Assembly: GCA_905480085.1 (NCBI GenBank)
Contig: CAJQPD010000353.1
Span: forward strand, 1-11,010
Direction: 5' to 3'
DNA length: 11,010 nt
From: an uncultured Acidimicrobiia bacterium
GTDB taxonomy: Bacteria > Actinomycetota > Acidimicrobiia > Spongiisociales > JAENVV01
A program made the position numbers and the translations under genes. This document shows, in pieces, positions 1 through 11,010 of this stretch. The notes under the pieces are model-generated. The model saw only the letters and a list, made by a program, of their open reading frames with translations. It had not been told where the DNA came from and made no database searches. How positions within the stretch are numbered: position 1 is the stretch's first letter; the number at the start of each line of letters is the position of its first letter.

Positions 1-1110
1 GACCACTTCTGCCCATTCGCCCCCGTCAGACGCGATCAGATGGCCTCTTTTCTCGCCAGGGCCCTACACCTTTCTCCGTTACCGGCCGCTCAACGGCCCA
101 GCTTCACGGTCACGTTCACTGGCGACATTCTCTTGCATCTACCTGTCGACTCTGCGGCCGCCAACTATGGCGACAGCACGGGGAAGAAGTATGACTTTGA
201 GCCAATGTTTGCTGCCATTAAACCGATCATCAGTGCCGCCGACCTGGCGCTGTGTCACCTCGAAGTGCCGCTCCACCCCGACTCGATCAACCTCTCCGGC
301 TATCCGGCGTTTCAGGGTCCCGCCGAGATCGCCGATGCCATCGCGGCGGCCGGCTACGAAGGGTGCTCTGTCGCTTCAAACCACTCATACGACAAGGGTG
401 TCACTGGCGTGTTCAACACCCTTGACGTGATGACATCGCGCGGACTCGGCTACGACGGCATGGCGTACGACCCGGCCGATCGTCTTGCGGCCCAAATGTA
501 TGAGGTAGGCAATGTCACGGTCGCCCACCTGTCGTACGCCGAATGGCTCAACGGCCTAAAGGTACCGGCTGACAAACCATGGCTGGTGAACCTTATCGAC
601 CCTGCCGTAATCATCGCGGACGCCGAGCGAGCCAAGGCAGAGGGCGCTGATGTCGTCCTCGTAAGTCTGCACTGGGGCACCGAATACCAGGTGGATCCAA
701 CCGCCAACCAGACCCGCATCGGCAAGCTCCTAACGAACGCCGGCGCCGTCGACCTCGTCGTTGGGCACCACGCCCATGTGGTCCAACCGATTGGTCAGTA
801 CGGTTCCGAATACGTCGTCTACGGACTCGGAAACTCGCTGTCGAACCAACTGTGGAGCGCCCAAACCACCGACGGAGTTCTCGTCACCGTTGAGATGGCT
901 CTGCGCCAGGGGGATTGGATGCCTCGCAAGGTCACGTTCACACCCACCTGGGTTCAGGCTGGCTCGTACAAGATCCTCCCCGTCGCCGAAACGCTCAATG
1001 CCGGAGGAATCTCCTCGTCGCTGAGGAGTCAACTCCTCGGCTCATGGAAACGCACAATGGAACGAATCAACCGACTCGACGCCGATGTGTCACCGACCGC
1101 CGTTCCATAG
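1..1110 (+). CDS. CapA-family surface protein with SLH-like N-terminal repeat, 5' end outside window
   Basis: CapA/PgsA-family protein with a metallophosphatase-like fold, associated with poly-gamma-glutamate or capsule-type polymer functions at the cell surface; the actual substrate is unknown. The frame is open from base 1, so the true start lies upstream. The first residues (FCPFAPVRRDQMASFLARAL, bases 7-66) resemble the SLH-type repeats of actinobacterial surface proteins, which usually read FCPD-x-x-V-x-R-x-Q-M-A-x-F-L-x-R-A-L. That makes the ATG at 40, which has no ribosome binding site, an internal methionine. The CapA domain follows: TGDILLH near the domain start, CHLEVPL, ASNHSYDKG (usual ANNH-x-x-D-x-G), VSLHWGTEY, and VVGHHAHVVQPI with YGLGNSLSN near the end. 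Stop is TAG at 1108-1110. I infer a secreted, wall-associated enzyme made of repeats plus a CapA domain. The family is confident, the role is not. Confidence 0.85.
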   Translation, partial: DHFCPFAPVRRDQMASFLARALHLSPLPAAQRPSFTVTFTGDILLHLPVDSAAANYGDSTGKKYDFEPMFAAIKPIISAADLALCHLEVPLHPDSINLSGYPAFQGPAEIADAIAAAGYEGCSVASNHSYDKGVTGVFNTLDVMTSRGLGYDGMAYDPADRLAAQMYEVGNVTVAHLSYAEWLNGLKVPADKPWLVNLIDPAVIIADAERAKAEGADVVLVSLHWGTEYQVDPTANQTRIGKLLTNAGAVDLVVGHHAHVVQPIGQYGSEYVVYGLGNSLSNQLWSAQTTDGVLVTVEMALRQGDWMPRKVTFTPTWVQAGSYKILPVAETLNAGGISSSLRSQLLGSWKRTMERINRLDADVSPTAVP

Positions 1111-1158
1111 CTTCTCCAATCAGGCTGTCGACTCAAGCGTTTCATACCGCAGCCGATG

Positions 1159-1164
1159 TAGACT
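1159..1164 (+). promoter_or_regulatory. possible -10 element for the glmS transcript
   Basis: TAGACT lies about 34 bases before the predicted ribozyme cleavage site, in the gap after the CapA gene. It matches TATAAT at four of six positions, and no good -35 box sits at the right distance. A promoter is expected here because the ribozyme must be transcribed with glmS, but this exact placement is weak. Confidence 0.25.
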
Positions 1165-1197
1165 GCAAGTCACAACTGAGATCAAGCTACAACTTGA

Positions 1198-1366
1198 AGC
1201 GCCTGACCCCGTGTAGGGGTGACGAGGAGGAGAATCATCGAAAGCGACCCCGGTCGCGTCGGCGGATGTTCTCCCGGCTGTTCACGGTCGTAACGCTGGT
1301 GGACAAAACCCGACGGCAACGCCGGGGACAAATCTCACCGCGACGTGAAGGGACCCAAAGTCCCGT
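1198..1366 (+). ncRNA. glmS ribozyme: glmS ribozyme (GlcN6P-responsive self-cleaving 5' UTR)
   Basis: The glmS leader holds the conserved blocks of the glmS ribozyme in order. AGCGCC is at 1198-1203, with predicted cleavage between A1198 and G1199. P1 is a hairpin (1206-1210 with 1216-1220), followed by GACGAGG. TATCGAA-like ATCGAAA is at 1238ff. A P2a hairpin pairs 1244-1249 with 1252-1257. CGGCGGATG is at 1260-1268, and its GGCG (1261-1264) pairs with CGCC (1200-1203) to form P2.2. P3 pairs 1275-1280 with 1285-1290 using G-U wobbles and is followed by GTAACG (family GTAAGG). A P4-like stem pairs CCC and CGGC (1309-1317) with GCCG and GGG (1321-1327). A last hairpin pairs 1350-1354 with 1360-1364. 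In the family, glucosamine-6-phosphate acts as cofactor for self-cleavage and lowers glmS mRNA, giving feedback control. The position directly upstream of glmS fits. The 3' boundary is approximate. Confidence 0.93.
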
Positions 1367-1387
1367 TCTTTCGCTTGATCCGCACCC

Positions 1388-1393
1388 AAGGAG
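1388..1393 (+). promoter_or_regulatory. Shine-Dalgarno site of glmS
   Basis: AAGGAG ends 9 bases before the ATG at 1403. It lies downstream of the ribozyme, so cleavage would leave it on the coding fragment. Confidence 0.8.
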
Positions 1394-1402
1394 ACTCTGC
1401 AC

Positions 1403-3235
1403 ATGTGCGGAATAGTTGGTTACGTCGGCTCAAGGCCGGCTCAATCAGTACTGGTAAACGGATTAGCTCGCCTCGAGTATCGAGGCTACGACTCCGCCGG
1501 CATCGCCATCATGGGAGATGGCGCCATTGGCGTCACCCGAACCGCCGGCCGCATCGCCGATCTTGTATCGGCGATCAAGAGCGAAGAAGGGTCGTATGCG
1601 GGTTCGGTCGGAATCGGCCACACCCGATGGGCTACTCACGGGGCTCCGGTCACCAAGAATGCTCATCCCCATCGGGATTGTTCATCCAACGTGGCGGTCG
1701 TTCACAACGGGATCATCGAGAACTACGTCCAACTGCGCGACGAGCTAATCGCGCAGGGACACACGTTCACATCCGATACGGACACCGAAGTTCTCGCTCA
1801 CATGGTCGAACGGATGGGAGATCAACCGCTCGAAATGATCGTTCGCAACATCATGGAGAAAGCCGAAGGTGCCCTGGCAATCGGCGTGGTCAGAGCCTCG
1901 GACCCCGAACTGGTGGTTGCCGCCCGCCGCGGTAGCCCGTTGGTCATCGGGCTAGGCGAAGACGAGAACTTCCTGGCATCTGATATTCCGGCGATTCTGG
2001 AGCACACCAGGCGAATCGCCATCGTCGGCGACGACAACGTCGTCTCCCTCACAGCTTCCGGTATTTCCATTACCGATCTGGCCGGGAATCCGGTCGAACC
2101 GATCGTCAGGGATATCGAGTGGGATCTCGAGTCCGCCGAACGAGGCGGATACGACGACTTCATGCTGAAGGAAATCTACGAGCAGCCAAAGGCACTCAGG
2201 GACACACTGGCGGGCCGGATCGATGACCACCATCGAATCCACCTCCCGGAACTCGAACTGACTTCACGCGAGGCTCGCGCCATCGACAAAGTCTTCGTCG
2301 TTGCCTGCGGTACCTCGTACCACGCCGGCTTGATGGCCAAGTATGCGATCGAACATTGGACCCGGCTCCCGGTCGAGATCGACATTGCCTCCGAATTCCG
2401 GTACCGGGATCCGGTTCTCGACGAACGCACAATGGTCATCGGTATGAGCCAATCTGGCGAGACCGCCGACACGTTGGCCGCCCTTGAGTACGCCCAGGCC
2501 CAGGGTGCCTACATCGTGGCGACCACCAATGTCGTGGACTCATCCATGGCAAGAGTCGCCGACTCTGTGCTGTACACCAGGGCGGGTCCCGAAATCGGAG
2601 TGGCGTCGACGAAGACCTTCGTATGCCAACTCGTGCTCATGCAGCTGCTCGGACTGTATCTGGGACAAATTCGCGGGGCCCTTGACGGAGCCACAATCGA
2701 GCTCATGGCCAAGTCGATCCGGGAGCTTCCCGAGCAAGTGGAACAGCTCCTTGGGCATGCCGACGACATTATGGCCATGGCCCGCAAGTACAAAGACGTG
2801 AAGGACGTTTTTTTCTTGGGTCGAGGGGCCTCATTCCCGATCGCCCTTGAAGGGGCACTCAAGCTCAAGGAAATCGCTTACATTCGCGCCGAGGGTTACC
2901 CGGCCGGCGAGATGAAGCACGGACCGATCGCCCTTATCGAAAAGGGCGTCCTGGTGGTCGGAGTCGCAACGAACAGTCACCTGCATGCCAAGACGCTGTC
3001 CAACATGGAGGAGGTCAAAGCCCGCTCGGCGACCTTGCTCATGGTGCTGACCGAGGGTGACACCGACGGGCAGCGGATGGCCGACGACGTCGCCTGGGTT
3101 CCGCATGCTCCTGAGCTGATCGCACCGGTGACCGCCGTGATTCCGCTTCAGCTGTTTGCGTATGCCATTTCCAAGGCCAGGGGGCTGGACGTCGACAAAC
3201 CCCGCAACCTGGCCAAAACCGTCACGGTTGAATGA
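1403..3235 (+). CDS. glmS: glutamine--fructose-6-phosphate aminotransferase (isomerizing)
   Basis: Makes glucosamine-6-phosphate from fructose-6-phosphate and glutamine, the first committed step to UDP-GlcNAc for peptidoglycan; cytosolic. The 610 residues match the usual length. Met1 is followed by Cys2, which becomes the N-terminal nucleophile of the class II glutaminase domain (about 1-220). HTRWATHG (73-80) and HNGIIENY (101-108) bind glutamine. Two SIS sugar-isomerase domains follow: ACGTSYHAG (301-309), MSQSGETADT (348-357) and ASTKTF (401-406) in the first, and GRGASFPIALEG (473-484) in the second. Glu490, His506 and the C-terminal Lys605 (in DKPRNLAKTV) match the catalytic Glu488, His504 and Lys603 of the E. 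coli enzyme. The start is fixed by the MCGIVGYVG N-terminus and a good AAGGAG site. It stands alone behind a glmS ribozyme, so its mRNA is probably destroyed when GlcN6P is abundant. Confidence 0.98.
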   Translation: MCGIVGYVGSRPAQSVLVNGLARLEYRGYDSAGIAIMGDGAIGVTRTAGRIADLVSAIKSEEGSYAGSVGIGHTRWATHGAPVTKNAHPHRDCSSNVAVVHNGIIENYVQLRDELIAQGHTFTSDTDTEVLAHMVERMGDQPLEMIVRNIMEKAEGALAIGVVRASDPELVVAARRGSPLVIGLGEDENFLASDIPAILEHTRRIAIVGDDNVVSLTASGISITDLAGNPVEPIVRDIEWDLESAERGGYDDFMLKEIYEQPKALRDTLAGRIDDHHRIHLPELELTSREARAIDKVFVVACGTSYHAGLMAKYAIEHWTRLPVEIDIASEFRYRDPVLDERTMVIGMSQSGETADTLAALEYAQAQGAYIVATTNVVDSSMARVADSVLYTRAGPEIGVASTKTFVCQLVLMQLLGLYLGQIRGALDGATIELMAKSIRELPEQVEQLLGHADDIMAMARKYKDVKDVFFLGRGASFPIALEGALKLKEIAYIRAEGYPAGEMKHGPIALIEKGVLVVGVATNSHLHAKTLSNMEEVKARSATLLMVLTEGDTDGQRMADDVAWVPHAPELIAPVTAVIPLQLFAYAISKARGLDVDKPRNLAKTVTVE

Positions 3236-3236
3236 A

Positions 3237-3275
3237 ACTCTGGCTGGGCCGGGCTTTGCCCGGCCCAGCCAGAGT
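3237..3275. terminator. perfect 18-bp inverted repeat between convergent genes
   Basis: The left arm (3237-3254) and right arm (3258-3275) are perfect reverse complements around a TTT loop, and very GC-rich. It begins two bases after the glmS stop and faces the convergent stress-protein gene, so it probably acts as a shared transcription stop. There is no T tract after it on + (CAAGGG follows) and only TTT before a mixed sequence on -, so it is not a textbook intrinsic terminator. Confidence 0.7.
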
Positions 3276-3303
3276 CAAGGGTTCAATTGCTTGGTAGACG
3301 CCG

Positions 3304-3720
3304 CTAGGCGACCGGGTCGCTAACGCGGACGGTCACCACCGGGCACGGCGCTTCCATAATGATCGCCTGGGCGTTGCTTCCCAGGATGAGCTTGCCGAGG
3401 CTCGAGCGTCGCCTGACTCCGATCACAATCAAGTCTGCGCCTTCGGATTTGGCGACGTCGACGATATCTTCAGCCGGCTTGTTTCCAAGCACGAGGCCGG
3501 CTAGCCGAAAGTTCGAAATACCTTCGTCCCGCAGCCGCTGTTCGATACGCTCCCCCGCCTCGCGGTAGGCAATCACGTCTTCATCCTTGTCGTGATCTCC
3601 GCCCCGCGCGGAGTGAATGACCACCAGCCGCGCGTCACTCCGCTTCGCTTCGCTGATCGCCCAATCGAGGGCCACCTTGCCTTCGCCAGTCAATACAAAC
3701 CCAACCACGATTGTGCTCAT
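3304..3720 (-). CDS. universal stress protein (UspA family)
   Basis: Single-domain universal stress protein of 138 residues, the usual length for one domain. It begins MSTIVVGFVL, with the family beta-strand and first nucleotide loop, and contains the typical EGADLIVIGVRRRS and LILGSNAQAIIMEAPCPVV stretches near the end. The ATP-binding signature of the family is G-x2-G-x9-G-S/T. Here it reads Gly101-x2-Arg104-x9-Gly114-Ser115, so the second glycine is replaced by Arg and nucleotide binding is uncertain. The ATG at 3718-3720 is chosen because GAGAGGA lies just before it on the coding strand. In-frame upstream ATG codons would add 40 residues unlike the family. It converges on glmS and is divergent from the MerB-like selenoprotein gene across 114 bases, so the two could share control. 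The stress or ligand it answers to cannot be read from sequence. Confidence 0.93.
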   Translation of the reverse strand: MSTIVVGFVLTGEGKVALDWAISEAKRSDARLVVIHSARGGDHDKDEDVIAYREAGERIEQRLRDEGISNFRLAGLVLGNKPAEDIVDVAKSEGADLIVIGVRRRSSLGKLILGSNAQAIIMEAPCPVVTVRVSDPVA

Positions 3721-3822
3721 CAAAATCCTCTCGTTGTCGTTCATTCTCGTCACTTCAACTCCGGCGTGCGGCCTTTCGCGCCACCTACCACGTATCCAAG
3801 GTTCCGAAGTCCGGCTTGATGT

Positions 3823-3828
3823 CATACT
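3823..3828 (+). promoter_or_regulatory. -10 element of a probable leaderless promoter for the MerB-like gene
   Basis: CATACT ends six bases before the GTG start at 3835, so transcription would begin at or next to the start codon. This fits the lack of a clear ribosome binding site. The -35 region (around 3800-3805, GGTTCC) is poor. Confidence 0.45.
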
Positions 3829-3834
3829 GGGCAG

Positions 3835-4485
3835 GTGCACAGAACTGTTCGGGCGTTCATCTACCGGTACTTCCGAGACGAAGCCGCTGCCCCGAACGTG
3901 GCGACGATTGCCGATCGGCTCTCTCTTTCGACCTCAGCGGTAGAGGATGCCCTTGAGAGACTCGCCGAAACACATACCATCGTGTTGCAGCCAGGAACAC
4001 ACACGATCTGGATGGCTCATCCGTTCTCAGGTGTCCCTACCGACCACACCGCAACCGTGGCAGACCGGACCTGGTTCGCCAACTGCGGGTGGGACTCGAT
4101 CGCCATCCTGGCGTTGCTCGGAGATGGAACGTTCGCCTCAAAAGATCCGCTCACCGGGGCGACCAACCAGTGGACCGTAACGGACGGCACCATCGTTCCC
4201 GACGGGGTAGTGCACTTCCTGGTGCCTGCCCGACAGTTCTGGGACGACATCGGCTACACCTGAGGCAACATCATGGCCTTCCGGTCGGAAGGCGATGTCG
4301 AACTGTGGGTACGGTCACGAGGAACAGAAGTCGGGGCAATCGTGGATATGCAAACCGTGCTTCAATTGGGCCATGATTGGTATTCAGGGCGGTTCGACCC
4401 AAACTGGGATCGCCCTGACGCCGATGACGTCGTTTCTATGTTTGCCTCGCTCGGCCTAACCGGCCCGTTCTGGTCACTGGGTTAG
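3835..4485 (+). CDS. MerB-like alkylmercury lyase family protein, predicted selenoprotein (Sec143 at TGA 4261-4263)
   Basis: Read as one gene of 216 residues, with the in-frame TGA at 4261-4263 decoded as selenocysteine. Residues about 1-50 look like a small helix-turn-helix-type domain, as at the N-terminus of MerB. The lyase domain follows. In E. coli plasmid MerB the catalytic residues are Cys96, Asp99 and Cys159. Here NCGWD gives Cys84 and Asp87, and the TGA falls at the Cys159 position in FWDDIGYT-U-GNIMAFRSE (MerB: SFC-CHVHFF). After the TGA the same frame keeps family-like sequence (VELWV, VLQLGHDWY, FASLGL) to TAG at 4483-4485. MerB Cys117 is replaced by an acidic or loop residue (SKDPLTG). 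A SECIS-like hairpin follows the TGA directly. MerB cuts carbon-mercury bonds, but whether this protein acts on organomercurials is unknown: no merA, merR or transporter is nearby. The alternative is a nonsense mutation. The GTG start appears leaderless; an in-frame stop at 3817-3819 limits upstream extension. Confidence 0.82.
4261..4263 (+). other. predicted selenocysteine codon (UGA)
   Basis: In-frame TGA at codon 143 of the MerB-like gene, at the family's catalytic second cysteine. Both flanks are in the same frame and both match the family. Decoding would need SelA, SelB, SelD and tRNA-Sec, none of which is in the window. Confidence 0.82.
4264..4298 (+). promoter_or_regulatory. bacterial SECIS-like hairpin
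   Basis: It begins directly after the TGA. The lower stem pairs ACATC (4268-4272) with GATGT (4294-4298). ATG (4273-4275) is unpaired on the 5' side. The upper stem pairs GCCTTCC (4276-4282) with GGAAGGC (4287-4293) perfectly, and the apical loop is GGTC (4283-4286). Nineteen bases separate the TGA from the loop. Known bacterial SECIS elements sit immediately 3' of UGA, carry a G at the start of a small apical loop (GGUC in E. coli fdhF) and have a bulge that includes a U. All of these are present. The hairpin is also coding sequence. Confidence 0.82.
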
Positions 4486-4548
4486 CCGGGCCCCGGTCTG
4501 GTCCAACCCATCATGGTGCAAAACGCCATTCCAGCCCGGACATGGGAC

Positions 4549-4554
4549 CATAAT
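4549..4554 (+). promoter_or_regulatory. -10 element of a probable leaderless promoter for the mtrA-like operon
   Basis: CATAAT matches TATAAT at five of six positions and ends six bases before the ATG at 4561, again placing transcription start at the start codon. There is no Shine-Dalgarno site and no strong -35 box about 17 bases upstream. Confidence 0.5.
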
Positions 4555-4560
4555 CACCAG

Positions 4561-5241
4561 ATGGACGCTCGCATTCTTGTCGTCGAAGACGACGAATCGA
4601 TTCGAGAGACAACCGCTATCGGGCTTCGACAGGCGGGCTTCACCGTCGCCGAAGCTTCTGATGGCGACGAAGGCTTGAGGTTGTTTCGGGACTGGCGCCC
4701 TGATGCCATTGTGCTCGATGTGATGCTGCCGAAACTCGACGGGCTAGAAGTATGTCGGTTCATCCGCAAGGAAGCCACCGTTCCCATTGTCATGCTGACG
4801 GCCCGCTCAGACACGATCGACGTTGTTGTCGGACTCGAAGCCGGTGCCGACGATTACATCACCAAGCCATTCGAGTTTCCGGTCCTGGTGGCTCGTCTCC
4901 GGGCCGTCCTGCGCCGATCAACCGAGACCCACCAGGCCGACCTACTGCGGTTGGGACCACTGACGATCGACCAGACGGGCTATGAGGTCACCAAAGACGA
5001 AGAGCTCATCCGGCTGAGCAACACTGAATTTGAACTCCTGGTTACCCTCGCCAGCCGTCCCAAACAGGTGTTTACCCGCGACATGCTGCTGGACCGGGTC
5101 TGGGGCTACGACTACCTCGGCGACTCCCGACTCGTCGATGTGGCCGTCCAGCGTTTGCGCGCAAAAGTGGAAGACAACCCCGCCGAACCGGTCCTGATTT
5201 TGACGGTACGCGGGGTGGGCTATCGCGCCGGTCACACCTGA
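4561..5241 (+). CDS. mtrA: OmpR/PhoB-family response regulator, MtrA-like
   Basis: DNA-binding response regulator of 226 residues. The receiver domain (1-120) has the acidic pair ED-D (9-11), phospho-acceptor Asp53 in VLDVMLP, Thr80 in VMLTAR and Lys102 in DYITKPF. The C-terminal winged helix (about 128-225) has NTEFELL, PKQVFTRDMLLDRVWGY and VAVQRLRAKVED ending in TVRGVGYRAG. Recalled actinobacterial MtrA is closely similar through TDTVDVVLGLESGADDYI, RQVFTRDVLLEQVWGY and the C-terminus. MtrA controls cell-envelope and division genes. The ATG at 4561 is chosen over the in-frame ATG at 4513 because MDARILVVEDD is the normal N-terminus and CATAAT lies just upstream. The stop overlaps the kinase start by one base (TGATG), so the two are translationally coupled. 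The mtrA name rests on remembered similarity and operon order. Confidence 0.92.
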   Translation: MDARILVVEDDESIRETTAIGLRQAGFTVAEASDGDEGLRLFRDWRPDAIVLDVMLPKLDGLEVCRFIRKEATVPIVMLTARSDTIDVVVGLEAGADDYITKPFEFPVLVARLRAVLRRSTETHQADLLRLGPLTIDQTGYEVTKDEELIRLSNTEFELLVTLASRPKQVFTRDMLLDRVWGYDYLGDSRLVDVAVQRLRAKVEDNPAEPVLILTVRGVGYRAGHT

Positions 5242-6659
5242 TGCGTCGGCGGCTCATCGGGACGACCCTGACGTTGGTCGGGCTGACCGCCGCAGTGCTC
5301 GCGGCGGCGGTTTGGCTGGTCGTGTCCGGCGCCTTACGGAACCAACTGGTCGCCGACACGACCAGCCGCGTCGAATTCGCTGCAGCCGTACTTGCTCCTG
5401 CCCGGCTCGACGGCACGCCAACCCTCGACGAGTTCGTGGCGGCGCAGTTCGACGCTGATCTCCGTCTCGCCGGCGATGAGGGCCTCTACGTCGACTTCGG
5501 GGAAGGTGAACCATTCGTGTCGGGGTTCCGGTTCTCAACGCCTCCCGATGCTCAGCTGGTCTCGCCGGTGGCCGACGGCAACCTGGCTTGGCAGTGGACG
5601 ACAGTCGCCGACGAGGGCTACCTCGTGGCCGGTGCCCGCACGCCATCGACTGGCCCCGATCTGTACCTCTTCGTTCCGACGGCCGAACTTAATACGACCC
5701 TGGCATCCCTACGGAACGCGGCTCTCCTGGTAGGCCTTCTCGTGATCGCCATCGGAGGACTCGTCGCCAGGCGAGTTGCTCGCCAGGTACTCAAACCCGT
5801 CGGCGAAGCGGCCTACGCCGCCCGGAGGATGGCGGCCGGAGACCTCGCCACCCGACTCGACGACAACTCGACCGATGAATTCGGCGACTGGGCTGGCGCA
5901 TTCAATCAGATGGCTGTCAGTCTCGAATCGACCATTGCCCAATTGCGCGATTCCGAGGAACTTCAGCGGCGGTTCGTTGCCGACGTCGCACACGAACTGC
6001 GCACGCCGGTCACCGGTCTCGTCAACGAAGCCGAATTACTGCGACGTCAGATCGACGAACTACCGGGCGAACTCGGGCGGGTGGCGCAGCTTCTCATCCA
6101 AGACGTCGGCAGGTTGCGTCGACTGGTGGACGATCTGCTCGAAATCTCTCGACTCGATGCATCGTCCGACCCGATCCGACCTGAACCATTCGACGTTCGG
6201 GACTTTCTCAAGGCCCATGTTGCTGATCGGCTGCCCGGAGCGGTGCTCGATTGCGCGCCACACCCGATTGTTACCGATCGTCGGCGGCTCGACCGGATCG
6301 TCGGCAACCTGTTGAACAACGCAGCCTCTCACGCCGGGGGAAGCAAAGTGGACATCGAAAGCTATGTGAAGGACGGATGGCTCACGATCTCGATATCGGA
6401 TCGAGGACCCGGGTTCGACGGGGACCTTGAATGGTTGTTTGGCAGATTCTCGCAGGCCGACGCTTCTCGGTCAGGGTCCGGATCGGGCCTCGGCCTGGCA
6501 ATCGCCCGGGACCACGCTCGATCGCTCGGCGGTGATCTCGTTGCCTTCCACCGCACCGCGGGCGGGCTGACATTTCGACTCGACATACCTGTGACAGAAC
6601 TGTTACCAGGCGGTGAAGATGACGTGATGTTGGTGTCGCATGATGACGGTGAGCAATGA
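5241..6659 (+). CDS. mtrB: sensor histidine kinase, MtrB-like
   Basis: Membrane sensor kinase of 472 residues that should phosphorylate the response regulator encoded just upstream. Order: a first membrane helix (about 7-30); an extracytoplasmic sensor of about 125 residues; a second membrane helix (about 158-176); a HAMP linker (LKPVGEAAYAARRMAAGDLA, 184-203, and onward); the phosphorylation domain with His251 in FVADVAHELRTPVTGL; and the ATPase domain with N box GNLLNNAASHA (355-365), G1 DRGPGF (387-392), F box FGRFSQAD and G2 GSGLGLAIA (414-422). Its start overlaps the regulator stop by one base, and its TGA overlaps an upstream ATG of the next frame, so it sits mid-operon. The periplasmic sensor is only moderately sized and shows no domain I recognise. 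The mtrB assignment follows from operon order and general architecture. Confidence 0.92.
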   Translation: MRRRLIGTTLTLVGLTAAVLAAAVWLVVSGALRNQLVADTTSRVEFAAAVLAPARLDGTPTLDEFVAAQFDADLRLAGDEGLYVDFGEGEPFVSGFRFSTPPDAQLVSPVADGNLAWQWTTVADEGYLVAGARTPSTGPDLYLFVPTAELNTTLASLRNAALLVGLLVIAIGGLVARRVARQVLKPVGEAAYAARRMAAGDLATRLDDNSTDEFGDWAGAFNQMAVSLESTIAQLRDSEELQRRFVADVAHELRTPVTGLVNEAELLRRQIDELPGELGRVAQLLIQDVGRLRRLVDDLLEISRLDASSDPIRPEPFDVRDFLKAHVADRLPGAVLDCAPHPIVTDRRRLDRIVGNLLNNAASHAGGSKVDIESYVKDGWLTISISDRGPGFDGDLEWLFGRFSQADASRSGSGSGLGLAIARDHARSLGGDLVAFHRTAGGLTFRLDIPVTELLPGGEDDVMLVSHDDGEQ

Positions 6660-6664
6660 CCAAC

Positions 6665-6673
6665 AAGGAGGAG
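6665..6673 (+). promoter_or_regulatory. Shine-Dalgarno site deciding the lipoprotein start
   Basis: The purine run AAGGAGGAG ends six bases before the ATG at 6680. It selects that ATG over the in-frame ATG at 6656, which overlaps the kinase stop and has no such site. Confidence 0.85.
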
Positions 6674-6679
6674 CGCATC

Positions 6680-8110
6680 ATGCGTACCAGGTTCACCACA
6701 ATCGCCGCCACCACCCTGCTTCTGGTTGGAGCATGTGGATCAGGCCAGGTACAGGTCGGAGGCCAAGTCACAACGCCATCTGAACCAACCACGACTACCT
6801 CACCAGGTAGCAGCCCCGTGACCACTGCCCCCACCGGCATCGCGACTCAGGACATGTTGCCAATCACCGTGTACTTCCTTGCTGACGACGGGGAGTCAAA
6901 GACCCGGCCGGGGCCGTTCTTGATTCCAGTCGAACGGCAGATGCCGATCGAGACGGACACTCTTACCGGACCCGTTCCATCTCTCACCGGCGCCATCAAG
7001 GCGTTACTTGCGGGACCGACCGACGCTGAATCGGCGAACACGCCGGCGATCAGCAGTAGCGTCCCCAACACCAGCACCCTGCTCGGCGTGACGGTCAGCG
7101 GTATGACTTTCGATGAGACCGGTGCCGCAATAGGCGTAGGAACTGCCGAGATCAATCTGTCGAGCGGGTTCGAGTCGGGCGGCGGAACGTTCTCAATTTC
7201 GAGCAGGCTTGCGCAGTTGGTGTACACGGCAACCGCCTTCAACGGGATCGATGCTGTCCGTCTCCTCATCGACGGCCAACCGGCCGACGTCTTCTCGAGT
7301 GAAGGGCTCGTCATTGACGCTCCCATGACCCGCGACGACTTCATCGATCTCGTGCCGGGCATCCTGGTCGAAAGTCCGGCGTCGGGGGCAGTTGTATCAG
7401 GACCGGTGTGGCTTCGAGGTACTGCAGCCGTTTTCGAAGCCGTTTTCCAGGTTCGCCTGGAGGCGGACGGAGTCGTCTTATGGGAGGGAATCGTCGAAAC
7501 GACCAACGGTATGGGATGGGGGGCGTTCGACACCGGCATCGGATACGACGTCGCCGTCGAAACTCCGGCCACACTGACCGTCTGGGAATACTCCGCTGAG
7601 GACGGCAGTGCCATCAACGAGCGCACCCACCACCTGCTTCTTGAACCATGGACGAGGGTCACGGAAAACGGATGCCCGACCATTCCGGGGCTGGTGGCTG
7701 TGGGGCCTGGAGATCTGCGGTTCGGGGTGGTGCAACAGGCCCAGGACCTGACGGGTGGCATTGAGCTGACCATCGACCCGGCTCGCTTCCTTACCGGAGA
7801 GTTGGCCCAGGTAGCCGCGACGGTCGACGGCCAAGAGGCGCCAGGCGGCTTCTACATCCAGATGGTTGGCTCATCCTCTCGACCTCAGGTGGTCGCCTCC
7901 GACGCGATTGTTTGCCTGATCACGACCGAGGGCACGGGAGGCTTTCTCGAAGATCGCGGCTACCCGGGCCTCGAACGGATCACGCCAGCCGAATATGCGG
8001 CGGTGTACAACGACTCCGGCTCGCCCAAGTGGTATTCGGGCGGCCGGTGGGTCTGGTACACGCATGACGGGGACGTGATCACATCGATCGTGGAGCAGTA
8101 TCTGCCCTAA
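6680..8110 (+). CDS. GerMN and Gmad2 domain lipoprotein (LpqB-like position in the mtrAB operon)
   Basis: Predicted secreted lipoprotein of 476 residues. MRTRFTTIAATTLLLVGAC is a lipoprotein signal peptide with Cys19 as the lipidated residue, followed by a Thr/Pro/Ser-rich linker (about 30-55). Residues about 62-213 look like a GerMN domain: PITVYFLADDG, a GAIKALLAGPT helix, then GTAEINLSSGF, LAQLVYTATAFNGIDAVRLLIDG. Residues about 228-320 look like a Gmad2 immunoglobulin-like domain (ILVESPASGAVVSGPVWLRG, TTNGMGWGAFD, LTVWEYSAEDGS). The last 145 residues match no domain I recognise. Actinobacterial LpqB, encoded after mtrB, also has a GerMN domain but carries a beta-propeller instead of Gmad2. 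I infer an LpqB-like partner of the kinase on the outer face of the membrane. Spacing to the kinase gene is 20 bases, with a strong ribosome binding site. Confidence 0.88.
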   Translation: MRTRFTTIAATTLLLVGACGSGQVQVGGQVTTPSEPTTTTSPGSSPVTTAPTGIATQDMLPITVYFLADDGESKTRPGPFLIPVERQMPIETDTLTGPVPSLTGAIKALLAGPTDAESANTPAISSSVPNTSTLLGVTVSGMTFDETGAAIGVGTAEINLSSGFESGGGTFSISSRLAQLVYTATAFNGIDAVRLLIDGQPADVFSSEGLVIDAPMTRDDFIDLVPGILVESPASGAVVSGPVWLRGTAAVFEAVFQVRLEADGVVLWEGIVETTNGMGWGAFDTGIGYDVAVETPATLTVWEYSAEDGSAINERTHHLLLEPWTRVTENGCPTIPGLVAVGPGDLRFGVVQQAQDLTGGIELTIDPARFLTGELAQVAATVDGQEAPGGFYIQMVGSSSRPQVVASDAIVCLITTEGTGGFLEDRGYPGLERITPAEYAAVYNDSGSPKWYSGGRWVWYTHDGDVITSIVEQYLP

Positions 8111-8157
8111 GCCACGAGCCCACCAAGACGGTCACTTGGCGCGGTACCACTTAAAAT

Positions 8158-8189
8158 GCGGAACCCCGGCAAGCCGGGATTCCGCTTTT
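8158..8189. terminator. bidirectional-looking intrinsic terminator
   Basis: GCGGAA (8158-8163) pairs with TTCCGC (8180-8185) and CCCGGC (8165-8170) with GCCGGG (8173-8178); one C/A mismatch lies between the stems. TTTT (8186-8189) follows on +, and AAAA (8153-8156) precedes it, giving a T run on -. It sits between the convergent lipoprotein and acyl-CoA synthetase genes. A weaker hairpin (8190-8199 with 8213-8222, one mismatch) follows at once; nothing else is seen up to 8326. Confidence 0.85.
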
Positions 8190-8326
8190 CGAGTCCGGAG
8201 GGAGTGGGGAGTTCCGAACTCGATCAGTTACCAATGATAACGCCTGCGGGGATCACCGAGACCACACTTTCCAGGAACCTTCACCTGGTGCAAACGGTTC
8301 GAGCCAATAGTCCCCTGCAGGTCGGC

Positions 8327-9916
8327 TCACAACTTGGCCAGAGTGTCTCGCAGCTCGCGACGCAGGATCTTGCCGGTCGTTGTCCGGGGAAGCTCGGCGA
8401 CGAACCTGATCACCCTTGGAACCTCATGGGCAGCCAAGCGGGTTCGGATCAGCCGTTGGAGTTCGCTTGCCAAGGCTGGTGAACCTCGATGTCCGGGATT
8501 GACGACGACAAACGCCGCCGGGACTTGACCCCGTATCTCGTCGGGTATTCCGACCACCGCGCACATCGCGACCGACTCGTGGCACATCAGTACGTCTTCG
8601 ATTTCCCCTGGCCCGATTCGATATCCGCCTGAAGAAATCACATCATCCTTGCGACTCACGAACCACAGGTATCCATCTTCGTCCTCGACTCCGATATCCC
8701 CGGTCAACAGCCAATCGCCGTGGTACTTCTCGATGGTGGCTCGCGGCTGGTTCCAGTATCCAATCATCATTACGGGATCAGGGCCAAGCACAGCTATCTC
8801 GCCTTCCTCGCCGACAACTCTTGAGCCGTTGTCGTCAAGGACGACGACCTGATGGCCCGGGATCGGGCGACCCATCGACCCAGGCTTCACGGGCCAGGTC
8901 GAAGCGCAATTACCGACAACGATGTTCGCTTCGGTCTGGCCGTAGCCTTCGTTTACTCGCGCCCCCAGGTTCGATTCCGCCCAGCGGAGCATCTCCGCGC
9001 CAAGTGGTTCGCCCCCCGTGAAGATGGCCCGCAATTGCAGCTCTCGGGAACCTGCGCCCGCCGCTCTCATCATCTTGAGAGCAGTCGGGGGAAGGAAGGC
9101 ACAGGTGACCCCGTGCTCGACCATAAGGTCTACCGCCCGGTGTGGTTCAAACCCGGGTGGAGCCGTCAGAACCGTCATGCCGTGGTACCAGGCCGGGACG
9201 AGAACGTCCATGAGTCCGCCGATCCAGGCCCAGTCGGCTGGCGTCCAGATGACGTCGTGGGGTTGGGGGGCATATTCGTAATAGAGCTCGAACGCGGGTA
9301 GATGGCCGAACAGCGTGCGATGAGCATGGAGGGCTCCCTTCGGCGGCCCGGTCGTCCCTGACGTGTAGATCAGGAAGGCAGGATCCTCGGCCCCCGTGAT
9401 TACCGGGGAGATCGCTTCGCAAGCAATCAACTCGGACCAGAAGAGGTCATCGAGCACGGCCAAGTCCAGGTCGGGGCTGGCTTCTCGCACCTTCGCGACG
9501 TTCTCGGGGCTCACCAATGCGAGCCTGGCGCCTGCGTCATTCAAGCGGTATCCCAGAGCGTCAGGCCCGAATAGCGAGGCAAGTGGGAGCGAAATGGCAC
9601 CCAGCTTCCATACTGCCAGGTGGGATATGCCGGTCTCGAGCGACTGCGGGGCAACGATACCAATACGATCGCCGCGACCGACTCCGCGGGCCTTCAGAGC
9701 GGCGGCTAGCTGGTCAGACCAACGACTCAACTCCCCGAACGTCGCCTGCGACCGCCGCCCTTCCTCATCAATCGTGACGAGCGCCACAGATTCCGACGGG
9801 GCCATGTCGGCGCAGGCCGCGCCCATGTTGAACACATCCGGGACATGCCAGTCCATGGCTGCCACCAGACGGTCATAGGTCGGATCGGCCAGCCTGGGAA
9901 TAATCGTCGGATTCAT
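8327..9916 (-). CDS. AMP-forming acyl-CoA synthetase (ANL superfamily)
   Basis: Cytosolic enzyme that activates a carboxylic acid with ATP to an acyl-adenylate and then to an acyl-CoA thioester. The 529 residues are normal for the acetyl- or medium-chain acyl-CoA synthetase branch. Motifs in order: phosphate loop IYTSGTTGPPKG (183-194), TPADWAWIGGL (225-235), NEGYGQTE (322-329), LTGDIG (404-409), the hinge region SRKDD (421-425), GYRIGPGEIE (431-440), and the C-terminal PRTTTGKILRRELR with catalytic Lys516. The WTPADWAWIGG and YRIGPGEIE forms resemble AcsA/ACSM-type enzymes, so the substrate could be acetate, propionate, or a medium-chain or aromatic acid; this cannot be decided here. MNPTIIPRLADPTYD is taken as the N-terminus; the ribosome binding site is weak. 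It is divergent from the deiodinase-like gene across 80 bases and convergent with the lipoprotein. Confidence 0.93.
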   Translation of the reverse strand: MNPTIIPRLADPTYDRLVAAMDWHVPDVFNMGAACADMAPSESVALVTIDEEGRRSQATFGELSRWSDQLAAALKARGVGRGDRIGIVAPQSLETGISHLAVWKLGAISLPLASLFGPDALGYRLNDAGARLALVSPENVAKVREASPDLDLAVLDDLFWSELIACEAISPVITGAEDPAFLIYTSGTTGPPKGALHAHRTLFGHLPAFELYYEYAPQPHDVIWTPADWAWIGGLMDVLVPAWYHGMTVLTAPPGFEPHRAVDLMVEHGVTCAFLPPTALKMMRAAGAGSRELQLRAIFTGGEPLGAEMLRWAESNLGARVNEGYGQTEANIVVGNCASTWPVKPGSMGRPIPGHQVVVLDDNGSRVVGEEGEIAVLGPDPVMMIGYWNQPRATIEKYHGDWLLTGDIGVEDEDGYLWFVSRKDDVISSGGYRIGPGEIEDVLMCHESVAMCAVVGIPDEIRGQVPAAFVVVNPGHRGSPALASELQRLIRTRLAAHEVPRVIRFVAELPRTTTGKILRRELRDTLAKL

Positions 9917-9961
9917 GGAACACCACCGTACCGAACCAGACCAACGCGTGTCGCTCGGACC

Positions 9962-9967
9962 TTGACA
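9962..9967 (+). promoter_or_regulatory. possible -35 box for the deiodinase-like gene
   Basis: TTGACA is a perfect -35 match. With 17-bp spacing the -10 would be 9985-9990 (TGAGCT, a poor match) and transcription would start about at the ATG at 9997, again suggesting a leaderless message. No Shine-Dalgarno site is present. Confidence 0.35.
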
Positions 9968-9996
9968 GCGCGCCCCACTTCGGCTGAGCTGAACCT

Positions 9997-10725
9997 ATGA
10001 CCGAACCGTACGTGTATCCCCGACCTGAGGATGCCGCCAGGTACCCATTCCTAGAACATCGGATCGAACAATACGACCCCGACGAACAAGAGGCCCGCGG
10101 CGTGGCGTTCCTCGAACTCATGGAACAGCGACGTTCGGTTCGCACCTTCTCTGAGGAACCGGTGCCTCGCCATCTCCTTGAGATGGCCATTCAAACCGCT
10201 GCGACGGCTCCGTCGGGCGCCCACATGCAGCCCTGGAAGTTTGTCGTGATTGGGGACGCCGACATCAAGCGACAGATCCGCCAAGCGGCCGAGGAGGAAG
10301 AGCGGATCAACTATGAAGGCCGCATGAATGATGAGTGGCAAGAAGCCCTTGCCCGACTCGGCACGCACTGGCAAAAAGGCTTCCTGGAGACTGCCCCCTG
10401 GCTCGTGGTGGTATTTGAGGAGCGGTACAGCATCAAAGAGGATGGCAGCAAGCACCACCACTACTACGTAAAGGAAAGCGTCGGCCTGGCGTGCGGGTTG
10501 TTCATCACCGCTCTGCACAACATGGGCCTGGCCACGCTCCCCCACACCCCATCACCGATGGCGTTCCTTACGAAACTGCTGGGCCGCCCCGAAAACGAGC
10601 GGCCCTTCGTGCTGTTCCCGGTCGGCTACCCGACTCCCGACGCCCAGGTCCCGGTGCTCGCACGAAAGCCCCTGCGCGAGGTAATGATCGACGTGCCCGA
10701 CCCGTCCAGCCCGCCAGAACGGTAG
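9997..10725 (+). CDS. iodotyrosine deiodinase-like flavoprotein (nitroreductase superfamily)
   Basis: FMN-dependent oxidoreductase of 242 residues, closest to the iodotyrosine deiodinase (IYD) branch of the nitroreductase superfamily. RRSVRTFS (45-52) supplies FMN phosphate-binding arginines, followed by APSGAHMQPW (71-80), an IYD hallmark, and HTPSPM (183-188), GRPENERPF and PVGYP near the C-terminus. IYD holds the zwitterion of its halotyrosine with Glu, Tyr and Lys spaced 4 and 21 apart (Glu153, Tyr157 and Lys178 in mouse). Here Glu102, Tyr106 and Lys127 keep exactly that spacing in the lid region (EERINYEGRM and HWQKGF). Reductive dehalogenation of halotyrosines is thus plausible, although the physiological role of bacterial members is unclear. 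No membrane anchor, unlike mammalian IYD. The next gene, an aldehyde dehydrogenase, begins 72 bases later with its own ribosome binding site. Confidence 0.9.
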   Translation: MTEPYVYPRPEDAARYPFLEHRIEQYDPDEQEARGVAFLELMEQRRSVRTFSEEPVPRHLLEMAIQTAATAPSGAHMQPWKFVVIGDADIKRQIRQAAEEEERINYEGRMNDEWQEALARLGTHWQKGFLETAPWLVVVFEERYSIKEDGSKHHHYYVKESVGLACGLFITALHNMGLATLPHTPSPMAFLTKLLGRPENERPFVLFPVGYPTPDAQVPVLARKPLREVMIDVPDPSSPPER

Positions 10726-10787
10726 GTTCAAGCTCGGCCGGAATCATATGGCAATCCACTGATCTAGGCTTCAGGATAAGACCACGC

Positions 10788-10792
10788 GGAGG
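10788..10792 (+). promoter_or_regulatory. Shine-Dalgarno site of the aldehyde dehydrogenase
   Basis: GGAGG lies five bases before the ATG at 10798 and supports that start. Confidence 0.75.
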
Positions 10793-10797
10793 CGCAA

Positions 10798-11010
10798 ATG
10801 ACGACCATGCTCAACACGCTCATCGACCAGGGCAAGACTGGCCTGTTTATTGGCGGCGAATGGCAAGATGGGTCGAGTTCGATCGATGTCATCGACCCGG
10901 CCACCGAAGATTTGCTGACGGCAGTCGGGGCAGCCAACGCGGTCGAAGCCAATCAGGCGCTCGACGCCGCGGCCGATGCCGCCAAGTCATGGGCAGCGAC
11001 GGCTCCCCGG
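10798..11010 (+). CDS. NAD(P)-dependent aldehyde dehydrogenase, 3' end outside window
   Basis: The first 71 residues of an aldehyde dehydrogenase; the frame is open to the last base. GLFIGGEWQDGSSSIDVIDPATEDLL is the typical ALDH N-terminus, followed by the helix ANQALDAAADAAKSWAATAPR. The WAATAPR ending is common in succinate-semialdehyde dehydrogenases (GabD type), but the catalytic Cys and Glu and the substrate pocket lie beyond the window, so the substrate cannot be assigned. The start is supported by GGAGG. It may be cotranscribed with the deiodinase-like gene (72-base gap, no terminator seen) or have its own promoter. Confidence 0.88.
   Translation, partial: MTTMLNTLIDQGKTGLFIGGEWQDGSSSIDVIDPATEDLLTAVGAANAVEANQALDAAADAAKSWAATAPR

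Follow-up and report, generated by a model that had tools for sequence, protein, structure and literature searches.

The closest described relatives of the gene analyzed here are the organomercurial lyase MerB (PDB 3f0o/3f2f; PF03243), the bacterial enzyme that splits carbon-mercury bonds, and MerB-related proteins predicted to contain selenocysteine (Sec). SaoL (NF040728) is a MerB relative with Sec. Reviews list a MerB-like selenoprotein, which was equated in 2026 with SaoL and its CU motif (PMC13188914, PMC9312934). A 2020 paper includes an "Organic mercuric lyase MerB2" in its list of predicted selenoproteins (PMC7435645), which is likewise a MerB-named protein predicted with Sec. Since it is a table entry without a sequence, it may or may not belong to the clade described below. 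In the MerB2 of PDB 5c17, the Sec column is occupied by Cys and the Asp99 column by Ser. A search of openly accessible articles on MerB or alkylmercury lyase together with selenocysteine gave no title on the present clade among the matches listed.

Comparison of the locus with described systems

The window is the whole stretch of 11,010 nucleotides that was analyzed, from a contig of an uncultured Acidimicrobiia bacterium. It contains the following features.

3835..4485, + strand: putative gene of a MerB-like selenoprotein (216 aa, Sec as residue 143)
3835..4020, + strand: N-terminal winged-helix-like domain, residues 1-62
4024..4383, + strand: MerB catalytic domain PF03243, residues 64-183 (75.6 bits, E 4.5e-21)
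4084..4086, + strand: TGC, Cys84 in the MerB Cys96 column (TGA in 10 of 78 related loci)
4093..4095, + strand: GAC, Asp87 in the MerB Asp99 column (the same in every row of the 47-row alignment A2)
4261..4263, + strand: TGA, read as Sec143 in the MerB Cys159 column (73 TGA and 5 TAG among 78 readable loci)
4276..4293, + strand: SECIS-like hairpin with a 7-bp stem and a GGUC loop at 4283-4286, in the AFRSEG codons

The ORF starts with GTG at 3835 and stops with TAG at 4483-4485, and it has 216 residues if the in-frame TGA at codon 143 is counted as an amino acid. The preliminary description had regarded this TGA as the sole break in one frame with MerB-like sequence on both sides, and this holds: the PF03243 match spans the TGA, against a gathering cut-off of 27 bits. 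When the two halves were searched separately, the part before the TGA scored 36.4 bits and the part after it 21.4 bits, which is below the cut-off. The columns were assigned by aligning the family profile to PDB sequences. Residue 143 falls on the Cys preceding Ser160 of the C160S mutant 3f2g, that is, on Cys159. Cys84 and Asp87 fall on the Cys and the Asp, respectively, of "WCALD" or its equivalent. Thus, the three catalytic columns are the same ones that had been proposed from the sequence, with Sec in place of Cys159. With Cys replacing Sec, the protein is predicted to fold like MerB.

The locus is nevertheless distinct from canonical MerB. It misses the cut-offs of NF009710 (28.8 of 193 bits) and NF033555 (21.1 of 200 bits), and there is no mer context in the window. 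As for SaoL, 41 of the 47 A2 members match its model at E <=0.01. The protein of the present locus (P0001) reaches 25.8 bits with this model, for which the cut-off is 140. The C-U motif of SaoL (PMC13188914) differs from the T-U found here, where residue 142 is Thr. MerB-like selenoproteins have already been predicted, in SaoL and in the entry named MerB2, and the present clade falls short of the SaoL cut-off.

Conservation of the stop codon column

Is the TGA common among relatives? The MerB-like Sec family is on record largely as a shorter protein ending at the Sec codon. Among the 120 listed homologues (of 476), 117 terminate one residue before that codon (116 by pattern, plus P0080). An isolate example is a protein of Geomonas sp. 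RF6, 145 aa in length, annotated as an alkylmercury lyase family protein. Of the other listed entries, P0026 ends earlier than the Sec column, and P0019 and P0022 have Trp at it; these two were probably predicted under code 4. At least 117 listed entries, and probably most of the 476 found, would end too early.

Scanning reference genomes yielded 90 relatives, and the analysis continued with the best 80. The column is readable in 78 of the 80; the two exceptions are L085, which has diverged ahead of the column, and L093, which does not extend to it. L090 lies outside the column-reading pattern, and its column was read by other analyses. In the 78 readable loci the codon is TGA in 73, TAG in five and Cys in none. 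The carriers are labelled Acidimicrobiia, other Actinomycetota, Chloroflexi, Acidobacteria, Gemmatimonadetes, Deltaproteobacteria/Desulfobacterales and Marinimicrobia, with one Betaproteobacterium and one Gammaproteobacterium in addition, so that the same Sec version of a MerB relative appears to occur in several bacterial phyla. The 78 loci comprise 16,076 codons. Besides the stops at this column they contain ten TGAs, each of them in the Cys96 column, and no further stop. Random frame damage, which would have spoken against the earlier reading, was thus absent from the loci read, and the proposed homologue comparison gave TGA or a matching TAG with few Cys.

In a survey of 396 genomes of the phylum (threshold E 1e-20), 24 had a match, in 28 match rows. 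Twenty of these rows have one TGA, one has a TGA and a TAG, one, whose match does not extend to the column, has a TAG, and six are stop-free. The stop-free rows consist of two Cys forms, two that end before the column and two that were not placed at the column; L228 and L233 (74-80 bits) are stop-free and their column was not placed by the scripts used.

Since so many database entries end at the TGA, the gene might encode a truncated protein or be decaying. The codons after the TGA are, however, under constraint similar to that before it. Between the window gene and the 92%-identical L022, dN/dS is 0.145 before the TGA and 0.171 after it, and between L023 and L024 it is 0.126 and 0.109. Among ten pairs, the value is higher after the TGA in three (window/L022, L059/L062, L052/L086), and in one it is not computable after the TGA. 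One Geodermatophilus pair is weakly constrained on both sides (0.55 and 0.47). Taken with the confinement of stops to two catalytic columns and the match of the TAG codon to a tRNA anticodon (see below), these values make a protein that really ends at the TGA extremely improbable.

The Trp entries P0019 and P0022 might instead suggest that UGA is read as another residue, for example as Trp, by a code change or by suppression. Of the eight further genes checked in the window, four use TGA as their regular stop, so the code is not reassigned here. In addition, the stop-free homologues that are resolved at the column show Cys, and the carriers possess Sec machinery. There is hardly any probability left for such a reading. 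Truncation, decay and code reassignment were rejected on the dN/dS values, the stop distribution and the TGA stops of the neighbouring genes.

Sec machinery and codon-anticodon match

Sec machinery was searched in 30 host genomes, chosen for spread from the 80 loci. The coordinates of G001-G003 coincide with those of G032-G034; these seem to be three assemblies entered twice and are therefore not independent. A tRNA-Sec above the Rfam cut-off was found in 25 of the 30 genomes and a SelB above the curated cut-off in 28; at least one of the two is present in all 30. Thus, the selenoprotein reading of the preliminary description is borne out both by the conserved TGA/TAG column and by the machinery of the hosts, and the in-frame TGA of 3835-4485 is almost certainly decoded as selenocysteine, as far as sequence comparison can tell.

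Among the 25 tRNA-Sec genes, the anticodon is TCA in 20 and CTA in five. The CTA tRNAs score 64-67 bits with the tRNA-Sec model, and ARAGORN labels them as tRNA-Pyl. The CTA anticodon and the TAG codon occur in exactly the same five genomes, which belong to Geodermatophilus (two), Modestobacter and Blastococcus (two), and the twenty TGA genomes carry the TCA tRNA-Sec. Mukai et al. reportedly described UAG-encoded Sec in 2016, naming Geodermatophilus and Blastococcus (Geodermatophilaceae). Such a system accounts for the five TAG members of the MerB-like family. This match of codon and anticodon is an event predicted by Sec decoding, and no other explanation for it was found; because the five TAG carriers share ancestry, it may count as one event. 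The use of UAG for Sec with a variant tRNA-Sec in some bacteria is described in two papers (PMC8124441, PMC10778597).

The bin to which the window belongs is 68% complete. It has a SelD at 388.9 bits (L167, G000 contig C322:958-1887), which reads HGAGUACK with an in-frame TGA of its own, presumably at the active-site Cys position. SelA, SelB and tRNA-Sec were not found in this incomplete bin. The best tRNA-Sec candidate, at 43.0 bits, is actually a tRNA-Ser with the anticodon gct, and the best SelB match (94 bits) is far below the cut-off of 242. In genomes of the same genus, the gene with one TGA is present in four of four, a tRNA-Sec at 76.3 bits in three of four (the fourth has none above the cut-off) and a SelB of 311-335 bits in all three that were searched.

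A SECIS-like hairpin after the TGA

The stem of the hairpin starts 12 nt after the TGA, and a GGUC-loop hairpin lies at a fixed distance from the Sec codon in most relatives. In the window, 42 nt fold at -17 kcal/mol with a z of -2.88, and 2 of 200 shuffles were as good. An Rfam search at the hairpin gave no match. The comparison was extended to 79 sequences, counting that of the window. Arg is encoded by CGG in 67 of 72 and Ser by TCG in 75 of 76, against 31% and 34% for these codons elsewhere in the same genes. Stem positions pair in 88.3% of the cells, as compared with 81.4% for shuffled sequences and 46-68% for slid versions. The covariation score of the hairpin was reached by none of 500 shuffles and the number of pair types by 11 of 500, both being tests that relatedness inflates; the four pairs with two-sided changes are less striking, as 37 of 500 shuffles reach the same.

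The hairpin is not universal. Thirteen of the 79 sequences have no GGTC at the loop offset or no stem closed on GGTC. The loop of the deltaproteobacterial genes is mostly AGTTC or AGGTC, and L035, L036, L038 and L087 also have a deviating loop.

Cys forms of the protein

Cys occupies the Sec column in P0122, P0123, P0126 (a variant), L219 and L220. L219 and L220 come from one genus and have the codon TGC; both the FRSE motif and the GGTC loop are gone from them. P0122 and P0123 retain the FRSE residues, as seen at the protein level only. A homologue search with the C-terminal region of P0001 found none, whereas the same region of a distant member found six homologues, three with Cys at the column and three that start just after it. 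In a 54-row tree, the four Cys rows used sit in two places among the Sec rows. With the midpoint root that was used, this reads as two Sec-to-Cys exchanges.

Genes with two TGA codons

The ten further TGAs in the Cys96 column lie 63 codons before the Sec column, in L033, L037, L039, L042, L043, L046-L049 and L079. Judged by sequence, these ten proteins would carry Sec at both metal-ligand positions. Seven of them were put in the tree and form one clade (support 100/100). None of the ten upstream TGAs is followed by a GGUC hairpin at the usual offset, and after several of them a stem folds in a similar place.

The pairing of the two columns may also be seen as a sign of redox chemistry, in which a MerB-fold selenoprotein would form a Cys84-Sec143 selenenylsulfide and serve as a reductase, a peroxidase or a redox switch. 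The majority of prokaryotic selenoprotein families are regarded as redox proteins (PMC9312934), and mer context is lacking. On the other hand, the MerB fold is predicted to be retained, and the Asp in the acid column of MerB is invariant in the 47-row alignment, while a simple dithiol-type switch would not need it. A redox role is therefore considered unlikely, though it is the strongest of the alternatives.

Genomic context and proposed function

No mer family was found among the eight neighbours in the window, as the preliminary description had stated. The neighbourhoods of 81 loci, compared with a crude ORF caller, showed nothing past same-genus or same-clade synteny, and no partner gene common across phyla was found in this crude comparison. 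In the two largest neighbour clusters the members are frames lying over the target (32 of 32) or against it (28 of 29); the third largest, with nine loci, mixes ABC ATPases of different kinds (named by eye). MerA above the curated cut-off was found in five of 32 genomes, and not in the incomplete bin of the window. In G017 and G026, a stop-free MerB adjoins MerA and the TGA gene lies elsewhere: in G017 at a distance of about 26 kb on the shared contig, in G026 on other contigs. Thus, with no mer neighbours, no cross-phylum partner and MerA in so few genomes, a mercury substrate is without context support.

Selenium binds mercury more tightly than sulphur. In the organomercurial-lyase fold, evolution appears to have placed Sec where a Cys would bind mercury, and in some cases at the two ligand positions together. 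The ribosome most probably decodes the UGA as Sec, guided by the GGUC-loop hairpin with SelB and tRNA-Sec. Cys84 and Sec143 would be a pair of soft-metal ligands and Asp87 the acid. The Sec selenolate and the Cys84 thiolate may capture the metal of an organometal, most likely R-Hg+, Asp87 may give a proton to the leaving carbon, and the metal ion may then be handed to cellular thiols. The protein would work outside mer operons, mostly in genomes without MerA above the curated cut-off. As the carriers are mostly of this kind, its substrate in nature may be organomercury in traces or a different soft organometal(loid).

If Sec is granted, organometal lyase chemistry is the probable activity, and the combined reading, a MerB-superfamily selenoprotein that acts as an organometal lyase outside mer operons, is judged to be almost equally probable. 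I infer that the protein of 3835-4485 may cleave organomercurials. A broader view, in which Sec-dependent organometal lyases occur across phyla outside mer operons, with a ligand that is nearly always Sec, Sec/Sec in one clade, UAG-coded in Geodermatophilaceae, and with a soft organometal(loid) other than the methylmercury of mer systems as the main substrate, is tentative and rather doubtful as a whole.

The winged-helix-like N-terminus suggests another possibility, namely a metal or organometal sensor or scavenger, which would act as a regulator through this domain or would only bind Hg(II) or a similar ion tightly. A distant relative with two TGAs is in frame with class III cyclase-like sequence (named by eye), which would fit a sensor. 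However, canonical MerB structures can be aligned over this N-terminal part too (model residues 1-190), which means that DNA binding does not follow from the domain, and the acid residue is conserved in the 47-row alignment. A sensor or scavenger is thus improbable, and more so than a redox role.

If the protein is active as the proposed lyase, it would offer a natural test of the benefit of Sec in metal chemistry as opposed to redox chemistry. Bacteria that lack mer operons would then probably have a way to degrade organometals, and the UGA and UAG members would form a matched pair in which Sec recoding can be studied.

A second MerB-like family

L198, L200, L191/L138, L145 and L146 represent another MerB-like family, distant from the first, in which the Cys159 column (judged by eye) also holds TGA. 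L198 is in G031, a genome of the same genus, L200 is in G017, and L191/L138 is in G067. In L198 and L200, the Cys96 column is occupied by TGA as well, and the Asp99 column by Glu. The same GGTC hairpin is found at the same offset in L198, whose frame continues stop-free into the nucleotide-cyclase-like sequence mentioned above. In G067, about 600 bases separate L138 of the second family from the gene of the first family, and the two are on opposite strands.
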